Positions 1 to 64,000 of a stretch of 64,000 nucleotides of DNA are shown here, piece by piece. Under the pieces are notes generated by a model. It was given only the letters and a program-made list of their open reading frames with translations, searched no databases and was not told where the DNA came from. Origin of the DNA: Kribbella albertanoniae (lineage in GTDB: Bacteria > Actinomycetota > Actinomycetes > Propionibacteriales > Kribbellaceae); NCBI RefSeq assembly GCF_004348455.1, contig NZ_SMKA01000003.1:1-64000 (forward strand). The letters run 5' to 3'. The translations under genes were made by a program, and so were the position numbers. Within the stretch, counting starts at the first letter, position 1. Each line of letters begins with the position of its first letter.

Positions 1-40
1 CCCTCCCGGGGCGGGGCCTGGGGGCTCCGCCCCCAGAAAA

Positions 41-85
41 CACAAAAGCGATTCCAAGTCCGCGCAGTTTGCGGACAGGAATCGC
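41..85 (-). terminator. Intrinsic terminator of tRNA-Arg
   Basis: Read on the minus strand, two stacked stems (8 bp GCGATTCC/GGAATCGC and 6 bp GTCCGC/GCGGAC) enclose a 7-nt loop and are followed by TTTTGTGTTTT. The first arm starts 12 nt after the tRNA 3' end. Stem plus T-rich tail is the classical Rho-independent form. A second GC-rich hairpin at 18-36 (CTGGGGGC/GCCCCCAG) lies just beyond and may act as a backup. Confidence 0.85.
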
Positions 86-96
86 CAAGAATCGCG

Positions 97-168
97 CGCC
101 CCCGGCAGGATTCGAACCTGCGCACCCGCCTCCGGAGGGCGGTGCTCTATCCCCTGAGCTACGGGGGC
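97..168 (-). tRNA. tRNA-Arg, anticodon CCG
   Basis: The minus strand folds as a complete cloverleaf. The acceptor stem is GCCCCCG/CGGGGGC, the D arm is GCTC/GAGC, and the anticodon stem CCGCC/GGCGG carries loop CTCCGGA, giving anticodon CCG for codon CGG. The T arm contains GGTTCGAATCC. The CCA end is not encoded, as is usual in actinobacteria. A weak -10-like TAATGT sits at 184-189 on the minus strand. A tRNA-Arg beside argS is a known arrangement in actinobacteria such as mycobacteria. Confidence 0.95.
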
Positions 169-246
169 TCAGGAACGAGGTGAACATTAGCAGCATGTTC
201 CTGCCATCTCCGAATTGGGGCGCACGGTGTGGGGTAGAACTCGGCC

Positions 247-1080
247 ATGCGCAAACTGGGGATCGCTCTGGTGGTCATGCTTGTTGCCGTGATGTGGCCG
301 GCACAGGCTCATGCTGTCGACGGATGGCGGTTGGTGGGGTCGGACAACGCCCGGCCGCTCGACGAGGGGCAGGGGCTTGCCACGGTGACTCGTGGCAGCA
401 CAACGCAGTACCGGTACACGGGGAGTGCGACCATCCCGCTCGACCTTCTGATCGGCGGCTGGAACCACGTCGGCGATCCGGGTGCGGCACAGGGCTGGTA
501 CGTCGAGCCGTACCAGCGTGACGACCGGGGCGGGAAGCTGTTCCGGGTGCAGTCGCCGACGGGTGCATGGTCGAACTACAAGCACGCACTGGAGTCGTGG
601 GAGGCGACGAACAACAGTTGGTCGGCGGTGTCGCCGGACACGCGGTGGATGGTGAACGGCGAGTGGGGCACGATGGATCGCCTGCTGGCCTTCCCGATGC
701 CGGGTGTCGGTGCGACGAACCCCGCGCAGAACCTGCCACTCGCCTCGAAGGTCAACCTCGATCGCCACGTGCGCGACGTACAGGGCTGTGATTTCGTGAC
801 GGCGACTCGGCTGCTGTGTGCGTCCGACGATCCGGCCGGGACTTTGTTCGGTACGACGAAGCCGTTGCTGCAGGTCGATCTGTCCGGACCGGTCGGTGCG
901 GCCGATGTGACCGGGCAGGTCACGTCACTCGGCCAACTCCCGCTCAAGAGCGGCTGCACCGGAACCTTCGAGGTCGAGGGCATCGACTACTTCGAGCCGG
1001 ACGGAACGCTCCGCGTCATCGTCCTCTCGCCCAGCGTCTGCATCACCACCGACAGCAAGACCTACCGCTTCCAGCGCTGA
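247..1080 (+). CDS. Secreted hypothetical protein, 277 aa
   Basis: I do not recognise a family. The N-terminus has a textbook Sec signal peptide: positively charged MRK, a hydrophobic stretch to about residue 17, and an AHA-type cleavage site near residue 23. The mature part is rich in Trp, Gly and Asp. It has Cys residues near 180, 191 and the C-terminus, which suits an exported, disulphide-stabilised domain. The ATG at 247 is chosen because the signal peptide begins there. It diverges from the tRNA gene and stands alone, followed by a 370-bp non-coding stretch with repeats. No catalytic motif was seen. Confidence 0.75.
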   Translation: MRKLGIALVVMLVAVMWPAQAHAVDGWRLVGSDNARPLDEGQGLATVTRGSTTQYRYTGSATIPLDLLIGGWNHVGDPGAAQGWYVEPYQRDDRGGKLFRVQSPTGAWSNYKHALESWEATNNSWSAVSPDTRWMVNGEWGTMDRLLAFPMPGVGATNPAQNLPLASKVNLDRHVRDVQGCDFVTATRLLCASDDPAGTLFGTTKPLLQVDLSGPVGAADVTGQVTSLGQLPLKSGCTGTFEVEGIDYFEPDGTLRVIVLSPSVCITTDSKTYRFQR

Positions 1081-1164
1081 CACCACACCCACGAGCTCAC
1101 CGCAGCACGCCCGGCCGGCCCGGAGCAGTCCGCCCGGACTTCGACGTCCCGCCGGCCGTCGAGG

Positions 1165-1298
1165 CGACCTTGGGCACGGGTCAACCATTTCCCACCCGGG
1201 AATGTGGTTGGTGGGTGCTCAAGGTGGTCTTGGTTGGCGACGTTGGGCACCGTTCAACCGGTTCCGCGGTCGTGATGTGGTTGGTGGGTGCACAAGGT
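1165..1298. repeat. Tandem pair of imperfect palindromes (73-bp period)
   Basis: Two copies of a roughly 61-bp unit lie at 1165-1225 and 1238-1298. Each unit is itself an imperfect inverted repeat. In copy 1 the arms are 1167-1186 (ACCTTGGGCACGGGTCAACC) and 1206-1225 (GGTTGGTGGGTGCTCAAGGT), pairing at 15 of 20 positions. Copy 2 has the same arms with small changes. No gene is seen in 1081-1452. The unit could be a REP-like element, a pair of operators or a folded transcript; I cannot decide between these. Confidence 0.7.
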
Positions 1299-1410
1299 CG
1301 CGGCGTGGTGCTGCCGCGTCCAGCGATAGATAGCCGAAGGGCGTAGGGGCTGTCCCTGAAGGGACCCTGGAAGAGCGGTGCGGCGGGATCGGACCGGGGC
1401 GGACTGGCGT

Positions 1411-1441
1411 CATAGTGGTTGTAAGTCCAACCACGAAAGGA
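1411..1441 (+). promoter_or_regulatory. Palindrome and RBS ahead of the PspC gene
   Basis: GTGGTTG (1415-1421) and CAACCAC (1428-1434) form a perfect 7-bp inverted repeat with a 6-nt spacer. It is immediately followed by the ribosome binding site GAAAGGA (1435-1441), 11 nt before the ATG at 1453. The same GTGGTTGG word occurs in both palindromic units upstream (1165-1298). A shared regulator is possible but this is inference. Confidence 0.45.
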
Positions 1442-1452
1442 CGTCGGTTCTG

Positions 1453-1641
1453 ATGGCTAGCTCTCTGGTTCGCCCGTCGCACGGTCGCTGGATCGGCGGT
1501 GTCTGCGCCGGACTGGCCCGTAGGTTCGGCACCACCCCGAACACGATGCGGCTGATCTTCGTGATCAGCTGCCTGATTCCCGGGCCGCAGTTCCTGATCT
1601 ACATCGCACTCTGGATCATGATGCCGGCTGAGAAGTACTGA
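1453..1641 (+). CDS. PspC-domain small membrane protein, 62 aa
   Basis: The short protein matches the PspC domain: an N-terminal R-x-x-x-x-R-W-I-GGVCAGLA segment, followed by a hydrophobic helix around residues 32-57 ending in ALWIMMP. PspC proteins are membrane-bound sensors or regulators of envelope stress. In actinobacteria many are single-domain proteins of this size with no defined partner. ATG 1453 is preferred over an upstream ATG at 1378 because the RBS GAAAGGA lies 11 nt before it and the domain starts straight after it. No two-component kinase or other psp gene is nearby. Confidence 0.85.
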   Translation: MASSLVRPSHGRWIGGVCAGLARRFGTTPNTMRLIFVISCLIPGPQFLIYIALWIMMPAEKY

Positions 1642-1667
1642 GCTGGGAAGTACTAATCTGACTCTCC

Positions 1668-2180
1668 ATGAGAGCAGGTGTGAGGACAGCCGCTCTGCTC
1701 CTGGTGAGCATTGCTGCGGCCGGCTGCGGGGTGAGCCCCGCCAAGCCGGCCGCGGCCGATCTCCGCACCACGGCCCCGCCCTGGGACGCCCCGCGGGACG
1801 CGGTCTCCTACATCGACAAGGCCGGTTTCGAGCGACTTCCCCTCGACTTCTCCGGCCCGGCGCCGTACAACCTGCGCCTGAAAGTCACCCTGGACGGCAA
1901 CCCCGTCCAGATCCCCGCCGGTATCGGCGTCGACCGCGTCCGCGCCGAACAGGCCGCCGTACACACGCACCTGACCGGCGGCCTGATCTTCGTCGAGGCC
2001 AAAACCGCCGCCGAGCGCCCCACCCTGGCCCAGTTCTTCACCCTCTGGGGCATCAAGTACGACGAAAAATGCCTCGCAGACGCCTGCCGCAACCTGAAGA
2101 TCACCGTCGACGGGCAACCAGCGCCGTGGGACGTCCCGTTCACCGGTGGGGCCAAGATCACGGTGAGTGTCGACCGCTAA
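1668..2180 (+). CDS. Putative lipoprotein, 170 aa
   Basis: The N-terminus MRAGVRTAALLLVSIAAAGC is a lipoprotein signal peptide with lipobox AAGC (Cys20), so the protein is expected to be lipid-anchored on the outer face of the membrane. The rest has no motif I recognise. Two further cysteines around residues 132 and 137 may form a disulphide. It sits between the PspC gene and argS in the same direction; the 62-bp gap to argS leaves no room for a clear terminator. Function unknown. Confidence 0.75.
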   Translation: MRAGVRTAALLLVSIAAAGCGVSPAKPAAADLRTTAPPWDAPRDAVSYIDKAGFERLPLDFSGPAPYNLRLKVTLDGNPVQIPAGIGVDRVRAEQAAVHTHLTGGLIFVEAKTAAERPTLAQFFTLWGIKYDEKCLADACRNLKITVDGQPAPWDVPFTGGAKITVSVDR

Positions 2181-2242
2181 CGCCGTACCGGGCTGTGGAT
2201 GGTGGTTCCAGACAACGGACGGTTCGCCATTAGGCTGGGGCG

Positions 2243-3901
2243 GTGACTCCGGAACAGCTCGCTGAGAAGATCCTGCAGGCCCTGGCCGCGCTCGCTGCCG
2301 ACGGCACCCTTGCCGTCGAGGGTGGGCTGCCTGGCGAGCTGAAGGTCGAGCGACCCAAGAACCCCGAGCACGGGGACTATGCGACGAACGTGGCGATGCA
2401 GCTCGGTAAGCGGGCGGGGATGAATCCGCGCGCGTTCGCGGAGCTGCTGGCGGCGAAGCTGCAGGACGACGAGGCGATCACCGAGGTGTCGATCGCGGGG
2501 CCGGGCTTCCTGAACGTGCGGGTGGCGGCCGATGCCCAGGGCAAGATCGCGCAGTCGATCGTGGATGCGGGCCCGGCGTACGGGTCGACCGACACGCTGC
2601 ACGGGCTCGCGGTGAACCTGGAGTTCATCTCGGCGAACCCGACCGGCCCGCTGCATCTGGGGCACACCCGGTGGGCGGCGGTCGGGGATGCGCTGGCGCG
2701 GGTGCTGACCGCGGCCGGGGCGAAGGTGACGCGCGAGTTCTACATCAACGACCGCGGCAACCAGATGGACAAGTTCGGCGAGAGCCTGAAGGCGGCGGCG
2801 CACGGCGAGCCGATCCCCGAGGACGGCTACCACGGTGAGTATATCGGTGAGCTGGCCCAGCGGATCGTCTCCGAGGTGCCCGCGATCCTGGAGCTGCCGG
2901 TCGCCGAGCAGTCGGTCGCGTTCCGCGAGGCGGGGTACGAGCGGCAGCTCAAGGAGCAGCAGGACCAGCTGGAGCACTTCCGGACCAAGTTCGACGTATG
3001 GATGTCGGAGCGCAGCCTGCACGAGCAGGACGGTGTCGGCCACGCGATCGAGAAGCTCCGCGAGCAGGGCCACCTGTACGACGCGGACGACGCACTGTGG
3101 ATGCGGACGACGGACTTCACCGACGACAAGGACCGGGTGCTGATCCGGACCAACGGAGAGCCGACGTACTTCGCCTCCGACGCGGCGTACTACGTGAACA
3201 AGCGGGAGCGCGGTTTCGAGGTCTGCATGTACCTGCTCGGTGCGGACCACCACGGCTACGTGAACCGGCTGAAGGCGATCGCGGCCTGCGCCGGCGACGA
3301 CCCCGAGCGCAACATCGAGATCCTGATCGGCCAGCTCGTGAAGATCCTCAAGGGCGGCGAGGAGATGCGGCTGTCCAAGCGGGCCGGCACCATCGTCACG
3401 CTGGCCGAGCTGGTCGAGGAGGGCGGCGTCGACCCGCTCCGCTACACGCTCTGCCGCTACCCGGTCGACTCGCCGCTGACGCTGGACATCGAGGAGATGA
3501 CCAAGCAGGTCAGCGAGAACCCGGTCTACTACGTGCAGTACGCGCACGCCCGGCTGGCCTCGATCCTGCGCAACGCCGACGAGCTCGGCATCAAGCTGGA
3601 CGAGTTCGAGCCCGGTCTGCTCAGCCATGAGCGCGAGGGTGACCTGCTCCGCGCGCTGGCCGAGTTCCCGCGGATCGTCGCGACGTCGGCCGAGCTGCGC
3701 GAGCCGCACCGGGTCGCGCGCTACCTCGAGGACACCGCCTCGGCGTTCCACAAGTTCTACGACAGCTGCCGGGTGCTGCCCCGCGGCGACGAGGAGGTGG
3801 AGCCGGTGCACAAGGCTCGCCTGACCCTGGTGTCCGCGACGCGGACCGTCCTGGCCAACGGGCTCGACCTGCTCGGTGTCTCCGCCCCGGAGCGGATGTG
3901 A
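2243..3901 (+). CDS. argS: Arginyl-tRNA synthetase
   Basis: Class I aminoacyl-tRNA synthetase that charges tRNA-Arg with arginine using ATP. The N-terminal Arg-specific domain covers about residues 1-95. The HIGH signature appears as HLGH at 138-141 within an SANPTGPLHLGH context typical of ArgRS. The KMSKS loop is replaced by LSKR near 377-380. The C-terminal anticodon-binding domain ends in the usual G-L-x-L-L-G-V-x-x-P-E-R-M. At 552 aa it has normal length. The start is GTG 2243. Its stop overlaps the ATG of lysA (ATGTGA), so the two are translationally coupled. Confidence 0.97.
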   Translation: MTPEQLAEKILQALAALAADGTLAVEGGLPGELKVERPKNPEHGDYATNVAMQLGKRAGMNPRAFAELLAAKLQDDEAITEVSIAGPGFLNVRVAADAQGKIAQSIVDAGPAYGSTDTLHGLAVNLEFISANPTGPLHLGHTRWAAVGDALARVLTAAGAKVTREFYINDRGNQMDKFGESLKAAAHGEPIPEDGYHGEYIGELAQRIVSEVPAILELPVAEQSVAFREAGYERQLKEQQDQLEHFRTKFDVWMSERSLHEQDGVGHAIEKLREQGHLYDADDALWMRTTDFTDDKDRVLIRTNGEPTYFASDAAYYVNKRERGFEVCMYLLGADHHGYVNRLKAIAACAGDDPERNIEILIGQLVKILKGGEEMRLSKRAGTIVTLAELVEEGGVDPLRYTLCRYPVDSPLTLDIEEMTKQVSENPVYYVQYAHARLASILRNADELGIKLDEFEPGLLSHEREGDLLRALAEFPRIVATSAELREPHRVARYLEDTASAFHKFYDSCRVLPRGDEEVEPVHKARLTLVSATRTVLANGLDLLGVSAPERM

Positions 3902-5304
3902 GGTCCCACGAGGCGGGTGCGCTGCACTCCCAGGCCGGCCACCGCGCGCCGCCCTGGCTGAGCGCTCCGCGTGATGTCAACGACCTGGTCCCGCAGCTGT
4001 GGTCGTCCACGGCGAAGAAGTCCGGCGAGGGCTCGCTGGTCATCGGCGGTGTCGACGTCCGCGATCTGGTCGCCGAGCACGGCAGCCCGGCGTACGTGCT
4101 GGACGAGGACGACTTCCGGACTCGCGCCCGCGCGTTCAAGAACGCGTTCAAGGACTTCGACGTCTACTACGCAGGCAAGGCCTTCCTCAGTACGACGATC
4201 GTCCGCTGGGTGATGGAGGAGGGGCTCAACCTCGACATCTGCAGCGGGGGAGAGCTGGCCGTTGCGCTCAAAGCCGGTGCGGACCCGCAGCGGCTGGGGT
4301 TCCACGGCAACAACAAGTCCGAGTCCGAGCTGGCCCGCGCGCTGGACGCCGGGGTCGGCCGGATCATCGCCGACTCGCTCTACGAGATCGACCGGCTGAT
4401 CGAGCTGAGCCGCGAGCGTGGCATCACCGCGCCGGTGATGGTCCGGGTCACCGCGGGCGTCGAGGCACACACCCACGAGTACATCGCGACCGCCCACGAG
4501 GACCAGAAGTTCGGCTTCTCGATCACGTCCGGCGCGGCCTTCGAAGCCGTTGCCCGGGTCAACGAAGCACCCGAGCTGGAGCTGCTCGGCCTGCACTCGC
4601 ACATCGGTTCGCAGATCTTCGACTCGTCCGGGTTCGAGGTGGCTGCGAAGCGCGTGATCGCCTTGCACGCAAGGGTTTCCGAGGAGCTCGGCGTGGACAT
4701 GCCGGACCTCGACCTCGGTGGTGGTTTCGGGATCGCGTACACCACCCAGGACGACCCGTCGGACCCCGCGCAGCTGGCCACCGAGATGGGCAAGATCGTC
4801 GAGCACGAATGCCGTGCCTTCGAGGTCGCCGTACCCAAGGTCTCGATCGAGCCCGGCCGCGCGATCGTCGGCCCGGCGATGTGCACGGTCTACTCGGTCG
4901 GCACGGTCAAAGAGGTCGAGCTCGACAACAACGCGGCCCGCACCTACGTGTCGGTCGACGGCGGCATGAGCGACAACATCCGTGCCGCCTTGTACGACGC
5001 CGACTACTCCTGCACGTTGGCGAATCGGTACTCCGATGCCACGCCGACCCTGGCCCGCGTCGTCGGCAAGCACTGCGAGTCCGGGGACATCGTCGTGAAG
5101 GACGAGTTCCTGCCGGGTGACGTCGCCCCGGGCGACCTCGTCGCCGTACCGGGGACGGGCGCGTACTGCCGGTCGATGGCGAGCAACTACAACCACGTAC
5201 CGCGGCCGCCGGTGATCGCGGTCAAGGACGGTCAGACGAGAGTCGTCGTACGCCGGGAGACCGAGGACGACCTGTTGCTGCTGGACATGGGAGTCGAAGG
5301 ATGA
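3898..5304 (+). CDS. lysA: Diaminopimelate decarboxylase
   Basis: PLP-dependent fold-III enzyme that decarboxylates meso-diaminopimelate to L-lysine, the last step of lysine synthesis. The PLP lysine is Lys94 in YYAGKAF. The glycine-rich phosphate-binding segment (LGGGFGIAY) and the C-terminal GAYCRSMASNYN segment with the substrate-binding Tyr are present. At 468 aa it is of family length, with a roughly 40-residue N-terminal extension usual in actinobacteria. The ATG overlaps the argS stop, and its own stop overlaps the hom start (ATGA at 5301-5304), placing it in one operon with hom and thrC. Confidence 0.96.
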   Translation: MRSHEAGALHSQAGHRAPPWLSAPRDVNDLVPQLWSSTAKKSGEGSLVIGGVDVRDLVAEHGSPAYVLDEDDFRTRARAFKNAFKDFDVYYAGKAFLSTTIVRWVMEEGLNLDICSGGELAVALKAGADPQRLGFHGNNKSESELARALDAGVGRIIADSLYEIDRLIELSRERGITAPVMVRVTAGVEAHTHEYIATAHEDQKFGFSITSGAAFEAVARVNEAPELELLGLHSHIGSQIFDSSGFEVAAKRVIALHARVSEELGVDMPDLDLGGGFGIAYTTQDDPSDPAQLATEMGKIVEHECRAFEVAVPKVSIEPGRAIVGPAMCTVYSVGTVKEVELDNNAARTYVSVDGGMSDNIRAALYDADYSCTLANRYSDATPTLARVVGKHCESGDIVVKDEFLPGDVAPGDLVAVPGTGAYCRSMASNYNHVPRPPVIAVKDGQTRVVVRRETEDDLLLLDMGVEG

Positions 5305-6593
5305 GCCAGAAACCACTGAAGGTGGGCCTGCTCGGTTGTGGTGTGGTCGGCACTGAGGTGGTGCGGATCCTGACCGAGCGGGCGGATCATCTGGAGGCCC
5401 GGGTCGGCGCGCGGCTGGAGATCGCCGGGATCGCCGTACGGCGGGCCGGCCGCGACCGCAATCTCCCGGTCGACCCGGCGTTGATCACGACCGACGCCCA
5501 GGCGCTGGTCTCGAGCGGCGAGCTGGATCTGGTGATCGAGGTGATCGGCGGCCTCGAACCCGCCCGCACCCTCATCCTGACCGCGCTGGAGCACGGAGCT
5601 TCGGTCGTCACGGCGAACAAGGCGCTCCTGGCCGAGGACGGCCCGACGCTCTTCGCGGCCGCCGAGAAGTACCAGCGTGACCTGTACTTCGAGGCCGCCG
5701 TGGCCGGTGCGATCCCGATCCTGCGGCCGCTGCGCGAGTCGCTGGCCGGTGACGACGTGACCCGGGTGATGGGCATCGTCAACGGGACAACGAACTTCAT
5801 CCTGGACAAGATGGAGTCGACCGGTGCCGGCTTCGACGAGGCGCTCGAAGAGGCGCAGGCCCTCGGGTACGCCGAGGCCGACCCGACCGCGGACATCGAG
5901 GGCTTCGACGCGGCCGCCAAGGCGGCCCTGCTGGCCAGCCTGGCCTTCCACACCAGGGTCTCGATCGCCGACGTGCACCGCGAGGGCATCACCGAGGTGA
6001 CCGCGACCGATATCGCCTCGGCCCGTGAGATGGGCTGTGTGGTGAAGTCGCTGGCGATCTGCGAGCTGGACGAGCTGACCGATTCGGTCAGCGCCCGGGT
6101 CTATCCGGCGATGATTCCGCTCACCCACCCGTTGGCCAGTGTTCGCGATGCGTACAACGCCGTTTTCGTGGAATCCAAAGCGGCCGGCGAGCTGATGTTC
6201 TATGGTCGTGGTGCCGGCGGCGCCCCGACGGCCAGTGCTGTCCTCGGGGATCTCGTGTCCGCCGCGCGCAACCGGCTCAAGGGTGTGCCGGGGGTCGGCG
6301 AGTCGTCGTACACCCAACGGGCCGTCCGCCCGGTGGGCGACGCGGTGACCCGCTACCACGTGTCCCTGGACGTGGCCGACAAGGCCGGTGTCCTCGCGGC
6401 AGTGGCCCAGGCCTTCGCGGAGCACGACGTGTCGATCCAGACCGTGCGCCAGGAGGGCCGGGGCAGTGACGCCGAGCTGGTGGTCGTCACGCACCGCGCG
6501 ACCGACGCCGCGTTGTCCGCGACCGTGGAGGCCTTGCGCGACATGGACATCGTTCGTGAAGTCAGCAGTGTGATGCGGGTAGAAGGCGAGTAG
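5301..6593 (+). CDS. hom: Homoserine dehydrogenase
   Basis: Reduces aspartate-4-semialdehyde to homoserine with NAD(P)H, the branch point to threonine and methionine. An N-terminal Rossmann motif (GLLGCGVVG, residues 9-17) is followed by the catalytic domain, with G-I-V-N-G-T-T-N-F-I and the Y-A-E-A-D-P-T-A-D segment. A C-terminal ACT domain (about residues 350-430) implies feedback control, classically by threonine. Length 430 aa is normal. It overlaps lysA by 4 nt and is followed by thrC after 3 nt. Confidence 0.96.
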   Translation: MSQKPLKVGLLGCGVVGTEVVRILTERADHLEARVGARLEIAGIAVRRAGRDRNLPVDPALITTDAQALVSSGELDLVIEVIGGLEPARTLILTALEHGASVVTANKALLAEDGPTLFAAAEKYQRDLYFEAAVAGAIPILRPLRESLAGDDVTRVMGIVNGTTNFILDKMESTGAGFDEALEEAQALGYAEADPTADIEGFDAAAKAALLASLAFHTRVSIADVHREGITEVTATDIASAREMGCVVKSLAICELDELTDSVSARVYPAMIPLTHPLASVRDAYNAVFVESKAAGELMFYGRGAGGAPTASAVLGDLVSAARNRLKGVPGVGESSYTQRAVRPVGDAVTRYHVSLDVADKAGVLAAVAQAFAEHDVSIQTVRQEGRGSDAELVVVTHRATDAALSATVEALRDMDIVREVSSVMRVEGE

Positions 6594-6596
6594 GAC

Positions 6597-7661
6597 ATGG
6601 CCCACCAGTGGCGAGGCGTGATCGAGGAATACCGCGACCGGCTTCCGGTCTCGACGGACACTCCGGTGGTCACGCTCGGCGAGGGCGGTACGCCGCTGGT
6701 GGCCGCGCAGTGGCTGAGCGAGCAGACCGCGTGTGAGGTCTGGCTGAAGGTCGAGGGGAACAACCCGACCGGCTCCTTCAAGGACCGCGGGATGACGGTG
6801 GCGATCTCGCTGGCCGCGCAGGCCGGTGACAAGGCAGTCGTCTGCGCCTCCACCGGGAACACGTCGGCGTCGGCCGCAGCGTACGCGGTCCGTGCCGGGA
6901 TGCTGCCACTCGTGCTGATCCCGGCCGGTCGGATCGCCAAGGGCAAGCTGGCGCAGGCCGTTGTGCACGGCGCCAGGCTGGTGTCGATCGACGGCAGCTT
7001 CGACGACTGCCTGCGGATCGTTCGTGAGCTGGGCAAGCACTACCCGGTCGCCCTGGTGAACTCGGTGAACCCGGTCCGTCTGGAAGGTCAGAAGACCGCG
7101 GCCTTCGAGGTCTGCGACGCGCTCGGTGACGCCCCGGATCTGCACCTGCTGCCGGTGGGCAACGCGGGCAACATCGCGGCCTACTGGAAGGGCTATCAGG
7201 AGTACGCGAAGGACAAGTTGGCCACGAAGAAGCCGCAGATGTGGGGTTTCCAGGCCGAGGGCGCGGCGCCGATCGTGCGCGGCGCGATCGTCGAGAAGCC
7301 GGACACCGTGGCGACCGCGATCCGGGTCGGTAACCCGGCGTCCTGGACACTGGCCGAGGCCGCCCGGGACGAGTCCGGCGGCCGGATCGAGATGCTCACC
7401 GACCAGCAGATCCTCAGCGCCCAGGGTGAGCTCGCGGCCAAAGAGGGCGTCTTCGTCGAGCCCGCGTCGGCGGCCGGGGTCGCCGGTCTGCTGCACGCGA
7501 AGGCGCAGGGCTGGCTGCCCGGCGGCTCGACCGTGGTGATCACGGTCACCGGCCACGGCCTGAAGGACATCGACACCGCCCTCGACCACGCCAAGGCGGA
7601 TGAGACTCCGGTCACGCCTGCGGACACCGACGCGGTCGCTCGCGTTGCCGGTCTCGTCTGA
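6597..7661 (+). CDS. thrC: Threonine synthase
   Basis: PLP enzyme converting O-phospho-L-homoserine to threonine. The PLP lysine is Lys62 in [20 protein letters not shown] motif and the glycine-rich phosphate loop V-G-N-A-G-N-I are visible. At 354 aa it belongs to the short threonine synthase class found in actinobacteria. It starts 3 nt after hom and its stop is 1 nt from the thrB ATG, so the hom-thrC-thrB block is co-transcribed. Confidence 0.96.
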
Positions 7662-7662
7662 C

Positions 7663-8565
7663 ATGGGCGAGGGTGGCCGCCCCTGCGACCAGGTGCGGGT
7701 GCGCGTCCCCGCGACGAGCGCGAACCTCGGCCCCGGGTTCGACGCCTTCGGGCTCGCGCTCACCCTGTACGACGAATTGGTCGTCACCCCGGGTGGTTCC
7801 GGGGTGACCGTCCACGTGTCGGGGTGCGGGGCGGACGACGTACCGCTGGACGAGTCGCACCTCGTGGTCCGGTCGATCCGGGCCGGTCTCGAGGCGCTCG
7901 GAGTGCAGGTCCCTGGTTTCACGCTGCGATGTGAGAACCGGATCCCGCACGGGCGTGGGCTCGGATCGTCGTCGGCCGCGATCGTCGGTGGCCTGGCCGC
8001 GGCGTACGGGTTGGCCGGTGAGCCGGTGGATCGGGAGCGATTGCTCCGGATGGCGAACGAACTCGAGGGTCATCCGGACAACGTGGCGGCTGCCGTGTAT
8101 GGCGGATTCACCGTTGCCTGGCTCGATGGGGACGATGGAAAGGCAGTCCGGCTGGACCCTTCGGACGGCCTTGGCGCGGTCGCGTACGTGCCGGCGAACC
8201 GCGTGCTGACGAAAGAAGCCCGCGGATTGCTGCCGAGCGCCGTACCGCATGGTGATGCAGCAGCGAATGCCGGTAAAGCAGCCCTGCTCGTCGTGGCGCT
8301 GACGCAGCGGCCGGATCTGCTGCTGACGGCGACCGAGGACCGGCTGCACCAGGAGTTCCGGGAGCCGGCGATGCCGGAGAGCCTGGCGCTCGTGCACAAG
8401 CTGCGGGGGAGTGGGCTGGCCGCGATCATCAGCGGGGCCGGGCCGACGGTTCTGGTGGTGGGCGGCCGTGAGCGGACCTGTCCGGCCCCGCCGGACGGCT
8501 GGGAGCGGCACGACCTGCGCGTCGATCCAGTCGGCGTACAGGTCTGGTCGATGGAGGCCGGGTGA
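7663..8565 (+). CDS. thrB: Homoserine kinase
   Basis: GHMP-family kinase that phosphorylates homoserine to O-phosphohomoserine, the substrate of ThrC. GHMP motif 1 (P-A-T-S-A-N-L-G-P-G-F-D) lies near residues 17-28. The ATP-binding motif 2 (G-R-G-L-G-S-S-S-A-A) is near residues 96-105. A late G-S-G-L-A-A-I-I-S-G-A-G-P-T segment is motif 3. The ATG at 7663 follows the thrC stop by 1 nt and gives 300 aa, the family norm; an in-frame ATG at 7600 lies inside thrC and is rejected. It closes the threonine operon. Confidence 0.95.
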   Translation: MGEGGRPCDQVRVRVPATSANLGPGFDAFGLALTLYDELVVTPGGSGVTVHVSGCGADDVPLDESHLVVRSIRAGLEALGVQVPGFTLRCENRIPHGRGLGSSSAAIVGGLAAAYGLAGEPVDRERLLRMANELEGHPDNVAAAVYGGFTVAWLDGDDGKAVRLDPSDGLGAVAYVPANRVLTKEARGLLPSAVPHGDAAANAGKAALLVVALTQRPDLLLTATEDRLHQEFREPAMPESLALVHKLRGSGLAAIISGAGPTVLVVGGRERTCPAPPDGWERHDLRVDPVGVQVWSMEAG

Positions 8566-8888
8566 GCCGGGGAATAGCGGGGAACTGACACGCGTTGAAC
8601 CCCCTGAGCCAGGCGTACGACCCCTCGGGGTGCTAGTCTCGACTCACCCGATCCCCTCCAGGTGATCGGTGAACTCTCGTCACGATCCGGGCTGTGCTCC
8701 CGGCACCCTGTGTTGTGTGGCGACCCCCCTGTGAACGTGATCTTGCGCCGCCTGCGCCGGGGATGTCCGGGGGGACTCAGATCGAGCGAGAGTCTCTTGA
8801 ACCCCACGTGCCACTTCGTTCGGCCGTGGGCGCTGAAACGGTCGATGGTGCTGTCGCACCTCGACGATCCGTGTGGGAAGGACCTCAC
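8566..8888 (+). promoter_or_regulatory. Long leader ahead of rho
   Basis: No gene is seen in these 323 bp. A compact hairpin ACCCC/GGGGT lies at 8620-8631, just before a -10-like TAGTCT (8634-8639); no good -35 was found. A second hairpin CCGATC/GATCGG is at 8648-8669. If transcription starts near 8646, the rho mRNA would have a leader of about 240 nt. Rho is autoregulated through its leader in several bacteria, so this is a reasonable control region, but that role here is inferred. Confidence 0.45.
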
Positions 8889-10973
8889 GTGACAGAAACT
8901 GTTGAAGCCTCCAGCTCCGACGCCGCGGCTGGTGCCGCGACGCGTCGCCGCAAGGCTGGTGGCGGCCTCGAGGGCATGCTGCTCCCCGAGCTCAAGCAGC
9001 TCGCCGGGACGCTCGGCATCAAGGGCACCGGCGCACTGCGCAAGGGCCAGCTGATCGAGGCGATCAAGGCCGCCCAGACGGGCGGCTCTTCCAGGGCGAA
9101 GGCGACCCAGCCCACCCTGGACGAAGGCGCTGACGCGCCCGCCAAGAAGCAGGCTCCGGCCAAGCGTGAGGGCGGCAGCCGCCGGACCCGCGCCGCCGCA
9201 GCGGCCACCGAGGCTCCCGCTGCCGAGGCCCCGAAGGTGGCCGAGCGGCAGCAGCCGGCTCCGGTCGTCGAGCGCGCTCCGGTCGTCCAGAGCGCTCCGA
9301 CCAGCGAGAGCGCTCCGGCCGTCGAGGCGCCCGCGGCGCAGAACGGTACGGCCGTCGAGGCCCGGACCGAGCAGACGGCCGACCGTGAGCAGAGCCGGGA
9401 CCGCAACCGCGAGAGCCAGGGCCGCGACCGGGACCGCAACCGCGACACTCAGCGGGACACCCAGAACCGCGACGGCAACCGCGAGAGCCAGGGCCGCGAC
9501 CGTGACCGGAACCAGGGTCGCGACGGCAGCCGGGACGGCAACCGCGAGCAGAGCCGGGACCAGAACCGCGACCAGGGTCGCGACAACCGGCAGCAGGACC
9601 GGCAGCAGGACCGGCAGCAGGAGCAGGGTGGCGAGGAGGGCGACAGCCGTCGCCGCCGTCGCCGGGGCCGCGACCGGGACCGCAACCGCGACGGCCAGCC
9701 GGTCACGTCCGGGCGTGAGTCGGGCCGCGACGCCGGCCGCGAGTCGGGTCGTGATTCCGGCCGCAACCGTGGCCGCGGCGAGCGGTTCGACCCGGAGCCG
9801 ACGATCAGCGAGGACGACGTGCTCGTCCCGGCCGCCGGCATCCTCGACGTACTGGACAACTACGCGTTCGTCCGGACCAGCGGCTACCTGCCCGGCCCGA
9901 ACGACGTGTACGTCGCCCTCTCCATGGTCAAGCGCTACGGCCTCCGCAAGGGTGACGCGATCACCGGTGCGGTGAAGCAGCCGCAGGAGGGTGAGCGCAA
10001 GGAGAAGTTCAACCCGCTGGTCCGGATCGACACCGTGAACGGGTCGGACCCGGAGATCGCCAAGCAGCGGCAGGACTTCAACAAGCTGACCCCGCTGTAC
10101 GCGACCGAGCGGCTCCGCCTCGAGACCGAGCCGGGCATCCTGACCACCCGGATCGTCGACATCGTCAGCCCGATCGGCAAGGGCCAGCGCGGCCTGATCG
10201 TCTCACCGCCGAAGGCCGGTAAGACGATGGTGCTGCAGGCGCTGGCGAACGCGATCACCACGAACAACCCCGAAGTGCACCTGATGGTGGTGCTGGTGGA
10301 CGAGCGGCCCGAAGAGGTCACCGACATGCAGCGCACGGTCAAGGGTGAGGTCATCGCCTCCACCTTCGACCGTCCGGCCGACGACCACACCACGGTCGCC
10401 GAGCTGGCCATCGAGCGCGCCAAGCGGCTGGTCGAGCTCGGCCACGACGTCGTCGTACTGCTCGACTCGATCACCCGGCTCGGCCGCGCGTACAACATCG
10501 CGGCCCCGGCCAGCGGCCGGATCCTGTCCGGTGGTGTCGACTCCTCGGCGCTCTACCCGCCGAAGCGGTTCTTCGGTGCGGCCCGCAACATCGAGGACGG
10601 CGGCTCGCTGACCATCCTCGCCACCGCGCTGATCGAGACCGGCTCGAAGATGGACGAGGTGATCTTCGAGGAGTTCAAGGGCACCGGCAACATGGAGCTC
10701 CGGCTGCGCCGCGAGTTCGCCGACCGGCGGATCTTCCCGGCCATCGACGTCGTCGCCTCCGGCACCCGCCGCGAGGAGCTGCTGATGAGCAAGGACGAGA
10801 CCCAGGTCGTCTGGAAGCTGCGCCGGGTGCTGTCCGCCCTCGACGGCCAGGCCGCCCTGGAGCTGCTGATCGGCAAGCTCAAGGAGAGCAAGTCGAATAT
10901 CGAGTTCCTGCTCCAGGTCAACAAGACCACCCCGTCGGCCGGCAGCACCCACAGCACCACGAACGGCGACTGA
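8889..10973 (+). CDS. rho: Transcription termination factor Rho, with long Arg/Asp-rich insert
   Basis: Hexameric RNA helicase that ends transcription of untranslated RNA. Order: an N-terminal Rho-N helical domain (about residues 28-65, with LPELKQLAGTLGI); an Ala/Pro/Lys-rich linker; a very low-complexity Arg/Asp/Asn/Gln region (about residues 162-300); the primary RNA-binding cold-shock domain; and the RecA-like ATPase with Walker A S-P-P-K-A-G-K-T. At 694 aa it is far longer than the 419-aa E. coli protein, but inserts of this type are known in actinobacterial Rho. The start is GTG 8889, with GGAAGGA at 8876-8882; an upstream in-frame ATG at 8694 would add an unlikely leader. Confidence 0.95.
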   Translation: MTETVEASSSDAAAGAATRRRKAGGGLEGMLLPELKQLAGTLGIKGTGALRKGQLIEAIKAAQTGGSSRAKATQPTLDEGADAPAKKQAPAKREGGSRRTRAAAAATEAPAAEAPKVAERQQPAPVVERAPVVQSAPTSESAPAVEAPAAQNGTAVEARTEQTADREQSRDRNRESQGRDRDRNRDTQRDTQNRDGNRESQGRDRDRNQGRDGSRDGNREQSRDQNRDQGRDNRQQDRQQDRQQEQGGEEGDSRRRRRRGRDRDRNRDGQPVTSGRESGRDAGRESGRDSGRNRGRGERFDPEPTISEDDVLVPAAGILDVLDNYAFVRTSGYLPGPNDVYVALSMVKRYGLRKGDAITGAVKQPQEGERKEKFNPLVRIDTVNGSDPEIAKQRQDFNKLTPLYATERLRLETEPGILTTRIVDIVSPIGKGQRGLIVSPPKAGKTMVLQALANAITTNNPEVHLMVVLVDERPEEVTDMQRTVKGEVIASTFDRPADDHTTVAELAIERAKRLVELGHDVVVLLDSITRLGRAYNIAAPASGRILSGGVDSSALYPPKRFFGAARNIEDGGSLTILATALIETGSKMDEVIFEEFKGTGNMELRLRREFADRRIFPAIDVVASGTRREELLMSKDETQVVWKLRRVLSALDGQAALELLIGKLKESKSNIEFLLQVNKTTPSAGSTHSTTNGD

Positions 10974-10986
10974 ACCACCCCTGATT

Positions 10987-11018
10987 ACCGGTTTGCCACC
11001 GCAAAGTGGCAAACTGGT
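10987..11018 (+). terminator. Stem-loop between rho and rpmE
   Basis: A 13-bp stem (ACCGGTTTGCCAC paired with GTGGCAAACTGGT, one G-U pair) closes a 6-nt CGCAAA loop, 13 nt after the rho stop. There is no U tract after it, so it may be a U-less actinobacterial terminator or a processing/attenuation structure in a rho-rpmE transcript. Confidence 0.6.
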
Positions 11019-11083
11019 ACGTCGGTTCCGGTTCACGTTCACGCCGTGGACGACCCGGAGCACCTGATTCCTAGGAGATTGTC

Positions 11084-11293
11084 TTGAAGAGCGACATCCA
11101 CCCGACCTACGTGGACACGAAGGTGACCTGTTCCTGCGGCGCGCAGTTCGAGACGCGCTCCACTGCGGAGAGCGGCTCCATCCACTCCGACGTGTGCTCG
11201 CAGTGCCACCCGTTCTACACGGGCAAGCAGAAGATCCTCGACACCGGCGGCCGGGTCGCGCGCTTCGAGAAGCGCTACGCAGCAAAGAAGTAG
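11084..11293 (+). CDS. rpmE: Ribosomal protein L31, zinc-binding type
   Basis: Large-subunit ribosomal protein of 69 aa. It keeps the cysteines of the zinc-binding (C+) form: C-S-C-G near residues 16-19 and C-S-Q-C near residues 37-40. Zinc-dependent L31 is the form normally replaced by a cysteine-free paralogue under zinc starvation; no such paralogue is in this window. The start is TTG 11084, with AGGAG at 11073-11077 at good spacing; no ATG or GTG lies nearby in frame. Confidence 0.95.
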
Positions 11294-11308
11294 ATACGAA
11301 ACCTCTGG

Positions 11309-11347
11309 GCGAGGTGTGCCTGCCGATAGCGCAGGCCACCTCGCTTT
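11309..11347 (+). terminator. Terminator after rpmE
   Basis: GCGAGGTG-t-GCCTGC (11309-11323) pairs with GCAGGC-CACCTCGC (11331-11344) around a 7-nt loop, giving 14 pairs with one bulge. It is followed by TTTCGCG and lies 16 nt after the rpmE stop. This is a good intrinsic terminator apart from the short U run. Confidence 0.75.
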
Positions 11348-11445
11348 CGCGTGTTGTGCGGCTTCGCCGCGAGCGGGGGCTTCGCCACCCGCACCCCCTT
11401 TGCGCGGGGTGAATGCTTGTTCGTATCCGAGAGGAGGAGTGCGGC

Positions 11446-12522
11446 ATGTTCGAGGCGGTTCAGACGCTCAAGGCGGAGTACGCCGAGCTGGAACGGCAGA
11501 TGTCCGACCCGGAGCTGCACTCCGACCAGGCGAATGCGCGGCGCGTCGGCAAGCGGTATGCCGGGCTCGCGCCCGTCGTACGGACGTATGACGAGTGGCT
11601 GCAGACGGCGGATGACATCGAGGCCGCGAAGGAGCTGGCGGCTGAGGACCCGGCGTTCGCCGAGGAGGCCGTGAAGCTGGCCCATCGGCGCGACGAGTTG
11701 GCCGAGAAGCTGCAGATGCTGCTGGTGCCGCGCGACCCGAGTGACGACAAGGATGCGATCCTCGAGATCAAGGCCGGTGAGGGTGGCGACGAGTCCGCGC
11801 TGTTCGCCGGGGACCTGCTGAAGATGTACCTGAAGTACGCCGAGTCGCAGAACTGGAAGACCGAGATCATCGACGCCGCCGACTCCGATCTGGGCGGGTA
11901 CAAGTCGATCACGGTCGCGGTCAAGGCGAAAGGCACGCCGGAGCCGGGCGAGGCGCCGTACGCGAAGCTGAAGTTCGAAGGCGGCGTGCACCGGGTCCAG
12001 CGGGTGCCGGTGACCGAGTCGCAGGGCCGGATCCACACGTCGGCGGCCGGTGTCCTGGTGCTGCCGGAGGCCGAGGACGTCGACGTCGAGATCGACCTGA
12101 ACGACCTGCGGATCGATGTGTTCCGCTCGTCCGGTCCCGGTGGGCAGAGCGTGAACACGACCGACTCCGCCGTCCGGATCACCCACCTACCGACCGGCAT
12201 CGTGGTCTCGATGCAGAACGAGAAGTCCCAGCTGCAGAACCGCGAGCAGGCGATGCGCGTGCTGCGGTCCCGGCTGCTGGCGGCTGCGCAGGAAGCGGCC
12301 GACCAGGAGGCGTCCGACGCCCGCCGGTCGCAGATCCGGACCGTCGACCGCTCCGAGCGCGTCCGCACCTACAACTTCCCGGAGAACCGGTTCTCCGACC
12401 ACCGGGTCGGCTACAAGGCGCACAACCTGGACCAGGTGCTCGGCGGCGACCTCGCCCCGGTCATCCAGGCACTCACCGAAGCCGATCTGACCGCACGGCT
12501 CGAGGCCGTCGACTCCAAGTGA
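11446..12522 (+). CDS. prfA: Peptide chain release factor 1
   Basis: Recognises UAA/UAG stop codons and triggers peptide release. The universal GGQ tripeptide is at about residues 233-235 within [10 protein letters not shown]. The N-terminal helical domain and the C-terminal R-T-Y-N-F-P-E-N-R-x-x-D-H-R motif are typical of class I release factors. The protein has 358 aa from ATG 11446, which has GAGGAGGAG just before it; an in-frame ATG at 11413 is rejected. Its stop overlaps the prmC GTG. PrmC methylates the glutamine of the GGQ motif, so the two coupled genes are enzyme and substrate. Confidence 0.96.
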
Positions 12523-13340
12523 AGGCTCTGATCGCCGCGGCCGCGGACCAACTTCGGGCGGCTGGGGTTGCGTCGCCGGAGTTCGATGCGGCCGAGCTGC
12601 TCGCATTCGTCACCGGTTCGAGCCGGTTGAATCTGCGGGCGCCTTCCGACGCGGAGCGCCGTACCTATGACGAGTTGATCGCGCGGCGCGCTGCCCGTGA
12701 GCCACTGCAACACTTGACCGGTACGGCGGCCTTCCGGTACCGCGAGCTGGCCGTCGGACCGGGGGTCTTCGTGCCGCGTCCGGAGACCGAGGTGATGGTC
12801 GGCTGGATCCTGGACCGGATCGCCTCCGTGCAGTCCCCGCTCGTGGTCGACCTGTGCTCGGGTTCCGGCGCGATCGCCGGCGCGGTCGCAACCGAGCGAC
12901 CGGACGCCGTCGTACATGCGGTTGAGCTGTCACCCGAGGCGTGCGTCTGGGCCCGCCGCAACCTGGCCGGCACCGGCGCCACCCTGCACGAGGGCGACAT
13001 CGACGGCTGCCTGCCCGAGCTCGACGGCACGGTCGACGCCGTCATCAGCAACCCGCCGTACATCCCGCTGACGGCCTGGGAGTCGGTGACCGCCGAGGTA
13101 CGTGACCACGACCCGGCGTTGGCGCTCTGGTCCGGCGACGACGGCCTCGACGAGGTCAAGGTCGTCGCGGTGACCGCAGCCCGCCTGCTCAAGCCCGGCG
13201 GCTGGTTCGCCTGCGAGCACGCGGACGTGCAAGGCGAGTCCGCCCCCGCCGTCTTCGCCGCCACCGGCCACTTCACCGAGGTCCGCGACCAGAAGGACCT
13301 GGCCGGCCGCCAAAGGTTCGCGACCGGCCGCAGAATCTAG
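12519..13340 (+). CDS. prmC: Release factor glutamine methyltransferase
   Basis: SAM-dependent N5-glutamine methyltransferase acting on the GGQ of release factors. The SAM motif V-D-L-C-S-G-S-G is near residue 110 and the amide-methylating N-P-P-Y motif is at residues 178-181. Length of 273 aa is normal. The GTG start overlaps the prfA stop (GTGA), a coupling conserved across bacteria. No long leader precedes it, so it is expressed from the prfA transcript. Confidence 0.95.
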
Positions 13341-13513
13341 CGCCCGAACGCCGCCGCCCGCCTCGGCTGTGGTTAAACGTTGTCATCACGGTCGAAAGTC
13401 TCGCTTGTGAACCGTTGATCGCGCAGGATGGCGCGGGATCGTGGTTGGTTCGTCGCCCACTGTCAACAGCCCGCTGACAGTCGGACCGGCCACGGGTGAG
13501 GAGTGAACGACCC

Positions 13514-15340
13514 ATGTCCGTCCTGCCTAAACTGGGGGTTCTGGCCGCGACGGTTGCGCTGGCGATCAGTGCGCCGATCCTGACTCCGGCGCAAGCGGCG
13601 CCACCCGGTCCTACGCCGAAGACCGAGGCTGAGCTGTGCGCCGGCATGCACCGGCTCGTGCTGCCTGGGACCGATCAGTGCACTCGGGGGCCCGAGGTGC
13701 TGCCGAACGCTGATCTGAGTGAGAAGGCGAAGCCGCTGCCGAAGGCTGTCGCCGACGCGACTATGGCTGCCAATGCGATCGTCTGTGACGGCAATGGCGT
13801 TGCGGGTAAGCGGGTGCAGGTTCTGTACGCGCGGGAGTCGCAGCAGGCCAGCAGGTTGCAGCTGTTCCTGCCGTCGTTCAGAGCGTGGGCGCATGAGATC
13901 GACGCGGCCTACAACGACAGTGCGTTCCAGACCGGTGCCAGCCGGCACATCCGGTACGTCACGGACGCGGTGTCCGGTGGCTGCCAGGTGAATGTGAAAG
14001 AGGCCGTTCTGCCGACCGGTGGGCTGGAGACCTGGGACTCCATGGTCACTGCGCTGCAGAACCTCGGCTACAAGGACAGCACCCGCAAGTACCTGGTGTA
14101 CGCGGACGCTCAGAAGGTCTGTGGCGTCGGCACGCTGTACGGCGACGACCGGCCGGGCCTGGACAACGCGAACAACAACAACACCGGGTACGCCCGCGTG
14201 GACGCGTCCGCGAACTGCTGGGGCTTCAACGCTGCTGCACACGAGCTCGGCCACAACTTCGGCGCCGTACAGTCGTCTGCCCCGCACTACAACGGGCACT
14301 GCAACGACGAGTACGACCTGATGTGTTACGGCTCCGACACCCGCGTGGTGTGTGCCGACAAGGACAACGACCGGTTGCTGGACTGCAACAAGGACGACTA
14401 CTTCAACACCAACCCACCGGCCGGCAGCTACCTCGCCACGCACTGGAACCTCGCCAACAGCGACTGGCTGATCAAGAGCGCCACTCCGGACGCGCGGCCC
14501 GGGCCACGGCACGGACAGATCTACGAGTTCGTCAGTCCGTCCAGTGGCGAGGCAATCGACGTTGTCGACGGTTCGACGGCCAACCTGGCGAACCTGAGCC
14601 ACCGTCCGCGCAGCGGCGCGACCAGCCAGCAGTGGCGGTTCCAGTACGAGACAGGCTGGCAGCTGCAGAACGTCAACAGCGGCAAGTGCGCAGACAGCGC
14701 CTTCAGCGGCACGGCGCCGGGCACAAGGGTGCTGCAGTACTCCTGCAACGGCCAGGACGGCATGCGCTGGACACTGCATCCACTCGGTGGTGACGTCTAC
14801 GGCATCATCAACACACTGTCCGGGCTGGCCATGACGGATGCGGGGCCGCACCCGGCGGCGCTTGAGCAGCAGCCGTTCACTGGCGCTGCCACGCAGCAGT
14901 TCAGGCTCCGGCCGGTCAGCGTGCCCAACGGCACGTACCGGATCCGCTCCGAGCTGGGCAAGGACCTGGACGTCGTGGACTGCCAGGGCACCGACATCCG
15001 GATGTGGGACCGCGTGGTGGGCAGCCCCTGCCAGCGCTGGCAGGTCACGGCAGTGAGCGGCAACATCTACAAGATCGTCGACAGCAACACCGGCAACGCG
15101 GTCGAGGTCAGCGGCTGTGTGACCACGGACGCCAAGCCTGTGCAGCTTGCGCCCAGCTCCACCAACACCTGTCAGCAGTGGCAGATCACTGCGCTCTCGA
15201 ACGGCGCCTATCAGATCCTCGGCGTCGGTAGTGGCAAGTCACTCGATGTTGCGGGCTGTAGCGCGGCAGCAGGAGCCGACGTGATCATCTGGCCGTTCCA
15301 CGGCGGCGCCTGCCAGCGCTGGTACTTCGACGCGGTCTAG
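13514..15340 (+). CDS. Secreted zinc metalloprotease with ricin-type lectin repeats
   Basis: A signal peptide (residues 1-28, ending in PAQA) is followed by a metzincin-like catalytic domain. The zinc motif is HELGH (His243-Glu244-x-x-His247) with a downstream Gly and a third His in S-S-A-P-H, and a Met-turn-like D-L-M-C-Y follows. From about residue 335 to the end lie two ricin B-type beta-trefoil units, with repeated Q-x-W motifs (QQWRF, CQRWQV, CQQWQI, CQRWYF). Such lectin tails usually bind polysaccharide. Total 608 aa. ATG 13514 has GAGGAG upstream. The target is unknown; extracellular protein degradation on a glycan surface is a reasonable inference. Confidence 0.85.
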   Translation: MSVLPKLGVLAATVALAISAPILTPAQAAPPGPTPKTEAELCAGMHRLVLPGTDQCTRGPEVLPNADLSEKAKPLPKAVADATMAANAIVCDGNGVAGKRVQVLYARESQQASRLQLFLPSFRAWAHEIDAAYNDSAFQTGASRHIRYVTDAVSGGCQVNVKEAVLPTGGLETWDSMVTALQNLGYKDSTRKYLVYADAQKVCGVGTLYGDDRPGLDNANNNNTGYARVDASANCWGFNAAAHELGHNFGAVQSSAPHYNGHCNDEYDLMCYGSDTRVVCADKDNDRLLDCNKDDYFNTNPPAGSYLATHWNLANSDWLIKSATPDARPGPRHGQIYEFVSPSSGEAIDVVDGSTANLANLSHRPRSGATSQQWRFQYETGWQLQNVNSGKCADSAFSGTAPGTRVLQYSCNGQDGMRWTLHPLGGDVYGIINTLSGLAMTDAGPHPAALEQQPFTGAATQQFRLRPVSVPNGTYRIRSELGKDLDVVDCQGTDIRMWDRVVGSPCQRWQVTAVSGNIYKIVDSNTGNAVEVSGCVTTDAKPVQLAPSSTNTCQQWQITALSNGAYQILGVGSGKSLDVAGCSAAAGADVIIWPFHGGACQRWYFDAV

Positions 15341-15347
15341 ACGCTCG

Positions 15348-16367
15348 CTAGCTGTTCGCTGCGACGTACGCGTCGATCTCGGCCGTCAGGGTGTCCTTCA
15401 CCGAGTCCTCGGCGAAGGACACCCGTACGGCGGTCTTGGCGAGCTCGCCGACACCTGCGTTGTCCAGACCGAGCAGGTCCGCGGCGACGGCGTACTCGTT
15501 GGTCAGAGTGGTGCCGAACATCGGCGGGTCGTCGGAGTTGATCGTGACGACCAGTCCGGCCTCGACCATCGCCTTCAGCGGGTGCACGTCGTACGAGGCG
15601 ACCACCCGGGTGGCGAGGTTGGACGTCGGGCTGACCTCGAGCGGGATCCGGTGCTCACCCAGATAGTCGACCAGGGCCGGGTCCTGCATGGCCGACGTAC
15701 CGTGGCCGATCCGCTCGGCACGCAGTACCCGCAGGGCGTCCCAGATCGTCTCCGGGCCGGTCGTCTCGCCGGCGTGCGGCAGGCTGTGCAGACCGGCTGC
15801 GATGGCCTCGTCGAAGAACGGCTTGAACTGCGGCCGCGGTACGCCGATCTCCGGGCCGCCGAGCCCGAAGCCGATCAGCCCGTCCGGACGGATCTTGGTC
15901 GCCACCCGGAGCGTCTCCTCGGCGCCGGCGAGGCCGGTCTCACCGGGGATGTCGAAGATCCACCGCAGGGTGATCCCGAGCTCCTTCTCGGCCGCCGTCC
16001 GGGCGTCCTCGATCGCCTCGCAGAACGCCTCCGGCGCGATCCCGCGCAGCTGCGACGTGTACGGCGTCACGGTCAGCTCGGCGTACCGCAGGTTCTGCCC
16101 GGCCATCTCGCGGGCGATCTCGTAGGTCAGCAGCCGGACGTCGTCCGGTGTCTTGATCAGGTCGACGACGCTCAGGTAGATCTCGACGAACTTCGCGAAG
16201 TCGGTGAACTGGAAGTACTCGGCCAGGGCCGCCGCGTCGGCCGGCACCGGCGAACCGGGGTGCCGGGCGGACAGCTCGGCGACGATCCGCGGCGAGGCGG
16301 AGCCGACGTGGTGGACATGCAGCTCGGCCTTCGGCAGCCCTTCGATGAACTCACGCGTCACAGTCAT
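15348..16367 (-). CDS. add: Adenosine deaminase
   Basis: Zinc-dependent hydrolase converting adenosine to inosine in purine salvage. The metal-binding H-x-H is at residues 17-19 (E-L-H-V-H). The family motifs H-A-G-E-T, E-R-I-G-H-G-T and S-D-D-P-P-M-F follow in order. In most homologues the first motif reads H-L-H-L-E-G; here it is H-V-H-H-V-G, a variant of the adenosine deaminase-like subfamily. It has 339 aa. It ends 8 bp from the protease on the other strand and diverges from tsaC. Confidence 0.9.
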   Translation of the reverse strand: MTVTREFIEGLPKAELHVHHVGSASPRIVAELSARHPGSPVPADAAALAEYFQFTDFAKFVEIYLSVVDLIKTPDDVRLLTYEIAREMAGQNLRYAELTVTPYTSQLRGIAPEAFCEAIEDARTAAEKELGITLRWIFDIPGETGLAGAEETLRVATKIRPDGLIGFGLGGPEIGVPRPQFKPFFDEAIAAGLHSLPHAGETTGPETIWDALRVLRAERIGHGTSAMQDPALVDYLGEHRIPLEVSPTSNLATRVVASYDVHPLKAMVEAGLVVTINSDDPPMFGTTLTNEYAVAADLLGLDNAGVGELAKTAVRVSFAEDSVKDTLTAEIDAYVAANS

Positions 16368-16416
16368 GTCCGGGATCCTAGGGAGATTCGGGCGCGGTTC
16401 GCCGGAAAATTAACAA

Positions 16417-16427
16417 TTGACGGTCAA
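16417..16427. promoter_or_regulatory. Small palindrome between add and tsaC
   Basis: TTGAC-g-GTCAA lies in the only A/T-rich spot of the divergent add/tsaC spacer (16368-16487). It could be an operator or carry a -35 element (TTGAC) for either gene. No matching -10 stands out. Confidence 0.3.
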
Positions 16428-16487
16428 GTTTGCCCGGAAGTCGGGCCGGTTTAGGCGCGGGACCGCGTGAGTGGCACGATTCGGTGC

Positions 16488-17315
16488 GTGAGTGAGCGCT
16501 TCGATTTCACGGGTGACGAACTGGCCCCGGCGTACCGTGCGGCCGTGGACGCGATCGAGGCCGGCGACCTGGTGGTCCTGCCGACCGACACCGTCTACGG
16601 ACTGGCCGCGGACGCCTTCAAGTCCGACGCCGTCCAGCGGCTGCTGGACGCGAAGGGCCGCGGCCGCGACATGCCGCCGCCGGTGCTGATCTCGGTGGTC
16701 GAGTCGCTGGACGCGCTCGCCACCGACGTCCCCGAGGCCGGCCGCAAACTGTGCGAGAAGTTCTGGCCCGGGCCGCTGACCGTGATCTGTCACGCCCAGG
16801 GTTCGCTGATGTGGGACCTGGGGGAGACCCAGGGCACCGTCGCGCTCCGCGTGCCGGACCACGAGAACACCCGCGAGCTCCTGTCCCGCACCGGCCCGCT
16901 GGCGGTCAGCTCCGCCAACAAGAGCGGCCAGGCCGCGGCTCTCGACGTGTACGACGCCGAAGAGCAGCTGGGTGACGCGGTCGCGGTCTACCTGGACGGT
17001 GGCGAGGTGACCGGCGGAGAGCCCTCCACCATCATCGACATCACCACCGAAACCCCGCGCGTGATCCGCCTCGGCGCCCTCACCCTGGCCCAGCTCCGCG
17101 AAGTGGTCCCCGAGGTAACCGCGGACGACGAGCCCTCAGTCGAGACACCCGCCGAAGATCAGCCCGCTGAGGCAGTCGCGGACGATAAGCCGTCCGAGGA
17201 CAAGCCGGCCGAGGTTGTTGCGGACGAGAAGCCGGCCGAGCCAACTGAAGTGTCTAAGGATGCGTCCAAGCAGGACGAGAAGCCTGTCAATCCTGATGTG
17301 AGGCCTGCGGACTAG
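16488..17315 (+). CDS. tsaC: Threonylcarbamoyl-AMP synthase with acidic C-terminal tail
   Basis: YrdC/Sua5-family enzyme that makes threonylcarbamoyl-AMP for the t6A37 modification of ANN-decoding tRNAs. The core (about residues 15-205) contains P-T-D-T-V-Y-G-L-A, the K-x-R-like D-A-K-G-R-G-R, and S-S-A-N-K-S-G. Residues from about 209 to 275 form a low-complexity tail rich in Ala, Pro, Glu, Asp and Lys that is not part of the enzyme. Two starts are possible, GTG 16467 and GTG 16488; the later one is closer to the domain. It abuts wecA (TAGTG), an association kept in many actinobacteria. Confidence 0.9.
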   Translation: MSERFDFTGDELAPAYRAAVDAIEAGDLVVLPTDTVYGLAADAFKSDAVQRLLDAKGRGRDMPPPVLISVVESLDALATDVPEAGRKLCEKFWPGPLTVICHAQGSLMWDLGETQGTVALRVPDHENTRELLSRTGPLAVSSANKSGQAAALDVYDAEEQLGDAVAVYLDGGEVTGGEPSTIIDITTETPRVIRLGALTLAQLREVVPEVTADDEPSVETPAEDQPAEAVADDKPSEDKPAEVVADEKPAEPTEVSKDASKQDEKPVNPDVRPAD

Positions 17316-18439
17316 TGCGCGAGTACCTGCTGGTCCTGTTCGTGGCGATGGCCACGACCTTCCTGCTGACCGGTGTGGCCCGGCAGATCGCTCTCCGGTA
17401 CGGCGCCGTGGCCAAGGTCCGCGCCCGTGACGTGCACAAGGTCCCGATCCCGTACTTCGGCGGCGTCTCCATCCTCGGCGGCCTGATCGCCGCCTTCGCG
17501 GTCGCCTCCAGCCTGCCGTTCCTCGGCGACAGCCTGCAGGTCGCCCACGACGGCCGCGCGATCCTGATCGGCGGCGCGGTGATCTGCGCGGTCGGCGTGA
17601 TCGACGACCTCTACGAACTCGACGCGATCACCAAGCTCGCCGGTGAGGTCCTCGCCGTCGGCGTGATGGTTGTCCAAGGCATCCAGCTGTACTGGCTGCC
17701 GCTACCCGGTGGCGTGATCTCACCCTCGGCCGCGCTGCTCGCCGTACTGACCGCAGGCATCCTCCTGGTCTCCTGCAACGCCGTGAACTTCGTCGACGGC
17801 CTCGACGGCCTGGCCGCCGGTGTGACGGCGATCGGCGCCCTCGCCTTCTTCACCTACTCCTACCTGCTGAACGTCGAGCAGGACCTCGACCGCGCCACCA
17901 CCTCGACCCTCATCACGGTCGCCCTGGCCGGCGCCTGCCTCGGCTTCCTGCCCCACAACTTCTTCCCCGCAAGGGTCTTCATGGGCGACTCCGGCGCCCT
18001 CCTGATCGGCCTGATGCTGGCCGCGTCCACCATCAGCCTCACCGGCCAGATGGACCCGTACGCCGTCCCCTACGAGGTAGGCGGTTCCAGCCTCCTGCCC
18101 GCACTCCTGCCACTCGTCCTCCCGATCGCCGTCCTCGCGATCCCTGCCCTCGACCTGACGATGGCCTACATCCGCCGTACCAAAGCCGGCCGCTCACCCT
18201 TCGCCGCCGACAAACTCCACCTCCACCACCGCCTCATGCAACGCGGCCACTCCCACCGCCGAGCAGTCCTCCTGATGTACCTCTGGACCATCCTGATCGC
18301 CTTCGGCGTAGTAGTCCTAGGCCTCGTCCTCACCTGGTGGACCGCCCTGATAGTCCTCACCATCGCCGTCATAGCCGTAGTCCTCACCACCGGCCTACCT
18401 CGCCGCCGCGCCACCGCAAAACCCCTCAGCAAAGTCTGA
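17315..18439 (+). CDS. wecA: Undecaprenyl-phosphate N-acetylglucosaminyl-1-phosphate transferase family
   Basis: Polytopic membrane enzyme of the MraY/WecA/TagO family that attaches a GlcNAc-1-phosphate-type sugar to undecaprenyl phosphate, starting cell-wall glycopolymers. Visible signatures are V-I-D-D-L-Y-E-L, N-F-V-D-G-L-D-G-L-A-A-G, M-G-D-S-G-A-L-L and the cytosolic H-L-H-H-R-L loop. About ten hydrophobic segments span 374 aa. The GTG start shares one base with the tsaC stop. Its last 34 codons (18337-18439) occur again at 20625-20724 with almost only synonymous changes, so this gene's 3' end is the edge of an inserted segment. Confidence 0.9.
   Translation: MREYLLVLFVAMATTFLLTGVARQIALRYGAVAKVRARDVHKVPIPYFGGVSILGGLIAAFAVASSLPFLGDSLQVAHDGRAILIGGAVICAVGVIDDLYELDAITKLAGEVLAVGVMVVQGIQLYWLPLPGGVISPSAALLAVLTAGILLVSCNAVNFVDGLDGLAAGVTAIGALAFFTYSYLLNVEQDLDRATTSTLITVALAGACLGFLPHNFFPARVFMGDSGALLIGLMLAASTISLTGQMDPYAVPYEVGGSSLLPALLPLVLPIAVLAIPALDLTMAYIRRTKAGRSPFAADKLHLHHRLMQRGHSHRRAVLLMYLWTILIAFGVVVLGLVLTWWTALIVLTIAVIAVVLTTGLPRRRATAKPLSKV
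18337..18439 (+). repeat. Left copy of the wecA 3'-end repeat (attL-like)
   Basis: The final 103 bp of wecA, from GTGGACCGCC to the stop. The first 44 bases are identical to those at 20625; after that the two copies differ by scattered substitutions, nearly all at third codon positions, plus one deleted codon. That pattern resembles integration into a gene 3' end, where the incoming element rebuilds the coding sequence. Confidence 0.8.
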
Positions 18440-19064
18440 CCCGTCGGCCGATACTTCTCAGTCCGGTCCACCGGTCGATGGTGCTGGGCTGAGCAGGACC
18501 CACACACCTTGGCGAAGATGGCCGGACAGCGCGCCGGGCCCTGGTTTCCGGCCCGATCGCGGACCGCCGGCACTGACCAGGCCGGTCTTCGGAAGGTCCG
18601 GCACGCTGAATCGAGCGTGAGCCGAGTCGCCGGAGCCGCGTTGGTCAGTGGCGCAGGTCCGTCGTACCGACCGACGGGTAGTGGTCCCCAGCAATGCGTC
18701 AGCGACCGCCTCGGTAGGCGGCGTGGCCTGCCGCCGGACGAACCACTACCCGCGCGTCGGTACGCCCGGGTGCTGCCGGACGCCCAGGCCATCACAAGTG
18801 AGTGGTATCGGCGGTCCCACGTGGAGAACCGCGCCGAAGGATCCAGTTGTGATGGGCTGGCGGTCCGCCCTTGATGACGGGCTGCCCTCAACCGGCCTGT
18901 CGAGTGACGCCTCGGCCGGCGTCCGGGTGAGTGCAGGGCGTGTGCCGTCGAGTGTGGCCTCTGTGCTGTTGTGCAACGCGGCGACATACTCCGCACAGTC
19001 GAGGCGAGGCTGCGGTACTGTACCGGCCGCCGCACCTGACCATGGCGAGCACGAGCGAGGACAC

Positions 19065-19855
19065 GTGGCGACACGCGATGAAGAGTCACCGGCGGATGTC
19101 GCCGAGGCGCCCGATGCGCAACAACTGCGGCGGCTGCTGGTGACCGCACCGTTTGGGCGTGAGCAGGCGCCGTCAGTGGCCATCGATACCTTCCAGCGCC
19201 TGCACGCCGCGGGTCAGCCGGAACCGGTCGACTCGGCGTTGTTGCTGTGCACGGACTGGCGGTGGCGGCGCACCAGCGGCCGCGTGCTGGTCGGCATCCT
19301 GGCCTCAGGGATCCTCGACGACAAACAGCAGGATCAGCTTGCCGAAGATTTGCTGTGGCCCGACAAGGCGCAGTACGTGTACCCGCTCGGCTGGCTTGGC
19401 AGCGCCTTCGTCGAGATCGATCTCTCCCCGGTGCCGGGTATGGCGCGGCAGCGCACCGTCCATTCTGACCCGAAGACTCCGATGACCGCCGAACGCGACA
19501 TTCGGCCACCGTTGCGCTCGTGGGCCGCGGAGCGGGTTCTCGCTCGGCACCTGGCAACCCCCAACGACGTAATGGCTCGTGCCCGTGGGTTGCCGGCCCG
19601 AGATGGCGCGGCTGCGGCAACGGGTGCTGTACATGCCGCGGACGAATTGGATCCGGCACAAGCACGCACGGTGGTGAACGCCGCCCTGCGGTGCGCTCAC
19701 AAGACGCCGCGCAAGGAGCGCTGGAACAACTGATCAGATGGGGTGAGCATGATCGCGCACACGCCCTGGCCGCCGACGATGCCGACGCCGCCATCCGGGC
19801 GTGGAGCCGAAATCTCAGCACTGAGATCGCCACCCAGGGCAGCCTGTTCGACTGA
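19065..19855 (+). pseudogene. Frameshifted hypothetical gene
   Basis: Reading from GTG 19065 (GAGG at 19057-19060) gives a convincing protein of about 215 residues with a hydrophobic central part, ending early at 19731-19733. The frame beginning near 19700 then reads A-L-E-Q-L-I-R-W-G-E-H-D and continues as an alanine-rich helix to a stop at 19853-19855. The two pieces look like one protein broken by a single-base shift somewhere in 19640-19715. I do not recognise the family. A sequencing error would give the same picture. Confidence 0.45.
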
Positions 19856-19856
19856 C

Positions 19857-20039
19857 ATGCCAGGCTATGCGCGGCTGGTACAGATCCTCACCGATCCCGG
19901 TCATGAGGAGGAACACCAGGACATGTGCGACTGGCTTGGCCCGGACGACCGCAGTCAGTTCGACCCCACTCGCTTCGCTCCCGATGACGCCAACCAGCGG
20001 CTGTCTGCCGTCTCGCACCTCGATCCCATCGTTCCCGAC
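19857..20039 (+). pseudogene. Fragment resembling the C-terminus of pRiA4b ORF-3 family proteins
   Basis: The translation PGYARLVQILTDPGH, then E-E-E-H-Q-D-M-C-D-W-L-G and F-D-P-T-R-F, matches the pattern I know for the C-terminal part of the plasmid pRiA4b ORF-3 family (GGPxGY..LL..L.DPxHxEHxxM..W.G...FDP). The N-terminal two thirds are missing: what lies upstream in this frame is not coding. After about 20036 the reading frame loses similarity and collides with the gene on the other strand. This is a remnant of a family often carried by plasmids and integrated elements. Confidence 0.5.
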
Positions 20040-20061
20040 GCTGAAGCAGGTTGCCGTCGGC

Positions 20062-20448
20062 TCAGTCGCCGCCGCTGTTCGCGTCAGGCTTCGGCGGTAG
20101 CCAATGGGTGCGGTACGCCCGCTCGATGTTGGGGTCTCCCGACTTGGAGAACCGCAGTCGCCGGCGGTCCCTGGTCCAGCTGACGTAGACAGTTTCGCTC
20201 GGTCGTAGTCCTGCGCTCTCGGCCCAGGTCCGAAAGTCCCGCAGCGCCGTACTGATCTTGGGCAGGCTGGCGACTGTCACCTGTTCCAGATATGGCACGC
20301 GCCCGCGCCGCCACTCCTCAACCTTCTCAGGCCGAACCCATCCGGTGCCCAGCAGCACATCGATCACGGTGGCGTAGCCGTTCTTGGCGATTGCGGCATT
20401 GCCGGCGGCGGCGATATCGCGCCGTAGCTTCTCTTGACTCCGGGCCAA
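20062..20448 (-). CDS. Conserved hypothetical protein, 128 aa
   Basis: A compact soluble protein with L-L-G-T-G-W-V-R-P-E-K-V-E-E-W-R-R-G-R-V and, later, R-P-S-E-T-V-Y-V-S-W and R-F-S-K-S-G-D-P motifs. I recall the same pattern in uncharacterised proteins from accessory DNA of several phyla but know no function. The start is TTG 20448, supported by a strong GGAGGA (20453-20458) at 5-nt spacing, so the gene appears intact and expressible. It is the only whole gene in the wecA-bounded segment and points back towards the gene remnants. Confidence 0.65.
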   Translation of the reverse strand: MARSQEKLRRDIAAAGNAAIAKNGYATVIDVLLGTGWVRPEKVEEWRRGRVPYLEQVTVASLPKISTALRDFRTWAESAGLRPSETVYVSWTRDRRRLRFSKSGDPNIERAYRTHWLPPKPDANSGGD

Positions 20449-20592
20449 CGCTGTCCTCCCGATAGAAGTCCGACCCGACCGTGCCAGGGTAAACGCGCTC
20501 GCGGTCGCACATCCCTACCGGACAGACTTCACTCGAACCACTGGCATGCAAACCTGTGTGCAGTGGTGCAGTGGACAGCAGAAAGGGTCGGG

Positions 20593-20624
20593 CGGGGACC
20601 AGGCCACTGGAGTGTGTGGGCTAC
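20593..20624 (+). repeat. Left copy of 32-bp direct repeat
   Basis: Matches 22020-22051 at 30 of 32 positions. It contains the short palindrome CCAG-gcca-CTGG and ends in GTGTGTGGGCTAC. It stops exactly where the second wecA 3'-end copy starts (20625), so two duplications meet without a gap. Confidence 0.75.
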
Positions 20625-20724
20625 GTGGACCGCCCTGATAGTCCTCACCATCGCCGTCATAGCAGTAGTCCTCACCACCGGCCTTCCCCGCACCCGAGCC
20701 GCAAAGCCACTCAGCAAGGTCTAA
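20625..20724 (+). repeat. Right copy of the wecA 3' end (attR-like gene fragment)
   Basis: It encodes the last 33 residues of WecA again, ending in A-A-K-P-L-S-K-V with a TAA stop. Against 18337-18439 there are about seven synonymous changes, one Arg-to-Thr change and one codon deletion. It has no start codon or upstream domain, so it is not a gene by itself. It may be the ancestral end of the host gene, displaced by the incoming segment. Confidence 0.8.
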
Positions 20725-21084
20725 TCCGACGCAGGATTGCACGTTGTGGCAAATGGGTCGGTTGTACGGGTTTGTACCTGTCTGCGTCCACGCATGTTTG
20801 ACATGGTCTTGCCGTTCCCCTCCAACGGGAGAGGTGAGAGGTGGCCTTGCTCTCGCTCTCCTGTACGGCGTCCGGTGGCGGCCCCCTGTCCCGCCCCCGG
20901 GCGCCGGGCGAGCCCTACGAAGGGTTCGACAGCTCCCGCAATCGCTTGTCCTGCTGGCGTGTCGACGGTCCCAGACTCACGACTGCGGTCACCGGAGGTG
21001 GAGTACGGGTGAGGTACGGGCAGCGCTGCGTCAGCGAGGACCCATAGCGTTTCTCGTTGAGCTCAGCCATCGGAGGAAACCGCA
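20725..21084 (+). other. Gene-poor stretch
   Basis: Nothing is well supported here. A 68-codon ORF at 20841-21047 (GTG start) could encode a small protein with a hydrophobic beginning, but it has no family, a weak RBS and competing frames. I treat it as unproven. Confidence 0.3.
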
Positions 21085-21465
21085 ATGTTCACGAAGTTCT
21101 CACGATCCACCAAGCGCGCGACGATCATGTGCGCTGCCGCAATCGCGATCGTCGTCGGTGTGCCGGCGACGGCCCACGCCGACGACGAAACAGTCTTCCT
21201 GAGCGACATCGACGGACGTCAGCTCGGGTATACCAAGTTCACGGATGCGACTGACCAGATCAAGATCTGCGACACGCAGCGAGACGGGCACTCGGTGACC
21301 GCAAGAATCCGCCAGGGTAGCACCGTGTACGTCGAGGTTTCCGACGGTAGCGACGCCGGCTGTAACACCCGGTCGGTGTCGTTGGTCAACAACGATGCCT
21401 ACATGCTGGAAATTGAGTGGAACGGCCCTGGAAACATCACCTGGAACTCCGGATTCTTTGCCTGA
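21085..21465 (+). CDS. Small secreted protein, 126 aa
   Basis: GGAGGA (21073-21078) precedes ATG 21085. A signal peptide covers residues 1-32 (charged start, hydrophobic core A-A-A-I-A-I-V-V-G-V-P, cleavage near T-A-H-A-D). The mature part of about 95 residues has two cysteines (I-C-D and G-C-N) that could form one disulphide, and it is acidic and Thr/Ser/Asn-rich. It resembles the small exported beta-sandwich proteins common in streptomycetes and relatives, none with a firm role. The gene is followed by a strong terminator-like palindrome and lies inside the island. Confidence 0.75.
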   Translation: MFTKFSRSTKRATIMCAAAIAIVVGVPATAHADDETVFLSDIDGRQLGYTKFTDATDQIKICDTQRDGHSVTARIRQGSTVYVEVSDGSDAGCNTRSVSLVNNDAYMLEIEWNGPGNITWNSGFFA

Positions 21466-21537
21466 GCTTCCCGCCCGAGAGATTGCTCTAGGCCACGACC
21501 AAGTCGTTGCCTGAGGATCGGCTCCAGCACGGCGGCG

Positions 21538-21571
21538 GAGCAGCCCTACAACCGCGGTTGTAGGGCTGCTC
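21538..21571 (+). terminator. Perfect 34-bp palindrome, terminator-like
   Basis: GAGCAGCCCTACAACCG is directly followed by its exact reverse complement (21555-21571), then TGTCTT. As RNA it gives a stem of about 15 bp with a 4-nt loop. It lies 73 nt after the stop of the small secreted protein and could end transcription from either side. Confidence 0.7.
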
Positions 21572-21709
21572 TGTCTTCGGTGATGAGTGGCGTACCACGA
21601 CTCCGGCCGTCGGGTGTGGGAGTGTCGCGGACCTGCACCACCGTTCACGCCGTTTCTGAGCGGTCCGGGTGGGGTGCGCTGAGCGTGAATCGGACGGGCC
21701 GCAGGGAGT

Positions 21710-22013
21710 ATGACGGTGATGGCGGTCCGCCGCAGCCTATGTCGCAGCCCAGTTGGCGGCGTCGATCGCCCGGATTGATCGGTGTGCGCCACCCGAGGAC
21801 GGTCCGGCCGATCCGGCGTACCGGGTGGTGGCGTTCTGGTTCGTGGAGCAGTCGGGAGTGCCGGCGGCAGATTTCGCTGTGGATCCGGCGCTCAGGGACC
21901 GGCTCGGCCACTGGCGGAAGCGCCCGGCCGAGACCACGGCCGCGCTGCGCGCGCTGACCAGTCGGCTGGACAGTTGTGCACTGACGATGGACCGGCTTCC
22001 GGCTGCGGACTGA
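21710..22013 (+). pseudogene. Possible frameshifted small gene
   Basis: GGGAG (21704-21708) precedes ATG 21710, which opens M-T-V-M-A-V-R-R-S, but that frame stops at about 21777-21779. Another frame, open from about 21720 to the stop at 22011-22013, reads as a plausible soluble protein (A-Y-R-V-V-A-F-W-F-V-E-Q-S-G-V-P and R-L-G-H-W-R-K-R-P). It has only a TTG (21753) without RBS as a start. A one-base shift near 21735 would join the two. I do not recognise the product. It ends 6 bp before the 32-bp repeat. Confidence 0.35.
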
Positions 22014-22019
22014 CCCGGA

Positions 22020-22051
22020 CGGGGACCAGACCACTGGGGTGTGTGGGCTAC
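22020..22051 (+). repeat. Right copy of 32-bp direct repeat
   Basis: Matches 20593-20624 with two substitutions. It lies between the island and the ATP synthase promoter region, so it marks the right edge of the 20625-22019 segment. Confidence 0.75.
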
Positions 22052-22088
22052 CGATAAGGTGTGGTTGTACAGCGGCAGGGGACTCGTT

Positions 22089-22118
22089 TTGCTGACGGTG
22101 CAGACTTTGTGCTAGTTT
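22089..22118 (+). promoter_or_regulatory. Candidate promoter of the atp operon
   Basis: TTGCTG (22089-22094) and TAGTTT (22113-22118) are separated by 18 bp, a fair match to the vegetative sigma consensus, about 95 bp before the first atp gene. The stretch around them is unusually T-rich for this genome. A CTTTGTGCT/AGCAC-type hairpin overlaps the -10 and early transcript (about 22105-22136). Confidence 0.5.
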
Positions 22119-22212
22119 TCACAAGCACCAGCAAAGAACTTTGACACCCCTGACCCCGCCCACCCGACGACCTGGCCGCGAGACCTGGTCGCCCGCAGGA
22201 CGGAACCACCAG

Positions 22213-22677
22213 ATGGCTTCCTCAGCTCACAGCCCAAGAGTCGCCGGCCAAGTCACTCGGCACCCGGCGTTGGCGATGCTGCGCGGCGCGTTGGCCGCGG
22301 CGCTCGTGGTCGGCCTCAATGCCGCCGCGGTATCGGCTGTTGCCGCTGGACTCAAAGGCTTGTGGGGCGCGCTCCTCGGATTGCTGATGGTGATCGTCTT
22401 CTCCGGCCTGGGGCTGTTTGCACTGCACCTTTCGCGGCATACCTCGCCGACGATGCAGCTCGCGATGGCGATGGCGTCGTACACGGGGCGGATCGCGATC
22501 TTCGGTGTCCTGCTGGCTCTTGCGATCAGCTCGGACGGCCTTGCCAGACACGTGAATCTGACCGTGCTCGGCATTGTCGCGATGGTGGTCGTGCTGGGCT
22601 GGATGGCCGGCGAGATGTGGGCCTGGTCGCGGCTGCGGGTGCCGATCTACGACCTCGACAACGAGGTGAACCCGTGA
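22213..22677 (+). CDS. atpI: ATP synthase I-like membrane protein, 154 aa
   Basis: The first gene of the ATP synthase operon. The protein has about four hydrophobic segments (near residues 22-45, 52-72, 86-108 and 115-137) and short soluble ends, as in the ATP synthase subunit I family that helps assemble the c-ring and may aid magnesium uptake. ATG 22213 is chosen; an in-frame TTG at 22141 would add a Pro/Arg-rich leader and has no RBS. Family assignment is from topology and position, since this family is poorly conserved. Confidence 0.65.
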   Translation: MASSAHSPRVAGQVTRHPALAMLRGALAAALVVGLNAAAVSAVAAGLKGLWGALLGLLMVIVFSGLGLFALHLSRHTSPTMQLAMAMASYTGRIAIFGVLLALAISSDGLARHVNLTVLGIVAMVVVLGWMAGEMWAWSRLRVPIYDLDNEVNP

Positions 22678-22767
22678 CCACGCCCAGTAATGGTTTTGGT
22701 GCTGTGATTGACGTCGCGGGTACCGATGTGACCCGGCGTGTCGCGGGCTGGTACCTTTCGGGTGCCA

Positions 22768-22983
22768 ATGAGCGAGCACAAGGATCCGAAGCCATCACCC
22801 CCGAATTCGGGCGACGGCTGGCGGGTCCTGTCCTACTTGATCGGCGGTGTCCTGCTGTACGGGGGCATCGGGTTCGGGCTGGATCGCTTGTTCGGCACCC
22901 AGTTTCTAGTACTGGTGGGCATCGTGCTCGGTGCCGGGCTCACCATCCTGCTGTTGAACTACCGGTACGGGTCGCGGTCCTGA
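22768..22983 (+). CDS. atpZ: AtpZ-type (ATPase_gene1) small membrane protein, 72 aa
   Basis: Two transmembrane helices are connected by a short loop. The first contains L-I-G-G-V-L-L-Y-G-G-I-G-F-G-L-D and the second G-I-V-L-G-A-G-L-T-I-L-L-L-N-Y-R-Y-G. This is the AtpZ/ATPase_gene1 pattern. AtpZ and AtpI proteins are found at the head of atp operons and have been linked to Mg/Ca transport and c-ring assembly. ATG 22768 is preferred over the GTG at 22738. Here it follows, rather than precedes, the subunit I-like gene. Confidence 0.8.
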   Translation: MSEHKDPKPSPPNSGDGWRVLSYLIGGVLLYGGIGFGLDRLFGTQFLVLVGIVLGAGLTILLLNYRYGSRS

Positions 22984-23101
22984 TCCCTTCGGGGAACGGT
23001 CCGATCCGCACCGGGTCTGACGTTGTTGACCGCCATGCCCTGAGCCGCCCTGCCCTTAGCCACAAGGCGTCCGACTTGAGCACGACGCGAGAGGAGACCC
23101 G

Positions 23102-23884
23102 GTGATTGCCGGCGTTCCGACCGAGTTCACCCCGCCCGGTCCAGAGAGCTTCAACACCACGCCGATCATCGACGGCGTTGATTGGTTCACCAAGCCTGTG
23201 CTGGTGGCCGCTTTGTCCGTCGTCGTCATCGTCTGGTTCTTCTGGGGTGCGTCCCGCAAGGCGGCCGTGGTCCCGAGCAAGCTGCAGTTCGCGGGCGAGC
23301 TGGGCTACAACTTCGTCCGCAACTCGATCGCGCGGGACGCGATCGGCAGCCAGGACTACATGAGGTTCGTGCCGTACCTGACCGGCCTGTTCTTCTTCAT
23401 CCTGCTGAACAACGTTGCCGCTAGCATCCCGTTGATCCAGTTCCCGACCTTCAGCCACATCGGCTGGGCGTATGTGGCCGCGATCATGAGCTGGGTCATC
23501 TACAACGCGGTCGGCATCAAGAAGAAGGGCCTCTGGGGCTACTTCAAGCACCAGACGATGCCTGCGGGTGTCCCTGGCTGGCTGATGCCGCTGATGATCC
23601 CGATCGAGTTCATCTCGAACATCCTGGTCCGCCCGGTTTCGCTGAGCCTGCGGCTGTTCGCCAACATGTTCGCCGGTCACATCCTGCTGCTGGTGTTCGT
23701 TCTCGGCGGCGAGTACATGGTGTTCGAGTCCGGGAGCATCGCGCTCGGCGGCGTCGGCATCATCACCTTCCTGATGGGCCTCGCGATCGCCGCACTGGAG
23801 CTGTTCGTCCAGTGCATCCAGGCCTACATTTTCGTGGTCCTCACCGCGCAGTACATCGGCAGCGCAATTGCTGACGAGCACTGA
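23102..23884 (+). CDS. atpB: ATP synthase subunit a
   Basis: Membrane subunit that forms the proton half-channels against the c-ring. It has about six hydrophobic segments in 260 aa. The essential arginine is in P-V-S-L-S-L-R-L-F-A-N-M, and the C-terminal helix has the A-L-E-L-F-V-Q-C-I-Q-A-Y-I-F pattern. The start is GTG 23102 with GAGAGGAGA just upstream. Subunit c follows after a 77-bp gap that carries its own RBS. Confidence 0.96.
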   Translation: MIAGVPTEFTPPGPESFNTTPIIDGVDWFTKPVLVAALSVVVIVWFFWGASRKAAVVPSKLQFAGELGYNFVRNSIARDAIGSQDYMRFVPYLTGLFFFILLNNVAASIPLIQFPTFSHIGWAYVAAIMSWVIYNAVGIKKKGLWGYFKHQTMPAGVPGWLMPLMIPIEFISNILVRPVSLSLRLFANMFAGHILLLVFVLGGEYMVFESGSIALGGVGIITFLMGLAIAALELFVQCIQAYIFVVLTAQYIGSAIADEH

Positions 23885-23961
23885 TCAGCAGTACCCCCAC
23901 TGACCCGTAGTAACGGAAACCCGGATAGTCCCTATCCGTACTGAAAGGAAACACCGGAACC

Positions 23962-24204
23962 ATGGTTTCTCAGCTGGCCCTCGAGTTGGGCGGAAACATC
24001 GCGGTCCTCGGTTATGGCCTTGCGGCGATCGGCCCGGGCGTCGGCGTTGGTCTGATCTTCGCTGCCGTCATCAACGGCACCGCTCGCCAGCCGGAGGCTC
24101 AGAACAAGCTCCAGTCGATCGCGTGGATCGGCTTCGGTGTCACCGAGGTTCTGGCGATCATCGGTATCGCCCTGGCCTTCGTGTTCCGTAACAGCGGCGC
24201 CTGA
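23962..24204 (+). CDS. atpE: ATP synthase subunit c
   Basis: An 80-residue proteolipid with two helices. The first is glycine-rich ([10 protein letters not shown]) and the second carries the ion-binding glutamate in [10 protein letters not shown]. The polar loop R-Q-P-E lies between them. The glutamate without sodium-ligand residues suggests proton coupling, which is the actinobacterial norm. A clear AAAGGAAA RBS precedes ATG 23962. Confidence 0.97.
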
Positions 24205-24234
24205 TCTACCTCCTCTGACTGACAGGATCCAGAC

Positions 24235-24807
24235 ATGTTGACGTTGGTGCTACCGCTGGCAGAAGCAGCAGGCGAGGAACCGTCCCCGCTGCTGCCGCAC
24301 ACCGCAGAGATCATCTTCGGCTTCGTCTTCCTGATCCTGCTGGCCATCGCCTTCGCCAAGGTCGTCGTACCGAAGTTCGAGAAGGCGTACGCCGATCGGA
24401 CCGCGGCGATCGAAGGCGGGATGAACGAGGCCAAGCAGGCCCAGGCCGAGGCGAAGGCGGCTTTGGAGAAGTACAACGCGCAGCTGGCCGAGGCCCGCTC
24501 GGAGGCTGCGAAGATCCGTGAGGACGCGCGTGAGCAGGGTGCGCAGATCATCGCGGAGATGCGTGAGCAGGCCGGTGTCGAGGCCGAGCGGATCGTCTCG
24601 CACGCTCGCACCCAGATCGACGCCGAGCGGACGCAGGCGGTTGCCTCGTTGCGCGGTGAGGTCGGGACGATGGCGACCACGCTGGCCGGTCGGATCGTCG
24701 GGGAGTCGCTGGAGGACGAGGCCCGGCAGCGCCGGACCGTCGAGCGCTTCCTGTCCGAGCTCGAGGCATCGGAGTCGGCGCGCGCGGCCGTCGGAACGGA
24801 CGGCTGA
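24235..24807 (+). CDS. atpF: ATP synthase subunit b
   Basis: Peripheral-stalk subunit. One N-terminal transmembrane helix (about residues 22-44) is followed by a long charged coiled coil rich in Ala, Glu, Arg and Lys. At 190 aa it is the usual actinobacterial length, not the b-delta fusion seen for one mycobacterial subunit. Its stop shares one base with the atpH start (TGATG). Confidence 0.95.
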   Translation: MLTLVLPLAEAAGEEPSPLLPHTAEIIFGFVFLILLAIAFAKVVVPKFEKAYADRTAAIEGGMNEAKQAQAEAKAALEKYNAQLAEARSEAAKIREDAREQGAQIIAEMREQAGVEAERIVSHARTQIDAERTQAVASLRGEVGTMATTLAGRIVGESLEDEARQRRTVERFLSELEASESARAAVGTDG

Positions 24808-25604
24808 TGCGCGGCGCATCGAACGAGTCGCTCGCCAAGGCCCAGGAGGCCCTGGCGAGTGCCGCCGTCACCGAGGGGCTGGGGGCCGAGTTGTTCTCGG
24901 TGGCCCGGCTCCTGGACAGCACCGGTGCGTTGCGCCGCGCGCTGACCGACCCGGCCCGTTCGCGGGACCAGCGCACCGCGCTCGTCCAGCAGTTGTTCGG
25001 TGGCAAGATCTCCGCCCAGGCACAGGAGATCCTGACCATCGCCGTGGCCGGTCGCTGGGTCAGCGGCCGTGACCTCGGGAACGCGCTGGACCAGCTGAGC
25101 GTCGAGGCCGAGGTGGCCTTCGCCGACAGCGGGCGCAAGCTGGACGACGTCGAGGACGAGCTGTTCCGGCTGGACCGGATCGTCGCGGCCGAGCGGGGAC
25201 TGAGCGACAAGCTCAGCGACCGCAACATCCCGGTCGCGGCTCGTCAGGAGCTGCTGGCCGGACTGCTGCGCGGCAAGGCCGACCCGGTGACGGTGCGGCT
25301 GGCCGAGCGGGCTGTCGACGGTCGCGGACGGAGCTTCGCCGGTTCGCTGCGGTCCTACCAGGTCGCTGCCGCGGCCCGGCGGAACGCGAGCATCGCCACG
25401 GTCCGGGTCGCCACGGCCCTGTCCGAGGCGGAGCGGACGCGGCTCGCCACGGCCCTCGGACGCCAGTACGGCCGGGACATCCAGCTGAACGTGATCGTCG
25501 ACCCGAACGTGATCGGCGGCGTCCGGGTGGACATCGGTGACGAAGTGATCGACGCAACCATCGCGGCCAGGCTCGACGAGGCGCAACGGCGCATCGCGGG
25601 CTGA
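24807..25604 (+). CDS. atpH: ATP synthase subunit delta
   Basis: Links the peripheral stalk to the top of the F1 head. At 265 aa it is longer than the roughly 177-aa enterobacterial delta but normal for actinobacteria, where extra N-terminal helices are present. The C-terminal region has the conserved D-P-x-V-I-G-G-V-R-V-x-I-G-D-x-V-I-D motif. It is translationally coupled to atpF. Confidence 0.95.
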   Translation: MRGASNESLAKAQEALASAAVTEGLGAELFSVARLLDSTGALRRALTDPARSRDQRTALVQQLFGGKISAQAQEILTIAVAGRWVSGRDLGNALDQLSVEAEVAFADSGRKLDDVEDELFRLDRIVAAERGLSDKLSDRNIPVAARQELLAGLLRGKADPVTVRLAERAVDGRGRSFAGSLRSYQVAAAARRNASIATVRVATALSEAERTRLATALGRQYGRDIQLNVIVDPNVIGGVRVDIGDEVIDATIAARLDEAQRRIAG

Positions 25605-25698
25605 TCGCCCCCCTTAACGACAGAACAGCGGCGCTAAGGGCGGCAAACCTTTAGAGCCACAACAGGCCAGCAAGGGTCAAGGAAGCAGGAAACACGAA

Positions 25699-27336
25699 AT
25701 GGCTGAGCTCACGATCAGGCCGGAGGAGATCCGGGACGCCCTGGATCGGTTCGTCACCGACTACCAGCCGGCCGAGGCGGCCCGCGAAGAGGTCGGCACT
25801 GTTATCGACGCCGGTGACGGCATCGCGCACGTCGAGGGCCTGCCCTCGGCGATGACCAACGAGCTGCTCGAGTTCGAGGACGGCACCAAGGGCATCGCCC
25901 TGAACCTCGATGTCCGTGACATCGGTGTGGCCGTGCTCGGTGAGTTCGGCGGCATCGAGGAGGGCCAGCAGGTACGTCGTACCGGCCAGGTCCTGTCCGT
26001 CCCGGTCGGTGACGGTTACCTCGGTCGCGTCGTGGACCCGCTGGGCACCCCGATCGACGGCCTGGGCGAGATCAACGGCATCGACGGCACCCGCGCCCTG
26101 GAGCTGCAGGCGGCCGGCGTGATGGACCGCCAGGAGGTCCGCGAGCCGCTGCAGACCGGCATCAAGGCGATCGACGGCATGATCCCCGTCGGCCGCGGCC
26201 AGCGCCAGCTGATCATCGGCGACCGCAAGACCGGTAAGACGGCGATCGCGGTCGACACGATCATCAACCAGAAGGCCAACTGGGAGTCCGGCGACCCGAA
26301 GAAGCAGGTTCGCTGCATCTACGTCGCCATCGGCCAGAAGGGCTCGACGATCGCCTCCGTGCGCGGCGCGCTCGAAGAGGCCGGCGCGATGGAGTACACC
26401 ACCATCGTCGCCTCCCCGGCGTCCGACCCGGCCGGCTACAAGTACGTCGCTCCCTACACCGGCTCGGCCATCGGCCAGCACTGGATGTACCAGGGCAAGC
26501 ACGTCCTGATCGTGTTCGACGACCTGAGCAAGCAGGCCGAGGCCTACCGCTCGATGTCGCTGCTGCTGCGCCGCCCGCCGGGCCGTGAGGCCTACCCGGG
26601 TGACGTCTTCTACCTGCACAGCCGTCTCCTCGAGCGCTGCGCGAAGCTGAGCGACGAGCTCGGCGCCGGTTCGATGACGGGTCTGCCGATCATCGAGACC
26701 AAGGCGAACGACGTCTCGGCGTTCATCCCGACCAACGTCATCTCGATCACCGACGGCCAGATCTTCCTGCAGTCGGACCTGTTCAACGCCAACATCCGCC
26801 CGGCCATCGACGTCGGTATCTCGGTGTCCCGTGTTGGTGGCGCCGCGCAGGTCAAGGCGATGAAGAAGGTCTCCGGAACGCTGAAGCTGGACCTCGCGCA
26901 GTTCCGCGCGATGGAGGCGTTCGCGATGTTCGCGTCCGACCTCGACGCCACCTCGCGCCGTCAGCTGGACCGTGGTCAGCGCTTGGTCGAGCTGCTCCGC
27001 CAGCCGCAGTACTCGCCGTACGCGGTCGAGGACCAGGTCGTCTCGATCTGGGCCGGCACCACCGGCAAGTTCGACGACGTACCGGTCGCCGACGTACTGC
27101 GTTTCGAGCGCGAGTTCCTCGAGTTCCTGCGCCGCGACGGCAAGGTGCTCGACGGCATCCGTGAGTCGAACCTCTTCGAGGACGACGCCCAGCAGGCCGT
27201 GGTGGCCGCGCTGGACTCGTTCAAGCCGACCTTCCAGACCTCCGACGGGCAGCTGCTCGTCGGTCGCGAGGACAGCGTGGCCCTGGCCGAAGAGGATGTC
27301 GAGCAGGAGCAGATCGTCCGGCAGAAGCGGGGCTGA
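25699..27336 (+). CDS. atpA: ATP synthase subunit alpha
   Basis: Non-catalytic nucleotide-binding subunit of F1. The P-loop G-D-R-K-T-G-K-T is near residues 174-181. The alpha-type V-G-D-G-I-A-x-V-E-G start, the P[13 protein letters not shown] segment and a C-terminal helical domain complete 545 aa. It has the usual Arg finger region (V-S-R-V-G-G). The 94-bp gap before it has a purine-rich RBS (AAGGAAGCAGG). Confidence 0.97.
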
Positions 27337-27342
27337 TCGTCC

Positions 27343-29713
<2,371 letters not shown>

Positions 29714-29714
<1 letters not shown>

Positions 29715-30118
29715 TGGCTGAGGAAAGCAGCAAGCACCTCGAGGTCGCGCTGGTCGCGGCCGAGCGGGTGGTCTGGGAGGGGCAGGCGACGATCGTGATC
29801 GCCCGCACCACCGACGGTGACGTCGGTATCCTCCCCGGCCATGCCCCGCTGCTGGGTCTGCTGCAGGGTGGCACCGTCCAGGTGCGGACCGTCGACGGGG
29901 ACTTCCTCGTCGCGGCCGCCCCGGACGGCTTCATCTCGGTGGCGAACGACCGGGTCTCGATCCTGGCCGAGAACGCCGAGATGGGGCACGACATCGACCT
30001 GGAGGAGGCCCGTCGCGAGCTCGAGCAGGCGCTCGCGACCGGGACCGCCGGTGAGGCCGACGCGGACGAGGTCCGCGCCGCCGAGGCCCGGGTCAGGGCC
30101 GCCGAAACAGCATCCTGA
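29714..30118 (+). CDS. atpC: ATP synthase subunit epsilon
   Basis: Small F1 subunit that couples gamma to the c-ring and can inhibit ATP hydrolysis. The N-terminal beta-sandwich includes D-V-G-I-L-P-G-H-A-P-L-L-G-L-L, followed by a helical tail (E-A-R-R-E-L-E-Q-A-L). At 134 aa it is typical for the group. It is the last gene of the operon and is followed by a terminator. Confidence 0.95.
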
Positions 30119-30126
30119 ACGACCGT

Positions 30127-30162
30127 AGGTGGGGTGGGGCCGATCACGGCTTCACCCCACCT
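30127..30162 (+). terminator. Terminator of the atp operon
   Basis: AGGTGGGGTG (30127-30136) pairs with CACCCCACCT (30153-30162). An inner GCCG/CGGC stem continues the hairpin. It starts 8 nt after the atpC stop and is followed by an A/T-containing stretch without a long U run. Confidence 0.7.
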
Positions 30163-30256
30163 GCCATAATCGAACAACGTCACTGACAGTACGGTTTCTC
30201 CGGCGGTGCCCGGAGCAGTACCACCTTCGGGGCACCGGAAATGGGGTCGGCAGGGT

Positions 30257-30688
30257 ATGAGAACAGTCCTCGATGTCGTCGGGGTCTGTCTGGCTGCCGC
30301 CGTACTGCTGATCATCGCTTTCGCGTGCCGTCGTCGCTGGTTGACCAGGGACGGCGGCACGTTCGATTGCAGCCTCCAGCTCGCCGAGAAGGACCACGGC
30401 CGCGGCTGGGCCCTCGGCCTGGCCCGCTACGTCGGTGACGACCTGCAATGGTTCCGCGTCTTCAGCCTCGCCTGGTGGCCCAAGCTGACCGTCAACCGCC
30501 GCCAGCTCGAAGCCATCAAGACCCGCCGCCCGATGGGCAACGAGCCCCTGGTCACCTACGCCGGCCACGTCATAGTCGACGCCGAGCTCCGCGACCGCAC
30601 CGTCCACTTCGCCATGACCGAAGAAGCCCTCACCGGCGTCCTCGCCTGGATGGAATCCGCACCCCCGAGCACCCAGACCTACCTCTGA
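30257..30688 (+). CDS. DUF2550 family membrane protein
   Basis: A single N-terminal transmembrane helix (about residues 5-23) is followed by a cytoplasmic domain with R-R-W-L[11 protein letters not shown] and Y[12 protein letters not shown]. DUF2550 genes sit directly after atpC in many actinobacteria, as here; the function is unknown. 143 aa. ATG 30257 is chosen because the transmembrane helix starts there, rather than at an ATG 51 bp earlier. It overlaps the convergent rarA by 10 bp. Confidence 0.88.
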
Positions 30689-31941
30689 GCCGGGCGGTAG
30701 TAGCTCTTCCCCACCAGCGGGTCGGGCAGGTACTGCTGCTGAAGCCCCGCAGGGTTGTTGTGCGGTGAGCGGTAGCCGACGGCGTTCCCCAGGTCCTGTG
30801 CGCCCTGGTAGCGCCCCTGCCGCAGGTGCGGCGGTACGTCGCCGATCAGCCCAGCCCGTACGTCGGACATGGCCGCGTCGATGGCTTTGACGATGGTGTT
30901 CGACTTGGGTGCCACCGCTAGGTGCACGGTCGCCTGGGCCAGCGCCAAGCGGGCTTCCGGCATACCGACGAGCTGGACGGTCTGCGCTGCGGCTACGGCG
31001 GCCTGAAGGGCGGTCGGATCGGCCAGGCCGATGTCCTCACTGGCATGAACCAGCAGGCGGCGCGCGATGAAACGCGGGTCCTCACCGGCGACCAGCATCC
31101 GTGCGAGGTAGTGCAGCGCGGCGTCCGGGTCGGAGCCGCGGATCGACTTGATGAAGGCGCTGATGACGTCGTAGTGCTGATCTCCTTGCCGGTCATAGCG
31201 GACGCTCGCCTCAGCCACAGCACGCTCAACAGCCAGTACGTCGATCAGCGTGCTGCCGGTGTCGCTCAGCCCGTCGGCACTGGCGTCCAGCGCGGTCAGC
31301 GCAGTGCGAGCGTCGCCGCCGGACAGCCGCACCAGTGCGTCCTCGGCCTCGGTCGAGAGCGTCACTGCGCCGTTCAGTCCGCGCTCCTCGGTCACCGCAC
31401 GACGGAGTAGCTCGCGGACGTCGTCGGCGGTGAGCGACTGGAGCTGGAGAACCAGCAGACGTGAGAGCAGCGGCGTGACCACGGAGAAGGACGGGTTCTC
31501 CGTGGTGGCGGCGACAAGTAGGATGAGCCGGTCTTCGACGGCTCCGAGCAGAGCGTCCTGCTGCGTCTTGGAGAAGCGGTGCACCTCGTCGATGAACAGC
31601 ACCGTCTGGCGGTCGCGGCGACGCCGAGCGTCGTTGATGACGTCGCGCAGCTCCTTGACGCCGCTCGACAGTGCGGAGAGCGCTACGAAGTACCGGGTGT
31701 CTTGAGCGGCCAGCAGTCGCGCAATGGTGGTCTTGCCGGTGCCGGGCGGTCCGTACAGCAACACCGAAGCCGCTGTGCCGCCCTGCAGCAGTCGTCGTAG
31801 CGGTGCGCCGGGCCGCAGCAGGTGCGCCTGGCCAACCACCTCATGCAGTGTGCGTGGCCGCATCCGCACCGCGAGTGGCGCCGTACCCAGTGCATGCTCT
31901 GTGGGCTGGGGTAGTTCGAACAGTCCATCTGTGCTGGACAC
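30679..31941 (-). CDS. rarA: Replication-associated recombination protein A (RarA/MgsA-type AAA ATPase)
   Basis: AAA+ ATPase related to clamp loaders that acts at stalled replication forks. Walker A is G-P-P-G-T-G-K-T-T (residues 64-72), Walker B is L-F-I-D-E-V-H-R-F (about 115-123), and the C-terminal A-R[15 protein letters not shown] motif is typical of the family. 420 aa from GTG 31941, which has AGGAGGG upstream; the longer reading frame from 32040 is rejected. The DksA-type gene lies 14 bp upstream on the same strand. Confidence 0.93.
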
Positions 31942-31955
31942 GTGTGCAGGCCCTC

Positions 31956-32306
31956 CTAGGACGCGCAGGTGATGCAAGTGCGTGCAGCCGGCCGAGCCAG
32001 CAGTCGCTCGGGGGAGATGCTCTGGGCACAACGCTCGCACTGGCCGTGCGTGCCGTTGGTGATCCGCTCCAGCGCCAGGTCCACGTCGGCCAGGTGCGTG
32101 GTGGCCGCAAGGAGCAGGGCGCTGGTCTGTGAGCGTTCGAAAGCGATCGTCGCACCCTCAGGGTCGTGCTCGTCATCTGTGGCCGTGAGCCGGGCCGCCT
32201 CGACGATCGAACTGAAGTTCCCCGTCAGCGCGGAGATCAGGTCGCGAGTGCGCTCGCGGTCCGCTTCCAGCAGACCGCGGAGCTCAGCTAGGTCTGCGCG
32301 CGCCAC
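31956..32306 (-). CDS. TraR/DksA-type zinc finger protein
   Basis: A 116-aa protein with an N-terminal helical hairpin and a C-terminal four-cysteine zinc finger (G-Q-C-E-R-C ... T-C-I-T-C). DksA proteins bind the RNA polymerase secondary channel and modulate promoters with ppGpp. Short actinobacterial versions, some called RbpA-unrelated DksA-like proteins, are less well understood. The GTG start at 32306 is used. It precedes rarA by 14 bp and diverges from the ATP-grasp gene. Confidence 0.85.
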
Positions 32307-32378
32307 GGCACCACACTCTCACCCAATCACGACACCCTCTGTCGGGTATGGCGTGCGGGTTTCCGGGAGGATGGGGGC

Positions 32379-33194
32379 ATGCTGCTGGTGCCTGGTGATC
32401 CTTTGAATCCGCGGCGGGTGGATCCGCACTTTGCGGGGCAGGCGGCGGCTGCGCGGGCGCTGGGGGTGGCGGTGGCGCGGGTCGATCATGATGCGCTCAC
32501 TGTCGACGGGGTGCCGGCGGGGGAGGACGTGGTGTACCGCGGGTGGATGATGACGACCTCGCAGTACGACGGGTTTGCGGGCGCGCTGGGGGAGCGTGGG
32601 GTGTCGCTGCGGACCGGTGCGGACAGCTATCGGGCGGCGCACGAGTTGCCCGGCTGGTACGACGCGCTGCGCGAGGTGACGCCGGAGTCGGTGTGGACGG
32701 TGGGGGACGACGTTGCCGCGTTGGTGACTGCAGTGGGTGCGCTGGGGGAGGGCCCTGCGGTGCTGCGGGACTACGTGAAGTCGATGAAGCACTACTGGGA
32801 CGAGGCGGCCTACATCCCGGACGTTGCGGACGTGATTGCGGTCGAGCGGGTGGCGCGGCGGTTTCTGGAGCTGCGGGAGGACTCGTTCGCCGGAGGGTTC
32901 GTCGTACGGCGCTTCGAGCAGTTCGTCGGCGTGGAGGCGCGCAGCTGGTGGGTTGGCGGGCGATGCGTCCTGGTGACTCCGCACCCGGACACCCCAGACG
33001 ACGTACCGGATGGTGTCGACCTGATCGAGGTCGAGCCGCTGGTGGCAGACCTGGCGCTGCCGTTCGTGACAGTCGACCTCACGAGGCGCACCGACGGCGC
33101 ATGGCGCGTTGTGGAGCTGGGCGACGGCCAGGTCAGCGACTGGCCCGCCTCACGTGATCCACAGGAACTAATCAGCGCCCTGTTCGCCCGGTAA
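32379..33194 (+). CDS. ATP-grasp domain protein, R2K-clade type
   Basis: 271 aa with features I associate with the R2K clade of ATP-grasp proteins: L-R-D-Y-V-K-S-M-K-H-Y-W in the middle, F-V-V-R-R-F-E and a late V-V-E-L-G-D-G-Q-V-S-D-W-P. The late segment supplies the metal- and ATP-binding acidic residues, while the two Arg plus Lys signature replaces the classic lysine pair. R2K proteins are predicted carboxylate-amine ligases, some in peptide-tagging or toxin contexts; none of those partners is adjacent. GGGAGGA precedes ATG 32379. Substrate unknown. Confidence 0.7.
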   Translation: MLLVPGDPLNPRRVDPHFAGQAAAARALGVAVARVDHDALTVDGVPAGEDVVYRGWMMTTSQYDGFAGALGERGVSLRTGADSYRAAHELPGWYDALREVTPESVWTVGDDVAALVTAVGALGEGPAVLRDYVKSMKHYWDEAAYIPDVADVIAVERVARRFLELREDSFAGGFVVRRFEQFVGVEARSWWVGGRCVLVTPHPDTPDDVPDGVDLIEVEPLVADLALPFVTVDLTRRTDGAWRVVELGDGQVSDWPASRDPQELISALFAR

Positions 33195-33308
33195 GCCCAG
33201 CCCGCCCAAGGCTCGTCGACTGCGGTGCTGAGCCCTCGGTGGGCATGCCTACGGGCCGGCCCGTTGGGGCCGGCTGCGCAGTTGGTCGTGTCGGTGAACC
33301 GGTGGGGT

Positions 33309-34856
33309 TTACGGTGGTTCGGTTGTTGGGGTGGTGTTGGTGCCCCAGGGGTCGAAGTTGCTGGGTGCGTGGGCGAGCAGCTGGGTCCGGAAGGCTTCGC
33401 GGTCTGCGGCCCGTGCCGGGTCGAGAAGGGTGCTGGCGGTCGGGAGTCGGCCAGGGTGTTCGTGGGCTGGGTTGCTGCTGGCACTGGGGGTCTTTGAACC
33501 GGCGCTGTTGCTGACGCCGGCCGTGCTCTCGCCCCAGTAGTCGACGGTGGCGGTGGCGGTGCCGGTGCTGCTGTCGCTAGGACCGGGGTTGGGGGCAGGG
33601 GTGACCCAGTCGATCAGGGCGGCGAGTGCGGCACGGTCAGGCACAGGTGGCGGGTCGGCCCAGGATGGGCGGGTGACCTGGACGCCGGCTGCGGTGATCG
33701 AGATCGCCCATTGACCGTTGTGCACCGCGCGGTGATGGCGAGCGCATAACAGGGCGAGGTTTTGGAGGCTGGTCGGGCCGCCGTTGGCCCACTCGATGAT
33801 GTGGTGGGCGTGGCACATCCACGGCGGGGCTTGACACACCACGCAGCCCTTGTCCCGCTTGTTCAACGCCCGGCGAATGTAGCGGTTCACGAAGCGCTGC
33901 TCGGTGCCGACATCCAACGGCTGCGAATCGCCGCCCAGGACGATCGGTAACACCGCCGCGTCACAGGCAAGGAGGCGGACTGCGCCGGCGGACAGGTTGT
34001 CACCGAAGACCAGTTCGCCTACCGCGCCAGGTCCGCTGGCCGTGCTGCCGCCGAACGCGGCGGGGGCGGCGGCGAGGGCGGCTTTGAGGTCGTTGAAGTC
34101 GATGGTGACGGTCAGGTGCGGGACGCCGGGGTAGTCGCGATTTCCGGCGGCGGCGTCCATGGTCGCTTTGAACGCGTCGGCTTGGCGCTGGTCGAGGGTC
34201 CGGGGGTCGCGTTCGCCGTCGATGGTCTTGTGGGGCTTGGCTCCTTGGTGGATCTGGGTCATCAGTTGCTCGCCGCTGGCGCCGGCCACGAACCCGGTGA
34301 ACTTGACTCCGCCGTCGGTCTGCCGCAGCCGCAGGAACTCCTTGCTGACGGCTTCGTCTTCGGCTGGTTCGGGGCCGTCGGTGTCGAGTCTGGTGAGGAC
34401 TGTCTGGCCGAACTTGGCGAGTTCGCGGGGGTTGGATATGCGCGCCATGTTGACCATTTGTTCTTCGGCGACGGTCAGGGTCTCGACCGGCGTACTCGAC
34501 GGTGCTTTCTCGAGGGTGTTGACGATGATCTTGGCCAGGTCGGGTGACACGACCTCCGGACGAGACGGATCGGCAGGATCAGGCATCGCGGCCGCGACCA
34601 CCGGGTACTTGCGTAGGGCGGTCGTGAAGGCGAGATCTTTGCGGACCTCGGCGCGATCGAGACGGTAGCGTTCCGAGACCAGCTCGACCATGTCCCGGGC
34701 ACCCAGCTCCTGCGCGGCGCCCATTTCTTCCATCCGGCCCATGGTCTGCAGCTCGTCGGCCCTGAGCAGTGCCTTGGCAGCCTGAATGGTGTCCATCCGC
34801 GTCAGCAGTTCGCTGACACTCTGGGTGTACACCGGGGGCATCGCCAAGATCTCCAT
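33309..34856 (-). CDS. DUF222 / HNH endonuclease domain protein
   Basis: A large N-terminal DUF222 region (about residues 1-300) is followed by an HNH nuclease motif: C-V-V-C (zinc-binding), C-H-A-H-H-I-I-E-W-A-N-G-G and L-A-L-L-C-A-R-H-H-R-A-V-H. The tail is Pro/Ser/Thr-rich. These proteins occur in many copies in actinobacterial genomes, often near mobile DNA, and their role is not settled. ATG 34856 gives 515 aa; GTG 34886 in the same frame would add ten residues. The gene stands alone between the ATP-grasp and sigma genes. Confidence 0.85.
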   Translation of the reverse strand: MEILAMPPVYTQSVSELLTRMDTIQAAKALLRADELQTMGRMEEMGAAQELGARDMVELVSERYRLDRAEVRKDLAFTTALRKYPVVAAAMPDPADPSRPEVVSPDLAKIIVNTLEKAPSSTPVETLTVAEEQMVNMARISNPRELAKFGQTVLTRLDTDGPEPAEDEAVSKEFLRLRQTDGGVKFTGFVAGASGEQLMTQIHQGAKPHKTIDGERDPRTLDQRQADAFKATMDAAAGNRDYPGVPHLTVTIDFNDLKAALAAAPAAFGGSTASGPGAVGELVFGDNLSAGAVRLLACDAAVLPIVLGGDSQPLDVGTEQRFVNRYIRRALNKRDKGCVVCQAPPWMCHAHHIIEWANGGPTSLQNLALLCARHHRAVHNGQWAISITAAGVQVTRPSWADPPPVPDRAALAALIDWVTPAPNPGPSDSSTGTATATVDYWGESTAGVSNSAGSKTPSASSNPAHEHPGRLPTASTLLDPARAADREAFRTQLLAHAPSNFDPWGTNTTPTTEPP

Positions 34857-34886
34857 ACCCCAAAGCTTAGACACCCCCACCGACAC

Positions 34887-35192
34887 TTTTCGAGCTCAAA
34901 AGCCCTTATTTACAAGGGAATGTGTGGGCTGTTTGTGGGCTGGTTGCCCACTCAACTTGTCCACACCAGAGCCCGGCTGAGGGGAGCTGCGGTGGAAGGC
35001 AAGCTGGCGCATCAGGTTGCTGTCCCGACTTTTGCCGTACCGGTGTCCACCGGTCGCCTTGCTCGCGCGTCTACCCGCAGGCACTGGTTGTGCTGATGCG
35101 GGTGTGACGGGGGTCACGAGAAGGGGTCTGGGGGCATCGGGCAAGAACAGGGCGAGCCGATCGGCGGCGACCCAGCAGACGTGAGGAGTCCG
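34887..35192 (+). promoter_or_regulatory. Upstream region of the ECF sigma gene
   Basis: No gene was found in these 306 bp. Nested inverted repeats lie at 34922-34966: GTGTGG/CCACAC outside and GTGGGC/GCCCAC inside. They are close to the start of the DUF222 gene on the other strand. A TGTGAC-gggg-GTCACg palindrome at about 35102-35118 lies some 75 bp before the sigma gene and could be an operator. Confidence 0.35.
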
Positions 35193-35819
35193 ATGACGCC
35201 CGACGTGGCCTTGGCGGCCATCGCGTTCCCGGGCCGGGTGCATGCTGCTCCCAGTTCGGCGGACGAGGACAGCCGGGTGCTGGAGGCGTCAGTGCGGGAG
35301 CCTGACCGGTTCACGCACATCTTCGACCAGTATTTCGGGCAGGTGCATTCGTACGTCGCCAGACGGCTCGGCAGCGATCTGGCCGACGATCTGGCCTCGG
35401 AGACGTTTCTGATCGCGTTCCGGCAGCGGGAGCGGTTCAACAGCCGCAACGGAGTGGTCCGCGCCTGGCTGTACGGCATCGCGACCAATCTGATCCGGCG
35501 GCACCGCCGGAACGAGGTCCGTGCGTGGAGAGCGACCAGCAAGCTGCCGCTGCCAGAACCGACCAGCGGCCACGAGGAGCGTGTGACGGCCCAGGTGACC
35601 GCGCAGGGCGTCAGCCGTGAGCTGGCGGCCGCACTGGCCAAGGTCTCCGCCAAGGACCGCGAGGTGCTGTTGTTGGTCGCTCTCGGCGAGCTCACGTACG
35701 ACGAGGTCGCCACCGCGCTCGGAATTGCGTACGGCACGGTCTGCTCGCGGTTGTCCCGCGCCCGGCGCATCATCCGCGAATCTCTCGGCCACACCGATCC
35801 GACAGGAGCTGACTCCTGA
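35193..35819 (+). CDS. ECF-type RNA polymerase sigma factor
   Basis: 208 aa with sigma region 2 (F-D-Q-Y-F-G-Q-V-H-S-Y-V-A-R-R-L-G ... L-A-S-E-T-F-L-I-A-F; promoter melting W-L-Y-G-I-A-T-N-L-I-R-R) and region 4 (L-L-V-A-L-G-E-L-T-Y-D-E-V-A-x-A-L-G-I-A-Y-G-T-V-C-S-R-L-S-R-A-R), the -35 reader. GAGGAG (35183-35188) precedes ATG 35193. Its stop shares one base with the next gene, which encodes a membrane protein of the kind that accompanies this sigma group. Confidence 0.92.
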   Translation: MTPDVALAAIAFPGRVHAAPSSADEDSRVLEASVREPDRFTHIFDQYFGQVHSYVARRLGSDLADDLASETFLIAFRQRERFNSRNGVVRAWLYGIATNLIRRHRRNEVRAWRATSKLPLPEPTSGHEERVTAQVTAQGVSRELAAALAKVSAKDREVLLLVALGELTYDEVATALGIAYGTVCSRLSRARRIIRESLGHTDPTGADS

Positions 35820-36937
35820 TGAATGAGCTCGAGTCGATCCGCAAGGCCTTCCCCGAGGACGACGGGCCCAGCCCGGAGGTGTCGGCCGCCGCACGCCGGC
35901 AGTTGCAGTCCCTGATCCACGAGGAGAAGCACCGCAGCCGATCCACGCTGGCACGGGTCGGCTGGATCGGCGGTGCCGTCACAGCGACCACTGCGGTCGT
36001 GACGGTGGTGGCCCTCGGCGTACCGCTGCTGCAGGGTGCCGACTCCGGAGACGTCGGTGTGGCACCCGCGACTCTGACGCCGCCGCGGCTGGCCAGTGCA
36101 AGCGAGGTGCTGATCGCCGCAGCCGTCCAGCAGGAGGCCGATGAGAAGGTGTCCGGCAAGTACTTCCGGGTCCGCACCTTGCACGTCGACACGGGCACGC
36201 GGGTCGGCAGTCCGAAGTACACGCTGAAGCGACAGAGCATCACCGAGCGGTGGATGCCGACGAAGCCCGGTGCCGAGTCCTGGTTCGGCTGGGTGGAGCT
36301 GGGCTACAAGCCGGCCACCGCCGGGGACGAGGCCAAGTGGCGTGCTCAGGGCGCACCGAAGTCCTGGGTGCAGAGCGAGCTGGTGAACCCGATCACCATG
36401 GACCCCACCAAACCGGTGGTCAACAAGATGTCCTTCCAGGACGTGCCCCCGGGCTACTACCTGTCCGGCGACAAGCCCCTCACCGCACAGCAGATCGCTG
36501 CCCTGCCTACGGATCCGGTGAAGCTGCGCGCGATCCTCGCACGGAACGTCGAAGTCCGGGACCCCGCAGCCGTCGACTACGCCGCGTACGCCGCGGCCGG
36601 GCGACTGCTGTTCGAGGCGCCTTCACCGCCGAAGCTGCGCGGCGCCGTACTGCGGGTGCTGTCGACGATTCCGGGCGTCACGATCGAGCAGAACGTCAAA
36701 GACCCGCTGGGCCGTGTCGGGACCAAGATCTCGCTGAAGACCGACTTCAGCCGGATCAAGCCAGGCGGCGAGCCGACGACGCTATTCAGCGGCGGCCGCC
36801 TGGACTACATCATCGACCCGATCCACGGCCGGCTGCTCGCCTCCGAGACCGGTGGGTTCAAGACCGGCGCGGACATCGTCCTCGAGTCCGGCTGGACCGA
36901 CGACCGCCCGACCCCGCCCTCGATGGCCATTCGCTGA
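35819..36937 (+). CDS. CU044_5270-like membrane protein, sigma factor partner
   Basis: 372 aa: a short cytoplasmic N-terminus (about residues 1-45), one transmembrane helix (about 48-70) and a large extracellular domain. Proteins of this shape, labelled CU044_5270 family, follow ECF sigma genes in many actinobacteria and probably act as their anti-sigma or signal-sensing partner. Overlap TGATG with the sigma gene supports co-expression. I see no zinc-type (ZAS) anti-sigma motif, so the anti-sigma role is inferred from position and topology. Confidence 0.7.
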   Translation: MNELESIRKAFPEDDGPSPEVSAAARRQLQSLIHEEKHRSRSTLARVGWIGGAVTATTAVVTVVALGVPLLQGADSGDVGVAPATLTPPRLASASEVLIAAAVQQEADEKVSGKYFRVRTLHVDTGTRVGSPKYTLKRQSITERWMPTKPGAESWFGWVELGYKPATAGDEAKWRAQGAPKSWVQSELVNPITMDPTKPVVNKMSFQDVPPGYYLSGDKPLTAQQIAALPTDPVKLRAILARNVEVRDPAAVDYAAYAAAGRLLFEAPSPPKLRGAVLRVLSTIPGVTIEQNVKDPLGRVGTKISLKTDFSRIKPGGEPTTLFSGGRLDYIIDPIHGRLLASETGGFKTGADIVLESGWTDDRPTPPSMAIR

Positions 36938-37015
36938 CCCATCCCTAAGACCCGGTGCCGGCTCTCCCCGAGCCGTCACCGCGCTTCACCCTGCCCTGAA
37001 CACATGAGGTGACTC

Positions 37016-40000
37016 TTGCCCAGATTCCGTCTCCGAAAAGTTGTAGCAACCGCAATAGCCGTATCACTCGTCGTACTGGCCGCCACTGTCCCACCTGCCA
37101 TCGGCGCCGAGCAGCCTGCCGCTACCAGTGGCTCGCTGACCTTCACCCTGGTGACCGGCGACCAGGTGTTCGCCCGGCGGACCAGTAGTGGTGTCGTCCC
37201 CATCGACGTCCGCCCTGGTCCCGGTCGGGATCGGATGGCGTTCCACAAGCTTGCCTTTGGCAAGCAGCAGCTGGTGGTACCGCTGGATGCCATGCCACTC
37301 GTGAACTCCGGTGTGGTCGACTCGCGGCTGTTCGACGTTGCCCTGCTCGGTGAACTCGGGCTGGACGACAAGTCCGCGCCCAAGCTTCCCCTCCTGGTCC
37401 AGTACGACGCCAGTGGTGCAGCTCGCGCTGTCCGGAGCGCACTGCCGGAGGGTACCGAGGTCAAGCGGGAGCTGCCGATCATCGACGCCGTAGCGATCGG
37501 TCAGGAACGCGCTCAGGCCGGAGAGCTGTGGTGGAGTTGGCTGAACAGCCCCCGGTCTAAGCGCCGTACCGGACTGGCCGGCACCGTGAAGAAGGTCATG
37601 CTGGACGGCGGTGTGACACCGAACCTGGACCGCAGTGTCCCGCAGATCGGCGCACCGGCCGCGTGGGAGGCCGGACTCACCGGCAAGGGCGTCAAGGTCG
37701 CCGTACTCGATAGCGGGTACGACGCCACCCACGCGGACCTCAAGGACCGTGTCGTCGCCACCAAGGGCTTCACCAGCGACGACGACAAAGACGTGCTGGA
37801 TGTCATCGGGCACGGCACGCACACTGCTTCGACTGTGGCGGGTACAGGTGCCGCATCGGCTGGCAAGTACCGCGGGGTCGCACCGGACGCAGATCTGCTG
37901 ATCGGCAAGGTCTGCGGCGGTCGTAACTGCGAGACGTCCGCCATCATCGCCGGCATGGAGTGGGCCGCGAACTCCGGCGCGCGGGTCGTCAACATGAGCC
38001 TCGGCGGCGGTCCGTCCGACGGCACAGACATCCTTTCCGAGACGCTGAACCAGCTGACTGCCAGCACCGGCGCCCTGTTCGTCGTCTCCGCAGGCAACTT
38101 CGGCGCTGCGTCGACGGTGTCTGAACCAGCCGCCGCAGATGCTGCACTGGCGGTCGCATCGGTGACCAAGTCCGACGGGCACAGCGAATTCTCCAGCCAG
38201 GGACCGCGAATCGGCGACCTGGCCGTCAAGCCCGACATCTCGGCGCCGGGCAGCCGCATCGTTGCCGCGCGGGCCGCGAACACGCCACTCGATCCGTTCG
38301 CGATCAATGCGTCGTACGCCGAACTCTCGGGTACCTCGATGGCCGCACCGCACGTGGCTGGCGCTGCTGCTCTGCTGGCGCAGGCGCACCCGGACTGGAA
38401 GGCGCCCCAGCTGAAGTCGGCCCTGATGGGCTCGTCACTCGGTCTCCGCGACCAGAGCATCTACACCCAGGGCGCAGGGCGCGTGGACGTCGCAGCGGCG
38501 CTCAAGCAGCCGGTGCTGGCCATGCCGAGCAGTCTGAACCTGGGACTGCAGACTTCGCCGCACAGCGACGATAAGCCGGTCACGAAGCCGGTGACCTACT
38601 TCAACAACAGTGCGCGGCCGGTGCGGCTCGCACTGAAGCTGAACGGCCCCAAGCTGTTCAAACTGAGCACCGCCTCGCTGGTAGTGCCGGCACACGGCAG
38701 CGCGACAGTCGACGTCACTGCGGACACGTCCGGGCCAGAGGCAGAAGGTGCGTACGGCGCCTGGCTGATTGCCAGCGGCAACGGTACGACGGTCCGCAGT
38801 ACGGTCGGTGTGGGCAAGGAGATCACCAGCTACGAGCACAAGGTGCAGATGCTCGACCGGAGCGGCGCACCGGCGGTCAACGACGACAAGCATGTCTCCG
38901 GTACCTATCTGGTCGATGTGGACCGGCTGGCGATGTACTCCGTCTCGGCCGGTGAGTCGGTGAAGCTCCCGCCGGGTCACTACATCGTCGACGGCTACAC
39001 CGCGACGCTGAACGACGACGGCGTCGGATTCAGTGAGGTCACCTACTTCACCGAGCCCAACCTGGTCATCGGCGGCGCCGGTCCGATCACGCTGGACGGT
39101 CGGCAGGCCCGCAAGCTCGCAGTCCGGCAGCCGGTCACCGATGCGACCGCTGCGGCCACTGGCATCGGCGTTGCCCGGACCATCGGCGACGGTACCTACA
39201 TCGGCGGCGTCGGCGTCGACAACGCCGGTACGGCGAACTTCGTACCCACCATGTACGTCGTGCCGAACCGGACTGTGGCGCCGGACAAGTACACGGCGTA
39301 CGCCCATGTCGCCTGGGTCGGCATGGCGGACGGACAGGACCCTGGCGGCGACCAGTACCTCGACAGTCCGTACTTCTACCACGACTCCGCGGTCTGGCCG
39401 GGCCGGATCCCCGCCAATCCCTCGGTCATCACTGACCCGCGGGACTACGCGCACGTGGACGCGTCGTACGCCGGAGAGCCCGGCTACCGCGCCAACAACT
39501 ACACCTTCCCGGCACTGCCGCAGCGGGACGCGAGTGGTCACTGGGTGCCGGCGTTCGTGTTCACGCCGACAGCCGGAATGAACCTGCCGTTCCGCCGCGA
39601 CGAGTACTACTCGACCAAGAACGTGCTGTGGTCCTTCAGCAACGAGGTCTACAAGTACACGCCGGAGGGCGGCTACGAGTACCTGACCCTGGTCGATTCG
39701 GAGCCGAAGGCCTACCCGGCAGGCCGTACGACCCGGGTCGACTGGCAGCGTGGTGTCTTCGGACCCAGCCTGCCCGACCCCCGGATCGGCAACCCGGGTC
39801 GCGACGCACTGCCCTGGTCCGCCCGGGACGGCGACAGTCTGGGCATCTACGTGCCGTCGTTCGCGGATGGTGCGCCCGATCGGTTGGGCGACGCCACACT
39901 CCAGTCCGAACGCACCACGCTGATCCGCAACGGCCGGGAGATCGGTGCGTCCGATTCACTCGGGATCCAGACGTTCGCGGTTCCGCCGGACGAGGCGACG

Positions 40001-40429
40001 TACCAGCTGACCAAGGTGACCAAGCGGGCGGACAACTGGACCAAGCTGTCCCCGGAGATCTCGTCACGGTGGACCTTTCGGTCCAAGCGCACTCCGGACG
40101 GCGTGGAGACCGCGCTGCCGTTGCTGAACGTCCGCTACTCGCCACAGCTCGACGAACGGAACCGTGCGCCACAAGGGCGGTTCGAGTTCCCGGTGACTGT
40201 GCAGACGGCGTTCCTAGCACCAGTCCGGCCGATTGTCAGCCTGCAGTTGTCGGCGTCCTTCGATGACGGCAAGACCTGGCAGGCGGTGCCGGTACAACGT
40301 ACCGGTGCGGCGGTTTGGAAGGCGTCGCTCGACCAGACGTCCGGCTTCGTCACGCTCCGGGCTCAGGCGCTGGACGCAGGCGGCAACCGCGTCGACCAGA
40401 CGATCACGCGGGCGTACGAGGTCAAGTAG
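37016..40429 (+). CDS. Large secreted subtilisin-family (S8) serine protease
   Basis: 1137 aa. Signal peptide (about residues 1-30), pro-region with an I9-like fold, then the S8 catalytic domain with Asp232 (V-L-D-S-G-Y), His266 (G-H-G-T-H-T) and Ser441 (L-S-G-T-S-M-A-A-P-H). The remaining 650 residues are beta-rich domains likely to bind substrate or surface. The start is TTG 37016; GAGGTGA lies just upstream and the signal peptide begins there. It lies 78 bp after the sigma partner and may belong to its regulon. A strong hairpin follows the stop. Confidence 0.93.
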   Translation: MPRFRLRKVVATAIAVSLVVLAATVPPAIGAEQPAATSGSLTFTLVTGDQVFARRTSSGVVPIDVRPGPGRDRMAFHKLAFGKQQLVVPLDAMPLVNSGVVDSRLFDVALLGELGLDDKSAPKLPLLVQYDASGAARAVRSALPEGTEVKRELPIIDAVAIGQERAQAGELWWSWLNSPRSKRRTGLAGTVKKVMLDGGVTPNLDRSVPQIGAPAAWEAGLTGKGVKVAVLDSGYDATHADLKDRVVATKGFTSDDDKDVLDVIGHGTHTASTVAGTGAASAGKYRGVAPDADLLIGKVCGGRNCETSAIIAGMEWAANSGARVVNMSLGGGPSDGTDILSETLNQLTASTGALFVVSAGNFGAASTVSEPAAADAALAVASVTKSDGHSEFSSQGPRIGDLAVKPDISAPGSRIVAARAANTPLDPFAINASYAELSGTSMAAPHVAGAAALLAQAHPDWKAPQLKSALMGSSLGLRDQSIYTQGAGRVDVAAALKQPVLAMPSSLNLGLQTSPHSDDKPVTKPVTYFNNSARPVRLALKLNGPKLFKLSTASLVVPAHGSATVDVTADTSGPEAEGAYGAWLIASGNGTTVRSTVGVGKEITSYEHKVQMLDRSGAPAVNDDKHVSGTYLVDVDRLAMYSVSAGESVKLPPGHYIVDGYTATLNDDGVGFSEVTYFTEPNLVIGGAGPITLDGRQARKLAVRQPVTDATAAATGIGVARTIGDGTYIGGVGVDNAGTANFVPTMYVVPNRTVAPDKYTAYAHVAWVGMADGQDPGGDQYLDSPYFYHDSAVWPGRIPANPSVITDPRDYAHVDASYAGEPGYRANNYTFPALPQRDASGHWVPAFVFTPTAGMNLPFRRDEYYSTKNVLWSFSNEVYKYTPEGGYEYLTLVDSEPKAYPAGRTTRVDWQRGVFGPSLPDPRIGNPGRDALPWSARDGDSLGIYVPSFADGAPDRLGDATLQSERTTLIRNGREIGASDSLGIQTFAVPPDEATYQLTKVTKRADNWTKLSPEISSRWTFRSKRTPDGVETALPLLNVRYSPQLDERNRAPQGRFEFPVTVQTAFLAPVRPIVSLQLSASFDDGKTWQAVPVQRTGAAVWKASLDQTSGFVTLRAQALDAGGNRVDQTITRAYEVK

Positions 40430-40438
40430 CGCAGAACT

Positions 40439-40476
40439 CCTGGTGGCTCACGGTTGAGGGGCCGTGAGCCACCAGG
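40439..40476 (+). terminator. Terminator after the subtilase gene
   Basis: A perfect 15-bp stem (CCTGGTGGCTCACGG / CCGTGAGCCACCAGG) with an 8-nt loop lies 9 nt after the stop. No U tract follows, as is frequent in actinobacteria. Confidence 0.8.
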
Positions 40477-40509
40477 GCTGGGCTTGTCAGTGCAGTCTAG
40501 GGTCGAGGT

Positions 40510-42162
40510 ATGGGCCTTTTGCTGGAGCTGGATCTGACTCGGGGCGTGCTCGAGACGCCGCCCGCCTCACCGGTGGCCGCGTTCCGTGCGCGGCATCTGC
40601 CGACACTGCGTGAGCTGGTCGCAGCGCTGCGCAAGGCGGCACGGGACGACTCCGTGGCCGGTCTGGTCGCGCATCTGGGTGGTGCGCGCCTGTCGCTGTC
40701 CCAGGTGCAGGACCTGCGGGACGCACTGGCGGACTACCGGACGTCGGGGAAGCCTGCGGTCGCGTGGACCGAGTCGTTCGGTGAGGCCGGCGGCGGGACG
40801 GTGCCCTACTACCTCGCTACCGCGTTCGACGAGATCTGGGTGCAGCCGTCGGGTGAGCTCGGCATCACCGGTGTCACCATGCAGGCGGTCTTCATTCGTG
40901 GGGCGCTGGACAAGGCCGGAGTGATTCCGCAGTTCGGGAAGCGGCGTGAGTACAAGACCGCCGCAGACACGTTCACCGAGAAGGAGATGACCGGTCCGGC
41001 CCGGGAGATGGCGTCGCGGCTGGCAGAGTCGGCGTACGAGCAGATCGTCGACGGAATCGCCGTACGGCGCCGGCTGTCGGCGGAGCGGGTTCGTGAGCTG
41101 GTCGATAGTGCGCCCCTGCCTGCACAGGCCGCTCTGGACGCCGGACTGGTCGATCGGCTCGGCTACCGGTCGGATGTGTACGACGAGCTCGAGAAGACGC
41201 TCGGTGAGACCCCCAGGCTGCTGGCAGAGCGCTATGTACGGCGTGGGCCGCGGAACCTGGATGAGTTCCAGCGACGGCTCCCGTGGCCGCCGAAGCCGGT
41301 GGTTGCGGTTGTGCGGGTCTCCGGCGGCATCACGGTCGGCCGGAACGCGAACAGTCCGCTCGGCGGGCCCGGATCCGGCTCGGACACCGTCGGTGCGGCT
41401 CTGCGCGCGGTTGCGGACGACGACAAGGTCAAAGCCGTCGTACTGCGAGTAGACAGCCTAGGCGGCTCGTACGTCGCTTCTGACGCGATCCGGAACGAGG
41501 TGCTGCGCCTGCGGTCGACGGGGAAGCCGGTGATCGCGTCGATGGGCAGTGTGGCCGCATCAGGCGGGTACTTCGTCGCGATGCCGGCCGATGTGATCGT
41601 CGCGCAGCCCGGCACCATCACCGGTTCGATCGGCGTGCTGACCGGCAAGGGCGTCGTACGGGATGCACTCGCGCGGATCGGCATCTCGCAGCAGGCTGTG
41701 TCCGAGGGGGAGAACGCGCGGATGTTCTCCGCGCAGGAGGAGTTCAGCGACGACCAGTGGGAGCGGTTGGAGGAGACGCTCGACCGGATCTACCTGGACT
41801 TCGTCGCCAAGGCCGCGTTGGACCGCGGGCTGCCGGAGGAGGAGCTGGAGGCGCTGGCACGCGGCCGGGTGTGGACCGGAGCGGACGCGTTCGACCGCAA
41901 GCTGGTCGACGAGCTCGGTGGCTTCCAGCACGCGCTGACGCTGGCCTGCGACCGCGCTGGGCTCGACCGCGACAACATCCAGCTCACAACCGTCCCGCAC
42001 CGCAATCTGCTCGACCAGCTCAGGGCACCGACCACTACGGACGACCTGGCCGTCACAGCGCAACCGCTGACGCTGGACGGCCTGGCCAGTGGGCTCTACA
42101 CCGCGCTGGGTCTCCCACCGGCCGGACTGCTCCGGATGCCGCTGAACTGGCAGCTGAGCTAG
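40510..42162 (+). CDS. sppA: Signal peptide peptidase SppA, 67K type
   Basis: 550 aa with two tandem S49 domains. The catalytic dyad can be placed as Lys149 (R-R-E-Y-K-T-A-A-D-T-F) in the first half and Ser near residue 351 (S-V-A-A-S-G-G-Y-F-V-A-M) in the second. The second half also has the G-S-I-G-V-L-T-G-K segment. SppA degrades leftover signal peptides and other membrane peptides. Unlike E. coli SppA, there is no obvious N-terminal membrane anchor here, so it may be cytoplasmic or peripherally bound. Confidence 0.88.
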   Translation: MGLLLELDLTRGVLETPPASPVAAFRARHLPTLRELVAALRKAARDDSVAGLVAHLGGARLSLSQVQDLRDALADYRTSGKPAVAWTESFGEAGGGTVPYYLATAFDEIWVQPSGELGITGVTMQAVFIRGALDKAGVIPQFGKRREYKTAADTFTEKEMTGPAREMASRLAESAYEQIVDGIAVRRRLSAERVRELVDSAPLPAQAALDAGLVDRLGYRSDVYDELEKTLGETPRLLAERYVRRGPRNLDEFQRRLPWPPKPVVAVVRVSGGITVGRNANSPLGGPGSGSDTVGAALRAVADDDKVKAVVLRVDSLGGSYVASDAIRNEVLRLRSTGKPVIASMGSVAASGGYFVAMPADVIVAQPGTITGSIGVLTGKGVVRDALARIGISQQAVSEGENARMFSAQEEFSDDQWERLEETLDRIYLDFVAKAALDRGLPEEELEALARGRVWTGADAFDRKLVDELGGFQHALTLACDRAGLDRDNIQLTTVPHRNLLDQLRAPTTTDDLAVTAQPLTLDGLASGLYTALGLPPAGLLRMPLNWQLS

Positions 42163-42171
42163 GCCAAACCG

Positions 42172-42756
42172 TCAGCTCTGTCGTTCGCCGCCTGGCACCC
42201 AGAGGACGTCGCCGCCGGAGGACAGGTTGGCGACGCGGCCGAGGATGAAGAGCAGGTCGGACAGCCGGTTCAGGTAGGTGATGGCGAGCAGGTTCACGGT
42301 CGGGCCGTGCTCCTCGACCGCTGCCCAGGCGGTGCGCTCGGACCGGCGGACCACCGTGCGGGCGACGTTCAGGTAGGCGGCGCCGACAGCGCCGCCGGGC
42401 AGGATGAACGAGCGCAGCTTGGTGAGGCGGCCGTTGTACTCGTCGCACCAGCCCTCGAGGCGGTCGATGTACTCCTGGGTGATCCGCAGTGGTTCGTACG
42501 CCGGGTTCGGCGTGATCGGGTTGCACAGGTCCGCGCCGACGTCGAACAGGTCGTTCTGGATCCTCGTCAACAGCAACACCAGGGTGCTGTTCAGGTGTCC
42601 GGCCGCGATCGCGACCCCGATCGCCGAGTTCGCTTCGTCCACGTCGCCGTACGCCGCCAGCCGCGGATCCGTCTTCGAGGTGGTCGAGTTGTCGCCCAGG
42701 CGGGTCTCGCCAGCGTCACCGGTGCGGGTGTAGATCCGCGTCAAGTTCACAGCCAT
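42172..42756 (-). CDS. pduO: Cob(I)alamin adenosyltransferase, PduO type
   Basis: Transfers the adenosyl group of ATP to cob(I)alamin to make adenosylcobalamin. The N-terminal ATP loop T-R-x-G-D-A-G-E-T-R-L and the K-T-D-P-R-L[10 protein letters not shown] motif are intact, and R[12 protein letters not shown] lies in the C-terminal half. 194 aa from ATG 42756; a TTG at 42774 is less likely. It diverges from murA, a conserved actinobacterial pairing. The adenosylcobalamin-dependent mutase at 56541 is a plausible client. Confidence 0.93.
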
Positions 42757-42806
42757 GGCAGGGACTCTACGCAAAGGTCGGTACGTCTAAACGCTACAGT
42801 CGACCA

Positions 42807-44093
42807 GTGGAACGGTTTCGGATCGCGGGTGAGGCACGGCTCGAAGGAGCTGTGGAGGTGGCTGGGGCGAAGAACAGCGTGCTCAAGCTGATGGCGGCGG
42901 CACTGCTGGCGGAGGGGACGACGACGCTGCGGCAGGTGCCCGGCATCCTGGACGTCACCTTCATGGCGCAGCTGCTGGACACCCTGGGCTGCTCGGTCAC
43001 CGTGGATGCGGAGGCCGGGCTGGCGACGATCGCCGTACCGGGGGAGATCGGCTACCAGTGCGACTACGACCTGGTGCGCAAGCTCCGGGCCTCCATCTCC
43101 GTCCTGGGGCCGCTGCTGGGCCGCTGCGGCCGGGCCGAGGTCGCTTTGCCCGGTGGGGACAACATCGGCTCCCGTGGGCTGAACATGCACGTCGCCGGGC
43201 TGGAGGCGATGGGCGCGAAGGTGCACATCGAGCACGGTTTCGTGATCGCCGAGGCCCCGCAGGGCCTGCACGGTGCTGAGGTCTGGCTGGACTTCCCGAG
43301 TGTCGGGGCGACCGAGACGATCATGATGGCCGCCGTACTGGCCCGTGGCACGACGGTGATCGAGAACGCGGCCCGCGAGCCGGAGATCCAGGACATCGCG
43401 GCGCTGCTGGTCGCCATGGGTGCCCAGATCGACGGTGCCGGGTCACCGCGGATCGAGGTCACCGGTGTCAGCGGACTACTCAAGCCGGTCGAGCACGTCG
43501 TCGTACCGGACCGGATCGTCAGCGGCAGCTGGGCCTTCGCCGCTGCGATCACGCGCGGTGACATCACGATCGCGAACGGTCACGCCGAGCATCTCGAGTT
43601 GCCGCTGGACAAGCTGCACAAGGCCGGCGCCGAGATCGAGGTCCTGAATCCGGGCTTCCGGGTCCGGATGAACGACCGGCCGAAGCCGGTCGACGTGGTC
43701 ACGCTCCCGTACCCCGGATTCGCGACCGATCTGCAGGCCTTCGTGATCGCGCTGAACGCGCTGAGTGACGGCGCCGCGATGGTCACCGAGAACCTGTTCG
43801 AGGGCCGCTTCACGTTCGCCCAGGAGCTCACCCGGCTCGGCGCCCAGATCCAGACCGACGGTCACCACGCGGTCGTTCGCGGCGTCCCGCGGCTCTCCGG
43901 AGCCCCGGTCGTCGCCTCCGACATCCGCGCCGGTGCCGCCCTCGTCCTGGCCGGCCTCGCCGCCGAGGGGGAGACCCTGGTCTCCGCCGCGCACCACGTG
44001 CACCGCGGCTACACCGACTTCGCCGGCAACCTCCGCCGCCTCGGCGCCGACGTCACCGTCGAGCCCGACGACGCGGAACTGTACTGGAACTGA
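42807..44093 (+). CDS. murA: UDP-N-acetylglucosamine 1-carboxyvinyltransferase
   Basis: First committed enzyme of peptidoglycan synthesis; adds enolpyruvate from PEP to UDP-GlcNAc. The N-terminal A-K-N-S-V motif and the twofold inside-out alpha-beta barrel repeats are visible. In the active-site loop the catalytic cysteine is replaced by aspartate: P-G-G-D-N-I-G-S-R with Asp118. That substitution, known from mycobacterial MurA, makes the enzyme insensitive to fosfomycin. The start is GTG 42807. 428 aa. Confidence 0.95.
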
Positions 44094-44163
44094 GCACGCG
44101 TTCTTCCGGCACTCTTCCGGAACTCCTGGCCGGTAGCGTCGTTCGGCGGGTTAGGGTCCTGGC

Positions 44164-45339
44164 ATGAGTGAGCGCGTGGTCAAGCCAGTAGGCCGAGGTT
44201 TCCTGTTCCTGGACTCGCATCCGGCGGGGTGTGTCCAGGTGGTGCGAGATCTGGCAGCTGCCGTCGAGCCTCGTACGGCGGAGCGCAGGGTCGCGTTGGT
44301 GATCGGGTCCAGCTCGGGGTATGGGCTGGCGACCACGATTGCCGGGCTGGCGCAGTTCGGGATCGACGGGATCGGGATCGCCTTCGAGAAGGACGCGACG
44401 GCCCGCCGGACGGCGACCGCCGGGTGGTACCGCACGGCCGAGACCGCGAAGCTCGCCGAGGAGCTCGGCCGGGACTTCACCTTCGTGAACGCCGATGCTT
44501 TCGCGGACACGACCAAGGACGAAGTGCTCGACCTGATCGCCGAGCGGTTCGGCAAGATCGACCACCTGATCTACAGCGTCGCCGCACCGCGCCGGACCGA
44601 CCCGCGCACCGGCGAGACGTACCAATCCGCGCTGAAGACGATCGGAGCGCCGTACACGACCAAGTCCCTCGCGTACGACGGCACCGAGCCGCAGCTGACC
44701 GAGGTCACGGTCGACCCGGCCACGGACGACGACCTCGCCCAGACCGTGAAGGTGATGGGCGGCGAGGACTGGGCCCGCTGGGTGGCCGCCCTCCAGGAGC
44801 GCGACCTGCTGAGCGAGGACTTCAACACCGTCGCGCTCACCTACATCGGCTCCGACATCACCGGCCCCATCTACCGCCAGGGCTCGATCGGCGCCGCCAA
44901 GGCCGACCTCGAACAGACCGCCCTCACCCTCACCAAGGAAGGCATCCACGCCTACACCTCGGTCAACGGCGCCGCCGTCACCCAGGCCTCCTCCGCCATC
45001 CCCGGCATCGGCCTCTACACCAGCCTCCTGCACAAAACCCTCGGCAACACCATGCAGACCCCCATCCAGCAGTCCGTCAGCCTCTGGAACCAGATCACCG
45101 GCGCCACCCCCAAGGACCTCGACGAGGACAACCGCATCCGCCTCGACCGCTGGGAGCTCACCTCGGAGGTCCAGACCGAAGTCCACGCCGCCTGGCAATC
45201 CGTCACCCAGAACACCATCGCCGACCTCGCCGACCACGAGTGGTTCTACGCCGAAATCCGCCGCCTCTACGGCTTCGACGTACCAGGCGTGAACTACGAA
45301 GCCGAAGTAGAGGTAGACGTCCCCTGGCCCACCAGGTAG
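44164..45339 (+). CDS. fabV: Trans-2-enoyl-ACP/CoA reductase, FabV type
   Basis: NADH-dependent reductase for the last step of fatty acid elongation. The nucleotide-binding G-S-S-S-G-Y-G-L-A (about residues 46-54) and the family hallmark Tyr-x8-Lys (Y-R-Q-G-S-I-G-A-A-K, Tyr237 and Lys246) are both present. The longer Y-x8-K spacing separates FabV from FabI. 391 aa. FabV enzymes are typically triclosan-tolerant and are uncommon in actinobacteria, which mostly rely on InhA/FabI. The 3' end overlaps the convergent NADAR gene by 46 bp. Confidence 0.92.
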   Translation: MSERVVKPVGRGFLFLDSHPAGCVQVVRDLAAAVEPRTAERRVALVIGSSSGYGLATTIAGLAQFGIDGIGIAFEKDATARRTATAGWYRTAETAKLAEELGRDFTFVNADAFADTTKDEVLDLIAERFGKIDHLIYSVAAPRRTDPRTGETYQSALKTIGAPYTTKSLAYDGTEPQLTEVTVDPATDDDLAQTVKVMGGEDWARWVAALQERDLLSEDFNTVALTYIGSDITGPIYRQGSIGAAKADLEQTALTLTKEGIHAYTSVNGAAVTQASSAIPGIGLYTSLLHKTLGNTMQTPIQQSVSLWNQITGATPKDLDEDNRIRLDRWELTSEVQTEVHAAWQSVTQNTIADLADHEWFYAEIRRLYGFDVPGVNYEAEVEVDVPWPTR

Positions 45340-45896
45340 TCACGAGCCGCCATCAAGGCAAACCCGAGCAGATTGGTCCCCCGCCATCGGGCCGGGGTCG
45401 AGGCTGCCTCGTCTTTTGCCGCCAGGCCGATGCCCCAGACACGATCGACCGGGCTGGCCTCGACCAGGACCCGTGATCCGGTGCCGACCAGGTAGTCGCG
45501 CAGCTCCGGATGGGCGTTGAACTTGTGGATCGAACCATCCACGACCAGCCCCATCCGGTGCTCCCGCCAGGTCGCCTCGTCGAAGTTGCGTACGGCGCGA
45601 CCGGCAGCCTTCGCAGCGCCGGCATTGCGGGCGGCTCGCACTGCCTCCAGAGCAACGTCGTCGCCGAACAGCCGGGCCTTTCCAGCCATCATCCAGTGCT
45701 CGGCTGTCGGGTAGCGAACGCCGTCGACGACGAACGGCGCAGGAAACCACTGACTGAAACAGCTCGCGTCGACAACCCCGGGCCGGCGCGGGCGATGACC
45801 CCAGAAGCTCACGTAGCGATACCGGCGGCCGCGTGCGATCCCGTCGAGCAGGTCAGCGACAGACCGCGGAGCATCAATCGAACCGGCCGGCTTCAT
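45294..45896 (-). CDS. NADAR-family protein (YbiA-like N-glycosidase)
   Basis: 200 aa with the NADAR motifs: an early F-W-G-H, the segment F-S-Q-W-F-P-A-P-F, then Y-P-T-A-E-H-W-M-M-A-G-K-A and a late W-x-G-x-N-L-L-G-F-A-L-M. YbiA-type NADAR enzymes hydrolyse the N-glycosidic bond of early riboflavin pathway intermediates, which are reactive; other NADAR members process ADP-ribose marks, including in phage defence. Without partners here the housekeeping role is more likely. It diverges from the flavoprotein gene at 46012. Confidence 0.88.
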   Translation of the reverse strand: MKPAGSIDAPRSVADLLDGIARGRRYRYVSFWGHRPRRPGVVDASCFSQWFPAPFVVDGVRYPTAEHWMMAGKARLFGDDVALEAVRAARNAGAAKAAGRAVRNFDEATWREHRMGLVVDGSIHKFNAHPELRDYLVGTGSRVLVEASPVDRVWGIGLAAKDEAASTPARWRGTNLLGFALMAARDYLVGQGTSTSTSAS

Positions 45897-45910
45897 GTCG
45901 GCAGTATCGA

Positions 45911-45934
45911 GGTTCCGAGGAGCCGGAGGGAACC
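45911..45934. promoter_or_regulatory. Inverted repeat in the divergent NADAR/flavoprotein spacer
   Basis: GGTTCC (45911-45916) and GGAACC (45929-45934) form a 6-bp inverted repeat with a 12-nt spacer, 78 bp before the CTG start at 46012. It could be an operator for either divergent gene; the evidence is thin. Confidence 0.3.
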
Positions 45935-46011
45935 CATTTTGCGGCGGCGCTGACCCCGGTGGGTGATGAGGTTGGGGTGGATCGGTTGCTGGGGAGCTGA
46001 GGAGGAAGCCA

Positions 46012-47442
46012 CTGACTGGGGTTGCCGTGATTGGTGGCGGGCCGGCGGCGGTGGGGCTTCTGGGGAGGATGCTGGCGCGGGCCGACGAGTTTCGGCGTGC
46101 GCCGCGGGTTGTCGTCTATGAGCCGGACAATCTTGGGCACGGGGTCGCGTTCGGGGCGGATCTCGAGTCGGCGTTGATCAATCTGCCGGCTGGGCGGATG
46201 TCGATGGACCCCGGTGATCCGGATCAGTTCGCGCGGTGGCTGGACGCGGCGGGGGATGCGTATGTGCCGCGGCAGGTGTTCGGCGAGTACCTGGTGGACG
46301 AGTTCTGGCGCGCGGTGGGGCAGGCGCGCGCGTTGGGCTGGACTGTGGACGTGGTGCCGGAGACGGTCGCCGCGCTGGGGAAGGGCAGTGCGAACGAACT
46401 GCTGGTGCGGACCCCGGCCGGTGTGCGGTCGTTCGGGCAGGTGGTGCTCGGGGTCGGGTCCGGTACGACGGCGGATCCGTACCGGCTGAGCGGGGCGTCG
46501 GGTTATGTCGTCGACCCGTACCCGTTGGCCGCGACGCTGCCGGGTATCGCGCCACGGTCGCACGTGCTGGTGATCGGGACCGGGCTGACGGCGATCGATG
46601 TCGTGCTGGGGCTGCTGCATCTCGGTCACGACGGACGGATCACCCTTGCGTCGCGGACCGGGATCCTCCCAGGTCCCCGGCCGCAGATCATGCCGCTGGA
46701 CCCGAAGCATCTGACGATCGACGCTGTCCGCCGCTTCGAATCGCTCGGCCTGGGGGACGTCTGGGAGCTGCTGAAGCTCGAGCTGGCGTCGGCCGGCTTC
46801 GATGCGGACACGGAAATCTCATGGCTGCTGTCGAGTGCGTCGGCCACGGAACGACTGCGCTACCAGCTCGATCGGCTGGACGCGGCGCCGATCCAGTCGA
46901 TCTTCGAGAACCTCGAGACACCGGTGCCGCCGATGATCCGGGCCGCGCTCAGCGCGGACGAGATGCTGAAGGTTGCCTTCGACTACAAGCCCTACCTGAA
47001 GAGCATCCAGTGCCCGATGCCGCCGGTGAGCGCCAGGAAGTTGCTGGCGGTAATGGACAGCGGACAGCTCGTCGTGGCACCGGGAATCACCGCGCTGAGG
47101 CACCGCAACGGCCGGTTCGAGGCGGTCGCGCGCGAATCCGTGCCCGCTGCGGAGGTCGTCATCGACGCAACCAGGCTGAGCCCACGGCGGACGAAGGGCC
47201 GGGCGCGCGGCCTGCTGGACTCACTGTCCGCCGAGCGGCTCGCGAGCTGGAACTCGTTCGACGGACTGATCGTCGACCCGCGCACGGGCCGGGTGGTCGC
47301 GGCGGCGCCGTACCGGCTCTTCGCGTACGGCGAGATCACCGCAGGCGAGCTGTACTACGCCAGCAGTCTGCCGGCCGTCGTCCGCGGAGCGAACGTGGTG
47401 GCGGCGGAGCTTGTTCGCCATGACAACGAGGTGGGTTCATGA
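46012..47442 (+). CDS. FAD/NAD(P)-binding protein (NAD_binding_9 type), probable CTG start
   Basis: 476 aa. Its N-terminal Rossmann strand and loop read T-G-V-A-V-I-G-G-G-P-A-A (residues 2-13). Then come Y-E-P-D-N-L-G-H-G-V-A-F and N-L-P-A-G-R-M-S-M-D-P-G-D-P, typical of the YdhS/NAD_binding_9 group, and a second nucleotide loop V-I-G-T-G-L-T-A-I-D (about 187-196). It is thus likely an NAD(P)H-using flavin oxidoreductase or hydroxylase. CTG 46012 lies 6 nt after GGAGG (46001-46005). The only usual start, GTG 46027, would remove the first beta strand and is 21 nt from the RBS. Overlaps the next gene by 4 nt. Confidence 0.8.
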   Translation: MTGVAVIGGGPAAVGLLGRMLARADEFRRAPRVVVYEPDNLGHGVAFGADLESALINLPAGRMSMDPGDPDQFARWLDAAGDAYVPRQVFGEYLVDEFWRAVGQARALGWTVDVVPETVAALGKGSANELLVRTPAGVRSFGQVVLGVGSGTTADPYRLSGASGYVVDPYPLAATLPGIAPRSHVLVIGTGLTAIDVVLGLLHLGHDGRITLASRTGILPGPRPQIMPLDPKHLTIDAVRRFESLGLGDVWELLKLELASAGFDADTEISWLLSSASATERLRYQLDRLDAAPIQSIFENLETPVPPMIRAALSADEMLKVAFDYKPYLKSIQCPMPPVSARKLLAVMDSGQLVVAPGITALRHRNGRFEAVARESVPAAEVVIDATRLSPRRTKGRARGLLDSLSAERLASWNSFDGLIVDPRTGRVVAAAPYRLFAYGEITAGELYYASSLPAVVRGANVVAAELVRHDNEVGS

Positions 47443-48230
47443 GAGTCGTGCTGTCCGAATGTCTGCCCGACTATGTCAGCTACACCTTCCCCTATCACGT
47501 CTGGGGCTTTCTCGAGGAGGGCGAGACGCCGGGTACGGCACTGGCACTCGGCTTCCTGCCGCTGACCTTCGACCTGTCGCGCTTCTACCTGTCCCGGAGC
47601 ATCCGCGTCGAGCTGAGCGATTTCGGCCCGAACAAGCGGATCCGCTATGCCAGGCGCCAGTGCGCCCACATCAGCAGCCAGTTCCTCGAGCGCGCGGACT
47701 TCGAGTTCACCGCGGCTTGGCGTGATCTGGCGACCGCGTACTTCGCGACCCGGGCCGAGGCGGTCGAGTATCGGCAGCGGCGGTTCCTCGAGATGCTGGA
47801 CTCACCCTTCACGACGCACGTGTTGCTGTGGACCGACGACACCACCGGAGCACCGGTCGGACTTGCACCGCTCTACCTCGAGGAGCAGGTGGGGGAGTAC
47901 GGCATCTCGATCTATGCACCGGAGTACACCGCGGTGAACATCGGCAACCACATGCTGGCCGGGGTCCTGCAGAAGCTCCAAGAGCTCGGCTGTACCCATG
48001 GCTACGTGGGGACCTGCTACTCCGAGGAGGCGCTCTACAAGACGCGGGTGCCGGGCATGCAGTTCTTCAACGGCTTCCGCTGGTCGGACGACCGGGCCGA
48101 GCTGCATCACTTCCTCGACCGTCAGCAGCCCGTCGCGCAGGAGCACATCCTGAGCACCGAGGCGTATGCGAAGGCTTTCGGTGGCATCGGGGAGCCGCCC
48201 GCGTTGTGGCGGCTACAGGCTCCGGGCTGA
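47439..48230 (+). CDS. ATE/Bpt-like aminoacyl-tRNA transferase homologue
   Basis: 263 aa. It aligns by eye along most of the bacterial leucyl/arginyl-tRNA-protein transferase (Bpt/ATE) fold: G-F near residues 38-39; R-S-I-R-V-E-L-S-D-F-G-P-N-K-R-I-R-Y (53-70), matching the ATE C-x-P-I-R-I-x-V-x-x-F-x-x-S-K-S-Q-K-R segment; and the late Y-V-G-T-C-Y-S-E-E-A-L-Y-K-T-R (189-203), matching the Y-L-G-Y-x-I ... M-x-Y-K-x-x-F motif. The N-terminal C-x-x-C cluster of true ATE proteins is missing. It could move an amino acid from tRNA to a small-molecule or protein acceptor. ATGA overlap with the flavoprotein gene. Confidence 0.65.
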   Translation: MRVVLSECLPDYVSYTFPYHVWGFLEEGETPGTALALGFLPLTFDLSRFYLSRSIRVELSDFGPNKRIRYARRQCAHISSQFLERADFEFTAAWRDLATAYFATRAEAVEYRQRRFLEMLDSPFTTHVLLWTDDTTGAPVGLAPLYLEEQVGEYGISIYAPEYTAVNIGNHMLAGVLQKLQELGCTHGYVGTCYSEEALYKTRVPGMQFFNGFRWSDDRAELHHFLDRQQPVAQEHILSTEAYAKAFGGIGEPPALWRLQAPG

Positions 48231-48989
48231 GACGACCGGCTGGTGATAGCCCGACTCGTGCGGTAGCAACCAGGCGACATCCTTGAAGCCGGCGCCCTTG
48301 AGCAGCCCCAGTACAGTCTCCTTCTCCAAGGCGCGCAGCGTGGTCCGGCCGGTCGACACCTCCCAGCCGGTGCTCGATTCCTTGAGCACGAAGAAGTCGG
48401 TCGTGTACGCCGGAGCGTCGTCATGCCATTGCCAGGTCTGGAAGTAGATCCGCTTCTGGCCACCCAGCTCCATCACGCGCGGCACGGAACCCTCGGGCTT
48501 CTCCTTCAGAAGAGGCCCGTAGTCACGCAGGCTGATCAGCAGCAACCCGTCCGGCTCGAGCTTCGCCTTCATCGCGGCGAAGGCCTGCGCGAGGTCATCG
48601 TCGGTCTGCAGATGCGCCAGCGAGTTGTCGAACGAGAGCACCACGTCGAACGTCCCGTCGACCTGTTCGTCGAGGTGCCGGAAGTCCGCCGTACCGAAGG
48701 TCAGCTCGGCGCCCATCGCCGCGGCCGAGTCGGCGGCGCGGGCCACGGCGCGGGAGCTGAGGTCGGTCGCGTGGACGCGGTAGCCCTCGAGGGCGAGCCC
48801 GATCGCCTGCGTGCCGATCCCGCAGGAGCAGTCCAGGACGGAGAACGCGCCCGATCCTTTGAACGCGGTGATCAGGTCACGCACCTCACCGCCCTGCCGG
48901 CGGGCGGAGGACTGCCAGTCCGGGTAGATGAGGTGATAGTCCTCGGCGAAGCCGTCGTAGAACTCCTGCGGGTTGTTGTCGCCGGTCAT
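48213..48989 (-). CDS. SAM-dependent methyltransferase, glycine N-methyltransferase-like
   Basis: 258 aa class I methyltransferase. The N-terminal F-Y-D-G-F-A-E-D-Y-H-L-I-Y-P-D-W (residues 10-25) resembles the substrate lid of glycine/sarcosine N-methyltransferases. The SAM loop is V-L-D-C-S-C-G-I-G-T (51-60), and D-V-V-L-S-F-D-N-S-L-A-H follows. An amino-group acceptor is therefore the better guess. ATG 48989 has GGAGG upstream and shares one base with the stop of the ATP-grasp gene. Its 3' end overlaps the ATE-like gene by 18 bp from the other strand. Confidence 0.85.
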   Translation of the reverse strand: MTGDNNPQEFYDGFAEDYHLIYPDWQSSARRQGGEVRDLITAFKGSGAFSVLDCSCGIGTQAIGLALEGYRVHATDLSSRAVARAADSAAAMGAELTFGTADFRHLDEQVDGTFDVVLSFDNSLAHLQTDDDLAQAFAAMKAKLEPDGLLLISLRDYGPLLKEKPEGSVPRVMELGGQKRIYFQTWQWHDDAPAYTTDFFVLKESSTGWEVSTGRTTLRALEKETVLGLLKGAGFKDVAWLLPHESGYHQPVVSARSL

Positions 48990-50284
48990 CAGCTACCTCC
49001 AGAAAGAAACGCGCATCCTCTGCTGTAGGCGCCGGGGATGCCGATCACGCCGTTCTCGATCGCGGGGCGGCCGCGGAGCGTGGCGCCGCCGTACTGGTCG
49101 TCCAGGACGAAGACGCCCCAGACGACATGCCAGTCAACGAGCCGGCCGGACTCCGTGAACAGCTCTTCGTCCGGGACGACCCGCTGCTGCACCAGGTAGG
49201 TCTGCAGGGCGGGGGACTCCAAGTGGGCTTGCCATTCCTGGTCGCTGACGTTCGTCCCGATGACCACGCCGGCACCTTGGAAACCGTCGGCGGGCTTCAG
49301 GATCAGTTCCTGCCGGCGACTACGGCATTCGTCGATCAGCAAGCGGCGGTCCCGACCGATCATCCGCGTCCAGGGAACCCGCCGTTCGATCAATGCCCGC
49401 TCGTCGGGCGTCAACGCCGACCACACGTGCGGCTCTCGCAGCAGACCGAGAGTTGCCTTGCGGGCCGAGACATCGGTGTCGAGCGGCGGGAAGAGAACCA
49501 AGGCACCGCTGTACTGCGCTCTGGTCAGAGCCGCCATCGTGGTGTCGCCGGGCACCACGTTCGTGGCATCGAAGTACCGGAAGATGACGTCGACCCGGGT
49601 GTCGCCGTCGAGGTAGATGCGGCCGTTGCGCTCGGAGAGATCCCGGAGTTCGCCCAAGGCGATCGTGAGACCGCGGCTGCGCAGGTTGCGGCACATCCGC
49701 TCGGTGGCTCCGCCTGGCTTGTCCCGTGCGCCGGACTCCTCGATCAATGCGACGCTGGGCGGTCCTCCGTCCGGCGCGGTGCCCGCGGCGATGAGTTGGT
49801 CGGCCACCAGTTGCAGGGTGTCGGCGTAGGAGAGCTCATGGTCGTGAGCGAAGGCCTCGAATCCCGGTTGCCCGAGGAGGGCTTCGTGCAGCAGCGAGGA
49901 ATCGATGCTGCCGAGGCCGTTGCCGCGGTTGAGCTCGATGACCTTGGCCTGGCCACCAGCGCTGAAGACGTCGGCTCGTAGATGGGTGCGGGACGCTCCG
50001 ACAGCTCCGGCGAGGATGACGTCGATGAGGTCGTCGGCGACGCCCTGCGCCTCCAGATAGCCGCGGCTGCCGCCGAAGCAACGCTCGGCGATATCGTCGA
50101 GCAACCAGTGCAGCCGGCTGAGGTCGGTGCAGAGCTCAGCCATCGCTCGCGCGTCGGCGAAGAGCGGGCGTTGCAGGGCTTGCAGCGGCCAACTCACGAA
50201 CGGTTCGGTCTGCTCGACGGTCCGCATGCTGTTCTGCAGCGATGGGTCTCTCAGATACGCCCGCGTCGGCTCGGGTGCGATCAC
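48989..50284 (-). CDS. ATP-grasp ligase-like protein (circularly permuted type, uncertain)
   Basis: 431 aa from GTG 50284. Residues 114-133 (K-V-I-E-L-N-R-G-N-G-L-G-S-I-D-S-S-L) resemble the acidic/asparagine metal site of glutathionylspermidine synthase-like, circularly permuted ATP-grasp proteins. Residues 327-343 (L-I-L-K-P-A-D-G-F-Q-G-A-G-V-V-I-G) are the nucleotide-binding lysine and glycine loop, and Y-L-V-Q-Q-R-V-V (363-370) the hinge. Such enzymes join a carboxylate to an amine with ATP. It overlaps the upstream methyltransferase by 4 nt (GTGA) and the downstream one by 1 nt, so all three are coupled. An upstream in-frame ATG at 50551 lies inside the neighbouring gene and is rejected. 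Confidence 0.7.
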   Translation of the reverse strand: MIAPEPTRAYLRDPSLQNSMRTVEQTEPFVSWPLQALQRPLFADARAMAELCTDLSRLHWLLDDIAERCFGGSRGYLEAQGVADDLIDVILAGAVGASRTHLRADVFSAGGQAKVIELNRGNGLGSIDSSLLHEALLGQPGFEAFAHDHELSYADTLQLVADQLIAAGTAPDGGPPSVALIEESGARDKPGGATERMCRNLRSRGLTIALGELRDLSERNGRIYLDGDTRVDVIFRYFDATNVVPGDTTMAALTRAQYSGALVLFPPLDTDVSARKATLGLLREPHVWSALTPDERALIERRVPWTRMIGRDRRLLIDECRSRRQELILKPADGFQGAGVVIGTNVSDQEWQAHLESPALQTYLVQQRVVPDEELFTESGRLVDWHVVWGVFVLDDQYGGATLRGRPAIENGVIGIPGAYSRGCAFLSGGS

Positions 50285-50862
50285 AGGCTGCGTTTGGTGG
50301 CCAGGACCAGCCCGGACGACCAGTTCAGTACGGTGACGGCCAGCGACCGGTCCTCGACGATCTCGCGGCGGAAGGTCTCGACCAGCGCCTGCTGATCGGG
50401 TGCCCAGTCCGGATGCGGCAGCAGATGGTCGGCGACGTAGATTCCGCCGGGCGCCAGCCACTCCAGCAATTGCGCCCGCGCGATGAACTTGCCGCGGTAG
50501 GTGTCGACGAACACCAGGTCGAACGGCGGCCCGTCGTACCGGTCGAGCCACTCGCCGATGTCGGTCACGACCAGCTCGACCCGGGAGTCGTCGCCGACCG
50601 CCTTCCGCGCGAGCTCGGTGGTCTCCGGATTGCGGTCGAGACTGACGAGCCGGCTGCCGGCGCTCATCCCGTCCAGGAGCCAGGCGGTGCCGACACCGGC
50701 GCCGGTGCCCAGCTCAAGCAGGTGACCGTCCGGTTTCGTGGCGGCCAGTGAGCGGAGCAGGGCGCCGGTGCGCTCATCGGAGTCCTCGCCGAAACCCAGG
50801 TGCTGCGAAAACCCTCGCGCGGCTCGTGCCCGGGCAGGGATCTGCGTTGGTTCGTCCGACAC
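50281..50862 (-). CDS. SAM-dependent methyltransferase, O-methyltransferase-like
   Basis: 193 aa. The SAM loop E-L-G-T-G-A-G-V-G is at residues 50-58, with V-S-L-D-R-N (acidic end of strand 2) near 75-80 and D-L-V-F-V-D-T-Y-R-G-K downstream. The compact form is that of catechol/caffeoyl-type O-methyltransferases. GTG 50862 is preceded by GAGGGA at tight spacing. First of the three overlapping minus-strand genes, 36 bp after the helicase on the same strand. Confidence 0.8.
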   Translation of the reverse strand: MSDEPTQIPARARAARGFSQHLGFGEDSDERTGALLRSLAATKPDGHLLELGTGAGVGTAWLLDGMSAGSRLVSLDRNPETTELARKAVGDDSRVELVVTDIGEWLDRYDGPPFDLVFVDTYRGKFIARAQLLEWLAPGGIYVADHLLPHPDWAPDQQALVETFRREIVEDRSLAVTVLNWSSGLVLATKRSL

Positions 50863-50898
50863 TCCCTCATGATGGTCGATCGGAGGGGCAGCCGCCGC

Positions 50899-53406
50899 TT
50901 ACAGGGGTTTGAAGGAGACCATTTCGAGGACTAGTTCGCCGGTGTCGTCGGAGGCGGCCAGGTCTACGGTGGCGGTGATGCGCCAGTCGTGGTTGCCTTC
51001 GGGGTCGTCGATGATTTGCTGGACTTCCCAGTAGCCGGGGTGTTCTTCGACCAGGAAGAGGGCAGGGCCGCGGGCGGCGGGGCCGGTGTTGAGGGTGTCG
51101 TGTTCGGCGTAGTAGGTGGTGCCGGCTTCGGCCCAGCGGCCGGCGTCCCAGCCGGAGTCGGTGTCGAGTTGGCCCAGCTCGGCCCAGCGGTGGCGGGCGA
51201 CCAACTCGACGCGGCGGAAGACGGCGTTGCGGACGAGGACGCGGAAGGCCCGGGTGTTGAGGGTGATGCGGCGCGGGCCGACCGGGGTGACCTCGACCTC
51301 TTCGGTGACCGGGTTGGTCAGCTCTTCCCACTCGTCGAGGAGGCTGGAGTCGGTCTGGCGGACGACCTCGCCGAGCCACTCGATCAGGTCGGTGAGGTCC
51401 TCGTTCGCCTTGTCCGGCGGGACGGTCTGCCGCAGTGCCTTGTAGGCGTCGCTCAGGTAGCGCAGCACGATGCCTTCGGAGCGCGCGAGACCGTAGTACT
51501 GGATGTACTCGCCGAACGTCATCGCCCGCTCGAACATGTCCCGGACCACAGACTTCGGGGACAGGCCGGCCTCGGCGATCCACGGGTGGGTCTGCCGGTA
51601 GATCTCCAACGTTGCCTCGAGCAACTCTTCGAGCGGCTTCGGCCAGCTGATCTCCTCGAGCAGTTCCATCCGCTCGTCGTACTCGATGCCGTCGGCCTTC
51701 ATCCCTTGGACGGCCTCGCCCTTGGCGTGGTGCAACTGCGCCATCAGGATCGCGCGTGGGTCCTCGAGCGTCGCTTCGACCACCGACACCACGTCCAACG
51801 CGTACAGCGGGTCCTCGGGGTCGAGCAGGTCGAGCGCGGCCAGTGCGAAGGTCGACAGCGGCTGGTTGAGCGAGAAGTCCTTCTGCAGATCAACGGTCAG
51901 CCGCAGCGACCGGCCGAACTCGTCCGGCTCCGGCAGCCGCTCGACCACGCCCGCGGTCACCAGCGTGCGGTAGATCTGGATCGCACGGCGGATCAGATGC
52001 CGCTGCTGCTTGGCGTCCTCGTGGTTGTCCTGCAGTAGATGTCGCATGCTCGCGAACGCGTCGCCGTCGCGGGCGATCACGTTCAGCAGCATGGCGTGGT
52101 TGACCCGCATCCGCGACTGCAGCGGTTCGGGTTCGGCGGCGACGAGCCGGTCGAAGGTGTCCTCACCCCAGGTGACGAAACCCTCCGGCGGCTTCTTGCG
52201 CTGGACCCGGCGCTGCTTCTTCGGATCGTCACCGGCCTTCGCAAGCAGCCGCACGTTCTCCACGACGTGATCCGGAGCCTGTACGACGACTGTGCCGGAA
52301 GTGTCGTACCCGGCCCGCCCCGCCCGGCCAGCGATCTGGTGGAACTCGCGCGCCTTGAGGATCCGCTGCCGGCGCCCGTCGTACTTGCTGAGCGCGGTCA
52401 GCAGCACCGTCCGGATCGGCACGTTGATGCCGACGCCGAGGGTGTCGGTACCGCAGATGACCTTCAGCAGCCCCGCCTGCGCGAGCTGCTCGACCAGCCG
52501 CCGGTACTTCGGAAGCATGCCGGCGTGGTGGACGCCGATCCCGTGCATGATCAGGCGTTGCAGTGTCTTGCCGAAGCCGGAGCCGAACCGGAAATGCCCG
52601 ATCAGCTCCTTGATCTTGTCCTTCTCCTCCTTCGTGCAGACGTTGATGCTGGTCAGCGCCTGAGCGCGTTCCAGGGCCGACGCCTGGGTGAAGTGGACGA
52701 CATAGACCGGGGCCTGATGGGTGACCAGCAACTCGGCGAGCGTCTCGTGCAGCGGCGAGGTGACGTACTTGTAGATCAGCGGAACCGGGCGCTCGCCCGA
52801 CGAGACGATCGCGGTCGGCTGGCCGGTCCGCCGGGACAGATCGATCTTGAACCGCTCGACATCGCCGAGGGTCGCGGACATCAGAATGAACTGCGCGCGA
52901 GGCAGCTCGAGCAACGGCACCTGCCACGCCCAGCCGCGATCCGGCTCGGAGTAGAAGTGGAACTCGTCCATCACCACCTGACCGACATCGGCCGCCGCGC
53001 CCTCACGCAACGCGACGTTCGCCAGGACCTCCGCCGTACAGCAGATGATCGGCGCGCCCGCGTTCACCGAGGCGTCGCCGGTCAGCATCCCGACCTTGTC
53101 CGCGCCGAACACGTCGCAGAGCGCGAAGAACTTCTCCGACACCAGCGCCTTGATCGGCGCGGTGTAGAACGTCCGCTTCCCGTGCGCCAGCGCGGCGAAG
53201 TGCGAGCCGGTCGCCACCAGGCTCTTCCCGGACCCGGTCGGCGTGGACAGGATCACGTTCGACCCGGTCATCACCTCGATCAACGCCTCTTCCTGCGCCG
53301 GGTACAACGAGATCCCCTGCTCCGCCACCCAGCGCGCGAACGCGTCGTACAGCTGGTCAGGCTCGGTCGTCCCCGGCAACATCTCGGTCAGCGTCATCGG
53401 GGCCAT
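50899..53406 (-). CDS. Ski2-like DEAD/DEAH-box RNA helicase with DUF3516
   Basis: 835 aa. Walker A is T-P-T-G-S-G-K-S (residues 55-62), the DExH box is D-E-F-H (147-150), motif III is S-A-T, and motif VI is Q-I-A-G-R-A-G-R-A-G. The C-terminal half is the DUF3516 region found in actinobacterial helicases of this size. It probably remodels structured RNA. ATG 53406 or ATG 53397 may start it. It lies upstream of the three-gene minus-strand operon, but its wide conservation suggests a housekeeping role. Confidence 0.9.
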   Translation of the reverse strand: MAPMTLTEMLPGTTEPDQLYDAFARWVAEQGISLYPAQEEALIEVMTGSNVILSTPTGSGKSLVATGSHFAALAHGKRTFYTAPIKALVSEKFFALCDVFGADKVGMLTGDASVNAGAPIICCTAEVLANVALREGAAADVGQVVMDEFHFYSEPDRGWAWQVPLLELPRAQFILMSATLGDVERFKIDLSRRTGQPTAIVSSGERPVPLIYKYVTSPLHETLAELLVTHQAPVYVVHFTQASALERAQALTSINVCTKEEKDKIKELIGHFRFGSGFGKTLQRLIMHGIGVHHAGMLPKYRRLVEQLAQAGLLKVICGTDTLGVGINVPIRTVLLTALSKYDGRRQRILKAREFHQIAGRAGRAGYDTSGTVVVQAPDHVVENVRLLAKAGDDPKKQRRVQRKKPPEGFVTWGEDTFDRLVAAEPEPLQSRMRVNHAMLLNVIARDGDAFASMRHLLQDNHEDAKQQRHLIRRAIQIYRTLVTAGVVERLPEPDEFGRSLRLTVDLQKDFSLNQPLSTFALAALDLLDPEDPLYALDVVSVVEATLEDPRAILMAQLHHAKGEAVQGMKADGIEYDERMELLEEISWPKPLEELLEATLEIYRQTHPWIAEAGLSPKSVVRDMFERAMTFGEYIQYYGLARSEGIVLRYLSDAYKALRQTVPPDKANEDLTDLIEWLGEVVRQTDSSLLDEWEELTNPVTEEVEVTPVGPRRITLNTRAFRVLVRNAVFRRVELVARHRWAELGQLDTDSGWDAGRWAEAGTTYYAEHDTLNTGPAARGPALFLVEEHPGYWEVQQIIDDPEGNHDWRITATVDLAASDDTGELVLEMVSFKPL

Positions 53407-53482
53407 TGTCCCTCACGCGCCGAATCGTGTTGCACACAGCTGCGGCCCGGCCTCACCATGTGACGCAGGGGATGGGGGTTCC

Positions 53483-54382
53483 ATGGCAGCGACCGTCGAT
53501 GCGAAGACAGTGATCCAGTCCGTCGACCCGAAGCGTCTGGCCGGCTCCGCGCTCGTCGGCACGCTGACCCTGGAAGCGATTCTGCTGTTCTCGGCAGGTG
53601 ACAACGCTTTCACCGCCCGGCAGCTACCCAGCCACGTGCTGGCGGTGATCGTGGGCACGCTGGGCGGCTGGATCTTCGAGCTGTTCCGGCAACTGCTGTC
53701 GGCGACGTCCAACTCGCTGACAGAGCTCGGTCGGCTCAACGCGAGCCTGGGCGCGCTGACCGAGCGCATCGACTACCAGGAGACCGCGCTCGGCATGCTG
53801 ACCAGCTGCCCGCGGCACAACGACGCACTCTCGAAGCTCATCAGGTCCTCGATGAGTGACAACTTCCGGAACATCCCGTACGTCGGCCCGGCCGCCTACC
53901 TCGGTTATCTGCGGAGCGCCGTCGAGCACGCGGACGGGTACGAAGGTGTCCAGCGCAACACCCTGCGGTGGTACCAGGAGGGCGCCGCGACGGCGTACCT
54001 GCAGGAGCTGAAGAGCAAGCGGATGAAGTTCAAGACCCGCCTGTTCGTCATCGACGACGACGAGGCCGAGCAGATGGAACGCGACCTCGCCGACCAGGAC
54101 CTGCTGCGGTTCTACTGGGAGCACACCGGGGACGTCGCCAGCTACTGGATCACCGTCTCGGACTACCGGCGGAACTACCCCGCACTCATCATCCCGCGCG
54201 ACTTCGCGCTGTACGACCGCACCCTGCTGATCTCGTACGACGAGGGCCGGCAGATCCTGTCGTTCGACGTACTGGATCCCGGGCAGTCGCCGCAGGGCCA
54301 GATCTTCCGGACCCTGAACGAACTCACCCGGCACCAGGACGCGGCCTTCCGCCCGGTCCCACGCTCAGCGGGTGTCGAGTAG
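53483..54382 (+). CDS. Membrane protein of unknown function, 299 aa
   Basis: Two hydrophobic segments (about residues 20-40 and 52-70) are followed by a helical stretch (S-L-T-E-L-G-R-L-N-A-S-L-G-A-L) and a soluble domain. In that domain a run of Y, W and charged residues (R-W-Y-Q-E-G-A and W-E-H-T-G-D-V-A-S-Y-W) may form a receptor or phospholipase-like fold; I recognise no family. ATG 53483 is selected because the frame upstream is not coding. Its 3' end overlaps the convergent methylase gene by 59 bp. Confidence 0.7.
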   Translation: MAATVDAKTVIQSVDPKRLAGSALVGTLTLEAILLFSAGDNAFTARQLPSHVLAVIVGTLGGWIFELFRQLLSATSNSLTELGRLNASLGALTERIDYQETALGMLTSCPRHNDALSKLIRSSMSDNFRNIPYVGPAAYLGYLRSAVEHADGYEGVQRNTLRWYQEGAATAYLQELKSKRMKFKTRLFVIDDDEAEQMERDLADQDLLRFYWEHTGDVASYWITVSDYRRNYPALIIPRDFALYDRTLLISYDEGRQILSFDVLDPGQSPQGQIFRTLNELTRHQDAAFRPVPRSAGVE

Positions 54383-55337
54383 CCACCACGATCCGCGGGT
54401 GCCGACCGGCGACAGCGACGTCGTACACGCCCCGCACTCGCCACCCCGGATCCGCGGCCAGTTGGGCCGCCTGCTCGTGGTTGAGGATCGCTACCACCAG
54501 GCCGTCCGGCTGCAGCACCCGCCGCCACTGACGCTGGTACGGCGTGAGGTCGTCGATCCCGATTCGCACTCCCCACGGCGGATTGGTGAGGATCCGGTCC
54601 ACCGAGCCGGTGAGTCGCGCAGCATCCCCGACCTGCCACCGCACCGCAGCCGAGTTCGCCCGAGCCGCAGCGATCGCGGCGGACGACAGATCGCTTCCCA
54701 GGTACGTCGCACCGGGCTGAACAGCACGCGCCTCCAGTAACACCGTCCCCGCTCCGCAGAACGGGTCGAGCACGCGCTGTCCGGCAGCCAGCCCAGCCAG
54801 GCGAGCCATTGCCGCAGCCACCGGCGGATGCAGGCTCCCGACCACAGTCCGTTGCCGCCACGCCCGCCGATGCAGCGGTACGTCGTACGGCCGCACCGCG
54901 ACCCACATGGTCTTCCCGTCCAGTACGACTCGCCATTCCGACCGGTCCGCCGGCGGCGTGCTTCCGTCCCGACGGGAGTGGTACGGCCCGCCGAGCACGG
55001 TACCGATCAGGTCCTCCACGTCGTACCGATTGAAGTTCCGCGACCCGTCGAAGGACGCTGTCACCGCATACGAGTCCTGCCGCGCCACTGACAGCACCCG
55101 TCGTAGCGCGTCACCCGCCGACACCAGTCCGGACTTCAGATGCCCCGGATCGCTGACCGCCGCCCGTACGACGAACAGGTCGTCAGCCAGCCGTGGGGGA
55201 GTATCGATGAGCTCCGCGGTCGCATCGACGACCAACTGCCGTTTGGACACCCCGACGACCCGGTGTCCCGCCGCGGCGACCTCCTCGGCCGCCAAACCTT
55301 CCAAACCCGTCACAGTGCGCACAAGCACCAAGGGCAT
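54324..55337 (-). CDS. Putative RNA methyltransferase (THUMP/UPF0020-like)
   Basis: 337 aa. The C-terminal half is an N-methylase with V-L-D-P-F-C-G-A-G-T (SAM loop) and the N-P-P-W catalytic motif. The N-terminal half looks like the THUMP-type RNA-binding part seen in TrmN/RlmL-like guanine-N2 methylases. The target is therefore probably tRNA or rRNA. ATG 55337 has GGAGAAG before it; an ATG at 55358 is less good. From 55338 to 55503 I see nothing. Confidence 0.8.
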   Translation of the reverse strand: MPLVLVRTVTGLEGLAAEEVAAAGHRVVGVSKRQLVVDATAELIDTPPRLADDLFVVRAAVSDPGHLKSGLVSAGDALRRVLSVARQDSYAVTASFDGSRNFNRYDVEDLIGTVLGGPYHSRRDGSTPPADRSEWRVVLDGKTMWVAVRPYDVPLHRRAWRQRTVVGSLHPPVAAAMARLAGLAAGQRVLDPFCGAGTVLLEARAVQPGATYLGSDLSSAAIAAARANSAAVRWQVGDAARLTGSVDRILTNPPWGVRIGIDDLTPYQRQWRRVLQPDGLVVAILNHEQAAQLAADPGWRVRGVYDVAVAGRHPRIVVATRHPLSVGPGGRPRPGAG

Positions 55338-55503
55338 GCGTCTTCTCCCGGTGAGCAATCGGGAGCAACCTCATGGTCGCCCCCGCATCGCCGACGGCGG
55401 GCAGGGCCTCGAACTGCGCCGGCGGGAGGTCAGCCGGCCGGGAAGAAGAACGCGTACATGCCCTGCATGATGGCAGGCGGCGCCTGCTGAGTTCGAGCGG
55501 TTT

Positions 55504-55836
55504 TCAGCGGGTGTCGAGTAGGCCGCGGGCGGCGGCTTCGTCCTTGGGCCAGACGTAGACGGTCCAGCCGTCCTTGGTGCGGGCGGTGGTGGCCTTGATG
55601 CCGAAGTCCTTGAGTTTCGAGACGGTGATCCGGGCCTCGTTGTGACTGTGTTCGGTCCGTACGTCGATCAGCAGGCCGAAGGCGTCCCGCTCGGCCGGGC
55701 GGGAGTCGACGCGGCGGACCAGGGAGCCGCGTCTGGACTTGGAGAAGGCCCAGCGGCAGAGCAGCACCATCACCCCGGCGAAGGCCAGGGCGATGACGGG
55801 GAACAGGAAGTACTGCTCGGCGAACACATACCCCAT
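55504..55836 (-). CDS. Small membrane protein, 110 aa
   Basis: One hydrophobic segment (about residues 8-30) ends in R-W-A-F-S-K-S-R-R, so the C-terminal domain is likely cytoplasmic. That domain contains D-A-F-G-L-L-I-D-V and a final T-V-Y-V-W-P-K-D-E-A. No family is recognised. ATG 55836 is used, since residues further upstream in the frame look unlike coding sequence; the RBS is weak. It diverges from the STAS gene. Confidence 0.55.
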   Translation of the reverse strand: MGYVFAEQYFLFPVIALAFAGVMVLLCRWAFSKSRRGSLVRRVDSRPAERDAFGLLIDVRTEHSHNEARITVSKLKDFGIKATTARTKDGWTVYVWPKDEAAARGLLDTR

Positions 55837-55962
55837 TGTGGCCCAGAAGAAAATCTCGTGGGGTCTTGGCAACCTTCCGGGTGTCCAGGGAGTCTTTACG
55901 AACACAACGCGCACTCAGCGGCCGATCACTCGGGGGCCGCCGGACGAGCGGAGGGCACGGAC

Positions 55963-56298
55963 ATGAACGCACCGACCCATGACAACGTCAGCCATTCAAC
56001 CGGGAACGTCATACACCTGACCGGCATCCTGGACGTGCGCTCGGTAGGCGACGTCCGGCAGACTCTCAACCAGCTGATCGACACCTCGCAGGGCGACGTG
56101 ATCGTCGACCTCGAAGCCGTGGACGCCGTCGACGCGACCGGCCTGGGTCTCTTGGTGGCGACCCATCGCCGGACCCAGCTCCTGGGCCGTCAGCTCGTCC
56201 TGTGGCATCCACTCCCGTCCGTCGTGCGGATCCTGGCGGTCACCCGCCTGCACCGCATCCTGCACGTGGAACGCACACCGCTGCCGATGACGGCCTGA
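55963..56298 (+). CDS. STAS-domain protein (anti-sigma factor antagonist type)
   Basis: 111 aa. A beta-alpha STAS fold is seen as G-N-V-I-H-L-T-G-I-L-D-V-R-S-V, then V-I-V-D-L-E-A-V-D-A-V-D-A-T-G-L-G-L-L-V, where the D-A-T-G segment holds the phosphorylatable Ser/Thr site of SpoIIAA-like proteins. It may counter an anti-sigma kinase encoded elsewhere. GCGGAGGG precedes ATG 55963. Confidence 0.85.
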   Translation: MNAPTHDNVSHSTGNVIHLTGILDVRSVGDVRQTLNQLIDTSQGDVIVDLEAVDAVDATGLGLLVATHRRTQLLGRQLVLWHPLPSVVRILAVTRLHRILHVERTPLPMTA

Positions 56299-56462
56299 GG
56301 GGAGGTCTGGCGCCCCCACGCCTACTGCGCTGCACTCGGCACGGCACCTCGACGCACTGGAGCAAAGGCCACGATGGAAAAACATCGAGGCCTCCGCTCC
56401 AGCACGCCGAGCTACCGCACCGAGCACATGCTCGCTACGGCGCGGGGCCGCCAGACCTCCCC
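56299..56462. other. Large structured element with nested inverted repeats
   Basis: An outer 13-bp perfect inverted repeat GGGGAGGTCTGGC (56299-56311) / GCCAGACCTCCCC (56450-56462) extends to about 22 bp with mismatches. Within it lie CTCGGC/GCCGAG (56335-56340, 56406-56411), CTGGAGC/GCTCCAG (56357-56363, 56396-56402), GGCC/GGCC and CGATG/CATCG with a GAAAAA loop (56372-56387). A side hairpin GAGC/GCTC is at 56422-56433. The 164-nt whole begins right after the STAS gene stop and could be a non-coding RNA, a MITE-like repeat or a complex terminator. No gene is present in 56299-56540. Confidence 0.65.
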
Positions 56463-56540
56463 CGAATGTGACGCAGCCCCCTTATGACACGAGTCACGAG
56501 GGGGCGACTCACAAGCTCACACAGTCCTACTCTCGGGTAC

Positions 56541-58526
56541 ATGACGACTGGTGAGCGGGACCGGCCGTGGGTGATGCGGACCTACGCGGGGCATTCGTCC
56601 GCGGCGGAGTCGAACACGCTGTTCCGGCGGAACCTGGCCAAGGGACAGACGGGGTTGTCGGTGGCGTTCGACCTGCCGACACAGACCGGGTACGACGCTG
56701 ATCATCCGCTGGCGAAGGGCGAGGTCGGCAAGGTCGGCGTACCGGTGGCGCATCTGGGCGATGTGCGGGCGCTGTTCGACCAGATCCCGCTGGCGCAGAT
56801 GAACACCTCGATGACGATCAACGCGCCGGCCATGTGGATGCTGGCGCTCTACCAGGTCGCGGCGCAGGAGCAGGGTGCGTTGCCGTCCGAGCTGACCGGT
56901 ACGACGCAGAACGACATCGTCAAGGAGTACCTGTCCCGCGGGACGTATGCGTTCCCGCCGGACGCGTCGCTGCGGCTGACGACCGACCTGATCGCCTACA
57001 CGGTCGCGAACGTCCCGAAGTGGAACCCGATCAACATCTGCAGCTACCACCTGCAGGAGGCCGGGGCGACCCCGGTGCAGGAGCTTGCCTTCGCACTCTC
57101 CACGGCGATCGCCGTACTGGATCGAGTGCGGGACGGTGGTCAGGTGGATCCGGAGCGGTTCGGTGACGTCGTACAGCGGATCTCCTTCTTCGTGAACTCC
57201 GGTGTGCGGTTCATCGAGGAGATGTGCAAGATGCGCGCGTTCGTCCGGCTGTGGGACGAGCTGACGCTGGAGCGGTACGGCATCACGGACCCCAAGGCGC
57301 GACGGCTCCGGTACGGCGTTCAGGTGAACTCGCTCGGTTTGACCGAGGCGCAGCCCGAGAACAACGTGCAGCGGATCGTGCTCGAGATGCTCGGCGTGAC
57401 GCTCTCCAAGAACGCCCGGGCGCGTGCGGTGCAGTTGCCGGCGTGGAACGAGGCGCTCGGCCTCCCGCGGCCGTGGGACCAGCAGTGGTCGCTCCGGATG
57501 CAGCAGGTGCTTGCGTACGAGTCCGACCTGCTCGAGTACGACGACATCTTCGACGGCTCGCATGTCATCGCAGCCAAGGTGGATGAGCTGGTCGCGGGAG
57601 CGCGTGACGAGATCGACCGCGTGCAGGCCATGGGCGGTGCGGTCGTGGCTGTGGAGAGCGGCTATCTGAAGTCGGCTCTGGTCGGTTCACACGCCGAGCG
57701 CTGGCAGCGGATCGAGTCCGGTGAGCAGGTTGTGGTCGGCGTCAACAAGTTCGAGAACACCGAGCCGTCGCCGCTGACCGCTGACCTGGACACTGCGATC
57801 CAGACCGTCGACCCGGCCGCCGAACAGGCCGCTCTGACCTCTCTGCGCGAGTGGCGGTCGCAGCGGGATCAGAAGGCGGTCGACACGGCCCTGGCGAAGC
57901 TGCGCGACACTGCGAAGGGCACCGACAACCTGATGCCGGCAACGCTCGAGTGCGTCCGGGCCGGCGTGACCACGGGTGAGTGGTCCGGCGTACTGCGGGA
58001 GATGTTCGGTGAGTACCGTGCGCCGACCGGTGTGTCCGGATCGGTGGGTGTGTCGGCCGGCGGTGAGGCGATCGCTGCGGTCCGGGTGAAGGTGTCCGAG
58101 ACGTCGACCGAGCTGGGCGGCAGACTGCGGTTCCTGGTTGGCAAGCCAGGACTGGACGGTCACTCGAACGGCGCTGAGCAGGTCGCCGTCCGGGCTCGTG
58201 ATGTCGGCTTCGAGGTGATCTACCAAGGCATCCGGCTGACACCCGAGCAGATCGTGGCGGCAGCGGTGGCCGAGGACGTGCACTGTGTCGGGCTGTCGAT
58301 TCTGTCCGGCTCGCACATGGAGCTGGTCCCGGCCGTCGTGGCCGGTCTGCGCGAGGCGGGCCTTGAGGACGTGCCCGTGGTTGTCGGCGGAATCGTGCCG
58401 GATGCCGACGCGAGGGCACTGCTGGCGTCCGGTGTGGCGGCCGTTTACACCCCGAAGGACTACGACCTGACCGGCATGATGTCCGACATGGTCGACGTGA
58501 TCAGGGCGGCCAACAAACTCGACTGA
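56541..58526 (+). CDS. meaA: MeaA-type acyl-CoA mutase (ethylmalonyl-CoA mutase-like)
   Basis: 661 aa adenosylcobalamin-dependent radical mutase. The N-terminal acyl-CoA barrel begins R-T-Y-A-G-H-S-S-A and includes S-V-A-F-D-L-P-T-Q-T-G-Y-D and S-M-T-I-N-A. The C-terminal B12 domain carries D-G-H-S-N-G (Asp539-His541-Gly544), in which the histidine is the lower ligand of cobalt. Single-chain length and the missing N-terminal linker match MeaA proteins, which rearrange ethylmalonyl-CoA to methylsuccinyl-CoA. Other short-chain substrates are possible. ATG 56541 is used. Confidence 0.9.
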   Translation: MTTGERDRPWVMRTYAGHSSAAESNTLFRRNLAKGQTGLSVAFDLPTQTGYDADHPLAKGEVGKVGVPVAHLGDVRALFDQIPLAQMNTSMTINAPAMWMLALYQVAAQEQGALPSELTGTTQNDIVKEYLSRGTYAFPPDASLRLTTDLIAYTVANVPKWNPINICSYHLQEAGATPVQELAFALSTAIAVLDRVRDGGQVDPERFGDVVQRISFFVNSGVRFIEEMCKMRAFVRLWDELTLERYGITDPKARRLRYGVQVNSLGLTEAQPENNVQRIVLEMLGVTLSKNARARAVQLPAWNEALGLPRPWDQQWSLRMQQVLAYESDLLEYDDIFDGSHVIAAKVDELVAGARDEIDRVQAMGGAVVAVESGYLKSALVGSHAERWQRIESGEQVVVGVNKFENTEPSPLTADLDTAIQTVDPAAEQAALTSLREWRSQRDQKAVDTALAKLRDTAKGTDNLMPATLECVRAGVTTGEWSGVLREMFGEYRAPTGVSGSVGVSAGGEAIAAVRVKVSETSTELGGRLRFLVGKPGLDGHSNGAEQVAVRARDVGFEVIYQGIRLTPEQIVAAAVAEDVHCVGLSILSGSHMELVPAVVAGLREAGLEDVPVVVGGIVPDADARALLASGVAAVYTPKDYDLTGMMSDMVDVIRAANKLD

Positions 58527-58643
58527 CCATCGGGCAGTGCTGAAGGATGTGGTGAAGGATTCTCACGGAAATCGTTGTCCAATGGTAGTTTCCTGCCTTC
58601 GGAAGCCTCTTCCGTGCGAAAACATCATCCGGAGGTCCCGCCC

Positions 58644-60701
58644 ATGCCTCGGTCCGCGCGATTCCGCGCCTTTCTGACAACGATCCTCACCACGGCCGCA
58701 GTTCTCGGAGCTGCCCCGTCCTCATCTACCGCCGCGACCACCGCCCCAGCCGCAGCCGGTTGTGACGCCGCGGCGGCCGGCTACACCACGGCACTGCAGA
58801 TCAACCTGCCCACGTCTGCGAGCTGGCTCAACACGACCCCGCCGTACACGGTGAACAACACCGCCGCCATCGGCTCCAATTTCGATCGCGTCGGCTACTG
58901 CCTCGAGCTGAACGGCCCGCAGGGCGTTCAGTGGGTGTGGACGGCGATGGCGCCGTTCACCAGCGACGCCAGGCGACTGGGCCTGCAGACATCCACCGGA
59001 CAGATCTTCCGGCAGCAGGTCGGCGACCTCGAGGTCGCCTCCAACGTGGCCGGCGTGACGACCGGCACAGGTCAGACCGGGTACGTCGAGATGTGGCCGA
59101 ACCGGTACGACAAAGTCGCCAGCGGCCAGGTGCCGAATGCCTCGGAGAGCACGTACGACGCCGACGACAGCCCGACCACGGTTCTCGGCCACGGCTCGTT
59201 CCAGATCCACCAGATCGGTGCCACCAAGCCGTCGAGCGTGCCGGCCAAGCCGGTGCTCTCGATCAACAGGTTCAGCGAGTCGACCAGCAACGTCCTCGCG
59301 CTCGGCATCGGCGCCAACACCAGTGGGGCGCCCGACTGGACGCTGACCGACAACGCGGCGACGTACACGCAGCGCAAGCTGACCGTCTACGCCCGCCCGT
59401 CGCTGGTGAAGCTGACTGACATGCCGCAGGACCTGAAGCTGATCCCGCGGGACAGCCAGAACGGAGCCAACCCCGCAGTGGCCGGTGAAGTCACCGCCGC
59501 CGGGGTGGATCAGGTCGAACTGCGCGTCACTGGCCACGGCGAGACGCAGACCTTCACCGCTCCGGCGTCCGCGCCGTTCCGGTTCACGCCGCGCATCGAG
59601 GCGGGTCTGTGGGACTACACCTTCGAACTAAGAGCCACTGGGCCTGGCATCGACCGCGTCGTGGCCAGGCGCACCGGCATCGTCTCCGGTGACGTGTATG
59701 TGGTGCAGGGGCAGTCGAATGCCCAGGCAGCCAAATACGCCGGCGCCGCGAACGTCGAAGAGTCGCGCTATCTCAGGAGCTTCGGCAGCGCGACCGTCGA
59801 GTCTTCCCTCTCTGGCCCTGACCGGGTCTGGCACTACGCGACCGGCGACATCACCAAGCAGCCCGGTTCGGCCGGTCAGTGGGCGATCCGGATGGGCCGC
59901 CGAATCGTCGACACCTATGGAGTTCCGGTCGCCCTGTTCAACGGCGCGCACGGCGGGAAGCCGGCCAGCTTCTTCCAGCGCAACGACACCACCCCGAACG
60001 ACCTGACGACCAACTACGGACGCCTACGCAGTCGCTTGCAGGCCTCCGGAGTGCTCAGCAAGGTCAAGGGCGTGTTCTGGTACCAGGGTGAGTCCGAGAG
60101 CGACAACGCAGCAGTCCACATCTCCGGCACCACTTCACTGCTGGCGGACTGGCGCACGGAGATGACAACTGCGAAGTACTTCGTCTACCAGGTCCGCACG
60201 TCCCCCTGTCAGAACACCACGACCATCAACCTCCGTGAGGCGCAGCGCAAACTCGGCCCCAGCCACGGCGTCACCCTGCTGTCGACAACCAGCCTGTCCG
60301 GTCACGACGGCTGCCACTACGCCTACGCCGATGGCTACCGCGAGATGGGCGACCAAACGTTCGCAGTAGTGGCCAGGGAGCTGTACGACGGCCCGTCGGC
60401 CGGCGTGGCTCCGCCGAACCCGGCAAGTGTCACCCAGAGCGGCAACACCCTCACTGTGAAGCTCCGGTCGACCGATCCGCTCACAGTGGAAGCCGGAGTG
60501 CGCGCGGACTTCCGGCTGGTCGGCTCCACCGTCACTGTCAGTTCGGTGGCCTACGAAGCCGGTGGCTCACTCAAGCTCACCTTGTCCGGTACGCCGACCG
60601 GTGCGACCGCACTCGTCTACCAGGGGCACCTGAAGTCGGGGCCGGCGATCACCAATGCCACCGGGACCGGCCTGCTGGCCTTCAGCCTCGCTATCAGCTA
60701 G
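58644..60701 (+). CDS. Secreted SASA/carbohydrate-esterase-like protein
   Basis: 685 aa. Signal peptide (about residues 1-31) with an S-T-A-A cleavage region, an N-terminal beta-rich domain of some 300 residues, then a sialate-O-acetylesterase/CE6-type domain. The serine block is V-V-Q-G-Q-S-N-A (near residue 357), block V is F-W-Y-Q-G-E-S-E-S, and D-G-C-H-Y carries the catalytic His. It probably removes acetyl groups from extracellular polysaccharide. CCGGAGG precedes ATG 58644. Confidence 0.8.
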   Translation: MPRSARFRAFLTTILTTAAVLGAAPSSSTAATTAPAAAGCDAAAAGYTTALQINLPTSASWLNTTPPYTVNNTAAIGSNFDRVGYCLELNGPQGVQWVWTAMAPFTSDARRLGLQTSTGQIFRQQVGDLEVASNVAGVTTGTGQTGYVEMWPNRYDKVASGQVPNASESTYDADDSPTTVLGHGSFQIHQIGATKPSSVPAKPVLSINRFSESTSNVLALGIGANTSGAPDWTLTDNAATYTQRKLTVYARPSLVKLTDMPQDLKLIPRDSQNGANPAVAGEVTAAGVDQVELRVTGHGETQTFTAPASAPFRFTPRIEAGLWDYTFELRATGPGIDRVVARRTGIVSGDVYVVQGQSNAQAAKYAGAANVEESRYLRSFGSATVESSLSGPDRVWHYATGDITKQPGSAGQWAIRMGRRIVDTYGVPVALFNGAHGGKPASFFQRNDTTPNDLTTNYGRLRSRLQASGVLSKVKGVFWYQGESESDNAAVHISGTTSLLADWRTEMTTAKYFVYQVRTSPCQNTTTINLREAQRKLGPSHGVTLLSTTSLSGHDGCHYAYADGYREMGDQTFAVVARELYDGPSAGVAPPNPASVTQSGNTLTVKLRSTDPLTVEAGVRADFRLVGSTVTVSSVAYEAGGSLKLTLSGTPTGATALVYQGHLKSGPAITNATGTGLLAFSLAIS

Positions 60702-61194
60702 CCGGTACGGCGCCGGCCCGCTCACTCAGCAACTCCTCAACGGCCTTGGGCAGAGTGGTCTCGAAGTCGAGCAGCTTTGCCCAGGTCAGGGTGACGGTGA
60801 TCAGCGTCATCTCGGTGTAGAGACCCTTCACGCCGGCCACCCAGCCGACGTACTGCTCCTCGGTCATCACCTTGCGGCCGGCCACCAGGTAGCCCTCCGG
60901 GATGCCCTGGACCAGCTCGACCTCGGCGGTGCCGCGGAGCAGCAGCACCTTGGGCGGGAAGGCGCCCTTGTCGATGGTGAGGGCGACCTTCGGGTTCTTC
61001 TTCAGCGCGGCGACCTTGGCCGACTTCGGCACGGTGGCGATCAGCAGCTTGTCGCCCTCCATCCAGAAGCCGATCGGGATCACCCGCGGGTCGCCGTCCA
61101 GGCCGTCGTAGGCGAAGCGGGCCGGCTCGGGGCCGTTCAGCAGTTGCTGGGAGTACGGCTTGGCGAGGATCTCGGCGATCTGTTCGGCGTTCAT
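60694..61194 (-). CDS. PPOX-family flavin- or F420-binding protein
   Basis: 166 aa with a split-barrel fold: P-R-V-I-P-I-G-F-W-M-E-G-D-K-L-L-I-A-T and S-A-K-V-A-A-L-K-K-N-P-K-V-A-L-T-I-D are the cofactor-binding strands of pyridoxamine 5'-phosphate oxidase-like proteins. In actinobacteria many of these use F420 or haem; which cofactor applies here is not clear. ATG 61194 is chosen over 61263. It overlaps the esterase gene by 8 bp. Confidence 0.8.
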   Translation of the reverse strand: MNAEQIAEILAKPYSQQLLNGPEPARFAYDGLDGDPRVIPIGFWMEGDKLLIATVPKSAKVAALKKNPKVALTIDKGAFPPKVLLLRGTAEVELVQGIPEGYLVAGRKVMTEEQYVGWVAGVKGLYTEMTLITVTLTWAKLLDFETTLPKAVEELLSERAGAVPAS

Positions 61195-61280
61195 GGTTCG
61201 AATCCAATCGGTGCGGTGGGTGCTTTCGTTGATGGGACGGAGCTGCCGGGCGATCCTCGACATCAGTAGGTTGGGGAATT

Positions 61281-63137
61281 GTGGAATCTTTCGGATTCGG
61301 TCCCGGAACCGTTCAGATCGCCGACGACGGCGCGGTCGCCCAGGTGCTGCACCCCGACGGCCGCGACGTGCTCCAGTACGCCGCGCCGCGCGCCTGGGGC
61401 AAGGGCTTCCTGATCACGGACCGCGGCAGCCACCGCTTCGACCACCCGGCACTCGTGCGCTGGCGGAGCACTGGACTCGACCTCCTCTACCAGCTGGGCG
61501 GTCTGGAGCTCCGGGTCGGCCGCCGCTTCGGTGAGCACTGGACGGAGACGTACGAACTCCGCAATCCGACCGGAGCGCCGGTCGAGGTCGGCTCACTCGC
61601 GATCAGTACGCCGTACCGCGATGTGTATCGCTCTAGTCGCGAGAGCCTCACCGGTGCAGTCCACGCGCACATCTGGACCGGCGGTGCGGACGCATGGGCC
61701 TGGGCAGTCCCGATGGACGGCAGTGGTCCCGGTCTGGGGCTACAGCTCAAGGAAGGCGAGCTCTGGGCGTACTCCGTCGAGTCCCGCGAACCAGACAGCA
61801 GCAGCAACACCCGCGGCCATCTCTACCTGCACATCACCGACCACGCACGCGCACCGCACGCCATGGGCGGTCAGCCGCAGATCACGCTCGCCCCAGGAGC
61901 GTCGTACCGCTGGACGTGGCAGCTCGGCTGGTACGACGACCTGTCCGCCTTCCACGCGGATCGCGGGCCACGGCTCGTTGCTGACCGGCTGGCGGCCGAG
62001 GTGGGGGGGACGATCGAGGTGCGTGGCCATGGCCCAGTCACTGCTCAAGAGCCTGGTCTGAAGTATGTCGATGCCGACGGTGCGCGAGTGGCGCTGCTGT
62101 TCCACGAGCCGCTGCGGGTGATCGCAGAGCGCCGCGTGCGGTTCGTTCTCGACCACCAGCGTCGTCCCGAGCTACCGGACAGCCGCCAGTACGCCTTCGT
62201 GCCGTACGACGTCGACAGCGGGCTGACCGTGCTGGCCGACGGCTGGCGGGACTGGTCCGACGGGCGTGAGCGGATCGGTATGGCGCTCCTGCTGCAGGAG
62301 GTCCGTGACCAGGGCTGGGGTGACCGGCGGGAGCTCGATGAAGCACTGGCTGGGTATGAGCGCTTCGTTCACGACTATCTGGTCGACGACGACGGCACAG
62401 TCCACGAGGACAGCGAGAATCGGGACCACATCAGGCTCTACAACTTCCCGTGGTTCGCACGGTTCCTGCTGGGCCAGGGTGACCGGGAGGGTGCAGCACG
62501 CGTCCTCAACCGGTACTACGAGCTGGGCGGCGATCACTTCCTCGCCTTCGATCTCGGGCCGCTCCTGACCGAGCTGGGACTGCATGAGCATCTCGTCCGG
62601 CATGCGCGCACGTTCCTCCAGTACGGCGATGAGCTGCCGCCGCATGAGGTCAACTACGAGCAGTCGATGGTGGCACCACTCCTGGAGCTCCTGGTCGCGG
62701 CGTACCGGATTGCACCGGAGGAGATCGACGGTGCCGAGCTGAGCCGCAGACTGCCCTGGCTGACTGCGTTCGCGGCCGACCAGCCCGACGTACGGCTGCG
62801 GCACGTGCCGATCCGGCACTGGGACGGCTACTGGTTCGGACGACTGCGACTGTGGGGTGACGTCTTCCCGCACTACTGGTCTGTGCTCAGTGCGGCCGTG
62901 TACGACGCCTGGCCGCGCGAACTGGTCACCGAGCAGCAGGCGGCCTGGCTGGATGCCGCAGCGGCTGCGATTCTGCGCGCGAACCTGGTCAACTTCGCCC
63001 CGGACGGTACGGCGACCTGTGCGTTCGTCTACCCGAGTTGTGTGAACGGCCAGCCGGCGCACGTCGCGGACCCGCTCGCAAATGATCAGGACTGGGCTCT
63101 CGTCTACGCCCTACGTTCTAACGATAGAAGGTGTTAA
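61281..63137 (+). CDS. Glycosidase-like protein of unknown family, 618 aa
   Basis: An N-terminal beta-sandwich of roughly 240 residues is followed by a helical region with many W, Y, H and E residues (W-x-D-W-S-D-G-R-E-R, N-R-D-H-I-R-L-Y-N-F-P-W-F and R-H-W-D-G-Y-W-F-G). The two-part shape resembles (alpha/alpha)6-barrel glycosidases and polysaccharide lyases. No signal peptide, so it would act inside the cell, on imported oligosaccharide. I cannot name the family. GTG 61281 is the only reasonable start. Confidence 0.65.
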   Translation: MESFGFGPGTVQIADDGAVAQVLHPDGRDVLQYAAPRAWGKGFLITDRGSHRFDHPALVRWRSTGLDLLYQLGGLELRVGRRFGEHWTETYELRNPTGAPVEVGSLAISTPYRDVYRSSRESLTGAVHAHIWTGGADAWAWAVPMDGSGPGLGLQLKEGELWAYSVESREPDSSSNTRGHLYLHITDHARAPHAMGGQPQITLAPGASYRWTWQLGWYDDLSAFHADRGPRLVADRLAAEVGGTIEVRGHGPVTAQEPGLKYVDADGARVALLFHEPLRVIAERRVRFVLDHQRRPELPDSRQYAFVPYDVDSGLTVLADGWRDWSDGRERIGMALLLQEVRDQGWGDRRELDEALAGYERFVHDYLVDDDGTVHEDSENRDHIRLYNFPWFARFLLGQGDREGAARVLNRYYELGGDHFLAFDLGPLLTELGLHEHLVRHARTFLQYGDELPPHEVNYEQSMVAPLLELLVAAYRIAPEEIDGAELSRRLPWLTAFAADQPDVRLRHVPIRHWDGYWFGRLRLWGDVFPHYWSVLSAAVYDAWPRELVTEQQAAWLDAAAAAILRANLVNFAPDGTATCAFVYPSCVNGQPAHVADPLANDQDWALVYALRSNDRRC

Positions 63138-63202
63138 AAGCACCACAGCCGAGTGAGAGAGGCCACCGGCAGTTTACGAAAGATACCTACCTTCGCAGGG
63201 GT

Positions 63203-63240
63203 GGCGGATGGTAACTTCACGACACAGAAGGCCATCCGCC
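63203..63240. promoter_or_regulatory. Inverted repeat ahead of the terminal regulator gene
   Basis: GGCGGATGG (63203-63211) pairs perfectly with CCATCCGCC (63232-63240) across a 20-nt spacer. It may be an operator for the regulator gene, or a hairpin ending the upstream glycosidase transcript. Confidence 0.45.
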
Positions 63241-63253
63241 CTGGTGGCCGATC

Positions 63254-64000
63254 GTGGTGGGGGATATCGCCGTGGTTGCAGGAGTCACCGCCGGCTTCAG
63301 CCGGCAACCGCAGGAGTTGTCCGAACACGAGAAGCTCGTTCGCGAGCTGCTCCCCGATGATGTCGCCGATGCGTATCTCGAGCTGACGCACGCCGGTGCC
63401 CGCGTGGCCTATCCGGAGGACCCAGTCGACCAGGAGCTGCTCAGCCGCCACCTGGCCTACCTGCAGCACGGACCGGAGTTCGTCCTGCTCCGAGCCGTTG
63501 ATCCGTTGATCGCCGTGACCGGCCTGCTGACCCAGGTCCACCACGAGCTCACCAAACAGCACGACCGGCTCTTGCAGGGCTATGTCGCTGCTGCCGAGAT
63601 GCATCAGCTCCAGTTACATGACCGCCGGTCCGAGCAGGTGCCGTCGGTGCTGGCGCAGGTGCTGACCGATCCGGACGAGCTGACTGCCCGCTGGACGACG
63701 TCGATCCACACAGTCCAGTGCACGTACCGATCCATCCTCACCGACGAGGGCCCCGCGGCCGCATTGCCGTCGCTGATCAACGGGCAGTGCAACAGCATGA
63801 CGTTCCGCGAGCTGTGCACACCGGAGTATCTCGCTGAGCACGGTGCGCACCTTGCGATCAGTGCCGGCGTGGAAGTACGCACGGTCCGCAACCTGCCGAC
63901 CCGGATGGCCATAGTCGACGACCACTTCGCACTGGTCGGTCTGGCCGCGGGTGGTAGCACTGGCGCGCTACTGGTCCGCTCAGCACCACTGGTGGCCGCA
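63254..64000 (+). CDS. Putative transcriptional regulator, partial (runs off the window end)
   Basis: The frame is open from GTG 63254 (or GTG 63257, 63272) to the window end without a stop, giving at least 243-249 codons. The end contains R-T-V-R-N-L-P-T-R-M-A-I-V-D-D-H-F-A-L-V and S-T-G-A-L-L-V-R-S, which I recognise from actinobacterial regulators with a TrmB-like N-terminus, a phospholipase-D-like middle domain and a C-terminal LuxR HTH. The HTH would lie beyond the window. Codon use is like that of the neighbouring genes. Confidence 0.6.
   Translation, partial: MVGDIAVVAGVTAGFSRQPQELSEHEKLVRELLPDDVADAYLELTHAGARVAYPEDPVDQELLSRHLAYLQHGPEFVLLRAVDPLIAVTGLLTQVHHELTKQHDRLLQGYVAAAEMHQLQLHDRRSEQVPSVLAQVLTDPDELTARWTTSIHTVQCTYRSILTDEGPAAALPSLINGQCNSMTFRELCTPEYLAEHGAHLAISAGVEVRTVRNLPTRMAIVDDHFALVGLAAGGSTGALLVRSAPLVAA

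Follow-up and report, generated by a model that had tools for sequence, protein, structure and literature searches.

Only a few folds are known among the enzymes that divert amino acids from charged tRNAs to natural products. The valanimycin pathway, which includes VlmH/VlmR, pairs flavin oxidation with tRNA-dependent aminoacylation, and its flavoprotein presumably belongs to a family other than that of the flavoprotein described here. VlmA and VlmL also belong to this pathway, as stated in the accessible part of PMC2922099, which likewise describes peptide systems with a methionyl-tRNA-synthetase paralogue, a cupin and an ATP-grasp protein. Together with DhpH-C, DhpK, PacB, Orf11 and enzymes for argolaphos and fosfazinomycin, VlmA is counted among the tRNA-dependent GNAT-fold transferases, in which a charged tRNA acylates a small molecule (accessible parts of PMC12945691 and PMC11867202). 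Five modelled members share a Fem-type double GNAT architecture according to the review PMC12945691, the available text of which has no occurrence of 'arginyl', 'ATE1' or 'Bpt'. In the open-licence literature, no paper was found that links an arginyltransferase to natural products or fosfazinomycin FzmI to tRNA. The formation of argininylhydrazine in fosfazinomycin synthesis is proposed for an asparagine-synthetase homologue, not for an ATE-like enzyme, in the accessible part of PMC6133997, so we dropped this pathway as a template. For the arginyltransferase ATE1 of yeast, a cysteine cluster that helps to bind tRNA and a tRNA-gripping helix are described (accessible part of PMC10115844).

We analysed a window of 64,000 nucleotides from Kribbella albertanoniae (GCF_004348455.1, contig NZ_SMKA01000003.1, positions 1-64,000 of the forward strand; all coordinates are those of the window). 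It holds five genes in which the valanimycin pairing of a flavin oxidation with a tRNA-dependent aminoacylation may recur; a dedicated seryl-tRNA synthetase is missing and an ATP-grasp ligase and two methyltransferases are added. The acylation of a small molecule from a charged tRNA, as in the GNAT-fold transferases, is proposed here as well. The window protein differs from the Fem-type double GNATs with its 263 residues and from the systems in PMC2922099, as far as that source is accessible, in that the block has no synthetase paralogue, cupin or PF13434 enzyme; the likeness to the latter lies in the relatives of the window ligase that are found near MetRS-like genes. With the bacterial Bpt/ATE arginyl-/leucyl-tRNA-protein transferases and the eukaryotic ATE1, the 263-aa protein has a remote homology in common, whereas it lies in a metabolic cassette.

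A five-gene block inserted as one unit

Direct reading of the coordinates bore out the five genes, the same-strand overlaps and the convergence that had been claimed in the earlier note (Table 1). On the plus strand, the ATG of the transferase-like gene at 47439 overlaps the end of the flavoprotein gene at 47442 by 4 nt (ATGA). On the minus strand, the best start of the ATP-grasp gene, GTG at 50284, overlaps the MT2 stop at 50281 by 4 nt (GTGA), and the ATG of MT1 at 48989 coincides with the ATP-grasp stop in a 1-nt overlap (TGATG). The two units converge with an 18-bp overlap at 48213-48230. All five frames are open and all are picked up by codon use. The start of the flavoprotein is uncertain between the two codons listed; CTG, which the earlier note had chosen, restores the Rossmann strand T-G-V-A-V-I-G-G-G and has an AGGAGGA about 5 nt away.

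Table 1. Features of the block in window coordinates
Feature	Position	Strand	Basis
Inserted block, about 4.99 kb, all five genes	45912..50897	.	Flank alignment with L115; right edge +/-1-2 bp
Open frame, 27 codons, ends EEPEGTHFAAALTPVGDEVGVDRLLGS-stop, just 5' of the ribosome-binding site	45917..46000	+	Translation
Flavoprotein gene	46012..47442	+	PF13454; start CTG 46012 or GTG 46027
Putative ATE/Bpt-like aminoacyl-tRNA transferase homologue, 263 aa	47439..48230	+	Two NCBIfam arginyltransferase matches, profile test with controls
Basic stretch, residues P64-Q74 (PNKRIRYARRQ)	47628..47660	+	Charge scan; aligned with tRNA-helix region of yeast ATE1
Predicted SAM methyltransferase 1 (MT1), 258 aa, glycine/sarcosine N-methyltransferase-like	48213..48989	-	NF051855; PDB 5h02
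Predicted circularly permuted ATP-grasp ligase, 431 aa from GTG 50284	48989..50284	-	PF04174; invariant charged residues
Predicted SAM methyltransferase 2 (MT2), 193 aa, COMT/O-MT type	50281..50862	-	PF13578; PDB O-methyltransferases

The block is flanked by a NADAR gene on one side and a DUF3516 helicase gene on the other, both of which are conserved. When the flanks were aligned with the congeneric locus L115, the left match extended to 45911 and the right match restarted at about 50898. L115 represents the empty site, with 18 bp from the NADAR start codon to the helicase stop codon. None of the 20 congeneric loci that we fetched, drawn from 36 other genomes, has the block as a unit at the syntenic site; among the loci compared, this site is a hot spot for cargo. 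With a single insertion opposite an empty site in L115, the five genes behave like one transferred unit. The block edges show no target-site repeat; the longest direct repeat measures 7 bp and the longest inverted one 8 bp. The five-gene block itself contains no integrase or transposase gene and no exporter, regulator, resistance gene or aminoacyl-tRNA synthetase. Among the proteins called in this analysis, the 27-codon frame matched none above chance level; it may be what remains of the end of an upstream gene that was lost, or be due to chance.

Family assignment of the 263-aa protein

The 263-aa protein scored 15.5 bits with a profile of seven Bpt-type sequences; the runner-up among 661 proteins reached 2.4 bits, and the best of 2000 shuffles 4.1 bits. 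In hhalign, a six-sequence Bpt profile aligned with it over 151 columns at P 0.0005, with a probability of only 32%; among the controls, one ordinary GNAT gave P 0.013 over 57 columns, and a Fem-like protein and MT1 both gave P of about 0.7. When the PDB was searched with a joint profile of the Bpts and the 263-aa protein, six distinct ATE1 sequences came up (5.7e-19 to 1.3e-23), followed by noise at 0.27. Searched as a single sequence, the protein returned auxilin J-domain noise from the PDB, and its single-sequence AlphaFold model (pLDDT 33) was discarded.

The profile check of 47439-48230 that the earlier note had called for went in part the way of an aminoacyltransferase. The only two NCBIfam matches were arginyltransferases (E 0.0029 and 0.17), both of which missed their curated cut-offs (NF002343, 16.9 of 267 bits; NF002346, 11.3 of 170 bits). 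No match to ATE_N or ATE_C was listed in Pfam, and neither Pfam nor NCBIfam listed a Fem, MprF or LPG model at E values up to 10, a range in which the filters discard most matches with E above about 0.1. The generic GNAT models of Pfam scored the protein at about the level of the ATE models, with one GNAT-like region matched, and both missed their gathering scores (PF13480, E 0.0042, 17.7 of 22 bits; PF00583, E 0.0092, 16.7 of 20.7 bits). GNAT acetyltransferases carry the acetyl-CoA pyrophosphate motif [RQ]xxGx[GA]. This motif occurs nowhere in the 263-aa protein, which speaks against the plain GNAT with an acetyl-CoA site that the earlier note had named as its counter-case.

The homology to Bpt/ATE covers residues ~54-219 and includes 15 positions that are invariant between the protein and the seven Bpt-type sequences, among them R56, F62, P64, G169, Y189, G191, Y200, K201 and W215. 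The last six lie in the C-terminal block G...Y-L-G-Y...K-M-x-Y-K...W, where the second Y is changed to T, the W after it to C and K-M to E-A. The columns of the C..C.AC motif of the seven Bpts correspond to L51 or gaps, and the only cysteines are at 8, 75, 185 and 193; the N-terminal cluster that forms the Zn site of ATE1 is gone. The most basic stretch, PNKRIRYARR with +5 in 10 residues, aligns with the tRNA helix, in a protein with 23 K/R and 32 D/E in total. These comparisons identify the 263-aa protein as a putative remote homologue of the bacterial arginyl/leucyl-tRNA-protein transferases, related to ATE/Bpt and not itself one. The ATE/Bpt call thus held as remote homology and failed at the cysteine cluster and the curated cut-offs.

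By sequence, the protein was found in 1 of 97 genomes of relatives and in 1 of 394 genomes of the class, each time only in its own genome. In 296 class genomes it was the only long match to NF002343; the others were fragments of 31-58 positions at 7 places in 6 genomes. The arginyltransferase model found no second gene in the host genome. No relative turned up in plasmids at E 1e-5 or E 10 (the six records there, all with E of at least 0.2, were scattered fragments), in viral contigs, where Bpt sequences were not found either, or in two non-exhaustive scans of genome contigs, the second with two patterns only. Among 239 genomes of one family, profile A2 gave one 59-position fragment with an internal stop, which was not believed; 160 genomes of another family gave no match, an empty answer that taken alone is uninformative. 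Metagenomes, beyond the sequences scanned, may contain distantly related proteins.

Partner enzymes and their neighbourhoods

The family searches agreed with the earlier naming of a flavoprotein, an ATP-grasp enzyme and two methyltransferases. The flavoprotein matched PF13454 (NAD_binding_9) with E 3.6e-25 and 89.2 bits over a cut-off of 21.8, and has dinucleotide-binding motifs at residues 8 and 189. By family score and motifs it is a predicted FAD/NAD(P)-binding protein of this family, for which no relevant paper was found in the open-licence literature; by sequence it had no PDB match at E 0.1. Relatives of it occur in evident clusters, in L166 with a Trp halogenase, AMP-binding/carrier protein, thioesterase, flavin reductase and P450 (Pfam), and in L036 with genes annotated for the shikimate pathway and hydroxylases.

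MT1 appears nearest to glycine/sarcosine N-methyltransferases, related and not a member, with 80.1 of 350 bits for NF051855 (E 1.9e-22, under the cut-off) and a match of residues 4-162 to PDB 5h02 (E 5.3e-16). MT2, with 43.7 bits for PF13578 (cut-off 26.3), appears nearest to COMT-type O-methyltransferases, and its PDB matches are O-methyltransferases (best 8c9v, E 2.7e-11).

The ligase scored 25.3 bits with PF04174, just over the cut-off of 23.1, and 27.7 with PF14403, under its cut-off of 32. R102, D104, E116, N118, K275, K329 and R367 are invariant in 17 aligned sequences, that of the window included. Family score and conserved charged residues assign it as a predicted circularly permuted ATP-grasp ligase, with probable catalytic roles for E116, N118, K275 and K329. 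Sequence matches in the PDB were mostly immunoglobulin noise, besides the ligase Cp1B (E 0.086) and a putative glutathionylspermidine synthase (0.81).

A MetRS-like, AsnRS/LysRS-like or Fem/LPG-like gene was present in 10 of 29 ligase-family neighbourhoods and a second ATP-grasp in 16 of 29; a match to any of these seeds was found in 0 of 33 control loci. The relatives near MetRS-like genes are in L044, with an additional lysine/ornithine N-monooxygenase, L047, L158, L159, L162 and L164. The last four are orthologous loci within the genus and not independent, as are L160, L161 and L163. In the ligase tree, the window ligase forms a long branch, one of its nine subclade relatives (L032) has a tRNA-type partner, and the MetRS- and AsxRS-linked relatives in the tree belong to the sister clade.

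The conserved co-occurrence in other actinobacteria that the earlier note had looked for was not found. No second genome had the same five-gene set among the genomes and neighbourhoods searched, metagenomes being outside this scope, and in no neighbourhood fetched did a flavoprotein relative adjoin a ligase relative. Some genomes have both, far apart (G133, G181, G036 and others). Since these relatives, at 26-39% identity, are at paralogue distance, their non-adjacency is weak evidence either way.

A proposed pathway and its alternatives

Taken together, our results partly support the earlier reading of the cluster. Judged from the sequence, we somewhat favour a compact, horizontally acquired cassette for a small amino-acid-derived metabolite with an ATE/Bpt-like tRNA-dependent step. 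The flavoprotein, with FAD and NAD(P)H, would oxidise an amine or amino acid. In a next step, the ATE/Bpt-like enzyme would draw its amino acid from a tRNA charged by the host, since there is no synthetase in the block, and transfer it to the small product of the flavoprotein rather than to the N-terminus of a protein. A second amide bond may be formed by the ATP-grasp enzyme, and MT1 may cap an amine and MT2 a hydroxyl or carboxyl. The product would most likely be a small aminoacylated, oxidised and methylated metabolite, perhaps dipeptide- or hydroxylamine-like. Because the block has no exporter, regulator or resistance gene, such functions, if needed, would come from the host. In favour of this reading we count the single insertion, the gene overlaps, the profile comparisons with Bpt and ATE1, the basic stretch, the tRNA-type genes near members of the ligase family and the clusters around flavoprotein relatives. 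Against it stand the failure to find a homologue of the 263-aa protein, the missed cut-offs, the lost cysteines, the similar scores of the GNAT models, the hhalign probability and the position of the window ligase in its tree.

The 263-aa protein might instead be an ordinary divergent GNAT N-acyltransferase that uses acyl-CoA, in a cassette that makes or detoxifies a small molecule without tRNA, through acylation, oxidation, ligation and methylation. The E values of PF13480 and PF00583 are about equal to that of the best ATE model, and GNAT domains occur in such clusters, as in L033, where a GNAT-TauD protein adjoins a ligase relative. The missing pyrophosphate motif and the length of the Bpt alignment, which includes the Y-x-G...Y-K block, compared with that of the one plain GNAT tried, make this somewhat unlikely. 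A true protein N-end aminoacyltransferase for N-degron tagging, placed beside a metabolic operon by chance, would account for the two arginyltransferase matches and for the absence of another match to this model in the host. With the cysteine cluster lost, the 267- and 170-bit cut-offs missed by far, the gene overlapping that of the flavoprotein and the whole block having arrived together, we regard it as highly improbable.

It is also conceivable that the two convergent operons have unrelated functions and came in together, or that the block is the decaying remnant of a larger cluster. This would fit the flavoprotein and ligase relatives, which were not adjacent in the neighbourhoods fetched, the 27-codon frame as the possible end of a gene now lost, the missing exporter and regulator, and the cargo hot spot. 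The five open frames with fitting codon use and tight overlaps, all explained by one insertion, render it quite unlikely.

A bolder form of the favoured cassette is speculative, and we give it a small chance. An enzyme of the N-degron (ATE/Bpt) lineage would have been recruited to secondary metabolism, aminoacylating a hydroxylamine or amine made by the flavoprotein with the ordinary charged tRNA of the host, and the ligase and methyltransferases would then turn the product into a new peptide metabolite of the N-O or N-N type. If true, the enzymes that make natural products from aminoacyl-tRNA would gain a new class next to the Fem/VlmA, CDPS, PEARL and synthetase-like ones. Such a case would show an N-degron enzyme losing its metal site and changing its acceptor, and would provide a search handle for small clusters without a synthase megaenzyme. 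A second handle is the ligase family, which is often found near synthetase-like genes.

The inserted block and its locus

The five-gene unit is real, its reading frames are open and it is horizontally inserted. The five frames and every overlap that had been claimed in the earlier note were present in the window sequence. An ATGA overlap joins the flavoprotein gene to the transferase-like gene, the stop codon of the ATP-grasp ligase gene and the ATG of the next gene have one base in common (TGATG), and the two gene units converge with an overlap of 18 bp. The short open frame in front of the flavoprotein gene is possibly the tail of a gene that was lost when the block was inserted.

In the host assembly (9.73 Mb, 593 contigs), the block adjoins a helicase gene that is present in all 37 congeneric genomes, the host counted. 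Syntenic loci were compared from 20 of the 36 other congeneric genomes, with genes outside the window called by codon use trained on four window genes and no annotation used. The order of the MurA-type (PF00275), trans-2-enoyl-CoA reductase-type (PF12241) and helicase genes was kept in all 20 loci, and none of the five block genes was found in any of these stretches. In the congeneric locus L115, 18 bp lie between the start of the NADAR gene and the helicase stop, and the alignment of both window flanks with L115 revealed one insertion of ~4.99 kb. Since the cargo between the reductase and helicase genes differs between genomes (NADAR, transporter-like or regulator-like genes, or none; L114-L133), this interval is a hot spot for accessory genes.

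Coordinates of the block, its site and related gene sets
Sequence	Position	Strand	Feature
Window	45340-50898		Reductase-helicase interval, variable cargo
Window	45912-50897		Insertion
Window	45917-46000		Open frame, ends directly before the flavoprotein ribosome-binding site
Window	46012-47442	+	Flavoprotein; start CTG 46012 or GTG 46027
Window	47439-48230	+	Transferase-like protein, 263 aa
Window	48213-48989	-	Methyltransferase MT1
Window	48989-50284	-	ATP-grasp ligase; best start GTG 50284, GTGA overlap with upstream methyltransferase gene
Window	50281-50862	-	Methyltransferase MT2
Window	53405-54379		325-aa frame; no Pfam match, NCBIfam only a sub-cutoff membrane-protein match
L053 (host contig C149)	467-1795		Second, distant host ATP-grasp relative in a separate gene run
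L053	14825-15205		Gene with a weak MT1 match, at the distal end of this run
L166	4672-12049		PF13454 relative between Trp halogenase and AMP-binding/carrier, thioesterase, flavin reductase and P450 genes (Pfam)
L167	1733-8969		Resembles the L166 cluster by gene order
L158	4444-7643		Congener trio: ATP-grasp relative, free-standing MetRS-like catalytic protein (PF09334), 120-aa protein; also in L162, L164
L159	6460-9702		Same trio
L160	6337-11909		ATP-grasp relative, DDAH-like, 111-aa protein, B12-binding and MutE glutamate-mutase-like subunits, AsnRS/LysRS-like; shared with L161, L163

Assignment of the transferase-like protein

The 263-aa protein could be an acetyltransferase of the GNAT type or derive from the arginyl/leucyl-tRNA-protein transferases (ATE/Bpt). 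In Pfam, two GNAT models fell slightly below their cut-offs and no ATE model matched. The two NCBIfam matches were both to arginyltransferase and both far below cut-offs. An acetyl-CoA motif was not found in the protein. A profile was made from seven Bpt-type sequences of plasmid records, two of them annotated as arginyltransferase and two (L135 and L140) closely related to each other. With this profile, the 263-aa protein reached 15.5 bits and the runner-up 2.4 (661 background proteins, the window protein included); the best of 2000 shuffled controls reached 4.1 bits. A profile that combined these Bpts with the window protein matched six distinct PDB ATE1 sequences at 5.7e-19 to 1.3e-23, with noise starting at 0.27. 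When hhalign was used with a six-Bpt profile, the 263-aa protein gave P 0.0005 over 151 columns at a reported probability of just 32%, compared to P 0.013 over 57 columns for an ordinary GNAT, 0.7 for a Fem-like protein and 0.66 for the neighbouring methyltransferase. Fifteen positions are invariant between the protein and the seven Bpts. The cysteine cluster of the Bpts is gone, and the protein is net acidic (23 K/R, 32 D/E), with PNKRIRYARR as its most basic stretch. On the tested features, score and cysteine cluster, the protein does not qualify as an ATE/Bpt member. Judged by these comparisons, an ATE/Bpt-derived aminoacyltransferase appears more likely than an acetyltransferase, and a tRNA-dependent step would be the better of the two readings.

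PMC2922099 assigns argininyl and leucyl transferases to one GNAT-ligase group with VlmA. The classes of tRNA-dependent natural-product enzymes named in a 2026 review (PMC12945691) are synthetase-like, GNAT/Fem-like, CDPS and PEARL, and tRNA-dependent GNAT enzymes of argolaphos, dehydrophos and fosfazinomycin are named in PMC11867202. Since the text of the review contains none of the words arginyl, ATE1 and Bpt, and literature searches for arginyltransferase together with natural products found none, a small-molecule cassette with an enzyme of the ATE/Bpt lineage would be a new variation within the literature searched.

Relatives and co-occurrence of the block genes

A biosynthetic role of the five-gene unit is plausible. 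The flavoprotein matches PF13454 with 89 bits and has two dinucleotide motifs. Its relatives, at 33-39% identity, occur in 10 of 295 other class genomes (E 1e-30) and in 5 of 37 other congeners (E 1e-10), three of the latter almost full length. By annotation, the relative L036 lies within an evident biosynthetic cluster, and by Pfam so does L166; among those listed, most relatives other than L036, L166 and L167 have neighbours without such a cluster. The ligase is slightly above the PF04174 cut-off, and it has charged residues that are invariant across 17 aligned sequences. Ligase relatives were found in 25 of 393 other class genomes (E 1e-5) and, some partial and at 26-35% identity, in 26 of 37 other congeners (E 1e-10). 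MT1 is nearest to glycine/sarcosine N-methyltransferase and MT2 to COMT-like O-methyltransferases.

Sequence searches found no transferase homologue in 96 other relatives, in 393 other class genomes or in plasmids, and two pattern scans of an 84,980-genome collection, sensitive to fairly close relatives only, gave no match. We analysed the surroundings of the ligase and its relatives in 29 stretches, of which 18 came from genomes of the class or from the host itself, three from plasmid records (of seven) and eight from congeners; a fourth plasmid record, L035, known by annotation only, stands outside this set. All 29 were devoid of flavoprotein and transferase homologues, and the single MT1 match was weak and lay in the host genome (L053). 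Likewise, the other block genes were absent around the flavoprotein relatives (13 stretches, L104-L113 and L165-L167, and L036). In some genomes, flavoprotein and ligase relatives are far apart, as in G036 at ~216 kb and ~641 kb of one contig. Among the genomes and neighbourhoods searched, the five-gene set is thus so far unique to the host genome, and the conserved co-occurrence in other actinobacteria that the earlier note had named as support was not borne out.

Aminoacyl-tRNA-type genes near ligase relatives

An aminoacyl-tRNA-type gene was present in 10 of the 29 ligase neighbourhoods, and a second ATP-grasp gene in 16. In six of them the gene was MetRS-like, as judged by PF09334 in L044, L047 and L159 and by strong similarity to L159 in L158, L162 and L164. 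In three it was AsnRS/LysRS-like, as judged by PF00152 in L160 and by similarity in L161 and L163, and in L032 it was of the Fem/LPG-synthase-like type. The ligases of L162 and L164 were missed by the gene caller and placed by the coordinates of the congener search. The same seeds had no match in 33 control loci (440 genes). Since the seeds were chosen after inspection, orthologous ligase loci are not independent and the controls were drawn from flavoprotein and helicase surroundings, the link of the ligase family with aminoacyl-tRNA-type genes is suggestive. A 28-row tree (L054, L162 and L164 left out) places the window ligase, on a long branch, in a group with nine relatives; L032 is the only one of the nine with an aminoacyl-tRNA-type neighbour.

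The MetRS-like genes near the ligase relatives agree with the systems described in PMC2922099, where a MetRS paralogue is accompanied by a cupin and a lysine N6-monooxygenase and, in some cases, by ATP-grasp enzymes. The 120-aa protein of the congener trio had no Pfam match and is perhaps the cupin of these systems. The set shared by L160, L161 and L163 looks like a pathway with rearranged glutamate as substrate.
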